From Limnohabitans sp. INBF002 (GTDB lineage Bacteria; Pseudomonadota; Gammaproteobacteria; Burkholderiales; Burkholderiaceae_C): DNA of 64,000 bases. Positions 1-64,000 of the stretch are shown here, piece by piece (positions within the stretch are counted from its first letter, which is position 1; every line of letters begins with the position of its first letter). Location: contig NZ_AP027055.1 in NCBI RefSeq assembly GCF_027924905.1, forward strand, positions 1,860,001 through 1,924,000, written 5' to 3'. The notes beneath the pieces were generated by a model. The model did no database searches and was not told where the DNA came from. It was given only the letters and a program-made list of their open reading frames with translations. Both the position numbers and the translations under genes were made by a program.

Positions 1-214
1 GACTGGCAGCCAACACGGGCACAAAGGCTTGGCTGAACGCACCCTCGGCAAACAGGCGGCGGAACAAATTGGGGATGCGAAACGCCACATTGAAGGCGTC
101 GGTCAGGGCGCTGGCCCCGAAAGTCGAGGCAATCAGCAGTTCGCGCATCAGGCCTGTGATGCGGGAAACCAGGGTCAAGCCCGAGACGATGGAGGCAGAT
201 TTGAACAGTGACAC
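1..214 (-). CDS. murJ: MurJ lipid II flippase, N-terminal fragment
   Basis: Only the first 71 codons lie in the window; the rest runs off the left edge. The peptide starts MSLFKSASIVSGLTLVSRIT and continues with LMRELLIASTFGAS and FRIPNLFRRLFAEGAFSQAF, the family's first membrane segment and conserved basic loop. MurJ is the inner-membrane MOP-family flippase that moves lipid II to the periplasm for peptidoglycan synthesis. The start is a GTG at 212-214, chosen because it gives the standard family N-terminus; the SD upstream is weak. It is transcribed away from rpsT, a common arrangement in Burkholderiales. Confidence 0.93.
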   Translation of the reverse strand, partial: MSLFKSASIVSGLTLVSRITGLMRELLIASTFGASALTDAFNVAFRIPNLFRRLFAEGAFSQAFVPVLAAS

Positions 215-257
215 GCTTTGGAGTGTAGCGAGGCCTTGGCTGGCCTTTCGGGCGGGC

Positions 258-287
258 TTCGGCACCAGTTTTGGGATTTGCTACAAT
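258..287 (+). promoter_or_regulatory. probable sigma-70 promoter of rpsT
   Basis: A TACAAT -10 hexamer lies at 282-287, 45 bases before the rpsT start. A poor -35 (TTCGGC, 258-263) sits 18 bases upstream. The gap between murJ and rpsT is only 118 bases, so it must hold both divergent promoters. The -10 is clear and the -35 is weak. Confidence 0.5.
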
Positions 288-332
288 CGTGGGCTTTGCT
301 GACATCATCCTCAGACACGTAAGGAAATTATC

Positions 333-632
333 ATGGCTTCAGCCAAACCCAAGAAAAAGAACCCACGCCTGGCATCAGGCCGTAAACGCGTCCGTCAGGA
401 CATCAAAATCAACGCTGCCAACACCTCGTTGCGCTCGAAGTACCGCACTGCGGTGAAGAACGTCGAGAAAGCTGTCTTGGCTGGCGACAAAACCAAAGCT
501 ACCGAACTGTTTGCCAAGATGCAAGCCGTTGTGGACACGATTGCTGACAAAGGCATCTTCCACAAAAACAAAGCAGCTCGCGATAAGAGCCGCTTGTCGA
601 CCAAGGTGAAAGCCTTGGCACTCGCCGCCTAA
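333..632 (+). CDS. rpsT: 30S ribosomal protein S20
   Basis: This 99-residue basic protein begins [20 protein letters not shown] and contains the S20 pattern of three long helices ([17 protein letters not shown], then [20 protein letters not shown]). S20 binds 16S rRNA early in small-subunit assembly. The length matches the family norm of 85-100. A good SD, AAGGAA, precedes the ATG. It is monocistronic between its own promoter and two hairpins. Confidence 0.97.
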
Positions 633-650
633 TTTATTAGGCAACCAGCC

Positions 651-670
651 CGGGCTGACTGTTCAGCCCG
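651..670 (+). terminator. hairpin just after rpsT
   Basis: Perfect 8-bp stem CGGGCTGA/TCAGCCCG with a 4-base loop, 19 bases after the rpsT stop. Only a short T-tract follows, so it may stabilise the 3' end more than terminate. Confidence 0.5.
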
Positions 671-710
671 CCGTTTGTAACGGGTGCGCTGTCAGCAAAG
701 AAAAAGCAAA

Positions 711-734
711 AACCCGCTCTTGAGCGGGTTTTTT
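711..734. terminator. bidirectional terminator between rpsT and DUF3579 gene
   Basis: Stem AACCCGCT/AGCGGGTT with loop CTTG, an A-run before it and TTTT after it. It lies between convergent rpsT and the DUF3579 gene and can serve both. Confidence 0.85.
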
Positions 735-738
735 GTTG

Positions 739-1059
739 TTAAGTAGCAGATGGGTGCTCGGGCAACAAGCAGGCTTCCACGACTTGCAAGTTGTTGTCTT
801 TGGCGAAGTTCATCACGAAGTTCCAGGCCATGGGCTCTTCGTCGCGCAAGTCGGTATGAACAATGACGCATTTGTTGCCGTCCAGCGTGTTGGGCACACA
901 CCAAGGGGAATAGCTCAAATGGCTGCCGGGGGTAGCGCCACCCGGACGGAATTGACTCATCACGCCCGCCAAACGCTCGGCCCAGTCGCTGGGGCGAAAC
1001 GTGCGTCCTTCTTGGGTCAAACCCAGAATAAAAACTTCTTTGGCGGAGTGTGAAATCAT
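739..1059 (-). CDS. DUF3579 family protein
   Basis: This 106-residue soluble protein begins MISHSAKEVFILGLTQEGRT and carries FRPSDWAERLAGVMSQF and CVIVHTDLRDEEPMAWNF, which I recognise as the DUF3579 family found almost only in beta-proteobacteria. No function is established. There is no signal peptide or membrane segment. It is divergent from argD and convergent with rpsT. Conservation of this position beside arginine genes and rpsT is usual in the order but does not show a functional link. Confidence 0.85.
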   Translation of the reverse strand: MISHSAKEVFILGLTQEGRTFRPSDWAERLAGVMSQFRPGGATPGSHLSYSPWCVPNTLDGNKCVIVHTDLRDEEPMAWNFVMNFAKDNNLQVVEACLLPEHPSAT

Positions 1060-1131
1060 CGGGTAGATGCGCAGGGCTGTTGCTTGAGTGACGGGGGATC
1101 TCCCACTGACGCTCGGGTGACACTATTCTAT

Positions 1132-1143
1132 CTTATATAAGAC
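1132..1143. promoter_or_regulatory. 12-bp perfect palindrome, candidate operator
   Basis: TCTTATATAAGA is self-complementary over all 12 bases. It lies 73 bases upstream of the DUF3579 start and 112 bases upstream of the argD start, in their shared divergent control region. A near copy, TCTTATAGAAGA, lies between mdh and the GntR gene at 12756-12767. The identity of any binding protein is an inference. Confidence 0.45.
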
Positions 1144-1255
1144 TTGTGGCATTTTCATGAATGCAAACACGCCACTGTTTTGTCACACGACAGCCTCTAA
1201 AATCTCATGTCAACGGCTCAACCTTCGTTGGGTCGTTTTTTATTTTGGAGTTGAC

Positions 1256-2452
1256 ATGACCACGCCTGCCGCATCCCCCCATTGCATGAACACCTACGGC
1301 CGTTTGCCCGTGGCTTTATCGCATGGCAAAGGATTGCGTGTGTGGGACACCAACGGCAAGGCCTACCTTGACGCCTTGGCTGGCATTGCCGTCAACACCT
1401 TGGGCCACGCCCACCCCCAGCTCACCCCTGCCTTGCAAGACCAGGTGGGCAAGATGATCCACAGCTGCAACTACTACCACATCCCCCTGCAAGAAGCACT
1501 GGCAGCCAAGTTGGTCGAGTTGTCGGGCATGACCAATGTCTTCTTCTGCAACAGCGGTTTGGAAGCCAACGAAGCAGCCCTCAAACTGGCACGCAAGTTT
1601 GGCCACATGAAGGGCATTGAGAAGCCTGAAATCGTGGTTTACGAAAAAGCCTTTCATGGCCGTTCGTTGGCGACCCTCGCGGCCACCGGCAACGAAAAAA
1701 TCAAAGAAGGCTTTGGCCCCATGATGGAGGGGTACATCCGCGTGCCCGTCAACAACATCGAGGCCTTGAAAAAAGCCACCGAAGGCAACCCCAATGTGGC
1801 AGCCGTGTTCTTTGAAACCATTCAAGGTGAAGGTGGCGTCAAGCCTATGAATACGGACTACCTCCAACAAGTCCGCCAACTCTGCGACGAACGCGATTGG
1901 CTTTTGATGATTGACGAAGTGCAATGCGGCATGGGCCGCACCGGCAAATGGTTTGCACACCAATGGTCAGGCATCGTGCCTGACGTGATGCCCTTGGCCA
2001 AAGGCCTAGGCTCAGGTGTACCGGTTGGCGCGGTGGTAGCAGGCCCCAAAGCCGCTCACATTTTCCAACCCGGCAACCACGGCACCACCTTTGGCGGCAA
2101 CCCCTTGGCCATGCGCGCCGGTGTGGAAACCATCCGCATCATGGAAGAAGACAAGTTGCTGGACAACGTGCTCAAGGTTGGCGCGCATTTGCATGCGGCC
2201 CTGCATCGTGAGCTCGATGGTGTGAAGGGCGTGAAAGAAATTCGCGGCCAAGGCCTGATGATTGGCATTGACCTCGACCGTCCATGCGGCGTGCTGATGC
2301 AACGCGCACTTGATGCGGGCTTGTTGCTCAGCGTCACCGCCGACAGCGTGGTGCGTTTGGTGCCATCGCTCATCATCACCGAGGCAGAGGCTGACGAAGT
2401 GGTCGCCATCCTCGTGCCGCTCATCCAAACATTCTTGGCAGAAGCCCCATGA
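1256..2452 (+). CDS. argD: acetylornithine aminotransferase
   Basis: This 398-residue class-III PLP aminotransferase converts N-acetylglutamate semialdehyde to N-acetylornithine in arginine synthesis and may also act in lysine synthesis. It shows NTYGRLPVALSHGKG at the N-terminus, FCNSGLEANEAALKLAR, IDEVQCGMGRTGKWFA and the PLP lysine in LAKGLGSGVPVGAV (K249). An in-frame ATG 33 codons upstream exists, but the ATG at 1256 has GGAG 5 bases before it and gives the normal family length. It overlaps argF by 4 nt (ATGA), so the two are translationally coupled. Confidence 0.95.
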   Translation: MTTPAASPHCMNTYGRLPVALSHGKGLRVWDTNGKAYLDALAGIAVNTLGHAHPQLTPALQDQVGKMIHSCNYYHIPLQEALAAKLVELSGMTNVFFCNSGLEANEAALKLARKFGHMKGIEKPEIVVYEKAFHGRSLATLAATGNEKIKEGFGPMMEGYIRVPVNNIEALKKATEGNPNVAAVFFETIQGEGGVKPMNTDYLQQVRQLCDERDWLLMIDEVQCGMGRTGKWFAHQWSGIVPDVMPLAKGLGSGVPVGAVVAGPKAAHIFQPGNHGTTFGGNPLAMRAGVETIRIMEEDKLLDNVLKVGAHLHAALHRELDGVKGVKEIRGQGLMIGIDLDRPCGVLMQRALDAGLLLSVTADSVVRLVPSLIITEAEADEVVAILVPLIQTFLAEAP

Positions 2453-3390
2453 CCCAAGCGCTGAAACATTACCTGCAATTCACTGATTTGTCGGCGGACG
2501 AATACGCCTACGTGTTTCAACGCGCAGCGCTCATCAAGAAGAAATTCAAAGCCTACGAAAAACACCACACGCTGGCCGACCGTACGCTGGCGATGATTTT
2601 TGAAAAAGCCTCCACACGCACCCGCGTGAGCTTTGAAGCAGGCATGTATCAGCTGGGAGGCTCGGTGGTGCACCTCACCACGGGCGACAGCCAACTGGGC
2701 CGTTCGGAGCCCATCGAAGACAGCGCCAAAGTCATCAGCCGCATGACAGACTTGGTGATGATTCGTACCTACGGCCAAGACAAAATCAGCAACTTTGCCG
2801 CCAACTCGCGCGTGCCCGTGATCAACGGCTTGACCAACGAGTTTCACCCTTGCCAAATCATGGCGGACTTGTTCACCTTCATCGAGCACCGCGGCTTGAC
2901 CGTGCATCCGCTCGAATGCCTCAAAGGCAAAGTGGTGGCGTGGGTGGGTGATGGCAACAACATGGCCAACACTTGGCTGCAAGCCGCAGACATGCTGGGC
3001 TTCACCGTCCACGTCAGCACGCCCAGCGGCTACGAGGTGAACCCCGCCATTGCGGGCCTGAAAAACACCGATTGCTACAAAGTGTTTGCCAACCCCATGC
3101 AAGCCTGCGAAGGCGCAGATCTGGTCACCACCGACGTGTGGACCAGCATGGGCTACGAGGCTGAAAACGAAGCGCGCAAAAAAGCCTTCGCCGATTGGTG
3201 TGTCGACAGCGAGATGATGGCCGTGGCCAAACCCAACGCCCTCTTCATGCATTGCTTGCCCGCCCACCGCGGAGAAGAAGTGTCGGCTGACGTGATTGAT
3301 GGCCCACAAAGCGTGGTGTGGGACGAAGCCGAAAACCGCATGCACGTGCAAAAAGCACTCATGGAGTACCTGCTGCTCGGGCGTCAGTGA
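2449..3390 (+). CDS. argF: ornithine carbamoyltransferase
   Basis: This 313-residue enzyme makes citrulline from ornithine and carbamoyl phosphate. It shows the carbamoyl-phosphate motif FEKASTRTRVSFEAG (STRTR at 55-59), the EFHPCQIMADL loop, and the ornithine-side motif FMHCLPAHRGEEV with catalytic Cys269. Length is normal for the anabolic enzyme. It starts inside the argD stop and ends one base into the next gene, so argD, argF and the following gene form one coupled operon. Confidence 0.97.
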   Translation: MTQALKHYLQFTDLSADEYAYVFQRAALIKKKFKAYEKHHTLADRTLAMIFEKASTRTRVSFEAGMYQLGGSVVHLTTGDSQLGRSEPIEDSAKVISRMTDLVMIRTYGQDKISNFAANSRVPVINGLTNEFHPCQIMADLFTFIEHRGLTVHPLECLKGKVVAWVGDGNNMANTWLQAADMLGFTVHVSTPSGYEVNPAIAGLKNTDCYKVFANPMQACEGADLVTTDVWTSMGYEAENEARKKAFADWCVDSEMMAVAKPNALFMHCLPAHRGEEVSADVIDGPQSVVWDEAENRMHVQKALMEYLLLGRQ

Positions 3391-3695
3391 TGTCCGCCTG
3401 CACCAGCTGCGGCGCCTGCTGCGCCAGCTTTCGGGTGGACTTCAGCGTGGAAGAAATGGACACGCACGGCGGCTCTGTGCCCACAGGCTTGGGTCAAGAA
3501 CTCACCGCCACGATGTGCCGCATGCGCGGCACCGACTACTCGCCACCGCGTTGCGCCGCACTCAGCGGCAAAGTGGGCGAGAAAGCCACTTGCGGTATTT
3601 ACGAATGGCGCCCCTCCCCTTGCCGAGAGTTTGAAGAAGGCAGCGATGCTTGCCAGCGTGCGCGTATGCGCCAAGGTTTGCCTGCGCTTGACTAA
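3390..3695 (+). CDS. YkgJ-type cysteine-cluster protein
   Basis: This 101-residue protein starts MSACTSCGACCASFRVDF and has later cysteines in MCRM, RCAAL, TCGIYEWRPSPCREF and ACQ, the CxxCGxCC...CxxY...C pattern of the YkgJ/UPF0153 zinc- or iron-binding family. The exact metal and role are unknown. The start is the ATG that overlaps the argF stop (TGATG); a longer GTG-started frame inside argF is less likely. Its position makes it the third gene of the arginine operon, though nothing shows a role in arginine synthesis. Confidence 0.85.
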   Translation: MSACTSCGACCASFRVDFSVEEMDTHGGSVPTGLGQELTATMCRMRGTDYSPPRCAALSGKVGEKATCGIYEWRPSPCREFEEGSDACQRARMRQGLPALD

Positions 3696-3701
3696 CTCAG
3701 A

Positions 3702-4922
3702 TTAGTTGCGGTCATAGCCATACAACCACGGCACATCCATCAAACGCGCACCCATGAGCCTCAAGCCCATGTCGCGACCTAGGCGCATTGGCCCCGTGGC
3801 ATGAAAAATTTGACCGTTGCGCACGGCCCTCGCCTGCACGCGTCCATTGCGTTGCCAGCGGGCTTGGGCGAACTGCTGCAGTCGTTCAGGCACATCCTCT
3901 GCCGTGGCATGGTGCAACTGCAAAGCCAGCTCAGACGCATCCTCAATCGCCATGCCTGCGCCTTGCGCCAAGTACGGCAGCATGGGGTGCGCTGCATCGC
4001 CCACCAGAGCGACGCGGCCTTGCACATGCTCGTTTGCACCCCGCATCGCAGGCCTACCGCACAGGGGCCACAAACGCCAATCGCTGCAAGCAGCCATCAA
4101 GTCAGTCAGCGGCGCACACGCCCCGCGCAATGCGTGGTGCAGCTCGGCCAAGGTTTGCGCTTCTGACTTTTGCGCATTCCATGTTTGCAAGGCCTGCAAG
4201 TCATTGGCATCGTCGTCTAACAAACGCCCCTCGGCCAAACACACCACATTCAGGTACTCGCCGCCACGCACGGGGTAGCTCACCACATGGGCTTGTGAGC
4301 CCATCCACACCGACACATCTTGGCTACGCAAATGCAAGGGCAAGTCGGCTTGTGCCACCAGTGCGCGGTAAGCAATGTGCCCCGTAAAAACTGGCAAATC
4401 ATCACCCAACAACTGTTGACGCAATGGGCTCCACACGCCATCGGCGGCCACCGCTGCTGGGCCATGATGGCGTTGAAGCTGGCCGTGTTGCATCACATCA
4501 AGCATGACGCTATCTGGGGTTTGATGCACACGCTGCACCACCGAATCGCTGTGCACTTGCACGCCTTCACGCGCAGCAGCTTGCAACAACAAGCCGTGCA
4601 AGTCAGCACGGTGGAGGGTCACGTAGGGCGCGCCGTAGGTGCTCACCGCATCTTTCAAAGGCAAGGTCGCCAACACCTCACCCGTGTTCATGCTGCGCGC
4701 ACGTAAACCCGCAGGAAACGCCGCCACTTGCTTAAGTGCATCGCCCAAACCCCAGGCTTGCAAAATGCGTGTCACGTTGGGGCCCAGCTGCACGCCAGCG
4801 CCCACCTCTGAAAACTCAGGTGCGCGCTCAAACACCGTGGCACGCCACCCTGCACGCGCCACTGCAAAGCCCGCTGCCATGCCTGCAATACCGCCACCAG
4901 CAATCAACACATTTCGATTCAT
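3702..4922 (-). CDS. FAD-dependent aromatic-ring monooxygenase
   Basis: This 406-residue flavoprotein resembles 3-hydroxybenzoate 6-hydroxylase and salicylate hydroxylase. It has the N-terminal FAD motif VLIAGGGIAGMAAGFAVARA, a mid DG-type segment (ADGVWSPLR) and the second FAD motif GDAAHPMLPYLAQGAGMAIE. These enzymes use NAD(P)H and O2 to hydroxylate phenolic substrates. The substrate cannot be read from the sequence and no ring-cleavage gene is adjacent. The start MNRNVLIAG is chosen over an upstream in-frame start because it puts the Rossmann strand at the N-terminus. It is divergent from a Bug gene, which may bring in its substrate. Confidence 0.88.
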   Translation of the reverse strand: MNRNVLIAGGGIAGMAAGFAVARAGWRATVFERAPEFSEVGAGVQLGPNVTRILQAWGLGDALKQVAAFPAGLRARSMNTGEVLATLPLKDAVSTYGAPYVTLHRADLHGLLLQAAAREGVQVHSDSVVQRVHQTPDSVMLDVMQHGQLQRHHGPAAVAADGVWSPLRQQLLGDDLPVFTGHIAYRALVAQADLPLHLRSQDVSVWMGSQAHVVSYPVRGGEYLNVVCLAEGRLLDDDANDLQALQTWNAQKSEAQTLAELHHALRGACAPLTDLMAACSDWRLWPLCGRPAMRGANEHVQGRVALVGDAAHPMLPYLAQGAGMAIEDASELALQLHHATAEDVPERLQQFAQARWQRNGRVQARAVRNGQIFHATGPMRLGRDMGLRLMGARLMDVPWLYGYDRN

Positions 4923-5010
4923 ATACGTGATTGTGCTATGCCTGAAGCTCTCAGAAAGTCTACCGTCCAGCCTATGATTTGTGGCATCTGAAAATAAGGA
5001 GACTTCCACC

Positions 5011-5988
5011 ATGAAACGTCGCACCCTCATTCAAGCCGCAGCCAGTAGCAGCTTGCTGCCCCTGTTCGCACAAGCCCAAGACAAGTACCCCAACCCCAGC
5101 AAAACCATCCTATGGATTTGCCCCTACGCTGCAGGCGGTAACGCCGACAGCCGCTCACGCCAAGTGGCCAAAGCCATGGGCACCCTGTTGGGCCAGCCCA
5201 TCATCATCGACAACAAGGCGGGTGCAGGCGGCAACATTGGCACCGAAGCCATTGCTCGCGGCAAGCCCGATGGCTACACCTTGGGCATGGGCAACTTCGC
5301 GCCCTTGGCTGTCAACCAGGCCTTGTTCAAAAAGCTTAACTTCGATCCACTGAACGACCTCACACCCATTTGCTTGATTGAACGCGGTCCCCTCATCTTG
5401 ATGGTGCGCAACGACTCACCCTACAAAACTGTCAAAGACCTCGTGGCCGCCGCCAAAGCATCGCCCGGCAAACTCAGCTACGGCTCGGGCGGCATTGGTG
5501 GCTCGCACCATTTGAGCGGTGCTTTGTTTGAGCACGCGGCCGGCATTGACATGATTCATGCCCCCTACAAAAGCGGCTCTGCCGCAGCCACCGATTTGAT
5601 GGGTGGCCAAGTCCACATGATGTTTGAGCAGATGTATGCCGCCATGCCCTCCATCCAAGGCGGTCGCATGCGCGCATTGGCCATCACCAGCAAAAAACGT
5701 TCGCCTTTGTTGCCCAACTTGCCCACCATGGGTGAGCAAGGCTTCCCCGAGGTCGAAGTGCTCAACTGGCAAGGCTTGATTGGCCCCAAAGGCATGGCGC
5801 CTGAGTTGGTCAAGCAGCTCAACGCCGTGTGCAACCAAGCCCTGCAAACGGCCGAGGTGAAAGAAAAAATCTTGAGCCAAGGCAACGAAATCGGTGGCGG
5901 CACGCCCGAGCAATTTGCGGCGCTCATCAAGGCAGAAGCCCCACGTTGGGCAAAAGTCGTGCGGGATGCGAAAATCGACCCTGAATGA
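5011..5988 (+). CDS. Bug/TctC-family tripartite tricarboxylate binding protein
   Basis: This 325-residue periplasmic solute-binding protein has a signal peptide whose KRRTLIQAAA start resembles a Tat motif, cleaved near FAQAQ. Family markers include PYAAGGNADSRSR, IDNKAGAGGNIGTEAIARGKPDGYT, LSYGSGGIGGSHHLSG and IHAPYKSGSAAATDLMGGQV. An AAGGAG SD lies 9 bases before the chosen ATG. No tctA/tctB transporter genes are near, which is usual for the many orphan Bug proteins of Burkholderiales. The ligand is unknown; divergence from the aromatic monooxygenase suggests an aromatic or dicarboxylic acid. Confidence 0.92.
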   Translation: MKRRTLIQAAASSSLLPLFAQAQDKYPNPSKTILWICPYAAGGNADSRSRQVAKAMGTLLGQPIIIDNKAGAGGNIGTEAIARGKPDGYTLGMGNFAPLAVNQALFKKLNFDPLNDLTPICLIERGPLILMVRNDSPYKTVKDLVAAAKASPGKLSYGSGGIGGSHHLSGALFEHAAGIDMIHAPYKSGSAAATDLMGGQVHMMFEQMYAAMPSIQGGRMRALAITSKKRSPLLPNLPTMGEQGFPEVEVLNWQGLIGPKGMAPELVKQLNAVCNQALQTAEVKEKILSQGNEIGGGTPEQFAALIKAEAPRWAKVVRDAKIDPE

Positions 5989-6020
5989 TTTTCTAGCTGC
6001 CCTGTAAGCAGCAACTACCT

Positions 6021-7388
6021 ATGACCACACTCAAAGCCCCCGAGCTCCTGCTACCCGCAGGTTCGCTCGACAAAATGCGCGCCGCTTATGACTTCGGCGC
6101 TGACGCCGTGTATGCCGGCCAACCCCGTTACAGCTTGCGCGCGCGCAACAACGAGTTCCGCCTTGAGCAAATTGGCATCGGCATCGCCGAAGCCCACGCA
6201 CGCGGCAAGAAGTTCTTTTTGACCAGCAACTTGCTGCCGCACAACGACAAGGTGCGCACCTACTTGCGTGACATCGAACCCATCATCGCGATGAAGCCCG
6301 ATGCGCTCATCATGGCCGATCCCGGCCTCATCATGATGGTGCGCGAGAAGTGGCCTGAGGTGGACATTCACCTGTCGGTGCAAGCCAACACGGTGAACTG
6401 GGCGGCGGTGAAGTTTTGGCAGAAGGTGGGCGTGAAGCGCATCATCTTGTCGCGTGAACTCAGCTTTGACGAGATTGAAAAAATTCGCCAAGAGTGCCCC
6501 GACATGGAGCTCGAAGTGTTCGTGCACGGCGCCTTGTGCATTGCGTATTCAGGCCGTTGTTTGTTGTCAGGCTACTTCAACCGCCGCGACCCCAACCAAG
6601 GCACGTGCACCAACGCCTGCCGCTGGAGCTATGGCACACAAGCCAGCGCTACCGACCCCAACACCGGCGAAGCCATGGCCTTGCCCATGGAAGGCGACTT
6701 TGACTTTGCCAAGTCACAGCAAGAAGCCGAGTCCAGCTTCTCGTCTTGCGGCAACGGCGAGCGCCACCCCGCCGCCGACAACATTTACTTGCTCGAAGAA
6801 AAAGGCCGCCCCGGCCAGCTCATGCCCATCATGGAAGACGAGCACGGCACCTACATCATGAACAGCAAAGACTTGCGTGCTGTCGAATACGTGGAACGCC
6901 TCACCAAAATTGGCGTGGACTCACTCAAGATTGAAGGTCGCACGAAGTCGCTTTATTACGTGAGCCGCACCGCACAGGTGTATCGCCGCGCCATTGACGA
7001 CGCCGTGGCAGGCCGCCCCTTCAACCCCGAGCTCATCACCGAACTCGAAGGCTTGGCCAACCGCGGCTACACCGCTGGCCTGATGGACCGCCGCCCTGCC
7101 AATGACTACCAAAACTATGAAACCGGTCACTCCATTGCACACCGCAGTCAGTTTGTGGGCGAAGTGCGCGGCGTGGCTGACGGTTGGGCTGAGATTGAAA
7201 CCAAAAACAAATTCTCCGTCGGCGACACCATCGAAATCATTCACCCCAGCGGCAACCGCAAGGTGAAGCTTGAGCAAATGAAAGACAAAAACGGCGCCTC
7301 CATCGAGGTGGCTGCAGGCAGCCCCACGCATGTGTGGATTCCTGTGGATGGGCCAGTTGAAGGTGGCTTGTTGGCGCGCATGTTCTAA
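6021..7388 (+). CDS. trhP: U32-family tRNA hydroxylation protein TrhP (YegQ)
   Basis: This 455-residue peptidase-U32-family protein begins with LLLPAGSLDKMRAAYDFGAD and AVYAGQPRYSLRARNNEF and contains the cysteine motif SGRCLLSGYFNRRDPNQGTC followed by TNACRW, matching E. coli YegQ. TrhP takes part in prephenate-dependent 5-hydroxylation of uridine 34 in some tRNAs. The cysteines fit an Fe-S or redox site. The C-terminal beta domain (FVGEVRGVADGWAEIETKNK) is present. It stands alone between the Bug gene and a strong terminator. Confidence 0.9.
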   Translation: MTTLKAPELLLPAGSLDKMRAAYDFGADAVYAGQPRYSLRARNNEFRLEQIGIGIAEAHARGKKFFLTSNLLPHNDKVRTYLRDIEPIIAMKPDALIMADPGLIMMVREKWPEVDIHLSVQANTVNWAAVKFWQKVGVKRIILSRELSFDEIEKIRQECPDMELEVFVHGALCIAYSGRCLLSGYFNRRDPNQGTCTNACRWSYGTQASATDPNTGEAMALPMEGDFDFAKSQQEAESSFSSCGNGERHPAADNIYLLEEKGRPGQLMPIMEDEHGTYIMNSKDLRAVEYVERLTKIGVDSLKIEGRTKSLYYVSRTAQVYRRAIDDAVAGRPFNPELITELEGLANRGYTAGLMDRRPANDYQNYETGHSIAHRSQFVGEVRGVADGWAEIETKNKFSVGDTIEIIHPSGNRKVKLEQMKDKNGASIEVAAGSPTHVWIPVDGPVEGGLLARMF

Positions 7389-7401
7389 ACCGCATCGCCC
7401 C

Positions 7402-7445
7402 AAAACAAAACCCCGCAAGGCTCGCGCTTTGCGGGGTTTTGTTTT
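7402..7445. terminator. strong bidirectional terminator trhP/acnB
   Basis: A 17-bp perfect stem, AAAACAAAACCCCGCAA against TTGCGGGGTTTTGTTTT, with a 10-base loop. It lies between convergent trhP and acnB and provides a U-tract on both strands. Confidence 0.93.
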
Positions 7446-7486
7446 GTCACCCAAGCACCGAAGTGCTGGGTGAAGACGCAGACAGC

Positions 7487-10078
7487 TTACGCTGTCACGC
7501 CTTTGGCCGTTTCAACGTATTCGTCGATTTGGTTGAAGTTCAGGTACTTGTAGATAGCTTCGCCGTCTTTATTCACCACACCCATGGCTTCGTGGTATTC
7601 GGCCACGGTGGGGAACTTGCCCATCTTCGAGGTGATGGCGGCCAACTCGGCAGACGCCAAGTACACGTTGGTGTTCTTGCCCAAACGGTTGGGGAAGTTA
7701 CGTGTGGAGGTAGACACCACGGTCGCGCCTTCGCGCACTTGTGCTTGGTTACCCATGCACAACGAGCAGCCTGGCATTTCGGTACGTGCACCAGCAGTGC
7801 CGAACGCAGCGTAGTGGCCTTCTTTGATCAACTCGCTCTCGTCCATCTTCGTTGGAGGTGCGACCCACAACTTGACGGGGATGTCGCGTTGACCGCCGAG
7901 CAACTTGGCAGCAGCACGGAAGTGGCCGATGTTGGTCATGCAAGAACCGATGAAGGCTTCGTCGATCTTGGTGCCAGACACTTCAGACAAGAACTTCGCA
8001 TCATCTGGGTCGTTCGGGCAGCACACGATGGGCTCTTTGATGTCGGCCAAATCGATGTCGATGACGTGTGCGTACTCGGCATCTTTGTCGGCTTCGAGCA
8101 GGTTAGGCGCAGCCAACCACTGTTCAACCTTCTCAATGCGGCGAGCCAAAGTGCGTGCGTCGGCGTAGCCGTCGGCGATCATGTTCTTCATCAGAACCAC
8201 GTTGGACTTCAGGTATTCCTGCACGGGCTCTTTGTTGAGCTTGATCGTGCAACCTGCAGCTGAACGCTCGGCAGATGCGTCAGACAATTCAAACGCTTGT
8301 TCGACCTTGAGATTTGGCAAGCCTTCGATTTCCAAAATGCGGCCAGAGAATTCGTTGATCTTGCCGGCCTTGGCCACGGTCAACAAACCTTTCTTGATCG
8401 CGTACAAAGGAATCGCGTGCACCAAGTCGCGCAAGGTCACGCCGGGTTGCATTTCGCCTTTGAAGCGAACCAGGATGGACTCGGGCATGTCCAAAGGCAT
8501 CACGCCTGTGGCAGCACCGAACGCCACCAAGCCAGAACCGGCTGGGAAGCTGATACCGATGGGGAAACGTGTGTGCGAGTCGCCACCTGTACCGACGGTG
8601 TCAGGCAACAACAAACGGTTCAACCAAGAGTGAATCACACCGTCGCCTGGGCGCAGAGCCACGCCGCCACGGTTGCTGATGAACGCTGGCAATTCGCGGT
8701 GCGTCTTCACGTCCACCGACTTGGGGTAAGCCGCTGTGTGGCAGAACGATTGCATGACCATGTCAGCCGAGAAGCCCAAGCAAGCCAAGTCTTTCAACTC
8801 GTCGCGGGTCATCGGGCCTGTGGTGTCTTGTGAACCCACGGTGGTCATCTTGGGTTCGCAGTAAGTGCCGGGGCGAACGCCTTGGCCTTCTGGCAAACCA
8901 ACCGCACGACCCACCATCTTTTGCGCCAAGGTGAAACCAGCTTTGGTGGCGATAGGCGCTGTGGGCAAACGGAACAAGGTAGAAGCAGGCAGACCCAAGA
9001 ACTCACGAGCCTTGGCGGTCAAGCTGCGACCAATGATCAAGTTGATACGGCCACCGGCGCGCACTTCGTCAAACAACACATCGCTCTTGAGTTTGAACTC
9101 AGTCACAGTCGCGCCGTTTTTCACAATCTTGCCGTCGTAGGGCAGGATGTCGATGACGTCACCCATTTCGAGCTTGGTCACGTCCACTTCGATCGGCAAT
9201 GCGCCAGAGTCTTCTTGGGTGTTGAAGAAGATGGGGGCAATCTTGCCGCCCAAAGTCACGCCACCGAAGCGCTTGTTTGGCACGAAGGGGATGTCTTGGC
9301 CTGTGGCCCAGATCACGCTGTTGGTGGCTGATTTGCGGCTAGAGCCTGTACCCACCACGTCGCCCACGTAGGCCACCAAATGGCCTTTTTTCTTCAGGTC
9401 TTCGATGAACTGCATGGGGCCGCGCTTGCCGTCTTCTTCGGGCTTGAACGCTGCGCCTTCGCGGGTGTTTTTCAACATTGCCAAGTAGTGCAATGGAATG
9501 TCTGGACGGCTCCATGCGTCAGGGGCTGGCGACAGGTCGTCGGTGTTGGTTTCGCCAGGCACCTTGAACACGGTGACTGTGATTTTCTTTTCGACTTCAG
9601 GACGTGTGGTGAACCACTCGCCTTCGGCCCAGCTTTGCATGACTTCTTTGGCTTTGGCGTTGCCAGCCTTGGCTTTGTCGGCGACGTCGTTGAAGAAGTC
9701 GAACATCAACAAAGTTTTCTTCAAGGCTTCACCGGCCACAGCAGCCACTTCGGCGTCGTCGAGCAATTCGATCAGGGGGTGCACGTTGTAGCCACCCACC
9801 ATGGTGCCCAACAGCTCAGTGGCTTTGGACTTAGAGATCAAGCCAACCTTGACTTCACCGTGTGCCACAGCGGCCAAGAAAGAGGCTTTGACTTTGGCTG
9901 CGTCGTCCACGCCGGGTGGCACGCGGTGGGTCAACAAGTCCATCAACGCTGCGTCTTCGCCTGCAGGTGGGTTCTTGATCAGCTCGATCAATTCAGCCGT
10001 TTGCTTGGCATCCAAAGGCAGTGGTGGGATACCCAGCGCTGCGCGCTCGGCTACGTGTTCACGGTAGGCTTTCAACAT
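7487..10078 (-). CDS. acnB: aconitate hydratase B
   Basis: This 863-residue enzyme isomerises citrate and isocitrate in the TCA cycle and belongs to the AcnB type, with an N-terminal HEAT-like domain ([20 protein letters not shown]). The 4Fe-4S ligands appear in [15 protein letters not shown] and [13 protein letters not shown], and the substrate loop in [20 protein letters not shown]. Length is that of E. coli AcnB. GGAG sits 6 bases before the ATG. It is the last gene of a leftward run mdh, CitE-like, secreted protein, acnB, so the cycle enzymes are probably co-transcribed. Confidence 0.97.
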
Positions 10079-10113
10079 GGTTTTCTCCGGTCTATCAAAT
10101 CAAAATTGAGGGG

Positions 10114-10677
10114 TTATTTTTTCGCGAAAGTTGGTGCATCCAGCAAGCTGGGCGGCGGGGCCAGCCTCATTGCTTCGGCGACCGCCATTTGGTTGGGGCT
10201 TTGGCATTCATCGGCCATGCGTTGGCCGAGTTTGCTGTTCATCAACATCGACTTGTTCTGCAATTGCAACCACATGGCACCGGCCTGTGCGTCTTCCAAA
10301 CGCACCGCGCCTGTGGTCGTTTCCACCGGTGACATGCGGTAGGTGTTCTTTTTCATCTGCACGATGAAACGCGTGGACGATTCGGGGTCAGGTGTCACGG
10401 TCACAAAGTTACCCAGCTCACACACCATGCGACCGGTGTGTACCAGATCGGCAATGATGTCTTGCTGTTTGGGATCCGCAGCGGCCATCGCCACGACAGG
10501 CGCAGCGGCAACCAAGGGCGCCGCTTTTGCGATGTGCGTATTTAATTTCGCAGCCACAGGCTTCACAGCTTGTTTGACTGGCGCCTTCTTTTTCGCGTGT
10601 GCTGTGTCAACAGGCGTGGCCGCCAAGGCCAAGCCCGATAAAGTGAATGAAACCACAGCGGTAATCAACTTTTGCAT
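10114..10677 (-). CDS. secreted two-cysteine protein, unknown function
   Basis: This 187-residue protein has a clear signal peptide (MQKLITAVVSFTLSGLALAA), an Ala/Lys/Pro-rich linker to about residue 65, and a C-terminal domain with just two cysteines, C86 and C158, which could form a disulfide. The domain (VCELGNFVTV...TYRMSPVETTTGAVRLED...MADEC) faintly recalls MliC-type lysozyme inhibitors, but I cannot confirm this. The second of two close ATGs is chosen because GGAG is 6 bases from it. It lies between the CitE-like gene and acnB, an odd place for an exported protein. Confidence 0.75.
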   Translation of the reverse strand: MQKLITAVVSFTLSGLALAATPVDTAHAKKKAPVKQAVKPVAAKLNTHIAKAAPLVAAAPVVAMAAADPKQQDIIADLVHTGRMVCELGNFVTVTPDPESSTRFIVQMKKNTYRMSPVETTTGAVRLEDAQAGAMWLQLQNKSMLMNSKLGQRMADECQSPNQMAVAEAMRLAPPPSLLDAPTFAKK

Positions 10678-10689
10678 GAGCATCTCCGG

Positions 10690-11670
10690 TTAATCCTTGA
10701 AGAATAACTGGACTTCAGCTGGAAGGCTACAGCCCGTGCTGTGCGCGCGTTCCAACACTTGCCAAAAGAAGCGGTAACTGGCCCGGTCATGCAACTGACC
10801 TTTGTGGCTGATGGGCGCCCACTGAGCAGCACGCGCAGCCAACACAATTTCGCTGGCCACTTCAATGGCGGCGGCATCTGGGGCCATGGCCTCAAGAATG
10901 GGGCGAATTTGCGCGGGGTGAATGCTCCACATGCGGGTGTAGCCAAATTCGTGCGCAGCACGTTGGGCCGCAGCGCGCATGGCGGCTGTGTCGTTGAATT
11001 CGGTCACCACACAGTGCGAGGGCACTTTGCCATGGGCATGGCAGGCACTGGCAATCTCCAGCTTGGCACGCACCACCAGCGGGTGGGTGAATTGACCTTG
11101 TGCCCCCATACCGTGTGCAGGAATCGCACCACCGTGGGCCGACACAAAGTCCATCAAACCAAAACTGAGCGACTGCACGCGCGGGTGCGCGGCAATGTCA
11201 AACGCGCGGTGCACCGCAGCGGGAGACTCAATCAACACATGCAAGGCCAAATCTTTGGCACCCGCTTGAACCAAGGCTTGCTCAGCCAGTTGCACATCGG
11301 CCACTGACTCAACCTTGGGCACCATGATGTGCGTCAAGCGGTTCGCAGCTTTGCCAGCAATGGTGGCAATGTCTGCTTGAAAACTGGGGTGATCGACGGG
11401 GTGCACACGCACAGCCACGCGGGCCTCGGGTGCTGCACTCAGCGCCAACTCGGTGACCAGCGCGGCATGCTCTGCCTCGCCGCCCACGGGGGCACCGTCT
11501 TCACAATCAAGGGTCACATCAAAGACGCAGGTTCCAAACTCTTGCGTCATTTCGGCTTGCAGCTGCAAGCTTTTGCGCATCCGCGCTTCGACACCGCTGT
11601 AGTGGTCACAAACGGGTAGCTGAACGCTACCTGCTTGCGAACCCAACAGAACGTCGCGCGGATGGCTCAC
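10690..11670 (-). CDS. HpcH/HpaI-CitE-like aldolase/lyase
   Basis: This 326-residue TIM-barrel protein is of the CitE/malyl-CoA lyase family. Supporting segments are VFDVTLDCEDGAPVGGE (metal-ligand region), VAVRVHPVDHPSFQAD, HIMVPKVESVADVQLAEQAL and RMWSIHPAQIRPILEAM. Relatives cleave or form citryl-, malyl- or methylmalyl-CoA. No citrate lyase alpha or gamma subunit is nearby, so it is not classical citrate lyase. It lies 19 bases after mdh and in the same direction, suggesting a task close to the TCA cycle such as acyl-CoA hydrolysis or repair. Confidence 0.87.
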   Translation of the reverse strand: MSHPRDVLLGSQAGSVQLPVCDHYSGVEARMRKSLQLQAEMTQEFGTCVFDVTLDCEDGAPVGGEAEHAALVTELALSAAPEARVAVRVHPVDHPSFQADIATIAGKAANRLTHIMVPKVESVADVQLAEQALVQAGAKDLALHVLIESPAAVHRAFDIAAHPRVQSLSFGLMDFVSAHGGAIPAHGMGAQGQFTHPLVVRAKLEIASACHAHGKVPSHCVVTEFNDTAAMRAAAQRAAHEFGYTRMWSIHPAQIRPILEAMAPDAAAIEVASEIVLAARAAQWAPISHKGQLHDRASYRFFWQVLERAHSTGCSLPAEVQLFFKD

Positions 11671-11689
11671 TCTATTTCTCTGTTGAGAA

Positions 11690-12676
11690 TTAGATCAAGT
11701 GGGCAACGCCAGCTTGCTCGTCGGTCAACTCTTTCAGCGTCTTGTCGATGCAAGATTGGCTGAATGCGTCGATTTCCAAGCCTTCGACCACTTTGTATTG
11801 GCCGTTTTCGCAGGTCACGGGGAAACCGAACATGACGTCCTTTGGAATGCCGTACCAACCTTGTGATGGGATACCCATGGTCACCCACTTGCCGTTGGTG
11901 CCCAAAGCCCAATCGCGCATGTGGTCGATGGCGGCGTTGGCAGCCGAAGCAGCCGAAGACAAGCCACGGGCTTCAATGATGGCGGCACCACGCTTGCCCA
12001 CGGTTGGCAAGAACACGTTGGCGTTCCATTCTTGGTCGTTGATCATGGTCTTGACAGACTCGCCCTTGATGGTGGCGAAGCGGTAGTCGGCGTACATCGT
12101 GGGCGAGTGGTTGCCCCACACGCACAATTTTTCGATGTCGGCCACGGCTTTGCCAGTCTTGGCAGCGATTTGTGACGCAGCGCGGTTGTGGTCCAAACGC
12201 AGCATGGCGGTGAAGTTGCCTGGCTTGAGGTCAGGTGCAGCCTTCATGGCGATGTAAGCGTTGGTGTTGGCGGGGTTGCCCACGACCAAAACTTTCACGT
12301 CGCGTGAAGCCACAGCGTTCAAAGCCTTGCCTTGAGCGGTGAAGATGGCGCCGTTGATGGCGAGCAATTCAGCGCGCTCCATGCCTGGGCCGCGTGGACG
12401 TGAACCGACCAACAAAGCGTAGTCGACGTCTTTGAATGCAGTCATCGGGTCGCCATGGGCTTCCATGCCGACCAACAAGGGGAACGCGCAATCTTCGAGT
12501 TCCATCATCACGCCGCGCAGGGCTTTTTGTGGGCCTTCAACTGGCACTTCCAGCAATTGCAAGATGACAGGTTGGTCTTTGCCCAACATTTCGCCAGAGG
12601 CGATACGGAACAACAGTGCGTAACCAATTTGACCAGCTGCACCAGTGACGGCAACGCGAACAGGCTTCTTGCTCAT
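11690..12676 (-). CDS. mdh: malate dehydrogenase
   Basis: This 328-residue NAD-dependent enzyme interconverts malate and oxaloacetate. It has the dinucleotide motif [20 protein letters not shown], the mobile loop [32 protein letters not shown], and the catalytic His in [14 protein letters not shown]. It is of the MDH type-2 (cytosolic-like) group usual in beta-proteobacteria. GGAG lies 8 bases before the ATG. It heads the leftward operon and is divergent from the GntR gene across a 144-base gap carrying a candidate operator. Confidence 0.97.
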
Positions 12677-12748
12677 GGGAAAAACTCCAAGTAGTGATGA
12701 AAAAAATTTGATGACAGAGTTTACCCGCGAAAACCAGCAAACGGTCTG

Positions 12749-12767
12749 TCTTATGTCTTATAGAAGA
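12749..12767. promoter_or_regulatory. candidate GntR operator, mdh/gntR divergent region
   Basis: A half-site TCTTAT (12749-12754) is followed by TCTTATAGAAGA (12756-12767), an inverted repeat with one mismatch per arm. It lies 80 bases upstream of mdh and 54 bases upstream of the GntR gene. It closely matches the perfect palindrome at 1132-1143. GntR-family genes often bind their own promoter, so this is the best operator candidate for the adjacent regulator. Confidence 0.5.
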
Positions 12768-12820
12768 TATGATACGAGCTTGACAAAGAACTGACGCTAC
12801 TGCGTCTAGATGACAAACAC

Positions 12821-13630
12821 ATGGCATCCAACCCAGCGCATCCCTACACCACCAACGCCCAATCGCAGCTCGCCGCTGGCGATGCATTGGGCGCGCTGGG
12901 TTTGACCCCCGCTTTCAGCCCGCTGTATCAGCAAATCAAAGGGCTGATTTTGCAAAGCCTCCAATCGGGCGAGTGGAAGCCCGGTGAATCCATCCCCAGC
13001 GAGATGGATTTGGCCGCCCGCTTTCGCGTCAGCCAGGGCACCGTGCGCAAAGCCATTGACGAGTTGTCTGCTGAAAATTTGGTGGTGCGCCGCCAAGGCA
13101 AGGGCACCTTTGTGGCCACGCATGCCGAGCAGCAAGTGCAATACCGCTTCTTGAAGCTGCAGCCCGACAACGGCGACACCCAAAGCGAAGGCCCCGCCGA
13201 GCGCACCATCATTGACTGCAAGCGTCTGCGCGCCAGCGCCGACATCGCCCGCGCCCTGAGCTTGCGCAGCGGCGACCCCGTGTTGCAAGTGCGCCGCGTG
13301 CTGGCTTATGCCGGCGTGCCCACCATTTTGGAAGAGCTGTGGTTGCCCGGCACGCCCTTCAAAGGCCTGACTGCCGAACGCTTAAGTAATTACAACGGTC
13401 CGATGTACGCCCTGTTTGAAACTGAGTTCGGCGTACGCATGGTTCGGGCCGACGAAAACATCCGCGCTGTCAACCCAGACAGTGAGCAAGCCGAGCTACT
13501 CAATGTCCCGATCACCGCGCCATTGCTGAGCGTGGAGCGTGTGGCGTACACCTACAACGACACCCCCATGGAATTGCGGCGCGGTCTCTATAGAACTGAC
13601 ACGCATCACTACCGTAATGCTTTGAGCTGA
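12821..13630 (+). CDS. GntR-family (HutC/UTRA) transcriptional regulator
   Basis: This 269-residue regulator has a winged helix at about residues 28-105 (PLYQQIKGLILQSLQSGEWK, then PSEMDLAARFRVSQGTVRKA and VVRRQGKGTFVATH) and a C-terminal UTRA effector domain (about 125-265; LEELWLPGTPFKGLTAE, VERVAYTYNDTPMELRRGLY). It sits between the divergent mdh and sdh groups, so it most likely controls TCA-cycle genes in response to a small acid. The ligand is not known. A candidate operator lies just upstream. Confidence 0.9.
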   Translation: MASNPAHPYTTNAQSQLAAGDALGALGLTPAFSPLYQQIKGLILQSLQSGEWKPGESIPSEMDLAARFRVSQGTVRKAIDELSAENLVVRRQGKGTFVATHAEQQVQYRFLKLQPDNGDTQSEGPAERTIIDCKRLRASADIARALSLRSGDPVLQVRRVLAYAGVPTILEELWLPGTPFKGLTAERLSNYNGPMYALFETEFGVRMVRADENIRAVNPDSEQAELLNVPITAPLLSVERVAYTYNDTPMELRRGLYRTDTHHYRNALS

Positions 13631-13648
13631 CATGAAACCCTCATGTCA
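13628..13648. repeat. 8-bp inverted repeat between gntR and sdhC
   Basis: TGACATGA and TCATGTCA flank a 5-base loop; the left arm includes the gntR stop codon. No T-tract follows, so it is a weak terminator at best. It could be an operator or an mRNA hairpin ahead of sdhC. Confidence 0.45.
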
Positions 13649-13715
13649 GTTTGGTGAAGTGAAATAGAATGAAAAGTTGTTTTGACTTGCAGATAAACCC
13701 GAAGAAAGACCCCAC

Positions 13716-14147
13716 ATGACCCAGCTTGCCAAAAAGCGGCCTGAGTTCCGCAACATCAACGCCTTGACTGACCTGCCGTCCTACCGCCTTCCAGCGGCTG
13801 GCATTGTGTCGATCTTGCACCGCATCAGCGGCTTGATCATGTTTTTGCTGTTGCCGCTCATCGTTTGGATGTTTGACACCTCTGTGTCTTCCGAGATTTC
13901 TTTCGCTAAATTCAGCGCCGCGTTCAACGTTGGTCTGGGCTTTGTGCCTGCTGTGTTGGTGAAAGTTGTGGTGTTAGGTCTGATCTGGGCTTACTTGCAC
14001 CATTTGATCGCTGGCGTGCGCCACGTCTACATGGACGTTTGCCACGCGGTGACCAAAGAATTCGGCAAGTCTTCCGCTGTGTTCACCTTGGTGGTGAGCC
14101 TCGGTCTGACTGCCGCTTTGGGTGCCAAGCTGTTTGGCCTTTACTGA
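13716..14147 (+). CDS. sdhC: succinate dehydrogenase cytochrome b556 subunit
   Basis: This 143-residue protein has three membrane segments. RPEFRNINALTDLPSYRLPA and SILHRISGLIMFLLLP at the N-terminus contain the family's conserved HRxSG, and YLHHLIAGVRHVYMD supplies the likely heme-b histidine. It anchors complex II in the inner membrane with SdhD and helps form the quinone site. It is the first gene of sdhCDAB-sdhE, followed after 18 bases by sdhD. Confidence 0.95.
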   Translation: MTQLAKKRPEFRNINALTDLPSYRLPAAGIVSILHRISGLIMFLLLPLIVWMFDTSVSSEISFAKFSAAFNVGLGFVPAVLVKVVVLGLIWAYLHHLIAGVRHVYMDVCHAVTKEFGKSSAVFTLVVSLGLTAALGAKLFGLY

Positions 14148-14165
14148 TTTCCTAGGAGCAAAAAC

Positions 14166-14531
14166 ATGTCCGTGAATTACGGTTCCAAGCGCGTCGTCGT
14201 GGGCGCGCACTACGGTCTGCGTGACTGGCTCGCCCAGCGCATCACTGGTGTTTTGATGGTTTTGTTCACCTTGGCTGTTTTGGGCCAAGTGCTGCTGACC
14301 AGCGGCGACATCAGCTATGACAAATGGGCTGGTATTTTCAGCACCCAATTCATGAAGGCTTTGACCTTCTCTGTATTCATCGCGTTGGCCATCCATGTGT
14401 GGGTGGGTGTTCGCGACATTTGGATGGACTACGTCAAGCCTGTGGGTTTGCGCTTGGTTCTGCAAGTATTCACTTTGGTTTGGCTGGTGTCGTGTCTCGG
14501 CTGGGCCATTCAGGTTCTCTGGAGGCTCTAA
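14166..14531 (+). CDS. sdhD: succinate dehydrogenase membrane anchor subunit
   Basis: This 121-residue hydrophobic protein has three membrane segments. GAHYGLRDWLAQRITGVLMV resembles the SdhD start, and IALAIHVWVGVRDIWMDYVK contains the heme/quinone-site histidine and the conserved RDxxxDY. An AGGAGC SD precedes the ATG. It pairs with SdhC as the complex II anchor and ends 3 bases before sdhA. Confidence 0.94.
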   Translation: MSVNYGSKRVVVGAHYGLRDWLAQRITGVLMVLFTLAVLGQVLLTSGDISYDKWAGIFSTQFMKALTFSVFIALAIHVWVGVRDIWMDYVKPVGLRLVLQVFTLVWLVSCLGWAIQVLWRL

Positions 14532-14534
14532 GTC

Positions 14535-16331
14535 ATGACCGTTAAAAGCTCTATCCCTCGTCGCAAGTTTGACGTCGTCATCGTCGGTGCCGGTGGCTCT
14601 GGCATGCGCGCTTCGTTGCAACTTGCCCGCGCAGGTTTGAACGTGGCTGTTTTGTCTAAAGTGTTCCCCACACGTTCACACACCGTGGCGGCGCAAGGCG
14701 GCATTGGCGCCTCTTTGGGCAACATGAACGAAGACAACTGGCACTACCACTTCTATGACACCGTCAAAGGTTCCGACTGGCTCGGCGACCAAGACGCGAT
14801 TGAATACATGTGCCGCGAAGCGCCCAAAGTCGTGTACGACTTGGAGCACATGGGCATGCCTTTCGACCGCAACCCAGACGGCACCATTTACCAACGCCCC
14901 TTCGGCGGCCACACCGCCAACTACGGCGAAAAGGCCGTGGAGCGCGCGTGTGCTGCCGCTGACCGCACCGGTCACGCCATGTTGCACACGCTGTACCAAC
15001 AAAACGTCAAAGCCAAAACCAGCTTCTTCGTGGAGTGGATGGCCCTCGACCTGATTCGCGATGACGCGGGTGATGTGGTGGGCGTGACTGCCCTCGAAAT
15101 GGAAACAGGCGAGCTCTACATCATGGAAGCCAAAACAGTGATGTTGGCCACCGGTGGTGCAGGCCGCATCTTCGCAGCTTCGACCAACGCGTTCATCAAC
15201 ACCGGCGACGGTTTGGGCATGGCCGCACGCGCTGGCATCCCACTCGAAGACATGGAGTTCTGGCAATTCCACCCCACTGGCGTGGCCGGTGCTGGCGTGT
15301 TGTTGACCGAAGGTTGCCGTGGCGAAGGCGCTATTTTGCGTAACTGCAATGGCGAGCGCTTCATGGAGCGTTATGCCCCCGCCTACAAAGACTTGGCCCC
15401 ACGCGACTATGTGTCACGCTGCATGGACCAAGAGATCAAAGAAGGTCGCGGCTGCGGTCCTAACAAGGACTACATCAACCTCGACATGACCCACTTGGGC
15501 GCTGACACCATCATGAAGCGTTTGCCTTCGGTGTTCGAAATTGGCCACAACTTTGCCAACGTCGATATCACCAAAGAGCCCATCCCCGTGATCCCCACCA
15601 TCCATTACCAAATGGGCGGCATCCCGACCAACATCAACGGTCAAGTGGTCACGCAAAACGCCAACAACGAAAGCGTTGTGGTGAATGGTTTGTACGCTGT
15701 GGGCGAATGCTCTTGCGTGTCGGTGCACGGCGCTAACCGCTTGGGCACCAACTCCTTGCTCGACTTGTTGGTGTTCGGCCGCGCAGCGGGCAACCACATT
15801 GTTGAGTTCAACCAAAAGAACAAAGAGCACAAGCCTCTGCCAGCCAACGCGGCTGACGTGACCTTGGCGCGCTTGGCACGTTTGGAAGCCAACAAAACTG
15901 GTGAATACGCACAAGACGTGGCCAACGACATCCGCAACACCATGCAATCACACGCCAGCGTGTTCCGCACACAGGCGTTGATGGACGAAGGCGTCAAACA
16001 AATCGCTACCCTGCGCGAGCGCGTGAACAACATCGGCTTGAAAGACAACTCCAAAGTCTTCAACACCGCACGCATCGAAGCCCTGGAAGTTGAAAACTTG
16101 ATCGAAGCTGCACAAGCCACCATCGTGTCCGCCGCTGCGCGTCACGAAAGTCGTGGCGCTCACACCGTGAACGATTACGGCGACACCCCAGAGCATCCAA
16201 ACGGCCGTAACGACCAAGACTGGCACAAGCACACCCTGTGGCACAAAGAAGGCAACAAGCTGACTTACAAGCCCGTGCAAATGAAGCCATTGACTGTCGA
16301 CAGCATCCCGCTGCAGACCCGTACTTTCTGA
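14535..16331 (+). CDS. sdhA: succinate dehydrogenase flavoprotein subunit
   Basis: This 598-residue protein oxidises succinate to fumarate. It has the Rossmann motif VVIVGAGGSGMRASLQLARA, the covalent-FAD histidine in RSHTVAAQGGIGASLGNMN (H49), the catalytic region QFHPTGVAGAGVLLTEGCRG, and HGANRLGTNSLLDLLVFGRA. Length is standard. The downstream sdhE encodes the factor that helps attach FAD here. It acts on the cytoplasmic face of the inner membrane. Confidence 0.98.
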   Translation: MTVKSSIPRRKFDVVIVGAGGSGMRASLQLARAGLNVAVLSKVFPTRSHTVAAQGGIGASLGNMNEDNWHYHFYDTVKGSDWLGDQDAIEYMCREAPKVVYDLEHMGMPFDRNPDGTIYQRPFGGHTANYGEKAVERACAAADRTGHAMLHTLYQQNVKAKTSFFVEWMALDLIRDDAGDVVGVTALEMETGELYIMEAKTVMLATGGAGRIFAASTNAFINTGDGLGMAARAGIPLEDMEFWQFHPTGVAGAGVLLTEGCRGEGAILRNCNGERFMERYAPAYKDLAPRDYVSRCMDQEIKEGRGCGPNKDYINLDMTHLGADTIMKRLPSVFEIGHNFANVDITKEPIPVIPTIHYQMGGIPTNINGQVVTQNANNESVVVNGLYAVGECSCVSVHGANRLGTNSLLDLLVFGRAAGNHIVEFNQKNKEHKPLPANAADVTLARLARLEANKTGEYAQDVANDIRNTMQSHASVFRTQALMDEGVKQIATLRERVNNIGLKDNSKVFNTARIEALEVENLIEAAQATIVSAAARHESRGAHTVNDYGDTPEHPNGRNDQDWHKHTLWHKEGNKLTYKPVQMKPLTVDSIPLQTRTF

Positions 16332-16344
16332 TCAGGTAAACACC

Positions 16345-17049
16345 ATGACAAAACGCACGTTCCAAATCTATCGCTACGACCCAGACACCGACGCCAAGCC
16401 CTACATGCAGACCATCGAGGTCGAATTGGATGGCAACGAGCGCATGCTCTTGGATGCTTTGATGAAACTCAAAGCCGTCGATCCCACCATTTCGTTCCGT
16501 CGTTCATGCCGTGAAGGCGTGTGCGGTTCAGACGCGATGAACATCAACGGCAAAAACGGCTTGGCCTGCTTGACCAACATGCGCACCCTCCCCGGCGTGA
16601 TTGTGTTGAAGCCGCTGCCAGGTCTGCCTGTCATCCGCGACTTGATCGTGGACATGACCCAGTTCTTCAAGCAATACCACTCCATCAAGCCCTACTTGGT
16701 CAACGACACACAAGTGCCTGACAAAGAGCGCCTGCAGTCGCCCGAAGAGCGCGATGAGTTGAACGGCTTGTACGAGTGCATCTTGTGCGCCAGCTGCTCC
16801 ACCAGCTGCCCCTCGTTCTGGTGGAACCCCGACAAGTTCGTGGGCCCTGCCGGTTTGTTGCAAGCCTATCGCTTCATTGCCGATAGCCGCGACGAAGACA
16901 CCGCTGGCCGTTTGGACAACTTGGAAGACCCCTACCGTCTGTTCCGTTGCCACACCATCATGAACTGCGTCGACGTGTGCCCCAAGGGTTTGAACCCCAC
17001 CAAGGCCATCGGCAAGATCAAAGAATTGATGGTTCGTCGCGCCATCTAA
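16345..17049 (+). CDS. sdhB: succinate dehydrogenase iron-sulfur subunit
   Basis: This 234-residue protein carries the three clusters that pass electrons from FAD to quinone: the 2Fe-2S ligands in CREGVCGSDAMNINGKNGLAC, here split by position at about residues 56-76, the 4Fe-4S motif CILCASCSTSCPSFWWN, and the 3Fe-4S motif CHTIMNCVDVCPKGLNP. All expected cysteines are present. It follows sdhA by 13 bases. Confidence 0.98.
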   Translation: MTKRTFQIYRYDPDTDAKPYMQTIEVELDGNERMLLDALMKLKAVDPTISFRRSCREGVCGSDAMNINGKNGLACLTNMRTLPGVIVLKPLPGLPVIRDLIVDMTQFFKQYHSIKPYLVNDTQVPDKERLQSPEERDELNGLYECILCASCSTSCPSFWWNPDKFVGPAGLLQAYRFIADSRDEDTAGRLDNLEDPYRLFRCHTIMNCVDVCPKGLNPTKAIGKIKELMVRRAI

Positions 17050-17080
17050 GGCACGGCAAAACATCACACGGAGCACCAAG

Positions 17081-17404
17081 ATGGACGCGGACGCACCATT
17101 TCGCGACACCTCAGTCGGTGACCCGACGCTGGACGGTCTAGACGGTAAGCAAGCGCTTAGCGAGCGGGCCCTCAGCAAGCTGCACTGGCGTAGCCGGCGC
17201 GGCCTGCTCGAAAACGATTTGTTCATCAAAAAGTTTTTCGAGCGGCATGAATCTCGCTTAACTGTGAGCCACGCCAGAGGCATGTATGAATTGATGGATT
17301 TGTCTGACAACGACTTGCTCGACATCTTGTTGCAACGCAAAGAATTGCCAGACAAACCCCTGACAGAAGAAGCACTTGAAGTGCTGAGTATGTTGAGACA
17401 CTGA
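17081..17404 (+). CDS. sdhE: FAD assembly factor SdhE
   Basis: This 107-residue protein contains the family signature [19 protein letters not shown] (RGxxE), then a helical core ending [12 protein letters not shown]. SdhE promotes covalent flavinylation of SdhA. The N-terminal 25 residues or so are an acidic, likely disordered extension not found in the shortest relatives. It lies between sdhB and gltA in the same direction. Confidence 0.93.
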
Positions 17405-17441
17405 ACCGAACACCGCTTTTAAAAGACATTTAGGAATCACC

Positions 17442-18755
17442 ATGAAACTTGCAGATAACAAAGCAACCCTGTCGTTCAGCAACGGCAGCCCCAGCATCGA
17501 CATGCCCGTCTACAGCGGCAGCGTCGGTCCTGACGTCATCGACATCCGTAAGTTGTACGGCCAAACTGGCATGTTCACCTATGACCCAGGCTTTTTGTCG
17601 ACCGCGTCTTGCCAATCGGGCATCACCTACATCGACGGCGACAAAGGTGAGTTGCTGTACCGCGGCTACCCCATCGAACAACTCGCCACCAACTGCGACT
17701 ACCTCGAAACTTGTTACTTGCTGTTGAAGGGCGAGCTGCCCAACGCCGCACAAAAAGCCGAGTTTGAAAGCACCGTGACCAACCACACCATGGTCAACGA
17801 GCAAATGCAATTCTTCTTGCGTGGCTTCCGCCGTGATGCACACCCGATGGCTGTGTTGACTGGCTTGGTGGGCGCTTTGTCTGCGTTCTATCACGACAGC
17901 ACCGACATCAACAATCCAGAGCACCGCGAAATCGCTGCCATCCGTTTGATCGCCAAGATGCCAACCCTGGTGGCCATGGCTTACAAATACGGCGTGGGCC
18001 AGCCTTACATGTACCCACAGAACAACCTGAGCTACTCAGGCAACTTCTTGCGCATGATGTTTGGTACACCTTGCGAAGAGTACGTGGTCAACCCCGTGCT
18101 CGAGCGCGCCATGGACCGCATCTTCACGTTGCACGCAGACCACGAGCAAAACGCTTCCACATCGACCGTGCGTTTGTGCGGCTCGTCAGGCACCAACCCC
18201 TTCGCAGCCATCGCTGCGGGTGTGGCTTGCTTGTGGGGCCCCGCACACGGCGGCGCCAACGAAGCTTGCTTGAACATGTTGGAAGAAATCCAAGCCATGG
18301 GCGGCGTCTCTAAAGTGGGCGAGTTCATGGAGAAGGTCAAAGACAAGAACTCTGGCGTCAAGCTCATGGGCTTCGGTCACCGCGTTTACAAAAACTACGA
18401 CCCACGCGCCAAATTGATGCAAGAAACTTGCGACGAAGTGTTGAAAGAACTCGGTCTCGAGAACGATCCTTTGTTCAAGTTGGCCAAGGCTTTGGAAAAA
18501 ATCGCTTTGGAAGACGAATACTTCGTCAGCCGCAAGCTGTACCCCAACGTCGACTTCTACTCTGGCATCGTGCAACGCGCCATCGGCATTCCCGTGAACT
18601 TGTTCACCGGCATCTTCGCCTTGGCACGTACCGTGGGCTGGATCGCTCAGTTGAACGAAATGATCAGCGACCCCGAGTACAAAATCGGCCGTCCACGTCA
18701 ATTGTTCACGGGCGATGCACACCGCAACGTGGAGCCATTGGCCAAGCGCAAGTAA
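17442..18755 (+). CDS. gltA: citrate synthase (type I)
   Basis: This 437-residue enzyme condenses oxaloacetate with acetyl-CoA. Catalytic segments are [20 protein letters not shown] (first His), [15 protein letters not shown] (second His) and [14 protein letters not shown], with the aspartate in [15 protein letters not shown]. The length fits the hexameric Gram-negative type. It ends the rightward TCA run 37 bases after sdhE and is followed by a strong terminator. Confidence 0.97.
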
Positions 18756-18791
18756 TTGCACACAGCCTAGTGCGACTCGTTCGCGACAGCA

Positions 18792-18818
18792 AAAAGCCCT
18801 GCACTGCAGGGCTTTTTT
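18792..18818 (+). terminator. terminator after gltA
   Basis: Stem AAAAGCCCTGC/GCAGGGCTTTT with a 3-base loop and a T6 run, 36 bases past the gltA stop. Confidence 0.92.
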
Positions 18819-18864
18819 GTTTTAGAAGCTTTCACACAGCGGCGCAGTGGTAGGCTCTGCCGCT

Positions 18865-19248
18865 ATGAGTTCTGTTCCGTTTTTAAACACGCCCGAGGCC
18901 CTGCGCCAGCTGGCCAGCCAACCCCACACCTCCTGCCAATGCAGCCTGCAACACTGCGCAGGCTGGGAAAGCGTCAACGACACCGCTTGGCCTGCCCAGC
19001 AAATGACGCGCGTGGCCACCTTGCGCGACCCCGATGCGTATGAACCCACATTTGAAGAACAGCACCCAAACGGCACCCGCTACGAATCAGCCGATGCGCC
19101 TGTGGCTTTGAAATTTTTTCCGTACAACCGCTGCGATGTGCACGCCTGCAGTAAGTGCCAACAACACGTACTGCGCTACACCGAGTTTGGTGGCTACTAC
19201 GTGGACCACCGCGCACGGCGGTTAAACACTGAATTGATTACCGACTAA
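18865..19248 (+). CDS. conserved hypothetical, Cys-rich
   Basis: This 127-residue soluble protein has cysteines grouped as SCQCSLQHC near residue 25 and CDVHACSKCQQHVLRYTEFG near residue 90, a pattern suited to binding a metal ion. I do not recognise a named family. A GTG 18 bases upstream is an alternative start; neither has a clear SD. Its 3' end overlaps the convergent DUF5710-type gene by 11 bases. Confidence 0.7.
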   Translation: MSSVPFLNTPEALRQLASQPHTSCQCSLQHCAGWESVNDTAWPAQQMTRVATLRDPDAYEPTFEEQHPNGTRYESADAPVALKFFPYNRCDVHACSKCQQHVLRYTEFGGYYVDHRARRLNTELITD

Positions 19249-19537
19249 GCGAGTGTTCGCAGTCATCCCAAGGCAGCACGCTGCAGCCGCAATGCGGCAC
19301 TTCTACAGCAGGTTTTGAGGTGGCTGGTGACTTGACCTTAGCCATGGGCGTTTGAACGCTTGCAGGCGCTGTAGCCACCGTATCTTGGGCAGCATCTAGG
19401 TTGGGAATCCAGCGCAAGAACGGCGTCAGATCTTCCACATCCACGATGTACCAAACTTTCTTGGCTGAATCCCAACGCGCGCCTAGCGCTTTGGCGGCGT
19501 CTTTCTCGGCAAATGGGGTGACCAGGTTAATTCGCAT
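19238..19537 (-). CDS. DUF5710-domain protein
   Basis: This 99-residue protein starts MRINLVTPFAEKDAAKALGA and continues RWDSAKKVWYIVDVEDLTPF, the short DUF5710 module found in DNA-handling and accessory proteins. The second half is low complexity and ends with cysteines in PHCGCSVLPWDDC. The function is unknown. The start is the ATG matching the module's usual first residue rather than an in-frame start 17 codons upstream. It follows rdgC by 16 bases in the same direction and overlaps the opposite gene at its 3' end. Confidence 0.72.
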   Translation of the reverse strand: MRINLVTPFAEKDAAKALGARWDSAKKVWYIVDVEDLTPFLRWIPNLDAAQDTVATAPASVQTPMAKVKSPATSKPAVEVPHCGCSVLPWDDCEHSLSR

Positions 19538-19553
19538 CACGCGCCTCTGGCCT

Positions 19554-20450
19554 TTAGCCCAACGCCATCTCGCCGCCCAAGGCTTCAAACAAGTCGGGCA
19601 AGAGCTTGCTCAGCTCACCGGTGGCAATGGCCACATCGGCATCAAAGCCTTCGTCTTTTTCGGTGGACGTGGCTTCAAATACCACGTCTAAGAAGGTGAT
19701 CTTTTTCAGCTGCATGGCTTCGGTCAGCGAGAACGACACGCGCCCTTCCCAGGTCAGCGCCAAACGCGTGGGCAGCTTGCCGCCTTCCACATGGTGCTTC
19801 ACCTCATCGGTATCTAGCGGGTGGCGCACGTAACGCACCACCGACTTGGACTCATCTGCAGCCTTCAGTTCGCACTCGCGGTCTACGCTGAATGCCGCGG
19901 GTGACTCTTGCGTGATCAACCACGAAGCCATGGCCGACTGTGGCGACATTTCGGTGTTGATCAAGGTCAAGCTCAAGCCTGCAAACGATTTGACCAGCAT
20001 GGTCACCACCTCGTCCGCTTTGGCTTGACTGCCTGCGTCCATCACCATCAGATTTGTAACGGGGTCAATCCACACCAGCACCGATGACTCTTTGCTGAAG
20101 GCCATGGGCATCAAAGACATCTTCACGTCCTCTTTGATTTCCTTCATTTCCTTCTTGCCAGGCTTGCGGCCTTCGGTGGCTTCAATCACCGCGCTGCGCT
20201 CTTTGGCCTTGCGGGTGACCACCGAGCCGGGCACGCCTTTGGTCTCGATCTTGAGTTTCAAAATGCGCTGGCCACTCACCGCCTCAACCAACGGGCCGTG
20301 CGCCTCGCCGCGTGGCTCAACCCAGCCAATGGCTTTTTCTTGGCTCGCACCACAAGGCACAAAACGCTCGGCGTCTAACGCCTGTTCGATTTGCTCAAGG
20401 CTAGGGCTCCAGCCCTCACCGATTCGATACACCATCACGTTTTTGAACAC
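19554..20450 (-). CDS. rdgC: recombination-associated protein RdgC
   Basis: This 298-residue protein begins MFKNVMVYRIGEGWSPSLEQ and includes RFVPCGASQEKAIGWVEPRG and the conserved GRKPGKKEMKEIKEDV segment. RdgC forms a ring dimer that binds DNA without sequence preference and limits RecA filament formation. Length matches E. coli RdgC. No signal peptide or membrane segment is present. It lies downstream of the tRNA-Ser terminator and likely has its own promoter. Confidence 0.95.
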   Translation of the reverse strand: MFKNVMVYRIGEGWSPSLEQIEQALDAERFVPCGASQEKAIGWVEPRGEAHGPLVEAVSGQRILKLKIETKGVPGSVVTRKAKERSAVIEATEGRKPGKKEMKEIKEDVKMSLMPMAFSKESSVLVWIDPVTNLMVMDAGSQAKADEVVTMLVKSFAGLSLTLINTEMSPQSAMASWLITQESPAAFSVDRECELKAADESKSVVRYVRHPLDTDEVKHHVEGGKLPTRLALTWEGRVSFSLTEAMQLKKITFLDVVFEATSTEKDEGFDADVAIATGELSKLLPDLFEALGGEMALG

Positions 20451-20486
20451 GGGCTGCCTTTATGTTTTCTACGACTGCAGAAATAA

Positions 20487-20514
20487 AAAAACCAACTGCA
20501 ATGAGTTGGTTTTT
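20487..20514 (-). terminator. terminator of tRNA-Ser
   Basis: Stem AAAAACCAACT/AGTTGGTTTTT with a 6-base loop. Read leftward it ends in a U-rich tract just after the tRNA 3' end and before rdgC. Confidence 0.85.
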
Positions 20515-20519
20515 AAAAC

Positions 20520-20609
20520 TGGCGGAAGCTGTGAGATTCGAACTCACGGAGGGCTCACACCCTCGCCGGTTTTCAAGACCGGTGCATTCAACCGCTCTGC
20601 CAAGCTTCC
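20520..20609 (-). tRNA. tRNA-Ser (anticodon TGA)
   Basis: A 90-base gene with acceptor GGAAGCT/AGCTTCC, a long variable arm typical of Ser, anticodon TGA within CTTGAAA, GTTCGAAT in the T-loop, discriminator G and encoded CCA. It reads UCA and related codons. Confidence 0.97.
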
Positions 20610-20660
20610 TAGTTGAAATTCAGGCGAGATTGTAATGGCACTTTGACCTGTTTTTGAGGT

Positions 20661-21875
20661 TCAGGCCTCAGACAAAAACAAAGATTGCAAATCGCTCAAG
20701 AAATCAAAGCCGCGCTCGGTGGGCACCACGCGCTGAAAGTCGCGCGTGATGAGTCCTTTGGCTTCGGCCTCGGTCAGTGCAGCTTGAATGGCAGTCACGG
20801 GCAGGCCCGTGCGGTCGGTGAAGTCAGCCAACGAAAAACCGTGGCGCAGGCGCAGCGCATTGAGCATGAACTCAAACGGCAGTTCGGCGCGTGCCACCTC
20901 GGTGCTTTGGGCCACGGCACGGTCAGCGCGGCTGGTGTCTAGCGCGTGGTCCATGAACAGGCGCGGGTCACGGTTGCGCACTTGGCGCAGCACGCGATGT
21001 GCAAAGCTGAGTTTGCTGTGGGCGCCAGCGCCAATGCCCAAATAGTCGCCAAACTGCCAATAGTTGGTGTTGTGCCAGCAGCGGTGGTTGTCTTTGGCGT
21101 AGGCCGACACTTCGTAGCGGTGCAGGCCCACGGCGGCGGTGCGCTCGGTGATGCGGTCGAGCATGGCGTAGGCGTCGTCGTCTTCCGGCACTTGGGGCGG
21201 GAATTTGGCAAACACGGTGTTGGGCTCAATGGTGAGGTGGTAGACCGACAAATGCGGGGGCTGCAAAGACAAAGCCATGTCAAGGTCTTCGTCCAACTGC
21301 GCCAACGTTTGGCCGGGCAAGGCGTACATCAGGTCGAGGTTGAAGGTGTCAAAGGCTTCGCGTGCTTCTTCTACCGCAGCAATGGCTTGGGCGCGGTTGT
21401 GCACGCGCCCCAAGGCTTGCAAGTGTTGGTCGTTGAAGCTTTGCACGCCCACCGACAAGCGGGTGACGCCTGCGGCGCGGAAGGCACGAAAGCGGTCTTT
21501 TTCAAACGTGCCGGGGTTGGCCTCTAACGTAATTTCGCAATCGGCCTCTAAACGCAAACGCGCGCGCATGTCGCTGATGAGCCGCTCAATCGCAGCCGGC
21601 GAAAACAAGCTGGGCGTGCCCCCACCAATGAAGATACTGTGCACACTGCGGCCCCAGATGAGAGGCAAGCTGTGCTCTAGGTCAGCACACAGGGCATCGA
21701 GGTAGCGCTGCTCAGGCAACTCGCCACCCACGCTGCTCGTGAGCTCGTGCGAGTTGAAGTCGCAATAGGGGCACTTCTTCAAGCACCACGGCAAATGCAC
21801 GTACAGCGAGAGCGGCGGCAAGCTGCTAAGCGACAGCGTGCCGGGGCGCATGAGGTGTTGGATGTCTTGGGTCAT
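20661..21875 (-). CDS. hemW: heme chaperone HemW (radical SAM)
   Basis: This 404-residue protein is a HemN-like radical SAM protein. The motif YVHLPWCLKKCPYCDFNSHE gives the CxxxCxxC ligands of the SAM cluster. FIGGGTPSLFS, EANPGTF and SVGVQSFNDQHLQALGR follow, and the C-terminal HemN domain ends at about residue 400. HemW binds heme and delivers it to respiratory proteins; the extra cysteine of true coproporphyrinogen dehydrogenase is absent. The start MTQDIQHLMRPG is just after rdgB. Operon rph-rdgB-hemW. Confidence 0.93.
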   Translation of the reverse strand: MTQDIQHLMRPGTLSLSSLPPLSLYVHLPWCLKKCPYCDFNSHELTSSVGGELPEQRYLDALCADLEHSLPLIWGRSVHSIFIGGGTPSLFSPAAIERLISDMRARLRLEADCEITLEANPGTFEKDRFRAFRAAGVTRLSVGVQSFNDQHLQALGRVHNRAQAIAAVEEAREAFDTFNLDLMYALPGQTLAQLDEDLDMALSLQPPHLSVYHLTIEPNTVFAKFPPQVPEDDDAYAMLDRITERTAAVGLHRYEVSAYAKDNHRCWHNTNYWQFGDYLGIGAGAHSKLSFAHRVLRQVRNRDPRLFMDHALDTSRADRAVAQSTEVARAELPFEFMLNALRLRHGFSLADFTDRTGLPVTAIQAALTEAEAKGLITRDFQRVVPTERGFDFLSDLQSLFLSEA

Positions 21876-21885
21876 CAAAGAAGCT

Positions 21886-22503
21886 TTAAGCGAACCAACG
21901 TTCGCGCATGAGCGCCAGCATTTGTTGCGCGGCTTGGCCACGGTGGCTGTTGGCGTTTTTAACCTCGATGGGCAGTTCGGCAAAGGTCTTGCCAAAACGC
22001 GGGATGAACATGATGGGGTCAAAGCCAAAGCCGTTGGCCCCCACTGGCACACGGGTGATTTCACCCACGGCACGGCCCACAGCAATAAGCGGTTCGGGGT
22101 CGTCAGGGTGGCGCACGGCCACAAGGGTGCTCACCAAAGCTGCGCGGCGGTTGTCTACGTTGGCCATTTGCTCCAGCAAAGCGCGCACGTTGTTGTCGTC
22201 GCTTTTCTCGTAGCCAAACTGGGTGGCGTAGAAAGCGGTTTGCACACCGGGCAGGCCACCAAAGGCGTCGACGCACAGGCCTGCATCGTCGGCCACGGCG
22301 GGTAAGCCGCTCTCACGCGCTGCGTGGCGGGCTTTGGCCAAGGCGTTTTCGACGAAGGTGTGAAACGGCTCTTCGGCTTCGCCAATGTGCAAATCACCTT
22401 GGCGCACCAGCTCGACGCCCAAAGGCGCAAACATGGCTTGCAACTCGGCAAGCTTGCCTTGGTTGTTGGAGGCCAGAACGATTTTTTTCAACGCCGATGT
22501 CAT
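21886..22503 (-). CDS. rdgB: dITP/XTP pyrophosphatase RdgB
   Basis: This 205-residue HAM1-family enzyme removes ITP, dITP and XTP from the nucleotide pool. Motifs are KKIVLASNNQGKLAELQAMF, VADDAGLCVDAFGGLPG and GANGFGFDPIMF. The start MTSALKKIV gives the normal family N-terminus. It sits between rph and hemW with gaps of 22 and 10 bases, a common beta-proteobacterial order. Confidence 0.95.
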   Translation of the reverse strand: MTSALKKIVLASNNQGKLAELQAMFAPLGVELVRQGDLHIGEAEEPFHTFVENALAKARHAARESGLPAVADDAGLCVDAFGGLPGVQTAFYATQFGYEKSDDNNVRALLEQMANVDNRRAALVSTLVAVRHPDDPEPLIAVGRAVGEITRVPVGANGFGFDPIMFIPRFGKTFAELPIEVKNANSHRGQAAQQMLALMRERWFA

Positions 22504-22525
22504 AGATTGCAGCCGAGGTGATGAA

Positions 22526-23260
22526 TCAAGATTGCAAGGCTTCTTGCTGCATGGCAATGAGTTCACGCACGCCTTTTTCGGCCAAGGCCATCAAGGCATT
22601 CATTTGGTCGCGGGTGAATGGCAAACCTTCGGCTGTGCCCTGCACTTCCACGTAGTGGCCAGCGCTGGTCATGACCACGTTCATGTCGGTGTCGCAGGTG
22701 GAGTCTTCGGTGTATTCCAAATCGAGCAAAGGCAAGTCGCCCAACATGCCCACCGAAATCGCAGCCACGCCTTGAATGATGGGGCTCTCGGTGAGCTTGC
22801 CAGCGGCGATGAGCTTGTTCACCGCGTCTTGCGCCGCCACAAACGCGCCCGTAATGCTAGCGGTGCGTGTGCCGCCATCGGCTTGCAACACGTCGCAGTC
22901 CAAATGGATGGTGCGTTCGCCCAGTTTCTTCAGGTCAAACACAGCGCGCATCGAGCGGCCAATGAGGCGCTGAATTTCTTGCGTGCGGCCCGACTGTTTA
23001 CCGCGTGCGGCTTCGCGGTCGCTGCGGGTGTGGGTGGCGCGGGGCAGCATGCCGTATTCGGCGGTGACCCAGCCTTCGCCCGAGCCTTTTTTGTGGCCAG
23101 GCACTTTTTCTTCCACCGAGGCGGTGCACAACACTTTGGTGTGACCAAACTCAATCAGCACCGAACCTTCGGCATGCATGGTGAAGTGACGGGTGATGCG
23201 CACGGGGCGCAGTTGGTCGGCAGCACGGGTGTGGCGAGAGGCGGGCAAGGTGGTCGTCAT
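22526..23260 (-). CDS. rph: ribonuclease PH
   Basis: This 244-residue phosphorolytic 3' exoribonuclease trims tRNA precursors. It shows [60 protein letters not shown] and the phosphate-site region [20 protein letters not shown]. The reading frame is full length, unlike the frameshifted rph of E. coli K-12. It heads the leftward operon, divergent from yicC across 137 bases. Confidence 0.96.
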
Positions 23261-23397
23261 TTTTAGGGCTTTGAATCAAGCGTGTGAAGGGTTCGGTAAA
23301 ACGTCAATTGTCGGGCAATCCGCATTACCCATGCGCACGTCCAAAAGTGCAGCTGCGAGCCTGAGATAATCTCGTCTTTGATACGAAACGCCACACC

Positions 23398-24309
23398 ATG
23401 CCTATTTACAGCATGACCGGTTATGCCAGTGCGCAAACCGAGCTGACTTCAGACACCGCCAACAGCCCAGCCCTGCGCTTGGGGCTAGAGATTCGCTCGG
23501 TCAACAGCCGCTTTCTGGACCTGACGTTCAAGATGCCCGAAGAGCTGCGCCAGCACGAAGCGGCTATGCGAGAGCTGGTGACCAAGCACCTCAAACGCGG
23601 CAAAGTTGAGGTGCGCGCCAACATTGAAAGCACGGCCGACACCAGCTTTTCTGAGCCCACCCCTGCCCTGCTGCAACGCCTGCTGGGCCTACAAGAGCTA
23701 GTACACGCTCACTTGCCAAAGGCCAACGGACTGTCGGTGGCCGATGTGCTGCGCTTGGCCACGGCCCAATCTGCCGCGCCCGCCGACATTGGCCCTGCGG
23801 TGCTGAAACTGGCCCAAACCACTTTGACCCAACTGAGCGACGCCCGCGAACGCGAAGGCGCACGCTTGGCCCAAACCCTGCGCGAACGCATTGGCCAATT
23901 GCGCGTGCTGGCCACACAGGCCGCACCGCTGGTGCCGCAGCTGGTGGAGCAACAACGCCTGCGCTTTTTAGAGCGCTGGCGCGAAGCCATGGCCTTGACC
24001 GAAGGCACGGCCCTGCCCGAAGCCGCGCAAGACCGTGCACTGACCGAAGCCACATCTTTTGCCATTCGCATTGACGTGGCCGAAGAGCTGACCCGCTTGG
24101 TCTCGCACTTTGACGAGATGGACGACTTGCTGGCCAAAGGCGGCAAGGCCGAAGGCGTGGGCAAGCGTTTGGACTTCCTCATCCAAGAGCTGCACCGCGA
24201 GGCCAACACCTTGGGATCGAAGTCGGCCACCATGGAAATGACTCGTATTTCGGTGGACATGAAAGTGCTCATCGAACAACTCCGCGAACAAGTACAGAAC
24301 ATCGAATAA
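23398..24309 (+). CDS. yicC: YicC-family endoribonuclease
   Basis: This 303-residue protein begins [16 protein letters not shown], the family's invariant SMTGYA start, followed by [20 protein letters not shown] and a C-terminal DUF1732 segment ([20 protein letters not shown]). YicC acts as an RNA-cleaving enzyme that targets a small RNA in E. coli. It overlaps the gmk start by 1 base (TAATGG) and begins the run yicC-gmk-rpoZ. Confidence 0.93.
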
Positions 24310-24932
24310 TGGACAACTTCCCCGGCAACCTCTTTGTGGTCGCGGCCCCCAGCGGGGCTGGCAAATCGAGCCTCGTCAAAGCCTTGATGGAGCTCGACGC
24401 CAAAGTGCGCCCCTCCGTATCGCACACCACGCGCCAACCCCGTGGCCAAGAAAAGCATGGCCGCGAATACTTCTTTGTCTCGCTGCCTGAATTCGACCAA
24501 ATGGTTGAATCGAACGCGTTTTTGGAATGGGCCAATGTCCACGGCCAACGCTACGGCACATCGCGCAAAGCCATCGAAGACCGCATTGCCCAAGGCGCAG
24601 ACGTGATTTTGGAAATCGACTTCCAAGGCGCCATCCAGGTGAAAAAGCTGTTTGCCAACGCGGTGCTGATCTTCATCTTGCCGCCGAGCTGGGAAGAACT
24701 GAAGTCTCGCCTTCACAACCGTGGCGAAGACGCCCCCGACATCATTGACCTGCGCCTGCAAAACGCCGCTGACGAGATGGCGCAGGCCAAAGAATTTGAC
24801 TACGTTATAATCAATGAATTGTTTGAGACTGCCTTGTTCGACCTGAAAGCGATCGTGCATGCACAGCGCCTCAAATACCTGGCACAGCGCCGGGCTCGGG
24901 CTGATATCTTTCAAGCCCTGAACATCACCTGA
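24309..24932 (+). CDS. gmk: guanylate kinase
   Basis: This 207-residue enzyme converts GMP to GDP. The P-loop [14 protein letters not shown] lies at residues 13-26, and the GMP-binding region [20 protein letters not shown] and lid segment follow. Length is normal. It lies between yicC and rpoZ, a widespread order that links nucleotide supply, RNA polymerase and the stringent response gene downstream. Confidence 0.97.
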
Positions 24933-24948
24933 ATTCTGGAGTACCCAC

Positions 24949-25152
24949 ATGGCCCGCATCACTGTTGAAGATTGCCTCGAGCAAATCCCTAACCGCTTTC
25001 AATTGGTGCTGTGCGCCACTTACCGCGCTCGCATGCTCAGCCAAGGTCACACACCCAAGGTTGAGAGCAAGAACAAGCCAGGCGTGACCGCTTTGCGCGA
25101 AATCGCGGCAGGCCAAATCGGCATCGAAATGCTGAAAAAAGTACCCGGCTAA
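24949..25152 (+). CDS. rpoZ: RNA polymerase omega subunit
   Basis: This 67-residue protein begins [20 protein letters not shown] and includes [14 protein letters not shown], the omega helix that contacts the beta' subunit. In E. coli omega also forms part of a ppGpp site on RNA polymerase, which fits the spoT gene that follows. It starts 17 bases after gmk and is followed by a terminator. Confidence 0.97.
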
Positions 25153-25172
25153 ATCGGGGTCTTCCCCATCTG

Positions 25173-25200
25173 AAAAGCACCGCAGTGTCGGTGCTTTTTT
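25173..25200 (+). terminator. terminator between rpoZ and spoT
   Basis: Stem AAAAGCACCG/CGGTGCTTTT with a 6-base loop and a T6 run, 21 bases before the spoT start. It may attenuate rather than fully block read-through, since little room is left for a separate promoter. Confidence 0.88.
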
Positions 25201-25221
25201 ATTGGGAGTAAAGTAAACAGT

Positions 25222-27486
25222 ATGAGCGTTACCCAATCCACGTTAAAGCCCCCCGCTTCCCTGTCTGGAAGCGCGGCTGCAGCCAATGCGGCAGCGGCCA
25301 GCTTTGCTGCGTTGACGGAAAAACTAGGCTACCTCAATGCAGAAGGCCTAGACATGGTGCGTCGTGCCTACCGCTATGCCGACGAAGCCCATTTAGGCCA
25401 GTTGCGCAACAGCGGCGAGCCTTACATCACCCACCCCATCGCTGTGGCCGCGCAATGCGCAGAGTGGAAGCTCGATGCACAAGCCCTGTCGGCCGCACTG
25501 CTGCACGACGCGATGGAAGACTGCGGCATCACCAAAACAGATTTGATCGAACGCTTTGGTATCCAAGTGGCCGATTTGGTGGATGGCCTGACCAAGCTCG
25601 ACAAGCTGGAGTTCAACACCCGCGAAGAGAACCAAGCCGAGTCATTCCGCAAGATGCTGTTGGCCATGGCGCGTGATGTGCGTGTCATCCTCATCAAGCT
25701 GGCTGATCGCAGCCACAACATGCGCACCATGGGCGATATGCCTCGTGCCAAGTGGGGCCGCATCTCGAACGAAACGCTGGAAATTTACGCCCCCATCGCC
25801 CACCGCTTGGGCCTGAACCAAACCTACCGCGAGCTGCAAGAACTGTGCTTTCAATACCTGTGGCCGTGGCGTCACAAGGTGCTGAACAAAGCCATTCAAA
25901 AAGCCCGCCATCGCCGCCGCGATTTGATGCAAAAAGTGCAACAAGAGGTCGAGGCCTCTTTCGCCAAAGCAGGCCTCAAGGTGCGCATCTCGGGCCGCGA
26001 AAAAACGCTGTATTCGATTTACAAGAAGATGGATGGCAAGCACCTCAGCTTTGCACAGGTGACCGACATTTACGGTTTCCGTCTCATCCTGCCAGACGTG
26101 ATTGATTGCTACACCGCCTTGGGCGTGCTGCATCAGATCTACAAACCGGTGCCGGGCAAGTTCAAAGACCACATCGCCATTGCCAAGCTCAACGGCTATC
26201 AATCGCTGCACACCACCATCGTGGGGCCATCGGGTTTGAACGTGGAGTTTCAAATGCGCACCGAAGCCATGCACCTCGTGGCCGAAACAGGCGTGGCTGC
26301 ACACTGGCTCTACAAAGACAAAGGTTCGAGCAACGAAGCCAATGCCAACTTAGGCAATAAGTGGCTGCAATCGCTGCTGGACATCCAAGACGAAACGCGA
26401 GACGCCACCGAGTTTTGGGATCACGTCAAAGTCGACTTGTTTCCAGATGCGGTGTATGTGTTCACCCCCAAGAGCAAGATCATGGCGATGCCACGCGGCG
26501 CGACCATCGTTGACTTTGCTTATGCCGTCCACAGCGATGTGGGCGACCGCACGATGGCAGGTAAAGTCAACGGCGAACAAGTGCCGCTGCGCACCGAGCT
26601 GCGCAGTGGCGACATCGTCGAAGTCATCACCTCGGCTGTTGCCTCGCCCAACCCCGCTTGGCTGGGTTTCGTGCGCACAGGGCGCGCCCGCTCCAAGATT
26701 CGCCATCACCTCAAGACCATGGCCCATTCCGAGTCACAAGGCTTGGGGGAGAAACTATTGGCGCAAGCCCTGCGCGCGGAAGGCATTGAAAAAATGCCAG
26801 CCCGGGATGGTGAACATGCGTCCCTGTGGGACAAGCTGCTGCACTTCACAGGCAGCAAAACACAGGCCGAATTGTTGACAGACATTGGCTTGGGCAAGCG
26901 CGTGGCCAGCATCGTGGCCAAACGTTTGGCCACCTTGCTCTCAGACACAGGCCTCAAGCCTGATGCCTTGCTGCTGAGCCGCGAGCGCTTCACCGCGCAC
27001 GAGAACGTGTCACAAGGCAGCGTGACTGTGGATGGCAGCGAAAACGCTTCCGTGCAATACGCCACCTGCTGCCGCCCCGTGCCAGGTGACGCCATCGTGG
27101 GCTACCTAGGACGCGGCGAAGGCTTGGTGGTACACACCGACCAATGCGGCGTGGCGCAGCGCTTGAAATACAAAGACAGCGAACGCTTCATTGCCGTCGA
27201 ATGGGCAGATGAGCCCACGCGCACATTTGAAGTCGCTGTGGTGGTGACCGTGAGCAACGGCAAAGGTGTGCTGGCCCGCGTGGCTTCAGCCATCACCAGT
27301 GCCGAAGCTGACATTACCCACGTGTTGATGGCCGATGAGGTGAGCGGTCAAGAAGCGACAGATTTGCGCTTTATCTTCACGGTGCGCGACAAGGCACACT
27401 TAGAAACTGTTTTGGGCAATCTACGCCGCGTGCCGTCGGTGTTGCAAGCGCAACGCGTGGTGTCTGGCGTGGGGCGCGAGGCCTAA
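25222..27486 (+). CDS. spoT: bifunctional (p)ppGpp synthetase/hydrolase
   Basis: This 754-residue Rel/Spo protein has an intact hydrolase HD site (LLHDAMEDCG, H95-D96), a synthetase domain with DIYGFRLILPD and LNGYQSLHTTIVGP, a TGS domain (VYVFTPKSKIMAMPRGATIV) and a C-terminal ACT domain. The KFKD in PVPGKFKDHIAIAK is a variant of the RxKD motif of SpoT-type rather than RelA-type (ExDD) synthetases. It should both make and degrade the stringent-response alarmone. It ends 3 bases before convergent greB. Confidence 0.95.
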   Translation: MSVTQSTLKPPASLSGSAAAANAAAASFAALTEKLGYLNAEGLDMVRRAYRYADEAHLGQLRNSGEPYITHPIAVAAQCAEWKLDAQALSAALLHDAMEDCGITKTDLIERFGIQVADLVDGLTKLDKLEFNTREENQAESFRKMLLAMARDVRVILIKLADRSHNMRTMGDMPRAKWGRISNETLEIYAPIAHRLGLNQTYRELQELCFQYLWPWRHKVLNKAIQKARHRRRDLMQKVQQEVEASFAKAGLKVRISGREKTLYSIYKKMDGKHLSFAQVTDIYGFRLILPDVIDCYTALGVLHQIYKPVPGKFKDHIAIAKLNGYQSLHTTIVGPSGLNVEFQMRTEAMHLVAETGVAAHWLYKDKGSSNEANANLGNKWLQSLLDIQDETRDATEFWDHVKVDLFPDAVYVFTPKSKIMAMPRGATIVDFAYAVHSDVGDRTMAGKVNGEQVPLRTELRSGDIVEVITSAVASPNPAWLGFVRTGRARSKIRHHLKTMAHSESQGLGEKLLAQALRAEGIEKMPARDGEHASLWDKLLHFTGSKTQAELLTDIGLGKRVASIVAKRLATLLSDTGLKPDALLLSRERFTAHENVSQGSVTVDGSENASVQYATCCRPVPGDAIVGYLGRGEGLVVHTDQCGVAQRLKYKDSERFIAVEWADEPTRTFEVAVVVTVSNGKGVLARVASAITSAEADITHVLMADEVSGQEATDLRFIFTVRDKAHLETVLGNLRRVPSVLQAQRVVSGVGREA

Positions 27487-27489
27487 GCT

Positions 27490-28056
27490 TTAAGCTTGCG
27501 CAGGGGCTGGTGCCGGATAGCGCACCTCGACCACCTCGACGTCTTGCACGCCCACAGGCGTGACCAACTTCACCACATCGCCTTCACGCGCTTTGAGCAA
27601 CGCACGTGCGATGGGCGACACCCAAGTCACTTGAGCGTTCAAACTATCCGCCTCGTCAATGCCGAGGATGGTGACAGTGCGCTCGACATCGGCCTCATCC
27701 ACATACGTGACCGTGGCACCAAAGAACACTTGGTCGCTGCCGTGGTGAACACTGGGATCGGTGACTTCCGCGATCTCTAGACGCTTGGTCAGAAAACGAA
27801 TACGACGGTCAATTTCACGCAAACGTTTTTTGCCGTAGTGGTAATCACCGTTTTCTGAGCGGTCACCGTTGCTGGCGGCCCAATGCACGATTTCAACCAT
27901 GCGTGGGCGTTCGTTGTCGATCAACTCAAACAACTCGGCGCGAAGCACCGCATAGCCCTGAGGCGTGATGTAGTTCTTGCTGCCTGCAGGCAACGGGGGC
28001 AAGGTGATGTCGTCGTCGTCATCCGCATCGGTCTCACGCGTGAACGCCTTACTCAT
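27490..28056 (-). CDS. greB: transcription elongation factor GreB
   Basis: This 188-residue factor stimulates RNA cleavage by stalled RNA polymerase. The coiled-coil tip acidic residues appear in ASNGDRSENGDYHYGKKRLR, and the C-terminal FKBP-like domain has FFGATVTYVDEADVERTVTI and WVSPIARALLKAREGD. An acidic N-terminal stretch with five aspartates extends it by about 25 residues over E. coli GreB. It is convergent with spoT. Confidence 0.94.
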   Translation of the reverse strand: MSKAFTRETDADDDDDITLPPLPAGSKNYITPQGYAVLRAELFELIDNERPRMVEIVHWAASNGDRSENGDYHYGKKRLREIDRRIRFLTKRLEIAEVTDPSVHHGSDQVFFGATVTYVDEADVERTVTILGIDEADSLNAQVTWVSPIARALLKAREGDVVKLVTPVGVQDVEVVEVRYPAPAPAQA

Positions 28057-28069
28057 GGTGGGCTAAAAA

Positions 28070-28501
28070 TCAATGCCATCCAATCACTTGGTAGCCGCGT
28101 TCAGCCAAGCATTGCTGCACAAACTGGCGATACAAACTGCTCCCTCCCACCGACTGGCCTGCAGCCGTAGCGGCAGCGCCACCCGCACCAATGGCCGCCG
28201 CACCCGCAGCAATATTTTTCAAATCAGGTTTATGGCCACTGAGCAACGAGCCAACAACGCCTGCCGTGCCCACACCGGCAGCACCGGCGGCAGCTGCGCG
28301 GCCTGCATCAACCTTGTTCACAGCACCCACATCAGACTGCTGCGCCAAGCTGATGCACGTTTGTGTGTCAGCTTGGGCTTGGGCTGGCCCCACATATTGG
28401 TAATGGGCATTTGGGTAAAACGCAGGCTTGGCCAATGGCGTGGCACAGCCTGTCAACACGGCAGCGATACAGAGCAATAAGGGTGAGGCATGGTATTTCA
28501 T
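28070..28501 (-). CDS. glycine-zipper outer-membrane lipoprotein, unknown function
   Basis: This 143-residue protein has a signal peptide ending in the lipobox LTGC (Cys19). Its middle is a Gly/Ala-rich glycine-zipper segment (AAAAGAAGVGTAGVVGSLLS and AAGAAAIGAGGAAATAAGQS), and it ends in FVQQCLAERGYQVIGW, a tail common to small Burkholderiales lipoproteins. Glycine zippers often mediate membrane-helix packing. It is 13 bases upstream of greB in the same direction; no joint role is implied. Confidence 0.82.
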   Translation of the reverse strand: MKYHASPLLLCIAAVLTGCATPLAKPAFYPNAHYQYVGPAQAQADTQTCISLAQQSDVGAVNKVDAGRAAAAGAAGVGTAGVVGSLLSGHKPDLKNIAAGAAAIGAGGAAATAAGQSVGGSSLYRQFVQQCLAERGYQVIGWH

Positions 28502-28511
28502 GCCGCAAATT

Positions 28512-29213
28512 TTAGTCTCTCAACTCGAACCCACTCGATGTGCGCAAGGTACGAGTTTCGTGACTGGCCAGCACATCAGCCAACTTTTGCGCCAGTGCAG
28601 GCTCATGCGCACGCGTGGGAATTCCCAAGACGTACATGGTGGCCAATTCAAACTCTTGGGGCAACACCCCAACCAAGTCGATACCGGGGGTGTATTTGAT
28701 TTCTGTGACCTGCGTACTCCCCATCACATGCGCACCTTTGGCCTGCGCCATGGCATGCATGGCCGTGGTGCCGTTGGGAAAGGTATGAAACCGATCGGCC
28801 AGTTCCACATCTAAACCCAGGGTTTGTAACACTTTGAAAAAGTGAATGCCCGCTGTTGCGAGTTGGGGATCGGGAAAGTAAATCCCTTCGGCAGCGCGAA
28901 AGGCGGCTTGCAAATCTGCGCGCGTGGCAATGGCTGGGTGCGGGCTACCGTGCTTGACTGCAATGCCGGTTTTCACCACGCCCAGATCGCGCAGAGTACC
29001 GGGACGAACTTCCCCGGAAGCCATCAAACCGTCCATCAAAGATTGCGTCAAGATCAGCAAATCGCAACGCTCACCTTTGAGCAGCTTCTCTTTCATCGCG
29101 CCCACCGCACTGAACGTGCCGTGAATTTGGCAGCCATGCGTGGCTTCAAAGTCAGCCTTCAACGAATTGACCAAACTGGCAGCGGCACCGCCGCTCAAAA
29201 TATGCAGTTCCAT
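28512..29213 (-). CDS. ModA-like solute-binding protein without signal peptide
   Basis: This 233-residue protein resembles the molybdate-type (class II) periplasmic binding fold: MELHILSGGAAASLVNSLKA, SAVGAMKEKLLKGERCDLLI, GSTQVTEIKYTPGIDLVGVL. It has no signal peptide or lipobox from the chosen start, which has AGGA in front, and the possible upstream extension is charged and not signal-like. It should therefore be cytoplasmic, unlike ModA. It follows a Bug gene by 14 bases in the same direction, so the two are probably co-transcribed. The ligand is unknown. Confidence 0.82.
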   Translation of the reverse strand: MELHILSGGAAASLVNSLKADFEATHGCQIHGTFSAVGAMKEKLLKGERCDLLILTQSLMDGLMASGEVRPGTLRDLGVVKTGIAVKHGSPHPAIATRADLQAAFRAAEGIYFPDPQLATAGIHFFKVLQTLGLDVELADRFHTFPNGTTAMHAMAQAKGAHVMGSTQVTEIKYTPGIDLVGVLPQEFELATMYVLGIPTRAHEPALAQKLADVLASHETRTLRTSSGFELRD

Positions 29214-29227
29214 GTTTCGTCCTTGAA

Positions 29228-30205
29228 TCAATCGGCTTTCGCGCCAGAAACTTTCACAATCGTGGCCCATTTCGCCACATCCTCAATGACGTATTTCGCA
29301 AACACGGGGGCCGACATCGACATGGGAGCAGCACCTTGCTTCGCCCAAATAGCCTTGACCTCAGCTGTATTGACAATCTTGTTGATTTCAGCGTTGAGCT
29401 TGGTCACGATGGCCTCTGGCGTGCCCACAGGCGCCATCATGCCGAGCCAAATCACGGCTTCGTATTTGGGGACACCGTCGTCACTCATCGTCGGAAGTTC
29501 AGGTGTGACCGCAGAACGTACACGCCCCGTGGTGGCGAGTCCGCGTACTTTGCCAGCTTTGATGTTTTCAGACATGGTGGTCACCGCGTCAAACATCATG
29601 TCGACTTGGCCTGACAACACATCGGTTCGCGCAGCGGCACTGCCCTTGTAGGGAATGTGCGTCATTTGCACATTCGCCATGTACTTGAACAGCTCACCCG
29701 CCATGTGATACGGCGTGCCGTTGCCCGAGGAGGCATAGTTCATCTTGCCGGGATTCGCACGCGCAAGTTTGATGAGATCTTGCAATGAATTGGCCTGGAC
29801 GTTGGGGTTCACCACCAAGACCAAATCTGAATAATTAATTGGCGCAATCGGCGCAAAATCTTTGACCAAGTTGTAAGGCTTATTGGGAATCAAAGACTCA
29901 TTCACCGTCTGTGCGTTGGACATCATCAACAAGGTGTAACCATCGGCAGGTGCTTTGGCTGCAGCGTCAGTGCCAATGATTGACCCCGCACCAGGCCGGT
30001 TATCCACCACAAAAGGCTGCCCTAAGGCGTCTTGCAAACGCTGCGCCATAAAGCGCGCGTAGTTGTCAGCCGGTCCACTGGCGGCAAACGGCACAATGAT
30101 TTTGACGGGGCGATTTGGATAGCCTTGTTGGGCGTGCCCCGCGAACGCGGCGAAGAACGAAGCGAAGGTCATACCGACCTTGAACAGCGTGCGAATGGTT
30201 TTCAT
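29228..30205 (-). CDS. Bug/TctC-family tripartite tricarboxylate binding protein
   Basis: This 325-residue periplasmic protein has a signal peptide cleaved near GHAQQ, then NRPVKIIVPFAASGPADNYA, VDNRPGAGSIIGTDAAAKAP, MNYASSGNGTPYHMAGELFK and IPYKGSAAARTDVLSGQVDM, all Bug markers. AGGAG precedes the ATG. No TctA/TctB permease is nearby. It is first of a two-gene unit with the ModA-like gene. A short GAAGTG/CACTTC inverted repeat at 30231-30247 lies just upstream and could be an operator. The ligand is unknown. Confidence 0.92.
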   Translation of the reverse strand: MKTIRTLFKVGMTFASFFAAFAGHAQQGYPNRPVKIIVPFAASGPADNYARFMAQRLQDALGQPFVVDNRPGAGSIIGTDAAAKAPADGYTLLMMSNAQTVNESLIPNKPYNLVKDFAPIAPINYSDLVLVVNPNVQANSLQDLIKLARANPGKMNYASSGNGTPYHMAGELFKYMANVQMTHIPYKGSAAARTDVLSGQVDMMFDAVTTMSENIKAGKVRGLATTGRVRSAVTPELPTMSDDGVPKYEAVIWLGMMAPVGTPEAIVTKLNAEINKIVNTAEVKAIWAKQGAAPMSMSAPVFAKYVIEDVAKWATIVKVSGAKAD

Positions 30206-30333
30206 ACTGACGTCTCCTGTTTGTTTTTGTGAAGTGACTCACACTTCCAAACACATTAAAGAAGAAAACTTCAAAAACCACAGTCACGTAAAGCAATCGG
30301 GCGCCTTGGACACAAGAAACGAGGCTTGCCCCC

Positions 30334-30900
30334 CTATTGAATCACTTTCGTTTTGACGAACGCTAAGGCTGACTTCATCCAAGGAAGAATCAATCCAAAG
30401 CAAGCCAACACCAAGACTGTCCCAAACCAATCGCCCACCATCATGACGGCAGTGCTGGTGAGAAAACTCTCAGTCCGCCCAATCCAAAAATACCAAAGCT
30501 GATGAATCAACGAACTGATGATGGCAAACAAAACAGACACCTTGAAAAGCCCTAAGGCACGCAAGTTCAACAAATCTTTATCGAGCTTTAAGTAATCGAT
30601 CGCAATTTGCCGTGCCATGAAAGGCGCGAAACCAGCAAGCGAACCACCGATCAAAAGGTTCAGATAGCTGCCGTCGAAATATAAAAAATATGTCAACAAG
30701 GTCGACGCAAGCATGATGCCGATGGCACCGTCCAGCGCAAATAAAAGTACGAACGTCAACCGCAGACCACTTGGCAAAAACACCCAATCCACACGGTGAG
30801 AGTAATTGAGCGAGCTAAACAGTATCAAGTTAACTTGATACAAAACGAAATAAACGATTGCCGTGGTACAGACAATGAAAAACCGGTTTTTATAAGTCAC
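30334..30900 (-). CDS. MASE1-like integral membrane protein
   Basis: This 188-residue protein is almost wholly membrane-embedded, with about five segments. WVFLPSGLRLTFVLLFALDG and MMVGDWFGTVLVLACFGLIL recall the MASE1 sensory membrane domain, but no GGDEF, EAL or kinase output domain follows. The DNA is visibly richer in A and T than the neighbours, and a perfect 20-bp palindrome lies in its 5' coding part. It is isolated between a Bug gene and a tRNA pair, consistent with acquisition. The function is unknown. Confidence 0.7.
   Translation of the reverse strand: MTYKNRFFIVCTTAIVYFVLYQVNLILFSSLNYSHRVDWVFLPSGLRLTFVLLFALDGAIGIMLASTLLTYFLYFDGSYLNLLIGGSLAGFAPFMARQIAIDYLKLDKDLLNLRALGLFKVSVLFAIISSLIHQLWYFWIGRTESFLTSTAVMMVGDWFGTVLVLACFGLILPWMKSALAFVKTKVIQ
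30822..30841. repeat. perfect 20-bp palindrome inside the MASE1-like gene
   Basis: GTATCAAGTTAACTTGATAC is identical to its reverse complement over 20 bases, in the first 30 codons of the membrane gene. It could be an operator for a dimeric regulator or a start-proximal mRNA hairpin. Confidence 0.6.
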
Positions 30901-31059
30901 GACAATTCCTTCTTTCAGAAATTTTCGTCATATTGATATGCCAAGCTTGCAGTTGGCTTATTCCTAATGAATATAAATTCGACCCAAGGAAAATAAATTA
31001 CCAAACGGTCACCGGATGTCCACCAAGCGAGATCGGCATAAAGAGCTGCAAAAACGAAA

Positions 31060-31089
31060 AAGTCCTAGAACATTACTGTTCTAGGACTT
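31060..31089 (-). terminator. terminator of the tRNA pair
   Basis: A 13-bp perfect stem AAGTCCTAGAACA/TGTTCTAGGACTT with loop TTAC. Read leftward it is followed by TTTTCGTTTTT, ending the tRNA transcript. Confidence 0.92.
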
Positions 31090-31095
31090 CACGTT

Positions 31096-31172
31096 TGGTG
31101 CGGCTGGCAGGAATCGAACCCACGACCCCTTGGTTCGTAGCCAAGTACTCTATCCAGCTGAGCTACAGCCGC
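31096..31172 (-). tRNA. tRNA-Arg (anticodon ACG)
   Basis: A 77-base gene with acceptor GCGGCTG/CAGCCGC, D-arm AGCTCAGCTGGATAGAG, anticodon ACG in CTACGAA, T-loop GTTCGATTC and encoded CCA. Confidence 0.97.
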
Positions 31173-31203
31173 TCTGGAAAACCGAAAGTATATCACAGAT
31201 ATT

Positions 31204-31280
31204 TGGTAGGGCGTCACGGACTTGAACCGTGGACCAAAGGATTATGAGTCCTCTGCTCTAACCAACTGAGCTAACGCCCC
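31204..31280 (-). tRNA. tRNA with anticodon CAT (Met or Ile2)
   Basis: A 77-base gene with acceptor GGGGCGT/ACGCCCT (a G-U first pair), anticodon CAT in CTCATAA, T-loop GGTTCAAGTCC and encoded CCA. The T-arm and variable region (TTGGTC) look more like lysidine-modified Ile2 than elongator Met, but this cannot be settled by eye. It is not initiator Met. Confidence 0.92.
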
Positions 31281-31306
31281 AACCGAAGCGACAGATTGTA
31301 GGGGCT

Positions 31307-32269
31307 ATGCAAACTATCATTCTTCAAATGAAACTCTCCCCTAGAGCCCTCGGGCTCGCCGCTGCAGTCGTGACGGTGCTGATTTGGTCGTCCTTCATCG
31401 TTGTGGCGCGCGCCTCTGCTGCGCATCACCTGCTTCCCCTCGATATTGGCTTTCTGCGCATCATCGGCGCGGGATGCGTGCTGCTCCCTTGGGGCTGGTG
31501 GCTGATGCGTTCGCAGCGCCATTCGGGTGACCGCGTGGGTTCGCTGATGGGTTTGTCTCCACTGCCCTTGCGCATCACGGTCTTGGCTGGGCTTTTCGGC
31601 AGCATGCTTTATGCAATGTTGGTTTATTCTGGTTTTTTCTTTGCGCCTGCAGCACACGCTTCTGTACTGATGCCTGGCAGCTTGCCGCTGTGGACATCAC
31701 TCTTGGCCCTCGTGGTGCTACACGATCACATCACCCGCGCACGCGCCATGGGCTTGGCTTGCATTGTGTTGGGCGATATGTTGGTGGGCGGTACAAGTTT
31801 GCTCAAAGCATTGGATGGCGGCGAGGTTTGGAAAGGCGATGTGATGTTTATGTCGGCAGCCTTTTGCTGGGCTTGCTACAGCGTGCTGGTACGCCGCCAT
31901 GCGCTAGAACCTGTGCGCGCCACCATCGCCATCACGGCTTTTTCTTGCGTGGGCTTTGTGCCGGTTTATGGTTTGGCCGCTTACGCAGGCTGGGTGCCTA
32001 CACACTTAGACACAGCCCCTGTTTCTGAGATGTTGTTTCAAGCCATATTCCAAGGCGTAGGTTCCGTCGTGATTTCAGGCATCACCTTTAACGTGATGAT
32101 CCGTCACTATGGTCCCGTGCGCTCCACCATGATCACGGCGCTGGTGCCGGGCTTGTCAGCGCTGGGGGCGGTGGTGTTTTTGAATGAACCCATGAGCCTC
32201 AACTTAATTGCAGGTCTTGCCCTAGTGACTTGCGGTATTTTGTTTGGCGTACGTTTGCCAAAAACTTAA
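31307..32269 (+). CDS. EamA/DMT-family transporter
   Basis: This 320-residue protein has about ten membrane segments in two EamA repeats: the first from GLAAAVVTVLIWSSFIVVAR and the second from GDVMFMSAAFCWACYSVLVR. Such drug/metabolite transporters usually export amino acids or other metabolites. The substrate is not readable. An ATG at 31328 is an alternative start. It is divergent from the tRNA pair by 26 bases and convergent with hrcA. Confidence 0.88.
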   Translation: MQTIILQMKLSPRALGLAAAVVTVLIWSSFIVVARASAAHHLLPLDIGFLRIIGAGCVLLPWGWWLMRSQRHSGDRVGSLMGLSPLPLRITVLAGLFGSMLYAMLVYSGFFFAPAAHASVLMPGSLPLWTSLLALVVLHDHITRARAMGLACIVLGDMLVGGTSLLKALDGGEVWKGDVMFMSAAFCWACYSVLVRRHALEPVRATIAITAFSCVGFVPVYGLAAYAGWVPTHLDTAPVSEMLFQAIFQGVGSVVISGITFNVMIRHYGPVRSTMITALVPGLSALGAVVFLNEPMSLNLIAGLALVTCGILFGVRLPKT

Positions 32270-32274
32270 ACGCC

Positions 32275-33276
32275 CTATTTGTGGCTGAGGGCGTTGCTCA
32301 CCAACTTGGACGTGATATCCACAATTTGAATCATCCGGTCGTAGGCCATGCGCGTGGGGCCGATGACACCCAGCGTACCCACCACGAGGCCGTCTACCTC
32401 GTAGGGAGCGCTCACCACCGACAGCTCTTCCATAGGCACGATTTTGCTTTCGCCGCCGATGTAAATACGTACACCTTCGGCTTGAGCGGAGCTATCGAGC
32501 AAACGCACCAGCTGTGCTTTTTGTTCAAACAAATCAAAAGCGCGGCGCAGGTTGCCCATGTCGCTGGAAAAGTCACTCACCGACAGCAAATTACGTTCGC
32601 CACTGACCACCACATTGTCTTGCGCTTGGGTCAAGGCCTCGGTGCTTACCTGCACCGCCGCTTGCATCAAGGTGGCAATTTCGCCGCGCAGTGATTCCAC
32701 CTCGGCCAAGAGTTTTTCGCGCACCTGCTCAATCGCCATGCCCGCGAAATGGTGGTTCAAATAGTTAGATGCTTCCACCAGCTGCGAGGCCGAGTAGTCG
32801 GTTTCGGTGAACAGCACGCGGTTCTGCACATCACCCTCGGGCGACACGATGATGACCAACAAACGCCGGTCCGACAGACGCAAAAACTCAATGTGGCGAA
32901 ACACCGAGCTGCGGCGCGGCGCAATCACCACCCCCACAAAATGCGACAAATCAGACAACAGATGTGCGGCATTGGCGATCACTTTTTGCGGCTGATCTGG
33001 GGCCAACGTCGGGGTTTGCATGTGGCTGCGCTCAGCGGTGAGCATGGTGTCCACAAACAGGCGATAGCCCAGCGCCGTGGGAATGCGCCCTGCTGAGGTG
33101 TGGGGGCTGGCAATGAGGCCCAACTCCTCCAAATCCGACATCACATTGCGGATGGTCGCGGGCGACAACTCGATGCCCGTGGCGCGAGACAACGTGCGCG
33201 ATCCGACGGGTTGCCCGTCAGCGATGTAGCGCTCTACCAGCGCTTTGAGCAATAACTTGGCGCGATCGTCTAGCAT
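32275..33276 (-). CDS. hrcA: heat-inducible repressor HrcA
   Basis: This 333-residue repressor begins [20 protein letters not shown] and has the winged helix [20 protein letters not shown] plus [20 protein letters not shown], then the HrcA GAF-like body. It binds CIRCE inverted repeats and needs GroEL for activity. The second of two ATGs is chosen because AGGA lies 5 bases from it. It is divergent from nadK by 39 bases. A perfect CIRCE lies at 48483-48509 before rpoH; none is visible before hrcA itself. Confidence 0.96.
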
Positions 33277-33315
33277 GGTCATCCTGTTGTCGAATTTTAG
33301 TGATGTAATTTGCCT

Positions 33316-34212
33316 ATGAAATCGAAGTTTCGTCAGATTGCCTTGCTTGGGAAATACCACTTGAACTCAGGTTCAAGCGCTAACCCATCTTCCCGCAAAA
33401 CCCTAGAGGAAATTGCGCAGTTCTTGCACACGCTGGGCTGTGAAGTCATCCTAGAGCATGACACAGCAGCCGGCTCGGGCCTGAGTGGCTACACGGTGAT
33501 GGGCATCGAAGAAATTGGCACATCTTGCGACTTGGCCATTGTGCTGGGTGGCGACGGCACCATGCTGGGCTATGCCCGCCAACTGGCACCACACAACGTA
33601 CCGCTCATTGGTATCAACCAAGGTCGCTTGGGTTTCATCACTGACATTCCTTTGAATGAAGTCAAAAACACACTGACCGCCATGCTGGGCGGCGGCTATG
33701 AGGAAGACCGCCGCGCATTGATGCGCGCCAAGGTATGGCGCGATGGCCATTGCGTGTTCAATGCCCTGGCCCTGAACGACGTGGTGGTCAACCGTGGCGC
33801 CACCAGCGGCATGCTGGAAGTACGCGTCGCCATTGATGGCCGGTTTGTGGCGAACCAACGCGCTGACGGCGTCATCATTGCAACGCCCACAGGCTCTACC
33901 GCTTACTCTCTATCCGTCGGCGGCCCGCTGCTGCACCCGTCCTTGCCAGCCTGGGTCATGGCACCCATTGCGCCGCACACACTGTCCAACCGCCCCATCG
34001 TGCTGTCCGACACCGGCGAGGTGACGATTGACCTGGTGGCTGGCCGTGACGCCAGTGCCAACTTTGACATGCAGTCGCTGGCATCGCTGCTGATTGGCGA
34101 CCGCATCACAGTCAAACGCTCCAACTACCACGCCACCTTTTTACATCCACGCGGCTGGAGCTATTACGACACCTTGCGTCAAAAACTGCACTGGAACGAG
34201 GGTGTGGCATGA
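33316..34212 (+). CDS. nadK: NAD kinase
   Basis: This 298-residue enzyme phosphorylates NAD to NADP. It has the invariant [11 protein letters not shown] motif, [32 protein letters not shown] and [16 protein letters not shown]. The ATG is chosen over a TTG 6 bases upstream. It overlaps recN by 4 nt (ATGA), and nadK-recN-rapZ form a coupled run divergent from hrcA. Confidence 0.96.
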
Positions 34213-35882
34213 GTCTGCAGCACATCGTTTTGCGCGATTTTGTGATCGTGCGCGAGCTGGACCTCGACTTGTCAAGCGGTTTTTCTGCGCTCACCGGCGA
34301 GACCGGTGCTGGCAAATCGATTTTGATAGACGCCCTGCAACTGGTACTGGGCGCGCGTGCTGAAAGCAGCGTGGTGCGCGAAGGCGCAGCCCGTGCCGAG
34401 ATTTGTGCCGAGTTCGACACCACATCCGACATCTTGAAATGGCTAGATGAAGAAGGCTTTGCCGACATCGCTGCCGACGACCACCTGCTGCTCAAACGCA
34501 CGATTGACGCGCAAGGCAAAAGCCGCGCGTGGATCAACGGCAGCCCCGCCACCGCCACCCAGCTGCGCGCTTTGGGCGACATGGTTCTGGACATCCACGG
34601 CCAACACGCGTGGCAAAGCCTGACCCGTCCAGACGCAGTGCGCGGTTTGCTAGACGCCTATGCAGGCGTGAGCCTGCAAGGCATGACACAAACATGGACG
34701 CAATGGCGCCAAGCCACCCAAGCCCTGCACGAGGCGCGCACCGCGCAAGCCACGCTGCAAGAAGAGCGCGAGCGTTTGCTGTGGCAAATTGCCGAGGTCG
34801 ACAAGCTTGCGCCCGCCGCAGACGAATGGGATGAGCTCAACAGCCAGCACACGCGCCTGTCGAACGCACAAGCCTTGATGGATGCCGCGCAAGCCGCCAT
34901 CCAAGCCTTAGAAGACGACGACAGCGGCGCACTACGCCTGTTGACCAAAGCCCAAGACACGCTGCAAGACCAAACCGATGTGGAGCCCGAATTCACCGCG
35001 CTGGTGGACGTGCTGGCCTCTAGCCTTGCACAAGCGGGCGATGTGGCGCATTCGCTCAACGCCTATTTGAGCCGCACAGAGCTCGACCCTGCGCGATTGC
35101 AAACACTGGACGACCGCATGTCGCTGTGGATGTCTTTGGCGCGCCGCTTCAAGCGCACACCGCAAGAACTGTCTGCGCTGTACCTGGAGTGGAAAACGCG
35201 TTTGACGCAGCTCGATGCCGCCACAGACCTTGAAGCCCTGGAGGCCACAGAAGCCAAAGCCGCAGCGGCGTATCAAGTGCAAGCCCGCAAAATTTCCCAA
35301 GCCCGCACACAAGCTGCGCCCAAGCTGGCCACCGCCATCACCCAAGCCATGCAAGGCTTGGGCATGCAAGGTGGTCGCTTTGAGGTGCAGTTGGACAAAA
35401 CTGAGCAACCTACGGCCAGTGGCCTAGAGAGCATCACCTTCTTGGTGGCAGGCCACCCCGGCAGCACACCGCGCCCCGTGGGCAAAGTGGCTTCGGGCGG
35501 CGAGCTGTCGCGCATTGCCTTGGCCATCGCCGTGACCACCAGCGAACTGGGTACGGCGCAAACCCTCATCTTTGACGAGGTGGATTCAGGCGTGGGCGGT
35601 GCTGTGGCTGAGACTGTAGGCCGTTTGATGAAGCAACTCGGCATTGACCGCCAAGTGCTGGCCGTGACCCACTTGCCACAAGTTGCCGCGTGTGCCGACC
35701 ACCACTTGGTGGTGTCCAAACACAGCAATGCGCAAGGCACATCGAGTCAAGTTACGGCCCTGAGTGCCGATGCACGAGTCAACGAAATTGCACGCATGTT
35801 AGGCGGCGAAAAGGTGTCAGACACCACCCTCGCCCACGCGCGTGAAATGCTTCAAACCTCTGCAAAGACTGGCAAAAAATGA
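34209..35882 (+). CDS. recN: DNA repair protein RecN
   Basis: This 557-residue SMC-like ATPase acts in double-strand-break repair. It has the Walker A segment [20 protein letters not shown], a long helical coiled-coil middle (about residues 150-380), the signature [15 protein letters not shown] and Walker [20 protein letters not shown]. It begins [20 protein letters not shown]. It overlaps both nadK and rapZ by 4 nt. No LexA box was evident upstream. Confidence 0.96.
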
Positions 35883-36757
35883 AACAAGAACTGGTGCTCA
35901 TCACAGGCATGTCGGGCTCGGGTAAATCCGTGGCTTTGAACGCGCTGGAAGACGCAGGCTACTACTGCGTAGACAACCTGCCGCCCGAGTTGCTGCTGCC
36001 CTTTGTTCAGCTGGAACAGCAACAAAGCATCGGCAAAGTCGCCATTGCGATGGATGTGCGCAGCGCCAGCTCATTGCCTTTGGTGCCTGCGCAACTGGCC
36101 CATTTGCGCCTGATGGACGTGGATGTGCGCTTGCTGTTCTTAGATGCCACCACAGACATTTTGGTGCACCGTTTTTCCGAAACACGTCGCCGCCACCCGC
36201 TGTCGCGCCAAGATGGTCAAGACGTGATTCGCGATCAGCAACGCGACTTGGTGGAAGCCATTGAGCTAGAACGTGAACTGCTGTCTGAGCTGCGCGAGGA
36301 ATCACACATCATCGACACCAGCTTGTTGCGCAGCAGCAAGTTGCAGGGCTACATCAAGTCGCTCATCTCGGCCCCTGCCACACAGCTGACCTTGATGTTT
36401 GAATCTTTCGCCTTCAAACGCGGCATCCCCGTGCATGCCGACTATGTGTTTGACGTGCGCATGCTGCCCAACCCACACTACGAACCCGCCTTGCGCCCGC
36501 TGACTGGGCGCGACGCCCCCGTAGCCGATTGGCTGACCGAGCACGGCGCGGTCGAAAAAATGGCCAGCCAAATCACCGACTTCATGAACACCTGGTTGCC
36601 TGACCTCAACCAAGACCACCGCAGCTATGTGACGGTGGCCATTGGTTGCACCGGTGGGCAACACCGCTCGGTGTATTTGGTGGAGTTGCTGTCCAAGCGT
36701 TTTGCACAAGAGTGGGTCACGCTCAAGCGTCACCGCGAGCTGGACGTCGCGCCTTAA
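35879..36757 (+). CDS. rapZ: RNase adapter RapZ
   Basis: This 292-residue protein has Walker [21 protein letters not shown] followed by [21 protein letters not shown] and the C-terminal RNA-binding domain with [16 protein letters not shown]. In enterobacteria RapZ directs RNase E to the glmZ small RNA in response to glucosamine-6-phosphate; in beta-proteobacteria its target is not known. Here it follows recN rather than the PTS genes usual elsewhere. Its stop overlaps convergent mutY by 3 bases. Confidence 0.94.
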
Positions 36758-37803
36758 CCTGCTAGCAGCTTTCGGATAGGCGCGGGCAGCCCCAATGCGG
36801 GCCAATCAACGCCTGCCACCCATTGCCCCTCCCCCATCGCAGCACCCAACTTCACGGCACTGGGTAAGTTCAGCTGCACCGGATGCAAATGCAAATCTTT
36901 GTGCGTCAGCACATGTTTGAACACCCCGCCCTCCTGCAACTGCGCGTGGTACTTGGCTGGCAAAGCAGCCAGCAAGGTGTCAAAGCTTTCAAACACCGGC
37001 AAGCAATACAAACCCGCCCACACACCCTTTTGTGGGCGCTGCATCAGCCACACATCGCCATCACGTGTGACGGCGTGCAACAACCACAACTGCTCTGACG
37101 TGCGTTTGAGTTTGCGTGTTTTGAAGGGATACGCTTCGGGCTGACCTTCAGCCCTGGCTACGCACGCATCCGCCACGGGGCATTGCTCGCATTGCGGCTT
37201 TTTAGGCGTACACAAGGTCGCACCTAAATCCATCACACCCTGGGTGTAACGAGGCATAGCGCTTGTCACATCTCGCTGGGGCAACATGGTTTGGGCGATG
37301 GCCCATAGATCTTTTTCCACACGCGATGAAGCCAAGTCTTCTTTGAAACCCAAATAGCGGGTGAGCACGCGCTTGACGTTGCCATCCAAAATCGCAATCG
37401 GCTCGCCAAAGCACAGCGAGGCCACGGCTGCTGCCGTGGAGCGGCCAATGCCAGGCAAAGTTTGCAAGGTTTCAGAGCTGCGCGGAAACACGCCGCCATG
37501 CAAAGCCACCACGTCTTGCGCGGCCCTGTGCATATTGCGGGCGCGGCTGTAGTAGCCCAAGCCGCTCCACAGGCCCAACACCTCGTCTTGGTGCGCGGCA
37601 GCCAAATCAGCCACGGTGGGAAAGCGCGTCATGAAACGTGCAAAGTACTCGCGCACGGTGACCACCTGCGTTTGCTGCAACATGATTTCTGACAGCCACA
37701 CGGCATACGGGTCTTGCGTGTTTTGCCACGGCAGATCGTGGCGACCATGTTTTTTTTGCCACGCCACCACGGTGTCGCCAAAGCTTTTGTTTTTTGCAGT
37801 CAT
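36754..37803 (-). CDS. mutY: A/G-specific adenine glycosylase
   Basis: This 349-residue enzyme removes adenine mispaired with 8-oxoguanine. It has the N-terminal catalytic segment [17 protein letters not shown], the helix-hairpin-helix [20 protein letters not shown], the 4Fe-4S loop C-x6-C-x2-C-x5-C ([18 protein letters not shown]), and a C-terminal NUDIX-like domain. The ATG overlaps the mutM stop by 4 nt, so the two genes that fight 8-oxoguanine damage are coupled. Confidence 0.95.
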
Positions 37804-38615
37804 GGTTTTTGGCATGTGGGGCAGTAATAGGTAGAGCGTTGGCCTTGTTGGATGCGGCGAATGGTGGTGCCGCACACGCGACACGGCTCGCCTGCGCGGT
37901 CATACACATGGGCTTCGAGCTGAAAGTACCCCTGCTGGCCATCGGCATTTGAGAAGTCACGCAAGGTGCTCCCCCCCTTTTTCACCGCACGCGCCAACAC
38001 ATCGATGATGGCCAAACGCAGCTTTTCGGCACGCGGGCGGCTGATGCGGTCTGCGCGGGTGGTGGGGCGAATGCCCGCCAAGAACAATGCCTCGGACGCA
38101 TAAATATTGCCCACGCCCACCACCAGTGCGCCGCCCAACAGCACTTGTTTGATGGCAGTTTTGCGTTTTTTCAAACCCGCATGGAAAGTGTCCAAATCGA
38201 ATGCCCCATTCAGCGGCTCCACCCCCAAGTGCCCCAGCAGCTTCACGGCTTCAGCGCTTTGCTCGCTCGGCGCGTACACCACCGCGCCAAAGCGGCGAGG
38301 GTCGTTGAGGCGCAGCAAGCCATGCGTCGTGTCTAAATCGAAGTGATCATGCGTTTGTGGCGGGCTTCGGTCATCACTGAAGCGCAAGCTGCCTGACATG
38401 CCCAAATGCCACAGCAGCAACCCTTCATCCAAATCAACCAGCAGGTATTTGCCACGTCGACGCACCCGTAACACCTGGCGCCCCACCAAAGCCTCAGGCT
38501 TGCATCCCAAAGGCCAGCGCAGTGGCTTCCCCACCCGAACCGCCGTGATGCGCGCCCCAGCAATGCGATCAGCAAAGCTCAACCGGGTGACTTCAACTTC
38601 GGGTAATTCGGGCAT
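37800..38615 (-). CDS. mutM: formamidopyrimidine-DNA glycosylase
   Basis: This 271-residue enzyme excises 8-oxoguanine. It begins [11 protein letters not shown], giving the catalytic Pro1 and Glu2, has the helix-two-turn-helix [20 protein letters not shown] and ends in the zinc finger [15 protein letters not shown]...YYCPTC. It is the first gene of mutM-mutY and is divergent from the TPR gene by 41 bases. Confidence 0.97.
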
Positions 38616-38656
38616 AGCGCACTCAAGAAAAAACAGTCAGCGATTATGATGCGAGC

Positions 38657-40297
38657 ATGAAATTCCCCTTGCCTGCAGCCCGTCTTTGGGCCTTGCGCCT
38701 TGCCCTATTAACAGCTGCCACGTGTGCGCTACCTGTTGTGGGGAACGCACAAACCGATGGCACGCAAGCCGCGCCCAACTCGGCAATCACGGGCGAGTTG
38801 CTGTACGAGATCTTGTTGGGCGAACTCAATTTGCGCCAGGGTGAGCCCGCCGCTGGGTTCTCACTCCTGCTCGATGCGGCACGTAAATCCAACGACGTGC
38901 AGCTGTATGACCGTGCCGTCGAGATTGCCTTGCAAGCCCGCTCGGGCGATGGTGCTTTGATGGCGGCACGGGCGTGGTCACAAGCTTGGCCACAGGACCG
39001 CAAGGCCAACAACCAAGTGCTGCAAATTTTGTTGGCACTCAACCAAGTCAACGAAAGCTTAGAGCCTCTGAAAAAGGATTTGGCGTTGGCGCCCGAGATG
39101 GAGCGTGAGGCTGTCATCAGCCTGATTCCTCGCCACTACGCACGCGTCACCGACAAAAAGCGTGCAACCAACGTTGTGACGCAAGCGCTTGAACCCTACT
39201 TGAGTAAATCAAACACCGCCGCCTCGGCATGGACCACGGTCGGACGCATGCGCATCAGCAGCAACGACATGGACGGCGCACTCGATGCAGTCAAAAAGGG
39301 GCAATCCGCCGATGCAAAGGCACAAGGCCCAGCGTTACTGGCCTTGGAATTGATGGGCAAAAAAGTGTCCGGCGCAGAAGCATGGGTGACGCAGGCCTTG
39401 AGCCGCCAACAAGGCACAGAGTTAGCCATGAGCTATGTGCGTGTGTTGATTGAATTAGAACGTTACACCGATGCGTCTGAGCAGCTGCAAGCCATCACGC
39501 GTAAAGACCCTAAGTTGGCTGATGCTTGGTTGGTGCTGGGTTCGCTGCAATTCGAACAAGGCCAAGACAAACTCGCCGAAGCCTCATTGGCTCGCTATGT
39601 GGCATTGGCCACACAAACCCCCTCTGACAACAGCACACGTGGTCTCACGCAAGCGCAAACACGTCGCGCCACACTGCTTGCTCGCCAAGGCAAGATCGTC
39701 CAAGCACGTGAGCTGATTGCCAAACTACCGGCCAACAATGCGGAGGAACAACGCAGCCGCTTGCTCGCAGAAGTGCAACTCTTGCGCGATCACAGCCAAT
39801 GGCAAGCCGCGTTTGACCTGCTCGCCGCCAACAGCGGCGATGACATCGACTTGATGTACGAGCAAGCCATGCTGGCAGAAAAGCTCCACCGCATCGACGA
39901 GATGGAAAAGCTCTTGCGTGCCGTGATTGCCAAAAATCCAAGCTATTACAACGCCTACAACGCGCTGGGCTTTTCACTGGCTGATCGCAACTTGCGCTTG
40001 CCCGAAGCCAAGCAACTGATCGTCAAGGCCCTGACATTTGCCCCTGATGACCCTTTCATCACAGACAGCTTGGGCTGGGTCGAGTTCCGTTTGGGCAACC
40101 TCACCTCGGCCTTGAGCCATCTGCAAAAAGCCTACAAAGACCGCGCCGATGCCGAGATTGCGGCCCACCTAGGCGAAGTGCTGTGGCGCATGAAGCGCCA
40201 AGACGAAGCCATTCAAATCTGGCGTGAAGGCTTGAGCACGTCACCAAACAACGAGACCTTGCAAGAAACCCTGCAACGCCTCAAACCAGCCCTGTGA
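38657..40297 (+). CDS. secreted/periplasmic TPR protein
   Basis: This 546-residue protein has a signal peptide ending near GNAQT and a chain of tetratricopeptide-like helices; clear TPR units lie near the C-terminus (YYNAYNALGFSLADRNLRLP, FITDSLGWVEFRLGNLTSAL, LGEVLWRMKRQDEAIQIWRE). Such proteins in this place, just before lolB, are conserved in the order and probably act as scaffolds in the periplasm. The exact function is unknown. Its stop nearly touches lolB. Confidence 0.85.
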   Translation: MKFPLPAARLWALRLALLTAATCALPVVGNAQTDGTQAAPNSAITGELLYEILLGELNLRQGEPAAGFSLLLDAARKSNDVQLYDRAVEIALQARSGDGALMAARAWSQAWPQDRKANNQVLQILLALNQVNESLEPLKKDLALAPEMEREAVISLIPRHYARVTDKKRATNVVTQALEPYLSKSNTAASAWTTVGRMRISSNDMDGALDAVKKGQSADAKAQGPALLALELMGKKVSGAEAWVTQALSRQQGTELAMSYVRVLIELERYTDASEQLQAITRKDPKLADAWLVLGSLQFEQGQDKLAEASLARYVALATQTPSDNSTRGLTQAQTRRATLLARQGKIVQARELIAKLPANNAEEQRSRLLAEVQLLRDHSQWQAAFDLLAANSGDDIDLMYEQAMLAEKLHRIDEMEKLLRAVIAKNPSYYNAYNALGFSLADRNLRLPEAKQLIVKALTFAPDDPFITDSLGWVEFRLGNLTSALSHLQKAYKDRADAEIAAHLGEVLWRMKRQDEAIQIWREGLSTSPNNETLQETLQRLKPAL

Positions 40298-40299
40298 CG

Positions 40300-40794
40300 A
40301 TGCGCGCTTGGTTGCTGGGTTTGCTCACGGGCTTCATGCTGCTTGGCTGCGCCACGCCCAGTCGCCCCGCCAAAGCGCTGGGTGCGGAACAAGTCAGCCC
40401 CACCGAGTGGCAAGGCCGCATCAGTGTGCAGGTGCAAGGCGAAGCCCCTTCTTCGATGAGCGCCAGCTTTTTGTTGCGCGGTGACGCAAAGAACGGCGAG
40501 CTTGATTTGTATTCCCCCCTCGGCACCACGCTTGGCGCTTTGCAGTGGACGCCCCAATTCGTGCAACTCAACGATGGCAGCAAGCGCCAATACTTCAGCT
40601 CTTTGGCGGAATTGACCGAAAAGACCACGGGCGCAGCACTGCCGATTGACGCCATTTTTGCGTGGCTGCAAGGCCGCGATGTGTCCACCACGGGCTGGAC
40701 AGCCGACTTGTCAGCCATCTCACAAGGTTCGCTGAGTGCACGCCGTACAGCCCCGTCGCCTGAAGTGACGCTGCGCATCAAACTCGACCAGTAA
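40300..40794 (+). CDS. lolB: outer-membrane lipoprotein insertion protein LolB
   Basis: This 164-residue lipoprotein has a signal peptide ending in the lipobox LLGC (Cys17), then EWQGRISVQVQGEAPSSMSA, DLYSPLGTTLGALQWT and a C-terminal IKLDQ, a divergent LolB pattern. LolB takes lipoproteins from LolA and inserts them into the outer membrane. A GTG 6 bases upstream overlapping the TPR stop is an alternative start. The lolB-ispE-tRNA-Gln-prs order supports the call. Confidence 0.87.
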   Translation: MRAWLLGLLTGFMLLGCATPSRPAKALGAEQVSPTEWQGRISVQVQGEAPSSMSASFLLRGDAKNGELDLYSPLGTTLGALQWTPQFVQLNDGSKRQYFSSLAELTEKTTGAALPIDAIFAWLQGRDVSTTGWTADLSAISQGSLSARRTAPSPEVTLRIKLDQ

Positions 40795-40797
40795 ACC

Positions 40798-41643
40798 ATG
40801 CGCTCGCTCCACCACCTTTTAGCCCCGGCCAAGCTCAACCTGTTTTTGCACATCACAGGCCGACGTGACGACGGTTATCACTTGCTGCAGTCCGTCTTCA
40901 TGTTGATCGACTGGTGTGACACCCTGCACTTTGATGTACGCGACGACGGCCTGATCACGCGCGAAGACCTCACCGTGGCATTGCCCGCAGACGATTTGGT
41001 CACGCGCGCCGCACGCGCGCTGCAACAAGCCAGCGGGACCACGTTGGGTGCGCACATCGCCATTGAAAAACATATCCCTGCGCAAGCCGGCATGGGTGGC
41101 GGCTCGTCTGATGCAGCCACCACGTTGTTGGCACTCAACCGTTTGTGGGGCTTGAATTGGCCGCTGCCCAAGCTCATGCCGTTGGGACTCACTTTGGGTG
41201 CAGATGTGCCGTTTTTCATGGGTGGCCACAACGCTTGGGTAGAGGGTATTGGCGAAAAAATCACACCAATTCAGCTGCCTGCCAGTCGCTTTGTGGTGGT
41301 CAAACCGAACGCCGGTTTAGAAACTTCAAGAATTTTTCGTCACCCAGAGCTGCAACGTGCCACAGAAACTGCTACAATGCCGGTCTTCGCTGTTGATCCT
41401 TACGGTTTCGGTCGTAACGATTTGCAGCCAGTGGCTCAGGCGCTGTGCCCAGAAATAACCGAAGCCCTTCAGTGGTTAGGCTCTTTTGGATTAAGCCCAC
41501 GCATGACCGGTTCTGGCAGCGCAGTGTTTGCCCAGTTACAAAACGGTGTGCTGATTGACTCAGCACCGCACAACTGGCAAATGCGAATATGCAGCAATAT
41601 GGCAGTTCATCCACAAGCGGGGTGGGCAGCCAGCGAAAGTTAA
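40798..41643 (+). CDS. ispE: 4-diphosphocytidyl-2-C-methylerythritol kinase
   Basis: This 281-residue GHMP kinase acts in the non-mevalonate isoprenoid pathway. It has the N-terminal LAPAKLNLFLHITGRRDDGY, the ATP loop IPAQAGMGGGSSDAATTLLA and the C-terminal MTGSGSAVFA motif. It starts 3 bases after lolB and is followed by tRNA-Gln. Confidence 0.96.
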   Translation: MRSLHHLLAPAKLNLFLHITGRRDDGYHLLQSVFMLIDWCDTLHFDVRDDGLITREDLTVALPADDLVTRAARALQQASGTTLGAHIAIEKHIPAQAGMGGGSSDAATTLLALNRLWGLNWPLPKLMPLGLTLGADVPFFMGGHNAWVEGIGEKITPIQLPASRFVVVKPNAGLETSRIFRHPELQRATETATMPVFAVDPYGFGRNDLQPVAQALCPEITEALQWLGSFGLSPRMTGSGSAVFAQLQNGVLIDSAPHNWQMRICSNMAVHPQAGWAASES

Positions 41644-41675
41644 CGGTTGGTCGCTGCAAAGCGCCTGACCTGTGT

Positions 41676-41752
41676 AGGGGAGTCGCCAAGTTGGTTAAGG
41701 CACTGGATTTTGATTCCAGCATGCGAAGGTTCGAGTCCTTCTTCCCCTGCCA
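41676..41752 (+). tRNA. tRNA-Gln (anticodon TTG)
   Basis: A 77-base gene with acceptor AGGGGAG/TTCCCCT, anticodon TTG in ATTTTGATT, T-loop GTTCGAGTC, discriminator G and encoded CCA. It lies between ispE and prs, a conserved order. Confidence 0.96.
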
Positions 41753-41836
41753 AATTTTTTCAGAGCACATCAGTGCTAGGTTTGCAAGTGACGGCTTTTT
41801 GCGTCATTGGTCTTGAAGCGAAAGTCATACGTCATC

Positions 41837-42811
41837 ATGTCGAACCACACCCCCGACTTCATGGTCTTTACCGGCAATGCCAATCCCACTTTGGCCGCCG
41901 AAATTGCAACCCACCTCGGTATCGAAGTTGGTGCAGCCCATGTGGGTCGCTTCTCTGACGGCGAAGTCACCGTCGAAATCAACCAAAACGTCCGTGCCCG
42001 CGATGTGTTCGTGGTGCAAAGCACTTGCGCACCCACCAACGAAAGCGTGATGGAGTTGCTGATCATGGTCGACGCTTTGAAGCGTGCCTCAGCGGAGCGC
42101 ATCAGCGCAGTCATCCCCTACTTCGGCTACGCCCGTCAAGACCGTCGCCCACGCTCAAGCCGCGTGCCGATCTCGGCCAAACTGGTGGCCGATTTGCTGC
42201 AAACCGCTGGCGTAGCCCGTGTGTTGACGATGGACTTGCACGCTGACCAAATTCAAGGTTTCTTCGACATCCCAGTCGACAACATCTACGCCTCCCCAGT
42301 TTTGTTGGGCGACTTGCGTACGAAAAACTACGAAGACCTGATCGTGGTGTCACCCGATGTAGGTGGCGTGGTGCGTGCCCGCGCTTTGGCCAAGCAACTC
42401 GGTTGCGATTTGGCCATCATCGACAAGCGTCGCCCCAAAGCCAACGTGTCTGAAGTAATGAACGTCATTGGTGACATCGAAGGCCGCAACTGCGTGATCA
42501 TGGACGACATGATCGACACAGCAGGCACTTTGGTGAAAGCCGCTGAAGTGTTGAAAACACGTGGTGCCAAAAAGGTTTACGCCTATTGCACACACCCCAT
42601 CTTCTCTGGCCCTGCGATTGAACGCATTGCCAAAGGCGATGCCCTCGACGAAGTGGTGGTGACCAACACCATTCCTTTGAGCGAAGCTGGCCGCGCCTGC
42701 AAAAAAATTCGCCAACTCACCGTGGCTCCGTTGATCGCCGAAACGATCCAACGCATTGCCAGCGGCGAGTCGGTCATGAGTTTGTTCTCCGACCAAGACC
42801 AGCTGTTCTAA
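41837..42811 (+). CDS. prs: ribose-phosphate pyrophosphokinase
   Basis: This 324-residue enzyme makes PRPP for nucleotide, histidine and tryptophan synthesis. It shows [20 protein letters not shown], the ATP site [20 protein letters not shown], the metal site [19 protein letters not shown] and the PRPP loop [20 protein letters not shown]. The start MSNHTPDF is chosen over an upstream in-frame one; the ATG 8 codons further in is also possible. Confidence 0.96.
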
Positions 42812-42845
42812 ACAGCTGACGCTTTCGTCGTCGAACATCACCTCG

Positions 42846-42878
42846 GGCTGCCTTCCTTGTGTTGTGCAGCCTATTTTT
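42846..42878 (+). terminator. possible weak terminator after prs
   Basis: GGCTGC/GCAGCC (42846-42851 and 42866-42871) with a 14-base loop followed by TATTTTTG. The stem is short, so some read-through into rplY is likely. Confidence 0.4.
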
Positions 42879-42925
42879 GAAACTGGAGCCACACTGGTCG
42901 CGGTGGGTTCTTACTGGAGTTAATT

Positions 42926-43546
42926 ATGAAATTTGTCGCTTTTGAGCGCGCTAAGCAGGGAACGGGTGCGAGCCGCCGTCTGCGTATCACTGGCCGTACA
43001 CCTGGCATCGTCTATGGTGGCACCGCTGAACCCACATTGATCGAACTCGATCACAACGCTTTGTGGCACGCCTTGAAGAAAGAAGCTTTCCACGCTTCTG
43101 TCTTGCAGATGGAACACGCCGGCAAAACAACCGAAGTGTTGTTGCGCGACGTGCAATACCACCCCTTCAAGCAACTCGTCTTGCACATCGATTTCCAACG
43201 CATCGATGCCAACACCAAGATGAAGAAAAAAGTGCCTTTGCACTACTCTGGCGAAGAAAACTCTCCAGCTGTGAAAGTTGACCAATGCTTGATCAACCAC
43301 ATCGCCACTGAACTGGAAATCTCTTGCATGCCAAAAGATTTGCCAGAGTTCATCGCTGTGGACTTGAGCAACTTGACCAAAGGTCACTCTTTGCACGCCA
43401 AAGACATCACCCTGCCCGCAGGCGTGACCGTTGTGGCGCCTGGCAGCTCCAACCCTGTGTTGGTTGCTGTGGTGGCAACAAAAGCTGAGGCACCTACACC
43501 TCAAGAAGCCGCCGCTGCTGCTGGCGACAACAAAAAGAAGAAGTAA
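42926..43546 (+). CDS. rplY: 50S ribosomal protein L25 (CTC type)
   Basis: This 206-residue protein combines the 5S-rRNA-binding L25 domain ([20 protein letters not shown], then GIVYGG) with the longer C-terminal CTC domain ([20 protein letters not shown]) and ends in a Lys-rich tail. This is the general-stress-type long form. It lies between prs and pth as in most proteobacteria. Confidence 0.96.
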
Positions 43547-43567
43547 TCTCGTTTAGAGATCGCTTTG

Positions 43568-43594
43568 AACGGCCCACTTCGGTGGGCCGTTTTG
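43568..43594 (+). terminator. terminator after rplY
   Basis: Stem AACGGCCCAC/GTGGGCCGTT capped by a TTCG tetraloop, followed by TTG and more T. It ends 20 bases before the pth start. Confidence 0.9.
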
Positions 43595-43613
43595 CTTTTG
43601 GAATAATCCTCAC

Positions 43614-44288
43614 ATGATCAAGCTCCTCGTTGGCCTGGGCAACCCCGGCACTGAATACGAAGCCACGCGTCACAACGCTGGCTTTTGGTGGATAGACACC
43701 GTGGCACGCGACCTAAAGGTCACGCTGCAACCCGACCGTGCGTACCACGGCTTGTTGGCTCGCACCTCGGTCAAAGGCGAGAACGTGTGGCTGCTAGAGC
43801 CCCAAACCTTCATGAACCTCTCGGGCAAATCGGTGGGGGCGTTGGCGCGCTTCTTCAAAATTCAACCGCAAGAAATTTTGGTGGTGCACGACGAGTTGGA
43901 CATCACGCCTGGCGAAGCCAAACTCAAACTCGGTGGCAGCCATGCGGGCCACAATGGTTTGCGCGACATCCATGCACAACTTGGCACAGACCAATACTGG
44001 CGACTGCGCATTGGGATTGGCCACCCTGGTGTGAAATCAGAGGTTGCGAATTGGGTACTGAAAAAACCAGCCCCCGACCAACGCACTGCGATTGAAGACT
44101 GCATCACACGCACCAGCTTGGCCTTGCCGCATTTGCTTGCGGGCGACATGGTGAAAGCCACGCAAATGATTCACACCGCCAAGCCGCCCCGGCCCAAACC
44201 ACCTCGGCCGGCCACGCTGCCTGGCACTGAGAAAACAGGGGCTATCCATGCTGAAACAACGCCAACCAAAGGAGCTGACGCCAGCTAG
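43614..44288 (+). CDS. pth: peptidyl-tRNA hydrolase
   Basis: This 224-residue enzyme frees tRNA from stalled peptidyl-tRNA. It begins [20 protein letters not shown] with the catalytic His in RHNAGF, then [30 protein letters not shown] and HAGHNGLRD. The Pro/Lys-rich C-terminal tail of about 30 residues is longer than in E. coli. Its 3' end overlaps the next gene by 41 bases. Confidence 0.96.
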
Positions 44289-44796
44289 TTTGCAGATATT
44301 GCCGCTGCACGGCAGACGTGCTGACGATGCACCCACGCTCAACACGCGCCTCTTCATCAGCCTCACCTTCACTCTGAGCGCATGGTGCATCATCATGCCC
44401 ACGCATGCAGACACGGTGTACCGCTGCGGCGAGGCCTACAGCACCTCAAGCCAATGTGGCAACACTGTCGCGACAGAAGTCAAACCCTCTTCAGTGCTAC
44501 ACGCTACGGGGCAAGATAAAAGCATCACAGCGACCAGTGACTTGCGCGATGCACAAGCCCTCGAAAGGCAAAGGCTGCAAGCTGAACGCCAAGCAGCCCA
44601 AACAGCACCCGTGCGAATCAGCGCACCCCATACACCACCGCCTATCGCCACACATAACGAGTCTTTAGCGGCTAACGGCAAGCGCCAAGGCAAACACGCA
44701 CGCAAACCTGCAAGCCCTTACTTCACAGCTGTAGACCCCAACGCAGCACCCAAAAAGAAAAGCACCGCCAAAGCGGTGCCTGTCAAAAATCCTTAA
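44248..44796 (+). CDS. DUF4124-like exported protein
   Basis: This 182-residue protein has a hydrophobic segment at about residues 34-54 ([20 protein letters not shown]) preceded by an unusually long basic leader, then [20 protein letters not shown], the two-cysteine start of DUF4124-like periplasmic domains. The rest is Ala/Gln/Pro-rich with a Lys-rich tail. The start overlaps pth by 41 bases; a TTG at 44290 would give a normal-length signal peptide. The function is unknown. Confidence 0.68.
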
Positions 44797-44840
44797 AGCC
44801 AATGACAGCAGAGGGCTGGCTGGGTGGCTAATTACTTCAA

Positions 44841-45131
<291 letters not shown>

Positions 45132-45170
45132 TTATCCCAGCTTGCCTAGTGCCGCCATATGGCGCGGTGT

Positions 45171-45902
45171 TTAGGCCACACCGTTGGCGTGTGTTTCAAG
45201 CGCTTGGTCATGCGTTTGACCACGCGCGTCTAGCAAGCGCTTTTGGCTGTACACCGGTTGCTCAGGCAAATCGGCCAAATGCGTGGCATCCGCCCACCCT
45301 TGAATGTGCAGCCCACCATCGCGCCAAGCCACTTGGTTGAGGCCTGCATTGGGAATGTCACACACACGAGGCCCACTCAGCGACAAAGCTTGCGCATGAC
45401 GCCAGACCATGTCGAGGACGCCGCCATGTGTGACCACCACCACATGCTCACCGGCGTATTGCTGCGCCAGCTCTTGCAACGCGGCAATCACGCGGTCATG
45501 GAATGCTCGCGTGGTCTCCGCGCCTTCCACCGCCACATCGGCATCAAAGGCCAGCCAGCGCTGCCATGCCTCGGGGTGTTGCGCTTGGATATCGGGGCTG
45601 CGCATGCCTTCAAACACGCCGTAGCACTGCTCTCGCAGGCCCGTGTTCAAGATGCAGGTGTGCCCCAACACCTCGGCCACGGGTTGTGCGGTTTGTTGGG
45701 CGCGCAACAAATCGCTGCTGATCAGTCGGGTGGGCACACGGCCCTGCGCTTGCCATTCGGCAAAGGCTTGCGACATTCGGGTTTTCAAGCGCTGGGCTTG
45801 CGCAAAGCCCATGTCATTGAGTGGTACATCCAGCTGGCCTTGAAACCGCAGCTCTCGGTTCCATGCGGTTTCGCCGTGGCGAATGAGCAAAAAATCAGTC
45901 AC
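45171..45902 (-). CDS. histidine phosphatase (phosphoglycerate-mutase-like)
   Basis: This 243-residue protein has the catalytic LIRHGETAWNRELRFQGQLD motif, SDLLRAQQTAQPVAE and the second His in VVVVTHGGVLDMVWRH. It is of the GpmB/CobC-like branch; substrates in this family range widely, so mutase activity should not be assumed. The start is a GTG that overlaps the coaD stop by 3-4 nt, giving translational coupling. Confidence 0.9.
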   Translation of the reverse strand: MTDFLLIRHGETAWNRELRFQGQLDVPLNDMGFAQAQRLKTRMSQAFAEWQAQGRVPTRLISSDLLRAQQTAQPVAEVLGHTCILNTGLREQCYGVFEGMRSPDIQAQHPEAWQRWLAFDADVAVEGAETTRAFHDRVIAALQELAQQYAGEHVVVVTHGGVLDMVWRHAQALSLSGPRVCDIPNAGLNQVAWRDGGLHIQGWADATHLADLPEQPVYSQKRLLDARGQTHDQALETHANGVA

Positions 45903-46396
45903 TTCGCCGCACGCTTGGCCAACAAGCGCTTGTAAACACCCGCCGACACCAAGTTCTGGCCATCGTCACCCGCACCCAGCAAAGAGATTTCGCGCACAAA
46001 GGTGCTGGAGATGAATTGGTATTTGGCGCTGGGCGTGAGGAACACGGTTTCCACCTCGGGCATCAGCTCACGGTTCATGCCCGCGAGTTGAAACTCATAG
46101 TCAAAGTCGGTCACGGTGCGCACGCCGCGCACCATCACGGTGGCGTTGTGGCTGCGCACAAAATCGCGGGCCAAGCCGGTGAAGGGCACCACTTCCACTT
46201 GGGGATGCGCGGCCATGGCCTCACGTGCCATGTCCATGCGCTCATCCAAGGTAAACAGAGTTTTCTTGTGGTGCGCCGTGGCCACTGCCAAGATGACTTT
46301 GTCAAACATGGCCGCCGCACGCAACACGATGTCTTCATGGCCCAAGCTGATGGGGTCAAAGGTGCCGGGATAAATGGCCACAACTTGCTTGGACAT
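45899..46396 (-). CDS. coaD: phosphopantetheine adenylyltransferase
   Basis: This 165-residue enzyme makes dephospho-CoA. It has the nucleotidyltransferase start VVAIYPGTFDPISLGHEDIV (TxGH), VMVRGVRTVTDFDYEFQLAG and the second motif FISSTFVREISLLG. Length matches the family. It lies downstream of rsmD in the same direction, a common order, and is coupled to the phosphatase. Confidence 0.97.
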   Translation of the reverse strand: MSKQVVAIYPGTFDPISLGHEDIVLRAAAMFDKVILAVATAHHKKTLFTLDERMDMAREAMAAHPQVEVVPFTGLARDFVRSHNATVMVRGVRTVTDFDYEFQLAGMNRELMPEVETVFLTPSAKYQFISSTFVREISLLGAGDDGQNLVSAGVYKRLLAKRAAK

Positions 46397-46432
46397 GGGA
46401 CGCTCCTACGTATTTCTAAAAATCAAAACTGA

Positions 46433-47056
46433 TTATGCAATCCGGCGCAGCAGGTGGGCATGCACCGCCCCCGCCTTGAGGTGGCGGTGCAATGACAAGC
46501 CCATGGGCTCAAGCTGCTCATCCGTCCACGCCACAGGGGCTTCGAGGTACACATAGCCATCGGCCTTCACCGCTTTGGCGGCAGCTTGCAAAGCGGGCTC
46601 AAACAACCCGCCATCAAACGGCGGGTCGATGAAGATCAAATCCACGCTCGCTGCGCTGAGCTGCTTCAAGCAAGCCACGCCATCGGTGCGAAGCACATGT
46701 ACGTTGGTCGCCTTGAGGCGGTTCACTTGGGTGCTGAGCTGCGCCACCAAGGCGGGGTCAAGCTCACACACCTGCACATGGGCAGCACCGCGTGAAGCGG
46801 CTTCAAGGCCCAAAGCACCTGTGCCCGCAAATGGGTCCACACAGCGCCAGCCCAGCAGCGACTGGCCCAGCCAGTTGAACAAGGTCTCGCGCACGCGGTC
46901 GGGCGTGGGGCGCAGGCCGGGCTTCAGGGCCACGGGCAGTTTGGTGCGGCGCCATTCGCCGCCGATGATGCGCACCTCGCCTGCACCTTTGTGCCGTTTT
47001 TCAACGACGGGTTTGGCGGGGGTGGCATTGAAAGATTGTGGTGTGCGGGTTTTCAT
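46433..47056 (-). CDS. rsmD: 16S rRNA m2G966 methyltransferase RsmD
   Basis: This 207-residue enzyme methylates G966 of 16S rRNA. It shows VRIIGGEWRRTKLPVAL, PTPDRVRETLFNWL, the SAM motif CVDPFAGTGALGLEAASRGA and the catalytic DPPF. The chosen start MKTRTPQSFN leaves a 20-residue basic leader. It is divergent from ftsY by 30 bases, as in many proteobacteria. Confidence 0.95.
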   Translation of the reverse strand: MKTRTPQSFNATPAKPVVEKRHKGAGEVRIIGGEWRRTKLPVALKPGLRPTPDRVRETLFNWLGQSLLGWRCVDPFAGTGALGLEAASRGAAHVQVCELDPALVAQLSTQVNRLKATNVHVLRTDGVACLKQLSAASVDLIFIDPPFDGGLFEPALQAAAKAVKADGYVYLEAPVAWTDEQLEPMGLSLHRHLKAGAVHAHLLRRIA

Positions 47057-47086
47057 AGAATGGACTGATTCTAGAAACCCCCACAC

Positions 47087-48151
47087 ATGTTTAGCTTCTT
47101 CAAGAAAAAAATCACTGGCCAGCCTGCTACCGAAGCAACGGGCAACAGCACAGCCACACCTGCGAACACCTCGGCTAGCGCCGTCCCATCTGAAGTCACA
47201 CCACAACAGATGCCAGCCGAGCGTCCCCGCGCGAGCTGGATGGCCCGCTTAGGCCAAGGCCTGCGCCGCACCGGCCAAACCATCAGCACCGTGTTCACGG
47301 GCACCAAGATTGATGACGCGCTCTATGAAGAACTCGAAACTGCCCTGCTCATGGCCGATGCAGGCGTGCAAGCCACCGAGTATTTGCTGGCCGATTTGAA
47401 GAAACGCGTCAAAGACACCAGCACCACCGAGCCCTCCGCCGTCAAGGCGCTCTTGGCCGCTTCAATTGCCCAGCTACTCAAGCCTTTAGAAAAGCCCCTC
47501 ACCATCGGCGCGCACAAGCCCACCATCATCATGGTGGCTGGCGTCAATGGCGCAGGCAAAACCACCTCGATTGGCAAACTCACCCGCCATTTGAGCGACA
47601 GCGGTGCCTCGGTGCTGCTGGCTGCAGCCGACACCTTCCGCGCCGCGGCACGTGAACAACTCGCCGTTTGGGCCACACGCAACACGGTGGAGATCGTCAG
47701 CCAAGAAGGCGGCGACCCGGCTTCTGTGAGCTTTGATGCCGTCACCGCAGGCCGCGCACGCGGCAAAGACGTGGTGCTGGTCGACACCGCAGGCCGCCTG
47801 CCCACGCAGCTGCACCTAATGGAAGAGCTGAAAAAAATCAAACGTGTGGTGCAAAAGGCCGAAGCAACTGGACCACACGAAGTGTTGCTGGTGATTGACG
47901 GCAACACCGGCCAAAACGCCCTCGCGCAAGTGAAGGCGTTTGACGAAACGCTGGGTTTGACCGGCCTCATCGTCACCAAACTCGACGGCACCGCCAAAGG
48001 TGGCGTGCTGGCCGCCATTGCGCTTTGGGGCCAAGGCCGTGTGGCAGCGGGTGGCTCGGCCGTGCCGGTGTATTTCATCGGCGTGGGCGAAGCCGTGGAA
48101 GACCTGGAAACCTTCAACGCCCAAGAGTTTGCCGACGCCCTCTTGGGCTAA
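47087..48151 (+). CDS. ftsY: signal recognition particle receptor FtsY
   Basis: This 354-residue GTPase docks the SRP-ribosome complex at the membrane. It has a short N-terminal A region, the four-helix N domain (LGQGLRRTGQTISTVFTGTK), the G1 loop GVNGAGKTTSIGKLTRHLSD, the VLVDTAGRLPTQLHLMEEL segment and TKLDGTAKGGVLAAIALWG. Length is shorter than in E. coli because the acidic A domain is reduced. Confidence 0.96.
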   Translation: MFSFFKKKITGQPATEATGNSTATPANTSASAVPSEVTPQQMPAERPRASWMARLGQGLRRTGQTISTVFTGTKIDDALYEELETALLMADAGVQATEYLLADLKKRVKDTSTTEPSAVKALLAASIAQLLKPLEKPLTIGAHKPTIIMVAGVNGAGKTTSIGKLTRHLSDSGASVLLAAADTFRAAAREQLAVWATRNTVEIVSQEGGDPASVSFDAVTAGRARGKDVVLVDTAGRLPTQLHLMEELKKIKRVVQKAEATGPHEVLLVIDGNTGQNALAQVKAFDETLGLTGLIVTKLDGTAKGGVLAAIALWGQGRVAAGGSAVPVYFIGVGEAVEDLETFNAQEFADALLG

Positions 48152-48156
48152 GCTAT

Positions 48157-48381
48157 TCAGGGCTTTAAAACGCCCTTCAGGCTATCGCGCCAGCGGCCAC
48201 AACGTTCATGCGCCTCCACCACGGGGTAACTGTCCATGCGGCCCTGCTTGCGCGTGAGCGGCGGCTGAATGTAGTAGCCCAAACCACAACGCAGCTGAGT
48301 TTCGGATGAGTCGGAATTCAGCACATGCGCGCAGCTCTTGCAGCACTGCATGGTAATTCGCTCCAAGGTCATGGGGGGCAT
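48157..48381 (-). CDS. small Cys-containing hypothetical protein
   Basis: This 74-residue protein has cysteines in QCCKSCAHV, RCGLGYY and RCGRWRD, a spacing that could hold a zinc or iron ion. AAGGAG lies 6 bases before the ATG, so translation should be efficient. I do not recognise a named family. It is convergent with ftsY (5-base gap) and divergent from rpoH, sharing the intergenic region that holds the CIRCE element. Confidence 0.72.
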   Translation of the reverse strand: MPPMTLERITMQCCKSCAHVLNSDSSETQLRCGLGYYIQPPLTRKQGRMDSYPVVEAHERCGRWRDSLKGVLKP

Positions 48382-48482
48382 AAAGGGCTCCTTAAATACT
48401 GTGATTATTTTCAGTATATGTTAAAAAACACAGTACTCAAAGCGAACCTTTACCAAGGGTTAACCCATAAACTTAGCAGGGT

Positions 48483-48512
48483 TTAGCACTCTTAATGCAG
48501 GAGTGCTAATAT
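48483..48512 (+). promoter_or_regulatory. CIRCE operator (HrcA site) overlapping the rpoH promoter
   Basis: TTAGCACTC (48483-48491), a 9-base spacer and GAGTGCTAA (48501-48509) exactly match the CIRCE consensus. A TAATAT -10-like hexamer (48507-48512) overlaps its right arm. The rpoH start is 34 bases downstream. HrcA, which binds CIRCE, is encoded at 32275-33276. Confidence 0.93.
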
Positions 48513-48542
48513 ACGTTTTAGTTATCCGAAAGGACTAATTCC

Positions 48543-49466
48543 ATGACTGCAATCACCCATCAGCCACTCGCTATGACCAACCCTTGGGGCTTGGTTCCGT
48601 CGCTGGGCAACTTGGATGCCTACATCACCGCTGCCAACCGTTTGCCTATGCTCACGCTAGAGCAAGAGCAGGAGTTTGCGCGTCAACTCAAAGACAACAA
48701 CGACATCGAAGCCGCTGGAAAGCTGGTGCTCTCGCACCTGCGTTTGGTGGTCTCGGTGTCGCGCCAATACTTGGGCTACGGTCTGCCACACGCCGACCTG
48801 ATTCAAGAAGGCAACATCGGCTTGATGAAAGCCGTCAAACGCTTTGACCCTGACCAAGGCGTGCGTTTGGTGAGCTACGCCATGCACTGGATCAAGGCCG
48901 AGATTCACGAATACATCTTGAAAAACTGGCGCATGGTCAAAGTGGCCACCACCAAAGCCCAGCGCAAACTGTTTTTCAACCTGCGCTCCATGAAACAAGG
49001 CTTCAAGGCTGACGCAGCCGATGCCACACACCGCAACACCCTCAACCCACAAGAGGTGAACGCGGTCGCGACCAAACTCAACGTCAAACCCGAAGAAGTG
49101 CTGGAGATGGAAATGCGCATGTCCGGCGGCGACGTGCTGCTTGACCCCACACCCAACGAAGACAGCGACGAAGCCTTTGGCCCCATCGCTTATTTGACTG
49201 ACACCAACCACGAGCCCACCGCCATGATGGCCGCGCACCAGCGCGATGTACTGGCGTCTGACGGCATTGCCGCAGCACTGAACGTGCTCGACGAGCGCAG
49301 CCGCCGCATCGTGGAAGAGCGCTGGCTCAAAGTGCAAGACAACGGCTCGGGCGGCATGACGCTGCACGACTTGGCCGCTGAATACGGCGTGAGCGCTGAG
49401 CGCATCCGCCAAATCGAAGTCGCTGCCATGAAGAAAATGAAAGCGGCGCTGGCTGAATACGCGTAA
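48543..49466 (+). CDS. rpoH: RNA polymerase heat-shock sigma factor (sigma-32)
   Basis: This 307-residue sigma factor shows region 2 (LVLSHLRLVVSVSRQYLGYG, LIQEGNIGLMKAVKRFDPDQ), the RpoH box QRKLFFNLR at 140-148 that distinguishes RpoH from other sigmas, and region 4 (LHDLAAEYGVSAERIRQIEV). It directs transcription of chaperone and protease genes. The CIRCE in its promoter predicts repression by HrcA when GroEL is free. It is convergent with SCO1 and is followed by a terminator. Confidence 0.97.
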   Translation: MTAITHQPLAMTNPWGLVPSLGNLDAYITAANRLPMLTLEQEQEFARQLKDNNDIEAAGKLVLSHLRLVVSVSRQYLGYGLPHADLIQEGNIGLMKAVKRFDPDQGVRLVSYAMHWIKAEIHEYILKNWRMVKVATTKAQRKLFFNLRSMKQGFKADAADATHRNTLNPQEVNAVATKLNVKPEEVLEMEMRMSGGDVLLDPTPNEDSDEAFGPIAYLTDTNHEPTAMMAAHQRDVLASDGIAAALNVLDERSRRIVEERWLKVQDNGSGGMTLHDLAAEYGVSAERIRQIEVAAMKKMKAALAEYA

Positions 49467-49484
49467 AGCAAACCAACCAACGCA

Positions 49485-49519
49485 AAGGGCCGCCATGCAA
49501 AACATGGCGGCCCTTTTTG
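49485..49519. terminator. bidirectional terminator rpoH/SCO1
   Basis: A 14-bp stem AAAGGGCCGCCATG/CATGGCGGCCCTTT with a 5-base loop, T-tracts both ways, between convergent genes. Confidence 0.93.
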
Positions 49520-49539
49520 TTTAGCTCAAGCCAACAGCG

Positions 49540-50136
49540 TCAAGGCGTTGTTTTCAGCAAAGTCTGAATGTCCTGCGCCAACACCTGCGGGCCCACACCA
49601 TAGCGGCTGTAGAGACGCAAGTTGCCTTGGGTGTCGTACACATAGCTACCGGCAGAGTGGTCCATGGTGTAGCTGGTGGGCGTTTTGCCATCCACCTTTT
49701 TGTAATAAATCTTGTAGTCCTTGGCAACCACTGCCAATTGCTCAGGTGTGGGAATGAACGCTACAAATGTGGGATCGAAGTTGGCCATGTAGGCCTTGAG
49801 CAATTCTGCTGTGTCACGTGCGGGGTCCACCGTCACAAACACGCCTTGTAGCTTGTCACCATCGGCACCCATCAAGCGCTTCACTTCAGCTAGCTCCACC
49901 ATCGAGGTAGGACACACATCAGGGCATTGCGTGTAGCCAAAAAACAGCACCACCACTTTGCCTTTGAAATCAGAGAGGCTGCGGCTTTGGCTGTTGTGGT
50001 CGGTCAGGGTGAAGCCCTTGGCGTAGTCGGCACCCGTGATGTCGATGGCGTTGAACTTTGGCTTATCGGGGCTGCACGCCACCAAGGCGAACACGGCCAA
50101 GGCAGACAACAAATATCGGCGTGTGTGTGAAAACAT
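49540..50136 (-). CDS. SCO1/SenC copper chaperone
   Basis: This 198-residue lipoprotein has the lipobox LVAC near residue 21, the copper-binding CPDVC in FFGYTQCPDVCPTSMVELAE and the conserved His in TSYTMDHSAGSYVYD. SCO proteins deliver copper to the CuA site of cytochrome oxidase subunit II. Its start overlaps the ctaB stop by 1 base. It is the last gene of the leftward cox cluster. Confidence 0.95.
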   Translation of the reverse strand: MFSHTRRYLLSALAVFALVACSPDKPKFNAIDITGADYAKGFTLTDHNSQSRSLSDFKGKVVVLFFGYTQCPDVCPTSMVELAEVKRLMGADGDKLQGVFVTVDPARDTAELLKAYMANFDPTFVAFIPTPEQLAVVAKDYKIYYKKVDGKTPTSYTMDHSAGSYVYDTQGNLRLYSRYGVGPQVLAQDIQTLLKTTP

Positions 50137-51023
50137 CAGAGGTAATGGTCAATCAAAAGCGCTGCAAACAACAGGCTGAGGTGAATCAAAGAAAAGCGAA
50201 AGGTCTTGCGTGCCAGCTCATCCGAGTAATTGCGCCACAAGGCCCAGCCGTAGCCGCAAAATCCTAGACTCAAAATCACTGCGCTCACCAAATAGAACCA
50301 GCCGCTCATGCGATAGATGAAAGGCATCAAGCAAGCCGCAAACAACACAAAGGTGTAGAGCAGAATTTGCAAACGCGTGAATTCATTGCCGTGTGTCACA
50401 GGCAGCATGGGCAAGCCAGACTTGCGGTAGTCTTCCACGCGGTACAAGGCCAACGCCCAAAAATGCGGCGGCGTCCACAAGAAAATGATGAGAAACAAAA
50501 TCAAAGCCTCGGGGCTCACCTCACCCGCCATGGCGGCCCAGCCCAACACCGGTGGCATGGCCCCTGATGCACCACCAATCACAATGTTTTGTGGGGTGAG
50601 TGGCTTCAAGATGACGGTGTAAACCACCGCATAGCCCACAAAGGTGGCGAAGGTCAGCCACATGGTGAGCGGGTTCACCCACACATACAAAATGAACGAA
50701 CCCACAGCGCACATGAGCGTGGAAAACAGCAAGGTCTCACGGTCGCTTAACTCACCTTTGGCCGTCGGCCGCCAAGCGGTGCGCTTCATGCGTGAATCAA
50801 TGCCCTTCTCCACCAAGCAATTAAAGGCGGCGGCGGCGCCGGCCACAAACCAAATGCCCAAACACGCCAGCAGTGCCAACTGCACCTCAGGCCAAGACGG
50901 CACACCGGGCACGGCCAAGACCATGCCGATCAGGGCACAAAACACAATGAGTTGAATCACGCGCGGTTTGGTCAGCGCATTGAACTGGCGCAAGCGAGAC
51001 ATGAAAGGGGAAGCGAGGCTCAT
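50136..51023 (-). CDS. ctaB: protoheme IX farnesyltransferase (heme O synthase)
   Basis: This 295-residue UbiA-family membrane enzyme makes heme O, the precursor of heme A. It has about nine membrane segments, the prenyl-diphosphate site [16 protein letters not shown] (N-x3-E-x3-D, where the middle D of the usual motif is E), and [20 protein letters not shown] at the start. It lies between ctaA and SCO1. Confidence 0.95.
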
Positions 51024-51042
51024 AAACAGGGTCTCTTCACAA

Positions 51043-52167
51043 TCAATTCAACACCGTGCTGCGCGAGGCACGCGCACCGGTCAAGATCCACATCAACACC
51101 ACCACCAGCGCCGCAGCGCCACCGGTGTGCAACACAGCAGCCGCCAAAGGCCAATCGAACACGACGTTCGACAAACCGGTGAGCAGCTGCAGCAACAAGC
51201 AAGAGAGCAACACATGCGCAGCCATCTTCAAAGCCGGCACCCGGTGCAAAGAAAAGGCCAAGCCAGCCAGATAAACCAGCACCACATAAGCAGCCAAACG
51301 ATGCGCATAGTGAATGGCTGTCAGCGACTCAAACACCAAGGGCTGACCCGACGCATCTAAGCCTAAGTGTCGCCACAAAGTAAAGCCTTGTTCAAAGTTC
51401 ATCAGCGGCCACCAACTGTTTTGGCACATTGGAAACGTGTTGCATGCCAGCACCGCGTAGTTGGTGCTGACCCAACCGCCCAACAGCACCTGCACCGTCA
51501 ACAGCAACAAGCCCAGCAGCGTGGCGCCAAACAAACCAGGGCGCAACAAAATGGACTGACTACGCGCACTGCCTAAAAGCTGACGTTGCACCTGCATCGT
51601 GAGCAATGCGAGCAACACCAGACCGCCCATCAAGTGCAAGGTGACGATGAGCGGAAACAATTTCATGGTGACCGTCAAAGCACCAAACGCACCTTGCACA
51701 CAGACCCAGACCAATGTGAACGTGGGCCACAGCACACCAGAGGTTGCATCGCCACGCCTACGGCGCACCCACGAAAATGCCGTCAAGGTCAATATCAGCC
51801 CACCCACCGCCATGGCCATGTAGCGATGAATCATTTCAATCCATGCTTTGGTGTGTGTCACGGGGCCATGTGGCATTTGGCTCTGCTCTAAGGCAATGGC
51901 AGACTGGGCACCCACAGGGCTGGCGTGGCCGTAGCAGCCTGGCCAGTCTGGGCAACCCAAACCTGAATCAGTCAACCGCGTGAACGCGCCGAACAGTACC
52001 AAATCAAACGTGATGAACAAGGTGATCACCGTCAGCGCCTGCACACGGCGCGCCGTTGAGGCCTGCGGGTTGCGCAACCACACCCAACACAGCGGCACCA
52101 TGGCCACCAAAGCGCCCATGATGAGCAGGTGTAACACCGGCGTGAGGTTGTACAGGCTTTCAGTCAT
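51043..52167 (-). CDS. ctaA: heme A synthase
   Basis: This 374-residue COX15/CtaA-family membrane protein oxidises heme O to heme A. It has about eight membrane segments, the conserved [20 protein letters not shown] loop and the histidines in [13 protein letters not shown] and [12 protein letters not shown]. It follows the Sco-like gene by 28 bases and precedes ctaB by 19. Confidence 0.95.
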
Positions 52168-52195
52168 GTGTATGAGGTTTGAACGCTACGAGGCC

Positions 52196-52888
52196 TTAAC
52201 GGCCAGCCTCATCCCACGAAGCGGCGGCACGCAACAAACGTTCAATGTCACGCTTGGTTTTCAAAGCCGCTTCAGGACTGAGCTTGGCAGGGAAACGCAT
52301 CATCCATTGACCATGCGGATCGACCAAATACAAATGGTCTTGTAAAGCTTGTCCTTCGGCGGGCTGTAGCCATTGCGCCAAGGCATCGGGATTCACGCGC
52401 AACACCGTGGCTTCTTTCAGGCCGGGCATGATGCTGCTAGGAATGTCTGCGCTGTCAGAGACCAGCCACACCCAATCGGTGCGTGCACGGTCTTTGCCGA
52501 GGCCCGCCAAGATTTGACGCTGCAGGTACAGCTGTTGTTGGCAATCGGCTTGGCAATCGCCGCCACTCACGCTGATCAAGAGCCATTGGCCTTTGAGCGA
52601 GGGCAGTTGCAACACATCGCCATTCAATGCTTGGGCTTTCACATCGGGCAAGGCGCGCACAGGCTCAATCAAATCGCCAAAGTTGCGACGACCTTCGGGA
52701 CGCACCACGTAATACGTGAAGTACGACGCCACCACGGGAGCTGCACAGATAAGCAGCACCAAGATCATGCGCAAGCGGCCCATGGCCGTGCGCTTGGCCT
52801 CTGTATGCAGCGCATCTGAGGGCGAAGGCAAGTCATACACCGTCATGCCCAAGGGGTGCTGAGATTTAGAGCGAGGAGCGTCTTGCAT
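52196..52888 (-). CDS. membrane-anchored Sco-like thioredoxin-fold protein
   Basis: This 230-residue protein has one N-terminal membrane helix (about 40-60; RMILVLLICAAPVVASYFTY) and a periplasmic domain with CQADC, the CxxxC layout of copper chaperones, in SGGDCQADCQQQLYLQRQIL, and DHLYLVDPHGQWMMRF in the position of the SCO His segment. It resembles SCO proteins but lacks CPDVC. It probably assists copper or redox steps in oxidase assembly. It overlaps SURF1 by 23 bases. Confidence 0.8.
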   Translation of the reverse strand: MQDAPRSKSQHPLGMTVYDLPSPSDALHTEAKRTAMGRLRMILVLLICAAPVVASYFTYYVVRPEGRRNFGDLIEPVRALPDVKAQALNGDVLQLPSLKGQWLLISVSGGDCQADCQQQLYLQRQILAGLGKDRARTDWVWLVSDSADIPSSIMPGLKEATVLRVNPDALAQWLQPAEGQALQDHLYLVDPHGQWMMRFPAKLSPEAALKTKRDIERLLRAAASWDEAGR

Positions 52889-53639
52889 GGCGATAAGGTT
52901 GAATGAATTGGAACCAAATGTAGAGCATCAGCTGCAGCGCGGCGAGCGCAAACCACTGAAAAGCATAAGCCAAGTTTTTTTCGACCCCTGCCACAATTTC
53001 TGGCCAGTCACGCAGCAAACCTTCAGAGGCTGAATCGGTTTGCAACACAACAGCGGCGAATGCCCCACCTGTTTGAGCGGCATAGGCTTCTAGGTTCAGA
53101 TTTTGCCGAATCTTCGAAGGCACTGATGCCTGTGTTGTCACTTCTGGCTCGCTACTCAAGGCCATCAAATTCGAAGGCGGTGGCGCAATGCGCCCATACA
53201 CTTGCACCACACCTGAAGGGGTTTGAATCGCGGGCAGCAGGGTTCTGTCCAACTGGTGACGAGGCACCCAACCGCGCTGCACCAACACACGCGTCGAGGC
53301 GTTCAACTGCAGCGGTGTTAGCACCCAAAATCCAGCCCGCCCGTTCATGGGTCGGTTATCCAAATACACGGTGTGCTCTGGCAACCATTCCCCTTGTAGC
53401 GCAACACGCTGATGCAACTGTTCAAACTGTGCAGGTTGCGCCAACAAAGCGGCTGTATCGCGCACAGGCGAGGTCATCTGCGCCACGATGGCGGCATGAC
53501 GGGCTTCTTTTTCAGCCGCACGCGACAGCTGCCATAACCCTAAACGCACTGTCAAAGCCACCCCCACCAGCATGGCCAGTGTCACCCATGCAAAAGCACG
53601 GGTGCGTGGGATGGAGATAATGATGCGCATGAAATTCAT
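52866..53639 (-). CDS. SURF1-family oxidase assembly protein
   Basis: This 257-residue protein has membrane helices at both ends (about 12-32 and 225-245), LTVRLGLWQLSRAAEKEARH, GEWLPEHTVYLDNRPMNGRA and GFWVLTPL, the SURF1 pattern. SURF1 helps insert heme A into subunit I. The start is uncertain: ATGs at 53639 and 53630 both overlap the start of the divergent DUF2909 gene, and no strong SD is seen. Confidence 0.87.
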   Translation of the reverse strand: MNFMRIIISIPRTRAFAWVTLAMLVGVALTVRLGLWQLSRAAEKEARHAAIVAQMTSPVRDTAALLAQPAQFEQLHQRVALQGEWLPEHTVYLDNRPMNGRAGFWVLTPLQLNASTRVLVQRGWVPRHQLDRTLLPAIQTPSGVVQVYGRIAPPPSNLMALSSEPEVTTQASVPSKIRQNLNLEAYAAQTGGAFAAVVLQTDSASEGLLRDWPEIVAGVEKNLAYAFQWFALAALQLMLYIWFQFIQPYRHARRSSL

Positions 53640-53850
53640 TGTTGCACTTGCCTTCTTAGCCATTCTCGCCAGCTTGGGTTCTGCCCTGGTCTTCATGATG
53701 CGCAATGGGCGCAGCGGCAAAACACAGTCGGGCCACATGGTGAAAGCTTTGGGGCTTCGGGTGGGTATTTCGATTGTCTTGTTTATTTGTATTTTGATAG
53801 GGTGGCATCTGGGCTACATACAGCCCACAGGCATTGCACCTGGGCAGTAA
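53623..53850 (+). CDS. twin-transmembrane DUF2909 protein
   Basis: This 75-residue protein has two membrane helices (FIVALAFLAILASLGSALVF and GISIVLFICILIGWHLGYI) joined by a short basic loop, the DUF2909 layout seen inside beta-proteobacterial cox clusters. It is the only gene of this cluster on the plus strand. GGAG lies 6 bases before the chosen ATG, and its start overlaps the start of SURF1. The function is unknown, though oxidase assembly is likely. Confidence 0.82.
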   Translation: MRMKFIVALAFLAILASLGSALVFMMRNGRSGKTQSGHMVKALGLRVGISIVLFICILIGWHLGYIQPTGIAPGQ

Positions 53851-53867
53851 AACTACATCACCAAAAA

Positions 53868-53891
53868 CAAAGGCCGCACATGCGGCCTTTG
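53868..53891. terminator. bidirectional terminator DUF2909/ctaE
   Basis: Stem CAAAGGCCGC/GCGGCCTTTG with a 4-base loop, between convergent genes. Confidence 0.85.
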
Positions 53892-53909
53892 TTGCATTCA
53901 AGCAGGCAG

Positions 53910-54791
53910 TTACATCCAGTACACCAAGATGTACAAGCCCAACCACACCACGTCCACAAAGTGCCAGTACCAAGCTGCGCCTTCGAAACCGAAGTGCTTG
54001 TCAGCTGTGAAATGGCCTTTTTGCAAGCGCAAGGTAATCACCAGCAGCATCAACATGCCCAAGAACACGTGGAAACCGTGGAAGCCTGTGAGCATGTAAA
54101 ACGTAGAGCCATACACACCCGAGGTGAGCTTGAGGTTCATGTCGCTGTAGGCGTGGGCATATTCATAGCCTTGCACAAACAAGAACACCACGCCCAACAG
54201 CACCGTGAGCCACATGAACTTGATCGTGGTGTCGCGCTTGTTTTCAATCAACGCATGATGCGCGATCGTCAAGGTCACGCCCGAGGTCAACAACAACGCG
54301 GTGTTGATGGTGGGCAACCAAAACGGCGTCATGGTTTGGAAGGGCTCGATGATGCCAGCAGGTGAAGCTGTCATGCCTGCCGCGGCTGTGGGCCACACGG
54401 CTTTGAAATCAGGCCACAACAAAGCATTGTCCAAATTACCCAACATCGGCACTGAGTGCACACGCGCCCACCACAGAGCAGAGAAGAACGCGCCAAAGAA
54501 CATCACCTCAGAGAAGATGAACCAGCTCATGCTCCAGCGGTAGGACAGGTCAATCTTGTGACCATATTGGCCACCTTCGCTCTCGGCGATGGCATCGCCA
54601 AACCATTGGTAAAGCACGCCCAACCAAAACACGAGGCCAAAGAACAAGCTGTACTTGCCCCACTCCACCCCATTGACCCACTGGCCTGCGCCAAGAATCA
54701 CGAAGAACAATCCCAACGCAGCCATCGCCGGATGGCGTGACGCATGAGGTACGTAGTAGTAAGGCGTTGAGCCGTGTGAGGTGCTACTCAT
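53910..54791 (-). CDS. ctaE: cytochrome c oxidase subunit III
   Basis: This 293-residue protein has seven membrane segments. SMSWFIFSEVMFFGAFFSAL, HALIENKRDTTIKFMWLTVL, GYEYAHAYSDMNLK and STFYMLTGFHGFHVFLGMLM are conserved subunit III regions. AAGGAG precedes the ATG, which is 14 codons inside a longer frame. It follows the DUF2970 gene by 13 bases. Confidence 0.96.
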   Translation of the reverse strand: MSSTSHGSTPYYYVPHASRHPAMAALGLFFVILGAGQWVNGVEWGKYSLFFGLVFWLGVLYQWFGDAIAESEGGQYGHKIDLSYRWSMSWFIFSEVMFFGAFFSALWWARVHSVPMLGNLDNALLWPDFKAVWPTAAAGMTASPAGIIEPFQTMTPFWLPTINTALLLTSGVTLTIAHHALIENKRDTTIKFMWLTVLLGVVFLFVQGYEYAHAYSDMNLKLTSGVYGSTFYMLTGFHGFHVFLGMLMLLVITLRLQKGHFTADKHFGFEGAAWYWHFVDVVWLGLYILVYWM

Positions 54792-54804
54792 ATCCACTCC
54801 TTCT

Positions 54805-54999
54805 TTATTTCGCGACGACCAGATTGACCACAACGATCAAACCGATCACAAACAACAAACCTGCCACCAAGCCCACACCCAGCACATGCAAGGGTGTGAT
54901 CTTGTCGATATCTTCTTGAAACTCGCTGCTTTTGCGAATTCCCAAAAATGACCATGCCACCGCCTTGACCGAACGCATGAGCGACACCTTGTTACTCAT
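54805..54999 (-). CDS. DUF2970 small membrane protein
   Basis: This 64-residue protein has AWSFLGIRKSSEFQEDIDKI followed by one membrane helix (VLGVGLVAGLLFVIGLIVVV), the DUF2970 pattern. The family sits between ctaG and subunit III in many beta-proteobacteria, so an oxidase-related role is likely but unproven. It overlaps ctaG by 4 nt. Confidence 0.88.
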   Translation of the reverse strand: MSNKVSLMRSVKAVAWSFLGIRKSSEFQEDIDKITPLHVLGVGLVAGLLFVIGLIVVVNLVVAK

Positions 55000-55601
55000 A
55001 CGCCCACCCCTGTTTTGTAGGACACACCCAGCGCAGCCGTCGGTGCTGCTGGTGTTTTGGATCCCACTTCAAAGAAGGTGTACGACAAAGTAATGGTGGT
55101 CACGTCTTTGGCCAACTTAGGGTCAATCACAAACACCACGGGCCATTGCTTTTTCTCGCCTGGCGCCAAGGTGTATTGGTTAAAACAGAAACATTCCAAC
55201 TTGTTGAAATGCGCCGCCGCTTGGCGTGGCGCATAGCTGGGAATGGCTTGGGCTGACATGACACGGTCTTGCACGTTTTCAAACTCGTACATCACCGTCA
55301 TCATCTCGCCCGGATGCACTTGCATGGAGCTTTGCGCAGGCTTGAACTTCCAAGGACCACGCGCATTGGCATCGAACTCCACCGTGATGGTGCGGCTCGC
55401 GTCCACTTGCGTGTTTTTGGCTTTTGCACGTGCGTTGCCAGAACCTGGGATTTCACGCTCACCCAGCGCCAAGATGTTGATGCCTGTGAATTCACAAATT
55501 GCTTTGTACATGGGCACCAAGGCATAACCGAACGCAAACATGCCAGCCGCCACGACGACGAGCTTTTTGAACATCAGCAGGTTATGACGTGGTGCAGCCA
55601 T
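54996..55601 (-). CDS. ctaG: cytochrome c oxidase assembly protein CtaG (Cox11)
   Basis: This 201-residue protein has one N-terminal membrane helix (LVVVAAGMFAFGYALVPMYK) and a periplasmic beta domain with the copper-binding motif LECFCFNQYTLAPGE (CFCF). It delivers copper to the CuB site of subunit I. Other Cox11 markers are PWKFKPAQSSMQVHPGE and VVFVIDP. It begins 4 bases after the small assembly gene. Confidence 0.95.
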   Translation of the reverse strand: MAAPRHNLLMFKKLVVVAAGMFAFGYALVPMYKAICEFTGINILALGEREIPGSGNARAKAKNTQVDASRTITVEFDANARGPWKFKPAQSSMQVHPGEMMTVMYEFENVQDRVMSAQAIPSYAPRQAAAHFNKLECFCFNQYTLAPGEKKQWPVVFVIDPKLAKDVTTITLSYTFFEVGSKTPAAPTAALGVSYKTGVGV

Positions 55602-55605
55602 GATC

Positions 55606-55716
55606 TCAGCGATTCAAAAGCATGATCTTGGCAAAGAAGCCCACGAAGAACACCACCGCCACCGAGGCCAAAATCAGGCCTAGGCGAAGGTTGTTTTTAC
55701 GTTGGTCGGGCGTCAT
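55606..55716 (-). CDS. cytochrome oxidase small assembly protein (36 aa)
   Basis: A 36-codon frame between ctaD and ctaG encodes MTPDQRKNNLRLGLILASVA followed by a hydrophobic stretch ending AKIMLLNR: a basic start and one membrane helix. It starts 2 bases after the ctaD stop and ends 4 bases before ctaG, so it fits tightly in the operon. Such proteins are annotated as oxidase small assembly factors in Burkholderiales. Its exact task is unknown. Confidence 0.82.
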   Translation of the reverse strand: MTPDQRKNNLRLGLILASVAVVFFVGFFAKIMLLNR

Positions 55717-55718
55717 GC

Positions 55719-57335
55719 TTAACCAATCACGCGCGTTGCAGTGGCGTCCAACTTGGGTGGGTTCTCAAAGGTGTGGAAGGGTGCAGGCGAAGGCACTTCC
55801 CACTCCAAACCTTCAGCAGCTTCCCAAGGCTTGGCAACCGCTTTTTCGCCGTGGCCGCGCATCGCTGGCAACACCACGAACAAGAAGAAGTACACCTGAG
55901 CAAAGCCGAAGAAGAACGCACCGATAGATGCCAACGCATTGAAGTCCGCAAACTGCATGGGGTAGTCGGCGTAGCGACGCGGCATACCGGCCAAACCCAA
56001 GAAGTGCATCGGGAAGAAGGTGACGTTGAACGAAATCAAGGTCCACCAAAAGTGAATTTGACCGCGTGTTTCGTTGTACATCACGCCGGTCCACTTGGGG
56101 CACCAGTAGTAGAAGCCCGCAAACATGGCAAACAACGAGCCCGCCACCAACACATAGTGGAAATGCGCCACCACGTAGTAGGTGTCTTGCACCTGCGTGT
56201 CAATCGGCGCCATCGACAAGATGAGGCCCGTGAAACCACCCATGGTGAACACAAAGATGAAACCCACTGCAAACAGCATAGGCGTTTCAAACGTCATGGA
56301 GCCGCGCCACATGGTGGCAATCCAGTTGAACACCTTCACGCCTGTGGGCACAGAGATCAACATCGTGGCGTACATGAAGAACAACTGGCCGGTCACAGGC
56401 ATGCCTGTGGCATACATGTGATGCGCCCACACGATGAACGACAAAATCGCAATGGACGATGTGGCGTACACCATGGAGGCGTAACCAAACAATTTCTTGC
56501 GAGCAAATGCGGGCACGATGTGGCTGATGATGCCGAAGGCCGGCAAGATCATGATGTACACCTCAGGGTGACCGAAGAACCAGAAGATGTGCTGGTACAT
56601 GATGGGGTCACCACCACCAGCAGGGTTAAAGAAGGTCGTGCCAAAGTGGCGGTCTGTCAGCGTCATGGTGATCGCGCCAGCCAACACAGGCATCACAGCG
56701 ATCAACAAGTAAGCGGTGATCAACCAAGTCCAGACAAACATCGGCATCTTCATCAAGGTCATGCCAGGGGCGCGCATGTTGAGGATGGTCACGATGATGT
56801 TGATCGAACCCATGATGGATGAAGCACCCAAGATGTGCATGGCAAAAATACCAGCATCCATGGAGGGGCCCATTTGCAGGGTCAACGGTGCGTACAAGGT
56901 CCAACCAGCAGCGGGGGCGCCGCCAGGCATGAAGAACGAACCTGCCAACATGGCAGCCGCAGGAATCATCAGCCAGAAGCTGAAGTTGTTCATGCGGGCA
57001 AAGGCCATGTCAGAGGCGCCGATTTGCAACGGGATCATCCAGTTCGCAAAACCCACGAAGGCCGGCATGATGGCGCCAAACACCATGATCAGTCCATGCA
57101 TGGTGGTGAGTTGGTTGAACAACTCGGGATTGACCAACTGCAAGCCTGGCTGGAACAGCTCAGCGCGAATCAACAGCGCCAAAACGCCGCCAATCATCAG
57201 CATGGTGAAGGCAAACAACAGGTACAAGGTACCAATGTCTTTGTGGTTGGTGGCATACACCCAACGGCGCCAGCCGTGTGGCGCGCCGTGGTGGTCATCG
57301 TGACCGTGGCCGTGGGAATCGAGTACTGCGCTCAT
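55719..57335 (-). CDS. ctaD: cytochrome c oxidase subunit I
   Basis: This 538-residue protein has twelve membrane segments and the heme a, heme a3 and CuB sites: [40 protein letters not shown] (including the cross-linked His-Tyr pair), [11 protein letters not shown] and [20 protein letters not shown]. It reduces O2 and pumps protons. The N-terminus is His-rich ([10 protein letters not shown]). It lies between ctaC and the small assembly gene. Confidence 0.97.
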
Positions 57336-57360
57336 GATGTGTTCCTTCTAAACGCTAGTT

Positions 57361-58527
57361 TTAACGGGCGGCCTTGACATCGGCAGGCTGAACCAGCTGG
57401 CCGGTCTTGTTCGACCAATTGTTTTTTGTGTAAGTGATCACAGCCGCAATGTCGGTGTCGCTGAGTTGCTTCCATGAAGGCATGGTCAAATTGTTTTGAC
57501 CGTTCAACAGCACTTTGATCTGCTTGTTCTTGTCAGCATCCAACACCACGGCAGCACCGTCGAGTGGTTTGATAGGGCCAGCGCCCTTGCCGTTGGGTTG
57601 GTGGCAAGCGGCACAGTTAGCCGCATACACCTTCTCACCACGCTTAGACAAATCGGCCAAATTCCAAACCTTGGAAGGGTCGTCTTGCTTCGCAGCCATC
57701 TTCTTTTGCTCTGTGGCCACCCAGGCGCTGTAGTCAGCAGCACTGAGCACCTTCACGTGAATCGGCATGTACGCGTGTTCTTTGCCACACAACTCTTGGC
57801 ATTGGCCGTAGTAGTCACCCACCGCTTCAGCGCGGAACCAGGTGTCGCGCACAAAGCCGGGAATCGCGTCTTGCTTCACGCCGAGGGACGGCACAGCAAA
57901 CGCGTGAATCACGTCATTGGCTGTGGTGATGATGCGCACCTTTTTGTTAACGGGCACCACCAGTGGGTTGTCCACTTTCAAGAGGTAGTTGTCGATGTCC
58001 ACGCCCTTGGCGCCGTTGTTTGACATTTCGCGATGCGCGTTATCGAGGGTCGAGATAAAAGCAATGCCCTCGCCCTGGCCCTTGAGGTAGTCATAGCCCC
58101 ACTTCCACTGGTAGCCCGTGGCTTTGATGGTGAGGTCGGCGTTCGACGTGTCTTTCTGAGCCACCACTGCTTTGGTCGCAGGCAAGGCCATCAAGATCAC
58201 GATGATGAAAGGAATGACGGTCCATGCGATTTCGACTTTGACCGATTCGTGGAAGCTGGCCGACTTGTGGCCCACCGATTTGCGGTGCTTCCAGATGGAA
58301 TAGAACATCACACCGAACACCGCCACAAAAATAACGGTACAGATGATGAGCATGAACCAATGCAGCCAGCCCTGCTCTTGAGCAATTTTGGTCGCGCCAG
58401 GTTGGAGGTTCAGTTGTCGAACGGCAGGGCCACCCGGCAAATCGTTCACCGCCCAAGCGGCTGTGCTCGCCCAGGCGGCGAGGAACAACACACCTGAAGT
58501 CAACTTTTGGAAAAGATTGTTCTTCAT
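57361..58527 (-). CDS. ctaC: cytochrome c oxidase subunit II with fused cytochrome c domain
   Basis: This 388-residue protein has a signal peptide (cut near AAWAV), two membrane helices, the CuA domain with GQCQELCGKEHAYMPIHVKV and, from about residue 300, a cytochrome c domain with CAACH in VYAANCAACHQPNGKGAGPI and a Met ligand in NLTMPSWKQLSD. This makes the enzyme caa3-like. The start MKNNLFQKL has GAGG in front. It is the first gene of the leftward cox cluster. Confidence 0.96.
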   Translation of the reverse strand: MKNNLFQKLTSGVLFLAAWASTAAWAVNDLPGGPAVRQLNLQPGATKIAQEQGWLHWFMLIICTVIFVAVFGVMFYSIWKHRKSVGHKSASFHESVKVEIAWTVIPFIIVILMALPATKAVVAQKDTSNADLTIKATGYQWKWGYDYLKGQGEGIAFISTLDNAHREMSNNGAKGVDIDNYLLKVDNPLVVPVNKKVRIITTANDVIHAFAVPSLGVKQDAIPGFVRDTWFRAEAVGDYYGQCQELCGKEHAYMPIHVKVLSAADYSAWVATEQKKMAAKQDDPSKVWNLADLSKRGEKVYAANCAACHQPNGKGAGPIKPLDGAAVVLDADKNKQIKVLLNGQNNLTMPSWKQLSDTDIAAVITYTKNNWSNKTGQLVQPADVKAAR

Positions 58528-58636
58528 CACTTTGATTGCCTCAATGTTTTTTGTCTTCAGGACTACAAACCCCCTCAAACACTGATTTAACTCAAAGTGT
58601 TTAAGCATGATTTGCGCTACAAGCTTACAAAGAAAA

Positions 58637-59551
58637 TCATACAGAGCGACCACTAGGGGATTGCCCTAGTAGGGTTCGCATGTCTTGCAAAGACACCGAA
58701 CTGTGCTGCTGAACTTTGAGGCGCGGCAAGGGCTTCAAAGCGTGGCCATAAATCACTTCCACCGTCAGCGTGATGCGCCCATCTTGCGCCGGCTTGGCCA
58801 ACAAAAGCAATGCGGTTTTGAGCTGCGCCAACCACTGCTTGCCACGCAAGCCGGCAAAGCGATCCCGATGCAGGTTGCGGCCTAGCGCACGAAACTCAGC
58901 CAACAAACTCTCGGCATTGGCATAGGTCAACGTGATGCGTTCCATATCCATCACGGGCTCTGCAAAACCGGCTTGCACCAGCATGTCACCCCAATCGTGC
59001 ATGTCGGTAAACGCATGACACGCAGGTGGCCAACCCTTGCCTTGGTACACGTCGGCCAACTCGCGCAGGGTGTCCGGTCCGAGACACGAAAACATCAAAA
59101 AGCCATCCACCGCCAACAGTTGGTGCCATTTTTGCAACAAAGCTTGCGGATCGTCGCTGGTGTGCAACGCCATATTGGCCCACAACATGTCGGCACTGCC
59201 TGCGGCAGGTGCGCCAAATGTCAAAGCATCCGGCTTCAGCCAGCGCTGCCACCAAGGCGCTTGCAGCGCCTGACGCGCCAACTGTTCGCGCTGGGCGCTG
59301 GTCTCTATCACTTGGCAATGCGCCTGCGGGTAACGCGCACGGAGCTTGGCGTGTGTTTCTAAACCACCGCTCAAGGGCGCCCAATCCACCCACGATGTGG
59401 GTTGCAAACGAATCCACTGCAAACGGTCTTCCATGCGTCGGCCAATTTCCTCGTTCAACCAAGGCGATGCGGCATGCGGCCATGCGGCCCAACGGGCACA
59501 GGCCACAGGATCGAGCGAGGGAGGCGTATCAGAGGGAGACGGTTCAGACAT
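58637..59551 (-). CDS. BioC-like methyltransferase
   Basis: This 304-residue protein has LWANMALHTSDDPQALLQKW and LLAVDGFLMFSCLGPDTLRE, typical of the BioC (malonyl-ACP O-methyltransferase) family that starts biotin synthesis. SAM motif I is unusual: VDWAPLSGGLETH instead of a D-x-G-x-G-x-G loop. That may reduce SAM binding or mark a different role, so I give no symbol. The start MSEPSPSD is just across from comF. Confidence 0.78.
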   Translation of the reverse strand: MSEPSPSDTPPSLDPVACARWAAWPHAASPWLNEEIGRRMEDRLQWIRLQPTSWVDWAPLSGGLETHAKLRARYPQAHCQVIETSAQREQLARQALQAPWWQRWLKPDALTFGAPAAGSADMLWANMALHTSDDPQALLQKWHQLLAVDGFLMFSCLGPDTLRELADVYQGKGWPPACHAFTDMHDWGDMLVQAGFAEPVMDMERITLTYANAESLLAEFRALGRNLHRDRFAGLRGKQWLAQLKTALLLLAKPAQDGRITLTVEVIYGHALKPLPRLKVQQHSSVSLQDMRTLLGQSPSGRSV

Positions 59552-59627
59552 GGCCCCTATTATCGACACCGCGCCCTTCGCAAACATTGCCCTGCGCTTC
59601 AACCCAAGCCCGCGCAATGTCTTTCCA

Positions 59628-60320
59628 ATGCGGGGCATGTTGCGCTTACCCAGCCTTTGCCACATTTGCCGCCGCTGGCCCAGCCAACCTTTGTGCGTGC
59701 CATGCATCGAGCGCTTTGCGCAGCCCACGCAGCGCTGTCCCACGTGCGCCCTCACGCTCAGCCACAAAAGCACCTGCCGCAATTGCACAGAGCACCCCAG
59801 CCCCTTAGACGCTTGTGTGGCCGCCGTGAGCTACACCTTCCCATGGGCGGACTGCATTGCCCGCTTCAAATTTCAAGCCGACCCCAGCCTCGCACGCGCC
59901 TTGGCCCACCTCATGCGCCATGCCCCGTGGGTCGAACCCGCACTCGACGCCGCCACGCTGGTGGTGCCCATGCCTCTGGCCCCGTCACGCCTGCGCGAAC
60001 GCGGTTTTAACCAAGCGTTCGAGCTGGCTCGTCACTTGGCCCCGCTCAAAACTAACGCTCACACCTTGCTGCGCCGCGGTGACAGCGCCCACCAAGTGGG
60101 TGCCTCTCGACAGGAGCGGCTAGACCATGTGCGCGATGCGTTTTGGGTTGCACCCGAACACGTATCTGCCGTGCGCGGTCAGCGCGTGGTGTTGGTGGAC
60201 GATGTGATGACCACGGGAGCGTCGATGCACGAAGCAGCGCGGGCGTTGCGGGTAGCAGGCGCAGCGCACATCACAGGATTGGTCCTGGCACGTACCGAAG
60301 AACGAGAAGCGCATCATTGA
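59628..60320 (+). CDS. comF: ComF-family phosphoribosyltransferase-like protein
   Basis: This 230-residue protein has an N-terminal zinc ribbon (CHICRRWPSQPLCVPC, then CPTCAL and CRNC) and a C-terminal PRTase fold with LRERGFNQAFELARHLAPL and the PRPP-like loop VVLVDDVMTTGASMHEAARA. Relatives aid DNA uptake or repair. Earlier in-frame starts overlap the divergent BioC-like gene; this ATG gives the family length, and one 9 bases later is also possible. Confidence 0.88.
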   Translation: MRGMLRLPSLCHICRRWPSQPLCVPCIERFAQPTQRCPTCALTLSHKSTCRNCTEHPSPLDACVAAVSYTFPWADCIARFKFQADPSLARALAHLMRHAPWVEPALDAATLVVPMPLAPSRLRERGFNQAFELARHLAPLKTNAHTLLRRGDSAHQVGASRQERLDHVRDAFWVAPEHVSAVRGQRVVLVDDVMTTGASMHEAARALRVAGAAHITGLVLARTEEREAHH

Positions 60321-60389
60321 TGCAAAGCTGTCGACAGCGGCTCGCACCGCACAGCGCGAGTCCCGTCTCTCATGCGGGACAATGTGCGC

Positions 60390-60860
60390 ATGTTCCACCT
60401 CGTCCTCATCCACCCCGAAATTCCGCCCAACACGGGCAACATCATCCGCTTGGCGGCCAACACAGGTTGCACCTTGCATTTGATTGAGCCCTTGGGCTTC
60501 TCGATGGAAGACAAGCACATGCGCCGCGCGGGCTTGGACTACCACGAGTACGCGCCCGTGCTGCGCCACGCCGACTGGGCCACGTTTTTGAACGACGCCA
60601 AGCCCGACCCTGCCCGCATGTTTGCCATGACCACCAAAGGCTCCAACACCGCGCATGACATGGCGTTTCAGCCCGGCGATTGGTTTGTGTTTGGCTCTGA
60701 GACCAGTGGCTTGCCTGTGGACATCCGCGAAAGCTTCCCGCTCGCACAGCGCCTGCGCCTGCCCATGCGCGCCGACCAGCGCAGCTTGAACCTGTCGAAC
60801 TCAGTGGCCGTCATCACCTATGAGGCTTGGCGACAAAACGGCTTTGCGGGCAAGGCATAG
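60390..60860 (+). CDS. trmL: tRNA (cytidine/uridine-34 2'-O)-methyltransferase TrmL
   Basis: This 156-residue SPOUT enzyme methylates the wobble base of tRNA-Leu species. It has FHLVLIHPEIPPNTGNIIRL, the PLGFSMEDKHMRRAGLDY segment and the knot region FVFGSETSGLPVDI and RSLNLSNSVAVITYE. The second of two in-frame ATGs is chosen to match the family start. It lies 69 bases after comF in the same direction. Confidence 0.94.
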   Translation: MFHLVLIHPEIPPNTGNIIRLAANTGCTLHLIEPLGFSMEDKHMRRAGLDYHEYAPVLRHADWATFLNDAKPDPARMFAMTTKGSNTAHDMAFQPGDWFVFGSETSGLPVDIRESFPLAQRLRLPMRADQRSLNLSNSVAVITYEAWRQNGFAGKA

Positions 60861-60890
60861 ATAGCAAACGTCAACAGCCTCAAAGCCCCG

Positions 60891-60904
60891 TTGATGCACG
60901 TCAA
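60891..60904. promoter_or_regulatory. FNR/ANR-like box upstream of fpr
   Basis: TTGATGCACGTCAA matches the TTGAT-N4-ATCAA FNR consensus with one base changed. It lies about 93-106 bases before the fpr start. A -10-like TACACT is at 60958-60963. Whether it activates fpr under low oxygen is an inference. Confidence 0.5.
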
Positions 60905-60946
60905 GGCTTATAGCGTTCTGCATAGCAACATATAGCCCTAGGTTTT

Positions 60947-60972
60947 AAGCCCTCGCCTACACTAGAGGGCTT
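60947..60972 (+). repeat. 8-bp inverted repeat in the trmL-fpr gap
   Basis: AAGCCCTC and GAGGGCTT flank a 10-base loop, 24 bases before fpr. It could end trmL transcripts weakly or be a leader hairpin; TACACT lies in the loop. Confidence 0.45.
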
Positions 60973-60996
60973 GATTTATATCGATTTATTACTGTC

Positions 60997-61773
60997 ATGA
61001 GTGCATTCCTAGACGAAGAAGTTTTGTCCGTCCACCACTGGACCGACCGCCTGTTCAGCTTCACCACCACACGCGACACTTCGCTGCGTTTCTCCAACGG
61101 TCACTTCACCATGATTGGCTTGCGCGGCGAAAACGGCAAACCGCTTCTGCGCGCCTACAGCATCGTCAGCGCCAACTACGAAGAGCATTTGGAGTTCTTG
61201 AGTATCAAGGTGCAGGACGGCCCCCTCACCTCCAAGCTACAACACATCAAAGTAGGCGACAAAATCGTGGTCGGCAAAAAGCCAACAGGCACCTTGCTAT
61301 GCGACTACTTGTTGCCCGCCAAAAACCTGTACCTCATCGGCACCGGCACGGGCTTGGCCCCGTTCCTCAGCATCGTGCGTGACCCTGAGACGTATGAGCG
61401 TTTCGAAAAAGTCATCTTGGTTCACGGCGTGCGCGAAGTGAAAGAACTGGCTTACCGCGACTACTTGACCGAAGAGCTGCCCAAGCACGAGTTCTTAGGC
61501 GAGATGGTCAGCAGCCAAATGTTGTACTACCCCACCGTCACCCGCGAGCCTTTTAAAAACCAAGGCCGCGTGACCGACTTGCTCACGTCAAATAAGCTCA
61601 CCCAAGATTTGGGCTTGCCCAACATCGACCCCGCCAACGACCGCATCATGATTTGCGGCAGCCCGGAGCTGAACAAAGACATGCGCGCCCTGCTGGAAGA
61701 GCGCGGTTTCAAAGAAGGCTCCACCACCACCCCTGGCGACTTTGTGGTGGAACGCGCCTTCGTCGAACAGTAA
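60997..61773 (+). CDS. fpr: ferredoxin-NADP reductase
   Basis: This 258-residue flavoenzyme transfers electrons between NADPH and ferredoxin or flavodoxin. It has the FAD motif LRAYSIVSANYEEHLEFLSI (RxYS), the phosphate loop GPLTSKL, the NADP site YLIGTGTGLAPFLSIVRDPE and MICGSPELNKDM, ending FVVERAFVEQ. It belongs to the bacterial class often induced by oxidative stress. The ferredoxin at 44841 is a possible partner. Confidence 0.95.
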   Translation: MSAFLDEEVLSVHHWTDRLFSFTTTRDTSLRFSNGHFTMIGLRGENGKPLLRAYSIVSANYEEHLEFLSIKVQDGPLTSKLQHIKVGDKIVVGKKPTGTLLCDYLLPAKNLYLIGTGTGLAPFLSIVRDPETYERFEKVILVHGVREVKELAYRDYLTEELPKHEFLGEMVSSQMLYYPTVTREPFKNQGRVTDLLTSNKLTQDLGLPNIDPANDRIMICGSPELNKDMRALLEERGFKEGSTTTPGDFVVERAFVEQ

Positions 61774-61775
61774 GC

Positions 61776-62432
61776 CTACCAACGCTTGGCCTGTAGCTTC
61801 AGGCCAATCAAGGTTTCGAGATCTGCGTGGGCCAAACCATCCACCACGTCGATCAACTGCAAGCCTTGGTCAGTGACTTCTAAGGTCGCCAAATCGGTGT
61901 AAATACGGCTCACGCACGCCAAGCCGGTCAATGGGTAAGTGCAATCGCGCACCACTTTGCTCTCACCTTGTTTGGTGAGCAAATCCATCATCACCCAGGT
62001 CTGTTTGGCACCAATAGCCAAATCCATCGCGCCGCCCACGGCAGGAATGGCATCGGCTTCGCCGGTGTGCCAATTGGCCAAATCACCGCGCTCGCTCACC
62101 TGAAATGCGCCCAAGACGCAAATGTCTAAGTGACCGCCACGCATCATGGCAAAGCTGTCGTTGTGATGGAAATAGGCACCACCGGGCAACAAGGTCACTG
62201 GCTGCTTACCCGCATTGATCAGGTCAAAGTCTTCATCCACTTGGGCTGGCGCTGGGCCCATGCCCAAAATACCGTTTTCGCTATGCAAAATAATTTCCAG
62301 CCCCTGCGGCAAGTGGTTGGCCACCAAGGTCGGCATGCCGATACCTAGGTTGACATACGCGCCATCAGGCATATCTTGCGCCACGCGGGCGGCCATTTGG
62401 TCTTTGGTGCGACGGGTGTAGGTCATGATCAA
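61776..62432 (-). CDS. 3-oxoacid CoA-transferase subunit B
   Basis: This 218-residue subunit carries the catalytic glutamate in ILHSENGILGMGP (SENG motif), YVNLGIGMPTLVANHLPQGL at the start and TCYPLTGL-like C-terminal segments. With subunit A it moves CoA between succinyl-CoA and a 3-oxoacid such as 3-oxoadipate or acetoacetate. Which one cannot be told from the sequence. It starts 4 nt inside the end of the subunit A gene, so the two are coupled. Confidence 0.93.
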   Translation of the reverse strand: MIMTYTRRTKDQMAARVAQDMPDGAYVNLGIGMPTLVANHLPQGLEIILHSENGILGMGPAPAQVDEDFDLINAGKQPVTLLPGGAYFHHNDSFAMMRGGHLDICVLGAFQVSERGDLANWHTGEADAIPAVGGAMDLAIGAKQTWVMMDLLTKQGESKVVRDCTYPLTGLACVSRIYTDLATLEVTDQGLQLIDVVDGLAHADLETLIGLKLQAKRW

Positions 62433-63157
62433 GCCACCTTCTTAAATCCAGCACCTTGGGTCGCCTGACGCGGCACTTGAACCACGTGGCTGACATAGAT
62501 GCCGGGGGTCACAATGCTCTCAGGGTCTAAGGCGCCCAACTCAACCACCTCATGCACAGAGGCCACGGTGCGCTTGGCTGCAGCAGCCATGACGGGTCCA
62601 AAATTGCGAGCCGATTTACGGTAAGTCAGATTGCCCCAGCGATCGCCCTTTTCGGCTTTGATCAACGCGAAATCGGCATGGATTGGGTACTCCAGCACAT
62701 GCATGCGGCCATGTATCTCCCGGGTTTCTTTGGGCGAACCGTCTGGGTATTTGGCGAGTTCTGTACCGTAACCTGTGGGTGTAAAAAATGCACCAATGCC
62801 AGCGCCCGCTGCGCGAATGCGCTCAGACAAATTGCCTTGGGGCACCAGCTCAAGCTCCAGCTTGCCCGCGCGGTACAAGCCATCGAACACATGGCTATCT
62901 GCTTGACGCGGAAAGCTGCAAATGATTTTGCGTACACAGCCCGTTTTGAGCAGCGCCGCCAAGCCGGTATCGCCATTGCCCGCGTTGTTGTTGACCACTG
63001 TGAGCCCACGAACCTGGCGCTCGTGAATCACGTCAACCAAGCCATCCAACAGTTCGCTTGGAATACCTGCAGTGCCAAAACCGCCCACCATCAACGTCAT
63101 GCCATCCGTCAAGCTCTGTAGCGCTTGTGCAATGGAATCGGCTACTTTATTGATCAT
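62429..63157 (-). CDS. 3-oxoacid CoA-transferase subunit A
   Basis: This 242-residue subunit has the family loop GMTLMVGGFGTAGIPSELLD, LTVVNNNAGNGDTGLAALLK, FFTPTGYGTELAKY and ADFALIKAEKGDRWGNLTYR. It forms the alpha part of a 3-oxoadipate- or acetoacetate-type CoA-transferase. No aromatic ring-cleavage genes are adjacent, so ketone-body or 3-oxoadipate use cannot be told apart. It is first of the two-gene unit. Confidence 0.93.
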   Translation of the reverse strand: MINKVADSIAQALQSLTDGMTLMVGGFGTAGIPSELLDGLVDVIHERQVRGLTVVNNNAGNGDTGLAALLKTGCVRKIICSFPRQADSHVFDGLYRAGKLELELVPQGNLSERIRAAGAGIGAFFTPTGYGTELAKYPDGSPKETREIHGRMHVLEYPIHADFALIKAEKGDRWGNLTYRKSARNFGPVMAAAAKRTVASVHEVVELGALDPESIVTPGIYVSHVVQVPRQATQGAGFKKVA

Positions 63158-63250
63158 GGCCTACCTCTTTGTGTCTCGTGTGATTCACGAACTGTAACGA
63201 CTGGAATTTTCTGCCCGCAAACGCCCGACACCTGGGTGACAATGACGCCT

Positions 63251-63685
63251 ATGTTTGAACCCAGCCAAGCCGACGTACGGCGCTTTTTTTGTTCGGTCTA
63301 TGCCAAGTGGCGCAACGCCCAACCCATGGACGCGCTCGAAACACTTGCCAGCCAATGGGTGGCCGAGCACCCCGAGTACCACGCCGACTTCACCGATGTC
63401 GATGCCGCGCTTGAGCGCATGTACGAAGTCAAAGACGGCCAAACCAACCCCTTCTTACACTTGTCCATGCACCTGTCGGTGAGTGAGCAATGCTCGATTG
63501 ATCAACCCCGTGGCATCCGACAGGCGGTTGAGCTGCTCACCGCCAAACGCGATTCACTACACGAGGCCCACCATGAAACCATGGATGCTTTGGGCCAAAT
63601 GATCTGGGAAAGCCAACGCAGCGGTCGCCCACCCGATGGCCACGCCTACATCGACGCGGTGCAACGGCGCGCCACCAAAGACTAG
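63251..63685 (+). CDS. DUF1841 family protein
   Basis: This 144-residue soluble protein begins MFEPSQADVRRFFCSVYAKW and includes PFLHLSMHLSVSEQCSIDQP and AHHETMDALGQMIWESQRSG, the DUF1841 pattern seen mainly in beta- and gamma-proteobacteria. His-rich segments could bind a metal. An ATG 9 bases upstream is an alternative start. The function is unknown. It is divergent from the CoA-transferase pair. Confidence 0.88.
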   Translation: MFEPSQADVRRFFCSVYAKWRNAQPMDALETLASQWVAEHPEYHADFTDVDAALERMYEVKDGQTNPFLHLSMHLSVSEQCSIDQPRGIRQAVELLTAKRDSLHEAHHETMDALGQMIWESQRSGRPPDGHAYIDAVQRRATKD

Positions 63686-63701
63686 TGCGCCTTGGCATTA
63701 A

Positions 63702-63728
63702 GATCTCCAAAAATACAAACTGGAGATC
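63702..63728 (+). promoter_or_regulatory. hairpin that covers the SD of the last Bug gene
   Basis: GATCTCCA (63702-63709) pairs with TGGAGATC (63721-63728) around an 11-base loop. The GGAG SD of the downstream ATG at 63733 lies in the right arm, so folding would block ribosome entry if the transcript includes both arms. Confidence 0.55.
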
Positions 63729-63732
63729 CCCC

Positions 63733-64000
63733 ATGCGTCACATTCAAATCAAGTCAAACTTTCGCCGCACCCTGTGTGCCAGCTTTGCAGTCTTCGCATT
63801 AGGCAGCCTGGTCGCGCCTGCGACGCACGCACAAAGCTACCCCAACAAGGCCATCAAATTTGTTGTGCCTTTCAGCGCAGGCAGCGCCACTGACAACGTG
63901 GGCCGCATCATTGCGCAAGCCATGAGCGACGCTTGGGGCCAGCCCATCACCATCGAAAACAAAGCCGGCGCCAATGGCATCTTGGGCGCGGAAGCGGTCA
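63733..64000 (+). CDS. Bug/TctC-family binding protein, 5' part
   Basis: The first 89 codons are in the window; the rest runs off the right edge. A signal peptide (cut near THAQS) is followed by YPNKAIKFVVPFSAGSATDN and ENKAGANGILGAEAV, clear Bug-family markers. GGAG lies 7 bases before the ATG within a hairpin. It is the third orphan Bug gene in 64 kb. The ligand is unknown. Confidence 0.9.
   Translation, partial: MRHIQIKSNFRRTLCASFAVFALGSLVAPATHAQSYPNKAIKFVVPFSAGSATDNVGRIIAQAMSDAWGQPITIENKAGANGILGAEAV

Follow-up and report, generated by a model that had tools for sequence, protein, structure and literature searches.

The 64-kb stretch of DNA analysed here, referred to as the window, carries the sigma-32 gene rpoH (Table 1), whose product contains the Pfam sigma-70 regions 2 and 4 and matches the profile TIGR02392 with 394.7 bits, above the cut-off. 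An ftsY-like gene lies upstream of rpoH, which can be compared with the order ftsY-ftsE-ftsX-rpoH of E. coli, and a small divergent gene for a Cys protein is the neighbour of rpoH. Between the latter and rpoH we found TTAGCACTC-N9-GAGTGCTAA, a 9-9-9 inverted repeat with no mismatch to the CIRCE consensus, which ends 33 bp before the rpoH start codon. It is the single CIRCE match with up to three mismatches in the window, and 100 dinucleotide shuffles of the window gave none at this threshold; the whole 2.59-Mb genome holds two such elements, one at groESL and one at rpoH. The original prediction had claimed a perfect CIRCE at this position, an HrcA gene in the same window and an overlap of the element with a -10-like hexamer, and all of this was recovered. 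The hrcA gene was recognised by a profile match of 308 bits, above the cut-off, on the minus strand (G000:C1:1892290-1893270, window 32290-33270). The hexamer TAATAT at 48507-48512 overlaps the right arm of CIRCE and is directly preceded by TGC, so that this arm supplies most of an extended -10. The -35-like TTAGCA given in Table 1 was not listed by the promoter scan.

Table 1. Features of the window that are discussed in the text
Feature	Position	Strand	Basis and remarks
CIRCE, predicted HrcA operator (perfect 9-9-9)	48483..48509	none	Consensus match, conservation, loss with hrcA
rpoH, sigma-32, 307 aa	48543..49466	+	Pfam and TIGR02392 profiles
Ribosome-binding site AAGGA of rpoH	48530..48534	+	By eye
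Extended -10 TGC-TAATAT, presumed rpoH sigma-70 promoter	48504..48512	+	Sequence; overlaps CIRCE right arm
Weak -35-like TTAGCA, 18 bp before TAATAT	48483..48488	+	By eye, inferred; formed by CIRCE left arm
Possible sigma-E promoter relic TAAACTT-N15-TCTTA	48468..48494	+	Score 9, not above chance
Palindrome GGGTTAACCC, starts 26 bp 5' of CIRCE	48457..48466	none	Exact-copy search; also in relatives
Small divergent Cys protein gene, neighbour of rpoH	48157..48381	-	ORF; current data place it outside the circuit
Upstream gene, read as ftsY	47087..48151	+	Sequence, named by eye
hrcA, heat-inducible repressor	32275..33282	-	Profile match; start codon inferred; mechanical ORF 32275-33360

Conservation of CIRCE at rpoH and its joint loss with hrcA

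A check for the element in close relatives had been set beforehand, and its outcome agreed with the prediction. Among 30 loci examined in the window's own genus (15 rpoH, 14 groES and one without a match), CIRCE was present at all 15 rpoH loci recovered, with 0-1 mismatches. In a named set of 80 RpoH relatives, mostly Comamonadaceae and neighbouring Burkholderiales, it was found with 0-2 mismatches in 79 of 79 testable cases; L043, with 12 nt upstream, was left out of the counts, and L001 and L002 are the genome's own. The order set drew on 109 genomes of 39 families of Burkholderiales in the GTDB sense and, with G046 contributing two, comprised 110 rpoH upstream regions, hand-chosen from about 150 listed matches for family spread; CIRCE with up to three mismatches was detected in 100 of these regions. 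A class set of 60 gammaproteobacterial genomes outside Burkholderiales, one per family, had the element at this threshold in 52 families. Throughout the alignments both arms are near invariant, while the loop and the flanks vary. A phylum-wide distribution was considered and rejected: CIRCE was found in none of 20 regions from other, non-gamma Pseudomonadota, all of which had six mismatches at best. CIRCE at rpoH thus seems, from these alignments, to be the common state of those gamma- and beta-proteobacteria that keep HrcA. The proposal of a circuit unlike that of E. coli stands as far as E. coli itself is concerned, which has neither an hrcA match nor CIRCE at rpoH, but the circuit is not specific to this lineage, given the 52 of 60 other gammaproteobacterial families.

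The trinucleotide NAT directly follows CIRCE at rpoH in 77 of 80 named, 86 of 100 order and 36 of 52 class rows, and together with the TGCTAA of the arm it forms TGC-TAANAT, an extended -10. No NAT was seen next to CIRCE at the 14 groES loci of the window's genus. Because NAT is kept and completes an extended -10 with the arm of CIRCE, HrcA bound to the element would cover the -10 of rpoH.

Within the order, the presence of the operator follows that of the repressor gene. We sought hrcA by profile in 79 of the 109 order genomes and in the window's genome (G000). All 70 order genomes with hrcA have the site at rpoH with 0-4 mismatches (four in G133, which carries hrcA), and all nine without hrcA (G052, G112, G176, G180, G043, G087, G124, G157 and G160) lack CIRCE there, their best sites having at least six mismatches. 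These nine genomes carry five family labels (f4, f24, f31, f44 and f50), and Fisher's test gave 4.9e-12, with kinship ignored; the counts across genomes are not independent, because the genomes are related. PMC3135505 gives HrcA counts of 1, 1, 0 and 0 over four species, two of them Neisseria, and a relationship of the small-genome family f44 to these is possible. The association is less tight among gammaproteobacteria outside the order: CIRCE at rpoH was found in 50 of 53 genomes with an hrcA match (the exceptions are G335, G304 and G270), and two of seven genomes without such a match, both of them drafts, keep a CIRCE-like site (G307 with three mismatches, G347 with one; Fisher 2.0e-4, kinship ignored). 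In E. coli, whose genome served as a control, the profile search did not detect hrcA.

With the site kept in close relatives and the operator lost together with the repressor gene, control of rpoH by HrcA, as originally predicted, is the best reading of the locus. We consider it very probable that CIRCE functions as an HrcA operator and overlies the rpoH promoter, providing GroEL/HrcA feedback on rpoH and groESL. HrcA might also bind CIRCE and yet control rpoH to a minor extent, with translation and proteolysis as the chief determinants of sigma-32 and CIRCE trimming basal transcription. In E. coli, sigma-32 is controlled chiefly post-transcriptionally by these two means, and sequence alone cannot give the strength of HrcA control. 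However, the near-perfect conservation of CIRCE across families argues for real selection, and the first 123 nt of rpoH leader and coding RNA (48518-48640) fold no better than shuffles (z 0.24, a single fold and as such weak evidence), so that a merely auxiliary role of HrcA is conceivable but rather unlikely. The same fold lends no support to an RNA thermometer in the rpoH leader.

Putative sigma-E-type promoters interlocked with CIRCE in relatives

A second conserved signal was first seen in the upstream regions of relatives as GGAACTT 5' of CIRCE and TCnnA in its loop. The sigma-E consensus is GGAACTT-N15-17-TCnnA, and by a fixed rule a match to it near CIRCE had to score at least 10 of 12. 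Scoring was applied to regions having CIRCE with up to three mismatches, that is 80 named rows including the window, 100 of the 110 order regions and 52 of the 60 class regions. Matches were obtained in 46 of 80 named, 61 of 100 order and 42 of 52 class rows, and controls in which CIRCE was kept and the flanks were shuffled gave 2.3, 2.6 and 1.2%, respectively. In most families the sigma-E -35 begins 16 or 17 bp before CIRCE and the last two letters of the left arm, TC, are also the first of the -10; Comamonadaceae have the -35 in register -12 and the -10 within the loop, a few families have the -10 at the 5' edge of CIRCE, and Roseateles- and Rubrivivax-like relatives have it downstream of the element. 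The -10 lies inside CIRCE in 38 of 80 named, 50 of 100 order and 37 of 52 class rows. The two rpoH genes of G046 (L165 and L166) have CIRCE with one and two mismatches, and each also has a sigma-E-type promoter. At four loci of Roseateles- and Rubrivivax-like relatives (L061, L066, L073 and L076) such a promoter is found 33-34 bp after the start of CIRCE, so near the start codon of rpoH that the leader may be very short or translation may begin further downstream.

The combination is specific to rpoH. When CIRCEs were collected from 46 of the 53 hrcA-bearing class genomes, 30 sites were returned, and a sigma-E match was found at 12 of the 14 rpoH sites versus none of the 16 other sites of the same genomes. 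It also goes with RpoE. The search for RpoE covered the window's genome, those behind 50 of the 80 named loci and 80 others, three of which were unscored as they have no CIRCE; E 1e-60 or better was taken as presence, so that G247 and G348, slightly below the curated cut-off, are treated as carriers. Among the named genomes, a promoter match was present in 31 of 39 that have RpoE and in none of 12 without it, the window's genome included (Fisher 7.9e-7, kinship ignored); the corresponding figures for the order and class sets are 52 of 72 and none of five (Fisher 0.0027, kinship ignored). A simple rule linking RpoE and promoter is at odds with the RpoE-bearing genomes that have no match, eight named and 20 from order and class; several of these reach a score of 9 in the same register.

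The match inside CIRCE could in principle simply follow from the fixed TC at the end of the left arm, with no promoter behind it. The -10 consensus is short, its TC in the common register does come from CIRCE, and 20 of the 72 scored RpoE-bearing order and class genomes have no match at the threshold. Against this stand the shuffled-flank controls (1.2 to 2.6% versus 58 to 81% observed), the contrast with the other CIRCEs of the same genomes and the 17 genomes without RpoE (12 and five) that all lack a match. Moreover, E. coli rpoH has TGAACTT-N16-TCTGA, the promoter type found interlocked with CIRCE in the relatives, and the accessible part of PMC2956729 describes an rpoHP3 fusion of E. coli as a sigma-E reporter. 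Taken together, these points make this explanation quite improbable.

It appears reasonably probable, on comparative grounds, that HrcA operator and sigma-E promoter at rpoH form one interlocked element, ancestral in gamma- and beta-proteobacteria, at which HrcA would have to leave CIRCE before a sigma-E or sigma-70 start. Lineages without hrcA would have kept a bare sigma-E promoter, as in P3 of E. coli, and lineages without rpoE, such as that of the window, a bare operator. In the window's genome RpoE was not found (best profile match 25.8 bits versus a cut-off of 236.15), and the site in the window has no sigma-E match at the threshold of 10, its best score being 9. This best-scoring stretch, TAAACTT-N15-TCTTA, is near the register of other families and may be a relic of a lost sigma-E promoter.

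Predicted circuit, its alternatives and known systems

HrcA depends on GroEL, which keeps it active. In unstressed cells, HrcA made active through free GroEL would occupy CIRCE and hide the -10, and rpoH transcription would be low. Unfolded protein would then occupy GroEL and leave HrcA inactive, whereby rpoH and groESL would be released jointly; sigma-32 would lift the wider heat-shock set including groESL, and the extra GroEL would restore HrcA and close the loop. In most relatives the operator also holds the sigma-E -10, and HrcA should therefore gate the induction of rpoH by envelope stress, whereas in the window's lineage the sigma-E promoter would have been lost with RpoE, leaving a sigma-70 promoter under HrcA control. 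We infer the binding, the direction of control, the GroEL dependence and the start sites of the HrcA/rpoH circuit. A search for sigma-32 sites in the window (consensus, up to three mismatches) gave six matches versus 5.64 expected and was uninformative.

That the palindrome acts in RNA instead, as a leader hairpin which attenuates or terminates read-through from ftsY or makes the mRNA more stable, with HrcA binding of secondary importance or missing, is very improbable. In Bacillus, a function of CIRCE at the mRNA level has been considered, and our scan lists CIRCE with the following TATACGTTTT as terminator-like (0.1 expected), but the loss of CIRCE tracks hrcA exactly in the 79 order genomes and the tract after CIRCE is not T-rich in many relatives. 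Furthermore, the arms hold one DNA sequence across families and do not covary, which fits protein binding. It is scarcely credible that the divergent Cys gene, alone or along with rpoH, is the target of CIRCE: the 161-bp intergenic region is common to both genes and contains a minus-strand sigma-70-like match at 48440-48413, but CIRCE lies 43 bp outside this match, at a distance of about 100 bp from the start of the Cys gene, and it stays with rpoH, whereas the Cys gene is absent from the 80 named loci.

Heat regulation had been suggested for the Cys gene as well, and this suggestion gained no support. Its product has no Pfam match, the 80 named rpoH loci contain no relative, and the genome has four members of the small paralogous family concerned (48157-48381 and three more); on these grounds its membership in the HrcA/rpoH circuit was rejected. 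The protein is Cys-rich and carries the motifs CCKSC and RCG. A search of 40 other genomes gave relatives in 11, every one of which belongs to the same genus. The gene adjoins rpoH in G424 too.

Returning to HrcA control of rpoH, operator and repressor are the same as at groESL in this genome and genus. The groES CIRCE differs in that it follows a sigma-32-like CTTGAAA...CCCTTAT and has no NAT after it, whereas the rpoH CIRCE overlaps an extended -10. Permina and Gelfand 2003 is said, going by its title, to treat the HrcA and sigma-32 regulons of beta-, gamma- and epsilon-proteobacteria, and may well list rpoH CIRCE sites. It is cited for the profiles in the accessible part of PMC545781, where a perfect TTAGCACTC-N9-GAGTGCTAA is reported upstream of rpoH at position -51 in Geobacter sulfurreducens, with HrcA control predicted (Table 8 of that paper). 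Since CIRCE at rpoH is thus in print for Geobacter, the basic HrcA/rpoH circuit is already known, and the window resembles that species in having a perfect CIRCE upstream of rpoH. G. sulfurreducens is, however, a deltaproteobacterium whose hrcA-grpE-dnaKJ also has CIRCE, unlike the window's genome with groESL and rpoH only; its rpoH site is a prediction, and an overlap with sigma-E is not discussed in the accessible part of PMC545781. The HrcA/sigma-E overlap at rpoH, its specificity for rpoH and the reciprocal losses were not found among the open-licence papers searched, and the new part would be the sigma-E interlock, a feature of relatives that the window does not show.

E. coli, the textbook case of heat-shock control, is without HrcA, and its rpoH differs from that of the window in having no CIRCE; inspection by eye of its upstream region revealed no leftover worth claiming at the expected register. 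Should HrcA gate rpoH in most of its relatives, control mainly through translation and proteolysis as in E. coli would be a derived state, and sigma-32 outside E. coli should answer first to GroEL supply, via transcription. If the interlock is real, a single element of about 45 bp would let rpoH respond to both cytoplasmic folding (GroEL/HrcA) and envelope folding (sigma-E), and a full rise of rpoH under envelope stress would be expected only with HrcA off. Comamonadaceae, some of which have RpoE and some of which do not, lend themselves to such a comparison.

The palindrome GGGTTAACCC 5' of CIRCE is the sole exact copy within the window (0.01 expected). Similar palindromes were seen by eye in about nine of the 15 rpoH loci of the genus, and the GGGWWWWCCC type occurs 19-39 bp 5' of CIRCE in six of 79 named relatives (L009, L026, L030, L031, L048 and L059); all four carriers checked are without RpoE, and none of the 39 named RpoE-bearing genomes has it. 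It is possibly the site of another regulator, and a further copy of GGGTTAACCC was noticed by eye in the same genome (L001 2929-2938, G000:C1 near 292150), just 5' of a small gene that appears to encode a membrane protein.
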